Assembly: GCA_017522515.1 (NCBI GenBank)
Contig: JAFWZH010000001.1
Location: forward strand, 1-8,470
Length of the DNA stretch: 8,470 bases
Direction of reading: 5' to 3'
DNA from: Clostridia bacterium
Lineage (GTDB): Bacteria; Bacillota_A; Clostridia; UBA1212; UBA1255
The notes under the pieces are model-generated. The model saw nothing but the letters and a program-made list of their open reading frames with translations, searched no databases and was not told where the DNA came from. The position numbers and the translations under genes were made by a program. Position 1 is the first letter of the stretch. Every line of letters begins with the position of its first letter. Below, one piece after another: positions 1 through 8,470 of the stretch.

Positions 1-2
1 AA

Positions 3-203
3 TACAGAATAAGCGGAACTGATCAGATTGACACCGCAAGAGAACAAAGAGAAGCAAACAAAATTTATTTGGTATTCAAATTATTCAAGAGTAACAGTGC
101 CGAAAAAGAGATGCTTGCTTACAGATGGACTAATCTTGGGGGCACAAGACCTCACACCGAGAACCTTGTAAAACTAATTTCTAGAGCCAAGAAAATTCAT
201 TGA
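3..203 (+). CDS. C-terminal fragment of an unrecognised protein, running off the left edge
   Basis: The frame starting at base 3 is open for 66 codons from the window edge to a TGA at 201-203. It encodes a basic, soluble-looking tail with many Lys and Arg residues, ending in SRAKKIH. No signal peptide, membrane segment or catalytic motif is visible in the part present. The other two plus frames close within the first 21 bases, and the residue composition looks coding, so I think it is a real gene end, but 66 codons could be open by chance. I do not recognise the family. A restriction or mobile-element gene would suit the neighbouring methyltransferase remnant, but nothing in the fragment shows this. 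No obvious terminator follows; the first structure downstream is the hairpin at 217. Confidence 0.45.
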   Translation, partial: YRISGTDQIDTAREQREANKIYLVFKLFKSNSAEKEMLAYRWTNLGGTRPHTENLVKLISRAKKIH

Positions 204-216
204 CAGCAATAATAGC

Positions 217-263
217 CATTTGTCCGACGGTTACAAAATTAATTTGTAAGCCTCGGATATATG
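217..263. repeat. 47-bp imperfect palindrome, copy A
   Basis: Outer arms of 11 bp are CATTTGTCCGA at 217-227 and TCGGATATATG at 253-263 (9 of 11 pair). A 3-nt internal loop follows on each side, then a perfect 7-bp inner stem (TTACAAA 231-237 with TTTGTAA 243-249) and a 5-nt loop. Same architecture and same total length as copies B and C. Confidence 0.8.
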
Positions 264-295
264 GTTAAGATAGATTAGTACTTGGGAATAGCTAT

Positions 296-342
296 CATTT
301 GTCCGAAGCAATTAGAAAAATTCTAATACCCTCGGACAAATG
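296..342. repeat. 47-bp imperfect palindrome, copy B (best copy)
   Basis: The 11-bp outer arms pair perfectly: CATTTGTCCGA at 296-306 with TCGGACAAATG at 332-342. A 4-nt internal loop on each side is followed by a perfect 7-bp inner stem (ATTAGAA 311-317 with TTCTAAT 321-327) and a 3-nt AAA loop. The inner stem differs in sequence from copies A and C but keeps its pairing. Confidence 0.85.
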
Positions 343-400
343 CTCTGTAGATGTCTCTGACTCAGGAGTACACTTGTCAATTTTAGTACAGAAAGAAACC

Positions 401-447
401 CATTTTTCCGATACTATCCGAAAAATTTGGATACCTCTGGACAAATG
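401..447. repeat. 47-bp imperfect palindrome, copy C
   Basis: Outer arms lie at 401-411 and 437-447 (8 of 11 pair, with the GGACAAATG end kept). The internal loops are 3 nt. The inner stem is 8 bp with one G-T pair (TATCCGAA 415-422 with TTTGGATA 426-433) and a 3-nt AAA loop. Total length is again exactly 47 bp. Confidence 0.75.
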
Positions 448-605
448 AGTCTCTCACATTCTAATGTTGCTTCAACCGTTAAACATCAACATCCTTCAAC
501 GGCGCTCCATAGTTGCAGTGGCGTCCCATGAAGCCGTGTTTGATACTGGGGGAGATTGAGCCTCTAGGTGTTTACACCAATATCGGGCGATGATGAAGCT
601 ATTTC

Positions 606-728
606 TGGGCCAGGTGGACTAAAAAGCCTTCCACCGGGCCCAAAACATAAACCACAAAACACTAATTAACAATCATTTACCCATGAGCAAGTGGGCCCGG
701 TGGAAGCAAAACAAATCCACCTGGCCCG
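606..728. repeat. Pair of mutually inverted G+C-rich palindromes around a 49-bp AT-rich spacer
   Basis: Copy 1 (606-642) has 12-bp arms GGGCCAGGTGGA at 607-618 and TCCACCGGGCCC at 630-641. Copy 2 (692-728) has GGGCCCGGTGGA at 693-704 and TCCACCTGGCCC at 716-727. Each copy can fold on itself with one mismatch and an 11-nt loop. Across copies the pairing is perfect: 607-618 with 716-727 and 630-641 with 693-704. The block can therefore form either two small hairpins or one long nested one. The spacer is AT-rich. Function unknown; an invertible segment or the ends of a miniature element are possible. Confidence 0.75.
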
Positions 729-786
729 ATTGGGCGCCTGAGAACACACCAGTTCCGCCCATTTCCAGTGGCTCCCGCCACTACCC

Positions 787-828
787 ATACAGAAAACAGA
801 GCCCCGACAAAGGCTCTGTTTTCTGTAT
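787..828. terminator. Perfect 17-bp hairpin, bidirectional-terminator type, without an obvious gene
   Basis: The stem is 787-803 paired with 812-828 without a mismatch, around an 8-nt loop. The G+C core (GAGCC/GGCTC) is flanked by an AAAA tract on the left and a TTTT tract on the right, the usual layout of a rho-independent terminator working in both directions. The gene it once served is not recognisable. It lies just upstream of the methyltransferase remnant. Confidence 0.7.
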
Positions 829-858
829 AAAGGACGGCAATGATTTCCTCTCCTCTGA

Positions 859-1305
859 AATGCTCAAGCAAGCTTGGCATTCCGCTCGGCTCCTCATCAT
901 TTTCCTGATGCAATATGCACAGAAAATAATGCAGTTCCATTGCGAAAAGTTATTAACAGACTTGATATTGAGGAGCAAAAATATTATTTTTCTCAAAAGG
1001 CAGTTCAGGGCGTAAAAAATGCTAAAAACAATATGAAGAGAGGACTTTGGCAAGATCTAAATGCTCCCTGTTTAACTTTGACTTCACATTTGGCAAAGGT
1101 TAGTATCAACTCCCGCGATCCAATTTTATTGGTTGATGCTAATAGGGAGTTGTATCTACGCTTTACTCCTCGTGAGGAAGCACGTATCCAATCTTTCCCA
1201 GATACATTTAAGTTACATCCATCAGAGGCAAAGTCGTATAAACAAATTGGCAACGCAATCCCTCCTGTGATGATGTGGTACATAGCACGCAACTTGATAA
1301 AATAG
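859..1305 (+). pseudogene. Cytosine-5 DNA methyltransferase, C-terminal remnant
   Basis: DNA C5-cytosine methyltransferases move a methyl group from S-adenosylmethionine to cytosine, usually as the modification half of a restriction system. This frame is open after a TGA at 856-858 and has no ATG start; the first usable codon is a TTG at 874. Numbering from that TTG, residues 20-88 resemble the region around the target-recognition domain. Residues 96-112 are a clear motif IX (RFTPREEARIQSFPDTF), and residues 121-131 are motif X (SYKQIGNAIPP). The family usually has 300-450 residues. The N-terminal two thirds, with the SAM-binding motif and the Pro-Cys catalytic loop, is absent from every frame upstream, where a hairpin-rich G+C-richer patch sits instead. 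It cannot methylate DNA alone. Most likely the gene was cut by insertion or recombination at about 860-930. Identity of the family is secure; the specificity is unknown. Confidence 0.85.
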
Positions 1306-1320
1306 CAGAGAGATATTATA

Positions 1321-1354
1321 ATAGAGTCCGCTGTGTTCAGCGGACTCTATTTTT
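1321..1354 (+). terminator. Rho-independent terminator after the methyltransferase remnant
   Basis: A perfect 13-bp stem (1321-1333 with 1338-1350) around a TGTT loop is followed by TTTT on the plus strand, 15 nt after the methyltransferase stop. It also lies just beyond the 3' end of the convergent DUF2188 gene, but there is no good T-run in that direction. Confidence 0.9.
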
Positions 1355-1364
1355 GTGTTGTCTA

Positions 1365-1586
1365 TTATCCCTTTGGGGGATAGGGGTCGTTTCCATAGCT
1401 GATTTTATCTCGAATTTGACCATCTCTTCGGTGTATGAGAAGTTCGGATTTCTGATTAATCGCTATCTCTCTTGCTCGATTAATTGCAGCTTGTTGCGTA
1501 TCGAATTTTTGGGTGATGCGAGTGTTGTTCTCACCTCGTACACCCCAACCGTCTTCGGTTTTAACTACATGCTGATTTTTACCCAT
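1365..1586 (-). CDS. DUF2188 family small protein
   Basis: A 73-residue soluble, basic protein. Recognised as DUF2188 from the N-terminal KNQHVV followed by a DGWGVRGENNTR segment (residues 3-22), the central FDTQQAAINRAREIA helix and the C-terminal RRDGQIRDKISYGNDPYPPKG region, all of which fit the family. The biochemical role is not known. It starts at ATG 1586-1584, 2 nt after the stop of the upstream cysteine-rich gene, so the two are almost certainly co-transcribed and perhaps translationally coupled. An upstream in-frame ATG would add 13 residues but overlaps the neighbouring gene and precedes the conserved start, so I rejected it. It converges on the methyltransferase remnant. Such small genes are often accessory cargo in mobile regions of Bacteroidales; a role in defence is guesswork. 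Confidence 0.85.
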   Translation of the reverse strand: MGKNQHVVKTEDGWGVRGENNTRITQKFDTQQAAINRAREIAINQKSELLIHRRDGQIRDKISYGNDPYPPKG

Positions 1587-1588
1587 AG

Positions 1589-1795
1589 TTACTTCTTGTG
1601 GCAGGCAGGGCAGCAGTAAGCACAACCATCAACATTGTAATAATGCTTTCTAGCCTCTTTTACTGCATCTGCACAATTGTTAAACACTCCTAAATATCTT
1701 CTATTCTCCATAGAGGGTAGAAAAATACACGTTGAGGTGTGGACCTCATGCTCTCCACTTGGTTGAGCATTTTTATTTACATAATATGTTGCCAT
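1589..1795 (-). CDS. Small cysteine-rich conserved hypothetical protein
   Basis: A 68-residue protein that begins MATYYVNKNAQPSGEHEVH and ends with a cysteine cluster. Cysteines lie at residues 23, 41, 58, 61, 62 and 65; the last four form a CxxCCxxC knuckle suited to binding a metal, probably zinc. This metal binding is inferred from the spacing only. There is no signal peptide or membrane segment. Proteins with this N-terminus (YYVNxNAQ followed by GxHEVH) look familiar to me as small hypotheticals in bacterial genomes, without a known function. It is the first gene of a two-gene operon with the DUF2188 gene 2 nt downstream. Upstream is A-rich (ATATAAAGT before the ATG) with no Shine-Dalgarno sequence, as is usual in Bacteroidota. 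I found no clear minus-strand promoter. Confidence 0.8.
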   Translation of the reverse strand: MATYYVNKNAQPSGEHEVHTSTCIFLPSMENRRYLGVFNNCADAVKEARKHYYNVDGCAYCCPACHKK

Positions 1796-1848
1796 ACTTT
1801 ATATTGTTTTAATGATGGCTTGTGCGGCATAAAACATGTACCACGATG

Positions 1849-1879
1849 TTGTGGATTTTGAGACGAATTGCTATATTTG
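1849..1879 (+). promoter_or_regulatory. Bacteroidota-type promoter
   Basis: The -7 element TATATTTG is at 1872-1879 and matches TAnnTTTG exactly. A TTG at 1849-1851 lies 20 bp upstream, the expected spacing for the -33 element. Transcription would begin at about 1884-1887. Confidence 0.65.
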
Positions 1880-1884
1880 CACCG

Positions 1885-2141
1885 CTAAAATGAAACATAT
1901 GTGTTATTTTACACCCCATAGCCATCGTTATTCAGGGTTTGGCAATCCGCCATCTCTTTAATCTTTGTCGAGTTATCTCATAGGCACCTCCTAACTTATT
2001 AAATATTAAACAAAAGCAAAATTGATATTAACAATAGGTGTACCAGTGGACAATCTTAGGACAAATTGAAGATTTTGGCAGAATTTGAGGTCAAATAATT
2101 GACACAATGGCAGAAGAGCTAGGACAATCTAGCTCTTTTTT
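1885..2141 (+). ncRNA. Candidate small RNA or leader-peptide transcript of about 255 nt
   Basis: This is the stretch between a good Bacteroidota-type promoter and a good terminator on the same strand. The only start-proximal frame is a 23-codon one (ATG 1890, stop 1959-1961), beginning MKHMCYF. Its ATG lies only about 5 nt from the predicted transcript start, so it would be nearly leaderless. The remaining 150 nt hold no open frame of note. The RNA contains CACCTCCT at 1985-1992, the sequence of the 16S rRNA anti-Shine-Dalgarno tail, and a small AATCTT/AAGATT stem before the terminator. I cannot assign it to a known RNA family. It may be a regulatory RNA, a small peptide gene, or the residue of a deleted gene. 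Confidence 0.4.
2114..2141 (+). terminator. Rho-independent terminator of the orphan plus-strand unit
   Basis: A perfect 9-bp stem, AAGAGCTAG (2114-2122) with CTAGCTCTT (2129-2137), around a 6-nt loop, runs directly into TTTT. Confidence 0.85.
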
Positions 2142-2149
2142 GTCATTAT

Positions 2150-2180
2150 CAACAAAGAAAAAGGCGACCGAAGTCGCCTT
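2150..2180 (-). terminator. Rho-independent terminator of the excisionase-like gene
   Basis: On the minus strand AAGGCGAC (2180-2173), a TTCG tetraloop and GTCGCCTT (2168-2161) are followed by a T-rich run (2160-2150). It lies 33 nt after the stop of the HTH gene and back to back with the plus-strand terminator at 2114-2141. Confidence 0.85.
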
Positions 2181-2213
2181 GCCACTCTTTACCTAATTCA
2201 TCAACTCTCCTCA

Positions 2214-2570
2214 CTAGCGTCGATTTCTGTATCGCCATGGTTCGGGTGTCATAAACTTTTCGAACTCCTCCATATTGGTGATGCACTCGATATTTTGTTT
2301 CTTCTCGAGCCATTTCTTGATTGTCGGTCGGTCGAAGTACAATCTGTTGCCCTGGCGGATAAACGGAATGTCGTGACACCTCACCGTTCGGTACACTGCA
2401 GATTTGGATTTGCCAAGTAGCTTGCAAACATCCTCCACGCTCATCAGCTCCCCTTCGAGTGGCTGTGGCTGCTGCTTCTCGCGAACTGTCTTTTCAAGTG
2501 CTTCAATTCTTTCTACCAGATTTTGAATGAGCTCTGGCATCTGCTCAAATGATACAACTTTCGTTTCCAT
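2214..2570 (-). CDS. Helix-turn-helix excisionase/MerR-like DNA-binding protein
   Basis: A 118-residue DNA-binding protein. Residues 8-32 (PELIQNLVERIEALEKTV region) are predicted coiled coil, a likely dimer contact. Residues 42-90 form an HTH_17/excisionase-type winged helix: LMSVEDVCKLLGKSKSAVYR, then IPFIRQGNRLYFDRPTIKKWLE. In this family such proteins bind att or promoter DNA to direct excision or to regulate the integrase. I chose ATG 2570; an in-frame ATG at 2597 would add nine Asn/Lys-rich residues. The divergent tyrosine recombinase starts at 2922, and the 351 bp between them contains repeats that are candidate binding sites. Downstream is its own terminator. Function as a recombination directionality factor is inferred from family and location; a plain transcription regulator is the alternative. 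Confidence 0.85.
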   Translation of the reverse strand: METKVVSFEQMPELIQNLVERIEALEKTVREKQQPQPLEGELMSVEDVCKLLGKSKSAVYRTVRCHDIPFIRQGNRLYFDRPTIKKWLEKKQNIECITNMEEFEKFMTPEPWRYRNRR

Positions 2571-2597
2571 TTTATTATTGTTTTTTAGTGAATTCAT

Positions 2598-2921
2598 ATT
2601 AAGTATAGAGGGGCATTGAAGGGAAGGTTTGAGAATTAGTGATTTTTTTTATCAAAAAATTACGGTTCTCGGAGCAAAAAAAGCGAAAATATGCGTTAAG
2701 AACTGGGATATAACGCATTAAGTTGAAAAGCTTGGAAATGAGAACAATGGCAATAATGAAAGAAAATGAGGGGTAATGAAGGCGGATAGTTTGCAAATCA
2801 TTACCCGATAATGGAGTAAAGTTTTTCTTTGTGTCGTCACGTTTCATCGTTCTGCGTCAGTTTGCATATCAATGTATAACTCGCTGATAACTAATTTTGT
2901 AACCAAAAAAAAGATTAGATT
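2598..2921. promoter_or_regulatory. Repeat-bearing region between the excisionase-like gene and the integrase
   Basis: A gene-free stretch of 324 bp. It contains a 15-bp direct repeat, GAGGGGCATTGAAGG (2608-2622) and GAGGGGTAATGAAGG (2768-2782), 13 of 15 identical and 160 bp apart. It also has an 8-bp inverted repeat ATGCGTTA (2691-2698)/TAACGCAT (2711-2718) and a 9-bp inverted repeat GGGTAATGA (2771-2779)/TCATTACCC (2798-2806). A TAATTTTG at 2892-2899 fits the -7 element for the integrase, though no TTTG lies at the usual distance upstream. I infer arm-type sites for integrase or excisionase, or operators. Confidence 0.5.
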
Positions 2922-4130
2922 ATGCGAAGTACATTTAAGGTGCTGTTCTACGTGAACGGAAGCAAAGAGAAAAACGGTATTGTTCCCATTATGGGACGAG
3001 TGACAATTAACGGCTCAGTAGCCCAATTCAGCTGTAAGCGTACCATTGCAAAGGAACTTTGGGATGTGAAAGGCAACCGAGCAAAAGGTAAGAGCAAAGA
3101 ATCGAGAGACATCAATTTAGCTTTGGATAACATCAAGGCTCAAATCATCAAACATTATCAGCGTATTTCAGACCGAGAGGCATTTGTAACTGCTGAAATG
3201 GTACGCAATGCCTATCAGGGTATCGGAACGGAGTATGAAACCCTGCTCCGAGCATTCGACAAGGAGAACGAAGCCTTTGCCAAACGAGTTGGCAAAGACC
3301 GCTCATTGAGTACATATCAAAAGTATCTCACCGTTAGAAAATATCTTGCCGAGTTTATCAAACTACATTATAAGCGTACAGATATTGCAATGAATGAACT
3401 TACTGAGGATTTCATTCGTGATTATTGCTTGTATCTACGAAATAAGGTTGGATTGGCTCAGTCATCAGTATGGATATACTCCATACCATTGAAGCATATT
3501 GTAACCACAGCTCACTATAATGGCAAGATAGCAAGAAACCCTTTTGCTCAATATAAAGTTGACCCAGACCACAAGGAAAGAGGATTTCTAACAGAAGAGG
3601 AACTACAAGCCTTTACGACAGTTGAATTGAACAATTCCGATTTGGAGTTGGCAAGAGATTTATTCGTGTTCGGCTGTTGGACAGGTATATCATTCATTGA
3701 CATCAAGAACCTGACAACGGAGAATATCACGATGTTGGGAGGTTCTCCGTGGATAGTATCGAAGCGACAAAAGACAGGTGTACAATTCCAAATCAAGTTA
3801 ATGGATATTCCTATGCAGATTATCAAACGATATAAGCCATACCGAATGGGCAACAATCTTTTCAATATCGGCAGCCACGATGTGATAAACAGACGCATCA
3901 AGGAAGTAGCCAAGATATGCGGTATCGAGAAGCGAACCTCATTTCATCTGAGTAGGCACACATTTGCAGTTTTAGCCTTGAACTATGGTATGCCAATAGA
4001 GAGCGTGAGTAAGATTCTCGGACATACGAATATTACGACAACACAGATTTACGCAAAAGTCACCAACACCAAACTCGAACACGATATATCTATGTTTGAG
4101 AGTAGAGTTAGCGAAAGATTTGCCATTTAA
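2922..4130 (+). CDS. Tyrosine recombinase/integrase of the Bacteroides element type
   Basis: A 402-residue site-specific recombinase that would cut and rejoin att DNA to integrate or excise a mobile element. The N-terminal arm-binding region (about 1-100) includes the usual Bacteroidota opening, FKVLFYVNGSKEKNG. The SAM-like core-binding domain is at about 105-205. The catalytic domain is at about 218-385. Visible catalytic residues are the hairpin Lys near 281-284, His342 and Arg345 in HLSRH, His368 in GHTN and nucleophile Tyr377 in TQIYAKV. The first catalytic Arg, normally in a TGxR motif, is replaced by Ser257 in TGISFID, a change known in the Bacteroides IntDOT group. The length is normal and the frame is intact, so it is probably active. 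ATG 2922 is preceded by an A-rich tract. It pairs with the divergent excisionase-like gene. Confidence 0.95.
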   Translation: MRSTFKVLFYVNGSKEKNGIVPIMGRVTINGSVAQFSCKRTIAKELWDVKGNRAKGKSKESRDINLALDNIKAQIIKHYQRISDREAFVTAEMVRNAYQGIGTEYETLLRAFDKENEAFAKRVGKDRSLSTYQKYLTVRKYLAEFIKLHYKRTDIAMNELTEDFIRDYCLYLRNKVGLAQSSVWIYSIPLKHIVTTAHYNGKIARNPFAQYKVDPDHKERGFLTEEELQAFTTVELNNSDLELARDLFVFGCWTGISFIDIKNLTTENITMLGGSPWIVSKRQKTGVQFQIKLMDIPMQIIKRYKPYRMGNNLFNIGSHDVINRRIKEVAKICGIEKRTSFHLSRHTFAVLALNYGMPIESVSKILGHTNITTTQIYAKVTNTKLEHDISMFESRVSERFAI

Positions 4131-4141
4131 TACTTATAGGT

Positions 4142-4516
4142 ATGGAAAGGGTTATTATAACAATCAGCGAAAGCGGCAAAGTGAATATTCCAAGCGGCAA
4201 TGTATGGATGTCTGAAATGGAATTGGTGGAGTTGTTCGGGGTGGCAGCCCCGACACTCCGAGCAACCATCAGAGCGATATATAAGAGTGGAACACTTAAC
4301 CCTACAACAACTCAACGATGCGATTTTACCACTCCTAAAAGTTAGGCTACATTCTACAATCTTGAAGTAATCATAGCGCTTGCGTTTAGGCTGAACTCAT
4401 ACAAGGCGTGTAAGATAAGACAAAAGGTATTGAATAGTTTATGCCAGCGAAAAAAGGCAGATATTAACTTGTTGATTTCTCTAATTAACAAACACCCCAA
4501 ACAACAAAAGGTCTAA
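4142..4516 (+). pseudogene. Small conserved gene downstream of the integrase, interrupted by an amber codon
   Basis: The frame starts at ATG 4142, 11 nt after the integrase stop. It reads 67 codons, meets TAG at 4343-4345, and stays open in the same frame to TAA at 4514-4516 (124 sense positions counting the amber). The first part contains NVWMSEMELVELFGVAAPTLRATIRAIYKSG. The part after the amber contains YNLEVIIALAFRLNSYKACKIRQ. Both look like parts of one helical, probably DNA-binding small protein that I recall as common near Bacteroides integrases. No base gain or loss is needed to join them, so this is a single nonsense change, with a poorly matching linker just before it (TLNPTTTQRCDFTTPKS). 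It could be a dead gene, or the 67-residue product may still act. Function unknown. Confidence 0.75.
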
Positions 4517-4649
4517 TCTCAAGCAAAATATTGGCTGTAGATGCTATAAAAAGGCTGCATACTTTGTTAATATGAGAAATAATCACTTCTTTTGTGATAG
4601 ATTTTGTGTTATTTTATACATAGCCGTTATGTTGTTGTGAAAAAATCAC

Positions 4650-4657
4650 TATATTTG
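4650..4657 (+). promoter_or_regulatory. Bacteroidota-type promoter of the ATPase-RloB operon
   Basis: TATATTTG at 4650-4657 matches the TAnnTTTG -7 element exactly, 45 bp before the ATPase start. The -33 element is weak (TTATG at 4627-4631). Directly before the -7 element lies the inverted repeat GTGA-AAAAA-TCAC (4637-4649), and further up ATCAC (4582-4586)/GTGAT (4594-4598); these are candidate operators. Confidence 0.65.
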
Positions 4658-4701
4658 CAATTGACAAAGTAGAAAAATTAAATCATTTAACTATATATTG
4701 T

Positions 4702-6099
4702 ATGCTAATTCGTTTTTCAGTAGAGAATTTTCTATCTTTTAAGGATAGGGTGACTTTTTCAATGCTGCCAGGAAAAGGAATGTTGAAGAAGGAGCATAAA
4801 GCAGATGCCGTTAATGGTGTCAGAGTATTGAAGACAAGTGTTGTTTTCGGTGCAAACGCATCGGGTAAGTCAAATCTAATAAAAGCAATGGCATTTGGTA
4901 AACGAATGATCATTGAAGGAACTCCGTCTAACTTGCCTATTGAATACAGTAAGTTTCGATTGGATGTAGAATGCTTGAATAAGCCTAGTAGGATGGAATA
5001 TGAGATACAAATTTTAAATAAGAACTATGCCTACGGCTTTGTTTTCAATAATGAATTAATATTAGAAGAGTGGTTATATGAAATAAGCAAAAAGGGAGAG
5101 GTAAAAATATATGAAAGAATACAACAAGACAACATTTTTGATATTAATTACTTATTAAAGCAACAGGATAAAGAAGAGGAACGTCAGTTCTTAAATTTCC
5201 TATGCAAAGCAACTCCTAATAATCAATTGTTTTTACATGAAATCCTTACACGAAAAGTAAAAAGCAATGTAACAAACATACGCGACTTAGAATTGGTTCT
5301 TAGTTGGTTTATAACTACATTAACCATTATCTTTCCATCTGACAAATACAAACAAGGAATCAAACTGATGGCAGCAGCTGATAATGATAAGTTGAAACAG
5401 TATTATTCCGGTTTGTTAAAATATTTTGATACTGGTATTGAAACAATATGTCTTCAAACCGTCAAAGAGGAAAAACAAACAATTCCTAGCGAATTATTGG
5501 AGCGCATAAAAATGGATTTATTGAAACAAGATGATGAAAATTCAAGAGTGCTTTTAACTAACCAACGAGACAGTTATATTATTTCGTTAGACAACAAGTC
5601 AAAAGGCTCTGAGCGTTTAAAACTCAAAGTGCAAAAGTTTATGACACAACATGCAGTTAGTGGAGACTCGAAAAATGCTTATTTTGATATTGCAGACGAG
5701 TCGGATGGCACTAATCGCATAATTGACTATATACCTTTAATCATTGACTTAATAAGAGGTAATAAAGTTTTTCTAGTTGATGAAATGGAAAGAAGTTTGC
5801 ATCCTAATTTGATATATGATATTTTTGATATCTTTTTAAGCAATTGCGATGGCGTTAATAGTCAATTAATTGTTTCCACACACGAATCCTCTTTACTTAC
5901 TCAAAAATTGTTACGAAAAGATGAAATTTGGTTTATTGTTAAAGACGGACGAGGAGTAAGTCATATTCATTCTTTGGAAGATTATAATATTAGATTTGAC
6001 AAAGAAATACGCAAGGATTACCTCCTTGGAAGATATCGAGGTGTTCCAAGATTGGGTGATAGACAAAATTTAGATTCACTATTTGATATAAAGAAATAG
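4702..6099 (+). CDS. AAA/ABC-type ATPase of the AbiL (AbiLi/RloA-like) defence family
   Basis: A 465-residue cytoplasmic ATPase. It opens with the SMC/ABC-like MLIRFSVENFLSFKD. Walker A is GANASGKS at residues 50-57. A signature-like SDGTNR is at 334-339, Walker B is VFLVDE at 356-361, and a switch His is at 394 in STHES. Residues about 100-330 are a helical insertion between the two ATPase halves. The C-terminal LLGRYRGVPRLG (441-452) is typical of ATPases paired with RloB proteins. In known two-gene systems of this type the ATPase senses infection and controls the partner nuclease-like protein, leading to abortive infection. The partner here starts 3 nt after this stop. ATG 4702 fits the conserved MLIRF-type start and follows an AT-rich leader; there is no Shine-Dalgarno sequence. 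The ATPase call is firm, the defence role is by family. Confidence 0.9.
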   Translation: MLIRFSVENFLSFKDRVTFSMLPGKGMLKKEHKADAVNGVRVLKTSVVFGANASGKSNLIKAMAFGKRMIIEGTPSNLPIEYSKFRLDVECLNKPSRMEYEIQILNKNYAYGFVFNNELILEEWLYEISKKGEVKIYERIQQDNIFDINYLLKQQDKEEERQFLNFLCKATPNNQLFLHEILTRKVKSNVTNIRDLELVLSWFITTLTIIFPSDKYKQGIKLMAAADNDKLKQYYSGLLKYFDTGIETICLQTVKEEKQTIPSELLERIKMDLLKQDDENSRVLLTNQRDSYIISLDNKSKGSERLKLKVQKFMTQHAVSGDSKNAYFDIADESDGTNRIIDYIPLIIDLIRGNKVFLVDEMERSLHPNLIYDIFDIFLSNCDGVNSQLIVSTHESSLLTQKLLRKDEIWFIVKDGRGVSHIHSLEDYNIRFDKEIRKDYLLGRYRGVPRLGDRQNLDSLFDIKK

Positions 6100-6102
6100 C
6101 GT

Positions 6103-6771
6103 ATGCCAAGAGAAGCACAGGAACTTGTAAGACAAGGTGGTTTCAAGGATGCGGAAAAATTTTTCATCCTATCATTTGAGGGAACCGTTACAGAAAAGCG
6201 TTATTTTGAGTCATTAAGAGCATCAAGTTTATTTAATGATTGTGGATTAATTGAGACTATTCCTTTAAGTAGAAAAAAAACTGCGGCATTAGGTTCAAAT
6301 CCTAATGTGGTAAAATCTTTACTCAAGGCAGCAAAGGAAGAATTTAATTTCCGTTCAACGGATGAGTTTTGGTTAATTATTGATAGGGACCAGTGGGAAA
6401 GCATTCATCATATTGATTTATCTAAATTAGTAGAAGACTGCAAGAATGAAGATAATTTCTTCATAGCAATGAGTAACCCATGCTTTGAAATATGGTTAAT
6501 ATTTCATCATACTGATTTGACGAGATATTCAGAAGATGAACTAAATAAGATCAAAGAAAACATTAAGATTTCTAACAAGAAACACCATATAGATACTGTA
6601 TTGGAAGAATTGATAGGTCATGCATACAATAAAAGACCTAAAGCGGAAGATTTCATTCCTCATACTTATTCGGCCATTAGAACAGCAGCCAAGTATCACG
6701 TAGAAGGAGAAGATTTACCTACAAATATTGGATCAGATGTATATATTTTAGTGCGAAAGCTTATTAAATAA
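6103..6771 (+). CDS. RloB family protein (AbiLii-like), partner of the ATPase
   Basis: A 222-residue protein that is probably the effector of the ATPase pair. Motifs in order: LSFEGTVTEKRYF at 23-35 with acidic Glu26 and Glu31; WLIIDRDQW at 90-98 with the DxD pair Asp94 and Asp96; the family hallmark SNPCFEIWLIFHH at 124-136 with Glu129; and a C-terminal NIGSDVYILVRKL segment (208-220). An EG motif followed by a DxD after a beta strand resembles a TOPRIM metal-binding nuclease core, as in the OLD/Gabija type and the PARIS AriB proteins. That link is my inference from motif order. RloB genes were named from restriction-linked loci, and ATPase plus RloB corresponds to the AbiL layout. The start lies 3 nt after the ATPase stop, so translation is probably coupled. 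All key residues appear present. Confidence 0.9.
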   Translation: MPREAQELVRQGGFKDAEKFFILSFEGTVTEKRYFESLRASSLFNDCGLIETIPLSRKKTAALGSNPNVVKSLLKAAKEEFNFRSTDEFWLIIDRDQWESIHHIDLSKLVEDCKNEDNFFIAMSNPCFEIWLIFHHTDLTRYSEDELNKIKENIKISNKKHHIDTVLEELIGHAYNKRPKAEDFIPHTYSAIRTAAKYHVEGEDLPTNIGSDVYILVRKLIK

Positions 6772-6809
6772 CGTACGTATACATATTGATAACATTATAT
6801 ATTTAATTA

Positions 6810-7163
6810 ATGGATATGGTTGATTTTGACACATATTGTATAGCTCGAAAGAATCCAACTCCCTCTGAACTTTTTCTATATTTAGAGGAAGTTGATAGCT
6901 GTTGTCCTAAATGTGGTATTCCGTTTTCGAGGACTAAGGATGGTAAATTTGTCAAGGGGTATGAAATTGCTCATGTGTTTCCGAACAGCCCTACTCCTGC
7001 ACAGAAAATAATGTTGCAGAATGTTTGTATTGCAGGAATCAATTCAGAAGATCCGCTGAACAAAATAGCTTTGTGTCATGATTGCCATAAATATTATGAT
7101 GATAATAAAAGTGTTGAGCTATATAATGAGATGTTTGACTTGAAAGCTACTAAGAGGGTTTGA
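6810..7163 (+). CDS. HNH nuclease-like zinc-binding protein
   Basis: A 117-residue protein with an HNH (beta-beta-alpha metal) fold signature. It has a zinc pair CPKC at 32-35, the strand YEIAHVFPNSPTP with His55, and NKIALCHDCH at 84-93 with Asn84, the second Cys pair 89/92 and His93. The usual Asp before the catalytic His is Ala54 here. The N-terminal block (residues 5-30, FDTYCIARKNPTPSELFLYLEEVD) resembles HNH proteins attached to ABC-ATPase-based multicomponent defence systems, as I recall them. HNH enzymes cut DNA with a single metal ion. The gene lies 38 nt after the RloB gene on the same strand, with no terminator between. The reading ends in TKRV just where another frame continues plausibly to 7210, so the C-terminus may be frameshifted. 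ATG 6816 is an alternative start. Confidence 0.8.
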   Translation: MDMVDFDTYCIARKNPTPSELFLYLEEVDSCCPKCGIPFSRTKDGKFVKGYEIAHVFPNSPTPAQKIMLQNVCIAGINSEDPLNKIALCHDCHKYYDDNKSVELYNEMFDLKATKRV

Positions 7164-7210
7164 CATATAACGAGTTGGAAGAGGTGGAAGAAAAAGCAAA
7201 AGCACTTTAG
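7154..7210 (+). other. Possible frameshifted C-terminal extension of the HNH gene
   Basis: After a TAA at 7151-7153 the third reading frame is open to TAG at 7208-7210 and reads RGLTYNELEEVEEKAKAL, a coding-looking amphipathic helix. Adding one G to the GGG run at 7156-7158 would fuse it to the HNH frame (LKATKRGLTYNELEE). This suggests a one-base loss or a sequence error; chance remains possible in so short a stretch. Confidence 0.4.
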
Positions 7211-7235
7211 AATTTTTAATCAAAATAATAAGCAT

Positions 7236-7901
7236 ATGAATTGGGTAGCTTTACTACAAATCTTGGGAGAAACTATTTTAAGTCTTGTAATATTGGCATT
7301 ACCGATAGCTCTTCTATTTGGTAAAAAATTTATAGGGAAACTAGGTGAAAAGGTTGCAGAGGTTTCTGTCAGTAAGATAAAAACTGAAATTGAGGAAGAA
7401 GTCAAGCAGGGTTTCAGAGTAGAATTAGAAACATTTAAGGCAGATTTAAGCAAGAGTAACAAAATACACGAAATTGACTACTCGAAATTTCAACAAAAAA
7501 GATTTGATGTGGTTGTTGAATTGTATGAAAAACTTGCTATTATGATTGGTGCTGCTTCTGATTTCACTAACTTATTCATTCCGGGAGATAATGAAACTGA
7601 GGTTATGCGAAATAGAGGAAAACGCTTTAATGAAGCAAAGTTGGAGTTTAACAACTATCTAGTATTGAACAAATTGTTTATAGAAGAAAAGTTATTTGAA
7701 GAGTTGTTTGCCCAAGAAAGAAGTATACATATGTTATGCAAACAATATGAAGATTGTTTTTTCAAAATTAGGATGCCAGGGTTTACGGAAGAAGAAAGAT
7801 CTAAATTACAAAATCAACTAGCAGATATATCTTGTGCTATGCCAAACGAATTTTCGGCAATTGAAAATAAGTTAAGGAAATTGATTTATCCAACCGAATA
7901 G
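7236..7901 (+). CDS. Membrane-anchored helical protein of unknown function
   Basis: I do not recognise this 221-residue protein. Residues 5-29 form one hydrophobic segment (LLQILGETILSLVILALPIALLF lies within it), followed by positively charged GKKFIGK. This suggests an N-terminal membrane anchor with the bulk in the cytoplasm. Residues 37-75 are rich in Glu and Lys with a heptad-like pattern, a likely coiled coil. Residues 80-215 are mostly helical, with no catalytic motif that I can name. It is the last gene before the strong terminator at 7902-7942, starts 72 nt after the HNH stop, and shares the plus strand and AT-rich codon use of the genes before it. It may be a membrane-acting part or regulator of the defence unit, or an unrelated passenger. 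The gene itself looks real. Confidence 0.75.
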   Translation: MNWVALLQILGETILSLVILALPIALLFGKKFIGKLGEKVAEVSVSKIKTEIEEEVKQGFRVELETFKADLSKSNKIHEIDYSKFQQKRFDVVVELYEKLAIMIGAASDFTNLFIPGDNETEVMRNRGKRFNEAKLEFNNYLVLNKLFIEEKLFEELFAQERSIHMLCKQYEDCFFKIRMPGFTEEERSKLQNQLADISCAMPNEFSAIENKLRKLIYPTE

Positions 7902-7942
7902 AAAACTCCCCAACTTAGCTGATGCTAGGCTGGGGAGTTTTG
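7902..7942 (+). terminator. Strong rho-independent terminator at the end of the defence-type operon
   Basis: A perfect 11-bp stem, AAAACTCCCCA (7902-7912) with TGGGGAGTTTT (7931-7941), continues into a 6-pair inner stem with one G-T pair around a TGAT loop. It begins on the base after the stop codon. A-runs and T-runs on both sides could make it work in both directions. Confidence 0.9.
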
Positions 7943-8100
7943 TAATCACTCATATCTAGGGATAAGGTCTTGGGGATCTCAATCATCCTCTTCCATCTCT
8001 TGCCATCATTGGTTGCAGTATGTCTGTTGGCATTGCATTTTTTGTCTATTAAAGTTGCTTGATTTAGTATAATATTCTATTCAATTCTCTTCGCCATGTT

Positions 8101-8150
8101 ATTGCAGCTCGTTGCACTCCATTGCACCTTATTGCACACCATTGCAAAAT
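8101..8150. repeat. Five tandem 10-bp iteron-like repeats (ATTGCAnnnn)
   Basis: Five consecutive 10-mers read attgcagctc, gttgcactcc, attgcacctt, attgcacacc and attgcaaaat. TTGCA recurs at exactly 10-bp steps (8102, 8112, 8122, 8132, 8142), close to one helical turn, so all copies face the same side of the DNA. This suits a protein that binds cooperatively, such as an integrase, excisionase, replication or partition protein. Confidence 0.8.
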
Positions 8151-8184
8151 AGGCGAGATTTTTTTATTGACGACATTAAAGCAT

Positions 8185-8222
8185 AGAAAAATCCCGAAAG
8201 TCGAGTATAACTTTCGGGATTT
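8185..8222 (-). terminator. Minus-strand rho-independent terminator
   Basis: A perfect 13-bp stem, AAATCCCGAAAGT (8189-8201) with ACTTTCGGGATTT (8210-8222), has an 8-nt loop. On the minus strand it is followed by a T-run (8191-8187), so it best serves transcription coming from the right. On the plus strand only TTT follows. Confidence 0.8.
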
Positions 8223-8432
8223 ATTCGTCTATTTTTGTAGGAAATTCTGTTGCTATTTGTAGGCGTTAGCCTTTATTCGTGAGCATTAGAGGGCGTTAGT
8301 TACTTCCCGATGCAGTTTGTAAGTTTGATTGATTATCAATACTTTATGAAAATCGGGTACAAATAGTGTCCGATTTCTTTACAGACATATAATGTAATCT
8401 ATTGCAAACTATAACTTTCCGTTATCCTCTTG
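8190..8432 (-). ncRNA. Candidate minus-strand non-coding transcript of about 240 nt
   Basis: This stretch lies between a minus-strand TATATTTG element and a strong minus-strand terminator. The longest start-proximal frame is 14 codons (beginning MSVKKSD). Internal structures include an AAATCGG/CCGATTT stem with a 13-nt loop (8350-8376) and a 13-bp palindrome (8328-8340). No RNA family is recognised. It may equally be the leftover leader of a deleted gene. Confidence 0.3.
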
Positions 8433-8437
8433 CGTTA

Positions 8438-8445
8438 CAAATATA
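8438..8445 (-). promoter_or_regulatory. Minus-strand Bacteroidota-type promoter
   Basis: TATATTTG reads on the minus strand from 8445 to 8438 and matches TAnnTTTG. The region upstream of it on the minus strand is AT-rich with two 10-bp copies of ATTTTAATRC at 8451-8470. A -33 TTTG is not evident. It points at a stretch without a protein gene that ends in the terminator at 8222-8185. Confidence 0.5.
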
Positions 8446-8470
8446 GTGATATTTTAATACATTTTAATGC

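Follow-up and report, generated by a model that had tools for sequence, protein, structure and literature searches.

Palindromes within rhuM genes and in an orphan array as predicted recognition sites of RhuM-family proteins

The stretch of DNA analysed here, hereafter the window, comprises 8,470 nucleotides of contig JAFWZH010000001.1 from a Clostridia bacterium, and carries three palindromes that probably serve, on the strength of sequence comparison, as recognition sites for proteins of the RhuM family (PF13310; PDC-S05). Together they form an orphan array in a window without an intact rhuM gene. The sites, their location within rhuM genes of other genomes, the link between the RhuM recognition helix and the half-site, and the array itself were all computed.

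The three palindromes of the window

The palindromes are located at positions 217..263, 296..342 and 401..447 (no strand assigned), each being 47 bp in length, and none of 200 dinucleotide shuffles yielded any, which bears out the three palindromes of equal length described in a first-pass annotation. All follow the pattern CATTTGTCCGA-N25-TCGGACAAATG, with two, zero and three mismatches, respectively, to the 11+11 arm consensus, hence only the middle copy has perfect arms, as had also been described. Site 1 (arms CATTTGTCCGA / TCGGATATATG) has its two mismatches in the outer arms and contains the t-type half-sites GTTACAAA..TTTGTAA, a type that accompanies QQN/QQD recognition helices; site 2, with its perfect outer arms, contains the g-type half-sites AATTAGAA..TTCTAAT of the VPT helix type; and site 3, with three outer-arm mismatches, contains the c-type half-sites TATCCGAA..TTTGGATA of the DVRT helix type. 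Identical copies of the inner sequence were found in L046 and L061 for site 2, and in L046 and L097 for site 3 (here and below, L and G numbers denote surveyed loci and genomes). Single-strand DNA folding of sites 1, 2 and 3 gave -10, -13.3 and -5.7 kcal/mol, with z values of -4.9, -8.3 and -2.4, the last of which marks site 3 as a weak hairpin.

Elsewhere in the window, a frame at 874-1305 matches the C-terminal part only of a C5 DNA methylase, and a RhuM-like N-terminal HTH frame with an internal stop (4142-4420; 33% identity to the RhuM of L021) lies 3' of the integrase gene. An AAA ATPase gene and an RloB-like gene (4702-6771), followed by an HNH gene, match the AbiLi and AbiLii models and are likely a defence pair. 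A nested inverted repeat is present at 607-727, in which GGGCCAGGTGGA/TCCACCTGGCCC (identified by eye) enclose CTTCCACCGGGCCCA/TGGGCCCGGTGGAAG; no Rfam match was obtained at that place, the single match within the window being below the gathering score and located elsewhere.

Distribution of the palindrome

The first-pass annotation had anticipated further copies in Bacteroidales, and these were recovered when genome contigs were scanned with 10-base arms, yielding at least 119 stretches, with 77 of the 80 among the matches listed originating from Bacteroidota. The gap between the arms was 25 in 116 of 121 perfect-arm copies (gaps of 23-27 being considered). A total of 146 copies with up to three mismatches were retrieved, a set that takes in the window's three copies plus a few chance-like ones, with 61 located in rhuM-matching sequence (genes and fragments) and 85 outside; L026 and L124 yielded no copy. 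Within one Bacteroidales family, 31 of 251 genomes matched, with at most two copies each, whereas reversing the pattern gave matches in 3 of 251.

A pattern scan of viral contigs returned 20 stretches, all judged to be chance, including that of L017, which has a 25-base gap and arms that stop short of CATTTGTCCGA, whilst a distant DNA search of plasmids with window positions 1-1000 returned no match. A DNA search of phage records returned one match, MT835963.1 (L021), in which the palindrome lies within an open RhuM gene (PF13310, E 2.5e-103) and codes HLSDAIRKIRIPSDKW; the N-terminal part of the protein is DinD-like, and no XRE family was among its Pfam matches. The record is named ‘Bacteriophage sp.’ and has BrxL together with the palindrome-bearing rhuM, hence it may represent a mobile element and not a phage. 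Palindromes of 47 bp with CATTTGTCCGA arms characterise a subclade of Bacteroidales whose RhuM carries a fused DinD-like domain. Selfish palindromic insertions of the Rickettsia RPE type bring extra sequence into genes relative to their homologues. Such an origin was rejected for the rhuM palindrome, in that the palindrome-coded peptide aligns, with no extra sequence, to native columns of RhuM proteins that are without CATTTGTCCGA.

Recognition helix and half-site in the 47-bp class

In rhuM, the palindrome constitutes the wing codons of a winged helix-turn-helix, directly 3' of the recognition-helix codons. An AF2 model placed the recognition helix at 169-182 and the wing strands at 191-195 and 204-209 (mean pLDDT 67.5; 86-89 for the recognition helix and 51-66 for the wing), and a sequence search of solved structures gave a best E value of 0.37. 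The helix class was known in 58 of the 61 rhuM copies, the other three being without an in-frame helix, and 57 of the 58 obeyed a rule of one helix class per site type, the site-type classes having been defined after inspection of the data. The sole exception, L082, combines a VST helix with a VPT-type site. It was found that QQN/QQD helices accompany the half-site TTACAAA, VPT helices ATTAGAA, DVRT helices TATCC, VPN/IPD helices ATTAAAA and STI/NTI/TTI helices ATTCGAA, with a single VQD copy accompanying ATCAAAA. The inner types of the window are all present in rhuM coding sequences at the wing codons, where the t, g and c types account for 21, 22 and 7 of the 61 copies and are the three commonest in the 47-bp class. 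No obvious fit to this helix-site code was apparent for palindromes beside divergent 340-aa RhuMs.

The Mantel test and tree were restricted to the 31 of 61 copies of sufficient length. Site distance tracked helix distance with the other two protein parts removed (partial Mantel r 0.726; 0 of 2000 permutations), noting that in the 47-bp class a stretch of about 80 bp holds both helix and site, such that linkage alone could pair them. In close pairs of equal backbone identity, helix identity was 0.99 where the site type was the same (40 pairs) and 0.65 where it was different (114 pairs). A tree inferred from the rest of RhuM required 17 type changes, against a mean of 17.3 on shuffling, where 114 of 200 runs gave a count as low, and the type differs between L062 and L076 although the tree parts used are the same in both; an independent-pairs test on this tree had only one or two usable pairs and no power. 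When L062 was compared with L025, 27 of 39 DNA differences over approximately 1.5 kb fell within 83 bp holding the helix codons and inner palindrome, a sharp block seen in this closest pair only, the other readable pairs differing along the whole gene.

A dyad and helix-site code across the RhuM family

Other rhuM genes contain a shorter dyad of about 27 bp at the same codon, without CATTTGTCCGA. A panel was assembled from 64 best-scoring loci, not a random draw, of which 62 had an open RhuM frame; 10 of its 32 Bacteroidota genes had been seen in an earlier dyad test, and its 30 Clostridia genes were fetched later. The dyad at that codon stood out from other centres of the same gene (p<=0.05) in 61 of the 62 genes, comprising 31/32 from Bacteroidota and 30/30 from Clostridia, the exception being L191 (p 0.083); p-values across genes are not independent, since the sequences are related. 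Synonymous-codon shuffles, in which the protein is held constant, were exceeded at the same threshold in 53 of 62 genes (Bacteroidota 25/32, Clostridia 28/30), with the inner arms only of the 47-bp class giving a weak result in this test (12/46). In one Bacteroidales family, PF13310 was matched in 181 of 251 genomes, and in one Clostridia class in 50 of 245.

Across the panel, the more alike two helices were, the more alike were their half-sites (partial r 0.546; 0 of 2000). Half-site letters were also predictable from the other phylum, with a score of 0.77 using the nearest helix, as compared to 0.63 using the pre-HTH part, 0.56 using the C-terminal part and 0.49 at random. The pairings of helix and half-site included KSTISRH with GTTGCA, DRST..RH with TGTGCA, SKSNVSEH with GTTCGG, SRTNVVEH with TGTCGG and KQN with TGTCAAG. 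Six plasmid rhuM genes, hand-picked from a list of 40, were also inspected. In a scripted scan, the code was obeyed in three Pseudomonadota genes, those of Roseicitreum and Thiodictyon having KQN with TGTCAAG and that of Rhodobacter having KSVISRH with GTTGCA (rank p of the dyads 0.031, 0.0005 and 0.0006, respectively). The scripted motif missed two of the six, from Roseomonas and Monoglobus, which were judged by eye to have perfect nine-base arms, and the Ligilactobacillus dyad was weak (p 0.063 by rank and 0.006 by codon shuffle).

Scans were also begun from the DNA. The pattern TGTTCGG-N5-CCGAACA matched in 29 of 251 genomes, against five for the reversed pattern, and 19 of the 29 loci examined (from 30 places) were in rhuM-like sequence; when divided by a plain A/T-only rule for the centre, these amounted to 17/23 with A/T-only centres and 2/6 with others. 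Similarly, TGTTGCA-N5-TGCAACA matched in 36 genomes against one for the reversed pattern, with 11 of the 30 loci examined (from 42 places) in rhuM-like sequence, being 11/16 under the same rule with A/T-only centres and 0/14 with others. Perfect SKSNV-type dyads outside rhuM-like sequence were observed in L277, L292, L293 and L298, and may be extra orphan sites.

Orphan arrays and their possible roles

The array of the window is intergenic and has one site each of the t, g and c types, corresponding to QQN, VPT and DVRT helices. The same three-site array, in order and spacing (79 and 104/105 bp), was found in L046, L065, L118 and L120, with partial forms elsewhere. Conservation over nine loci was 0.96 for site 1, 0.92 for site 2 and 0.84 for site 3, compared with 0.87 for the spacer between sites 1 and 2 (264..295, no strand assigned, within the 79-bp spacing), 0.815 for that between sites 2 and 3 (343..400, no strand assigned, within the 104/105-bp spacing), and 0.71 and 0.78 for the flanks. 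In L032, L046, L065 and L120 this array, designated array A, follows MobC, a relaxase and a small gene of unknown kind, the MobC and relaxase families having been checked on L065 only. The small gene, ‘c30’, has no Pfam family, and the window retains a remnant of its C-terminal tail at 479..545 on the minus strand, ending GRHCNYGAPLKDVDV, with limits that are approximate and set by eye.

A second array is located downstream of a dnaK or Mob_Pre-type gene (the latter assignment checked on L055 only) and consists of a c/t site, a g-type site and an SKSNV-like dyad. The half-site scan around orphans detected the SKSNV-like dyad in six loci, all of one homologous array, which therefore represent one event. 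Genes of dnaK type were observed in 29 loci (of L022-L140; Hsp70 confirmed on L042), with recurrent rhuM, AlbA_2-type genes and palindrome arrays downstream.

Two simple relations between arrays and rhuM were rejected. Insertion of array A into rhuM at its palindrome was considered, and in the genomes of L032 and L065, where array A is joined to a rhuM 5' part, the matching 3' part was not found. Strict mutual exclusion of arrays and palindrome-bearing rhuM was also considered, and G273 has both, as does L060 within one locus.

As for the role of the arrays, we infer a decoy, a target or response element, or a relic. That the orphan arrays, including that of the window, are now non-functional, decaying relics left behind by earlier rhuM loci or by an old control region, is a serious possibility to which we assign rather less than an even chance. 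Sites 1 and 3 of the window have two and three outer-arm mismatches, a decay that favours a relic for this particular array, and several neighbours are gene fragments. When 11 genomes with an array or orphan copies were searched using a long RhuM query, three (G273, G274 and G275) gave a full-length RhuM match without interruption and the other eight did not, rhuM pieces adjoin some copies, and site 3 is no better conserved than the spacer between sites 1 and 2. Against this, the order, spacing and inner types of the three sites are retained in several genomes, sites 1 and 2 exceed both spacers and flanks in conservation, and three adjacent sites of different specificity do not amount to the remains of one gene.

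Alternative explanations for the palindromes

If another protein bound the palindromes, the RhuM helix would co-travel with them merely as a DNA neighbour, as might be read from the single 83-bp block of the closest pair and from the same few types occurring on many backbones. This appears quite unlikely, in that the same helix motifs and half-sites are paired in Bacteroidota, Clostridia and Pseudomonadota, which are too distant for block linkage, and in the panel the segments before and after the helix predicted the site far less well (partial r 0.05 and 0.17) than did the helix (0.55).

The first-pass annotation had likened the palindromes to folded single-strand recombination sites of the integron attC type or to REP-type palindromes. 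Flank families do join different partners through the palindromes, and this mosaic pattern, along with the recurrent position downstream of dnaK and the stem covariation described below, would suit attC-like sites. Nonetheless, such sites are very improbable here. The number of copies per genome was 1-3 in 14 genomes and 1-4 in a further count of 11, nearly always at one locus per genome (two in G164 and G273), which suits neither proposal and differs from the many dispersed copies of a REP/RAYT-style element. Recombinase genes do not recur in the vicinity of the copies, the one recurrent cluster, of phage-type integrases, being found in five loci at a median of 5.3 kb and never within 500 bp. 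No integron integrase was detected near copies, the window's own integrase (402 aa, with an arm-binding domain) being phage-type and scoring 46.7 bits against a cut-off of 265 with the integron model. The core boxes of attC are GTTRRRY / RYYYAAC, and none was seen by eye at the ends of the arm consensus CATTTGTCCGA..TCGGACAAATG. In the junctions that were compared, the inner palindrome remains wholly with one side and the change lies in the outer flank alone, for which reason site-specific recombination, the first reading of the mosaic flanks, was abandoned; breakpoints at the outer arms could equally have arisen by ordinary deletion between repeats. The site is, moreover, in frame within intact rhuM genes.

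It had also been suggested that selection acts on the fold, since the inner stems all pair, which is true of the window and not in general. An alignment (A2) of 77 orphan copies (67 distinct), omitting the chance-like L051, L106, L113 and L125 and all copies whose gap differed from 25, had a stem covariation of 0.145 against 0.106, above all 500 column shuffles, and 84.6% of stem cells paired against 82.4% in shuffles (1/500 as high), a control that does not preserve relatedness. However, 19-26 of the 67 distinct rows were unpaired at columns 15/33, 16/32, 17/31, 19/29 and 22/26, and 49 of 67 at 14/34. Some palindromes mix different half-site types, and because many copies hold two different, non-pairing half-sites, selection on the fold is the poorer explanation; the inner stems are more readily understood as a DNA-binding dimer's half-sites that co-vary with its recognition helix. 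The accompanying suggestion that the conserved outer arm is a protein-binding site appears to have been right.

That the rhuM dyad arises from mutation (template-switch quasi-palindrome correction) or from the wing amino acids, rather than from DNA binding, is scarcely credible, since the dyad exceeds synonymous shuffles in most panel genes at one codon position in two phyla and a bias would fail to match each recognition helix, notwithstanding that the wing peptides are themselves nearly symmetric and that changes of template-switch type exist. Of the latter, L118 (739-785) and L120 (2672-2718) have a site 2 with flanks similar to those of L046 and its inner 25 bases in the opposite orientation, and site 2 of L054 has been perfected, changes that look like template switching or arm-to-arm recombination.

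Comparison with known systems and a predicted mechanism

The nearest likeness to the predicted RhuM sites is found in C.Kpn2I, a restriction-modification controller whose site lies within its own coding region and acts as an elongation roadblock (PMC6237814). Its authors raised the possibility that intragenic control is widespread among C.Kpn2I-like proteins, having searched the region within 50 bp on either side of the gene start (PMC6237814). Both would be DNA-binding regulators in a restriction-modification context with an intragenic site, and RhuM resembles C proteins as an HTH protein (a wHTH in the model) with a dyad in its own gene in 61 of 62 cases. The two are nevertheless unrelated, C.Kpn2I being an XRE-domain protein and RhuM a PF13310 protein with a winged helix. 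The RhuM site lies approximately 200 bp into the gene (approximately 580 bp in the long form), where the codons specify the wing of a protein of 330-470 aa, and RhuM further differs from C.Kpn2I by its family-wide helix-site code and orphan arrays. The DdrC protein of Deinococcus (7udi, 8u1j) was also counted among the closest known systems.

RhuM (PF13310) has been proposed as a toxin domain and reported near restriction-modification genes (PMC3710099), and is listed in PADLOC as the candidate defence protein PDC-S05, the models of which are matched by the protein of L087. Five of the six plasmid rhuM genes have a DNA methyltransferase gene as a neighbour and, on the other side, a gene for an S subunit or a helicase, L273 being the one that does not. 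The accessible parts of the literature on RhuM as a toxin domain or as PDC-S05 contain no mention of a DNA site or self-site, and no RhuM self-site was found in the open-access literature, a scope outside which most subscription journals fall. Related reports are PMC9040807, PMC7449626, PMC5771137, PMC5704556 and PMC12707154.

From the helix-site link and the position of the palindrome, we infer binding and autoregulation. A RhuM dimer would bind the palindrome inside its own gene and, once bound, may form a controller-type roadblock that limits transcription of rhuM and of downstream genes in the same, often restriction-modification, operon. Pressure against cross-control would then diversify helix and site as a single block. 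For C proteins, operator specificity sets the exclusion (incompatibility) groups of restriction-modification systems, as described in PMC3874152, and such operator-defined groups would favour the joint diversification of helix and operator; for RhuM this applies by analogy alone. RhuM proteins of several specificities may dock, or may once have docked, at the array of the window, which is perhaps a mobilisable element's decoy or response element.

A wider extension, which we regard as unlikely, casts RhuM and the arrays as opponents in a conflict among mobile elements, involving a self-reading gene, decoy or antidote arrays, and module swapping. Under such a conflict the gene itself, as the one strong site in most genomes checked, would signal its own presence to RhuM, and the arrays of rival mobilisable elements, with one site per common specificity, would capture RhuM. 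Capture might let these elements replace or coexist with rhuM loci (G273 holds both), to which RhuM lineages could respond by exchanging the helix-plus-site module.

RhuM, commonly encoded close to bacterial defence genes and without an assigned function, now has a predicted intragenic DNA target, and the helix-to-base code appears readable enough for the target to be predicted for members of the family. Intragenic operators, as described for C.Kpn2I-like proteins, are suggested to be a family-wide design in an unrelated protein, whilst arrays of sites with multiple specificities beside mobilisation genes represent possible decoys.
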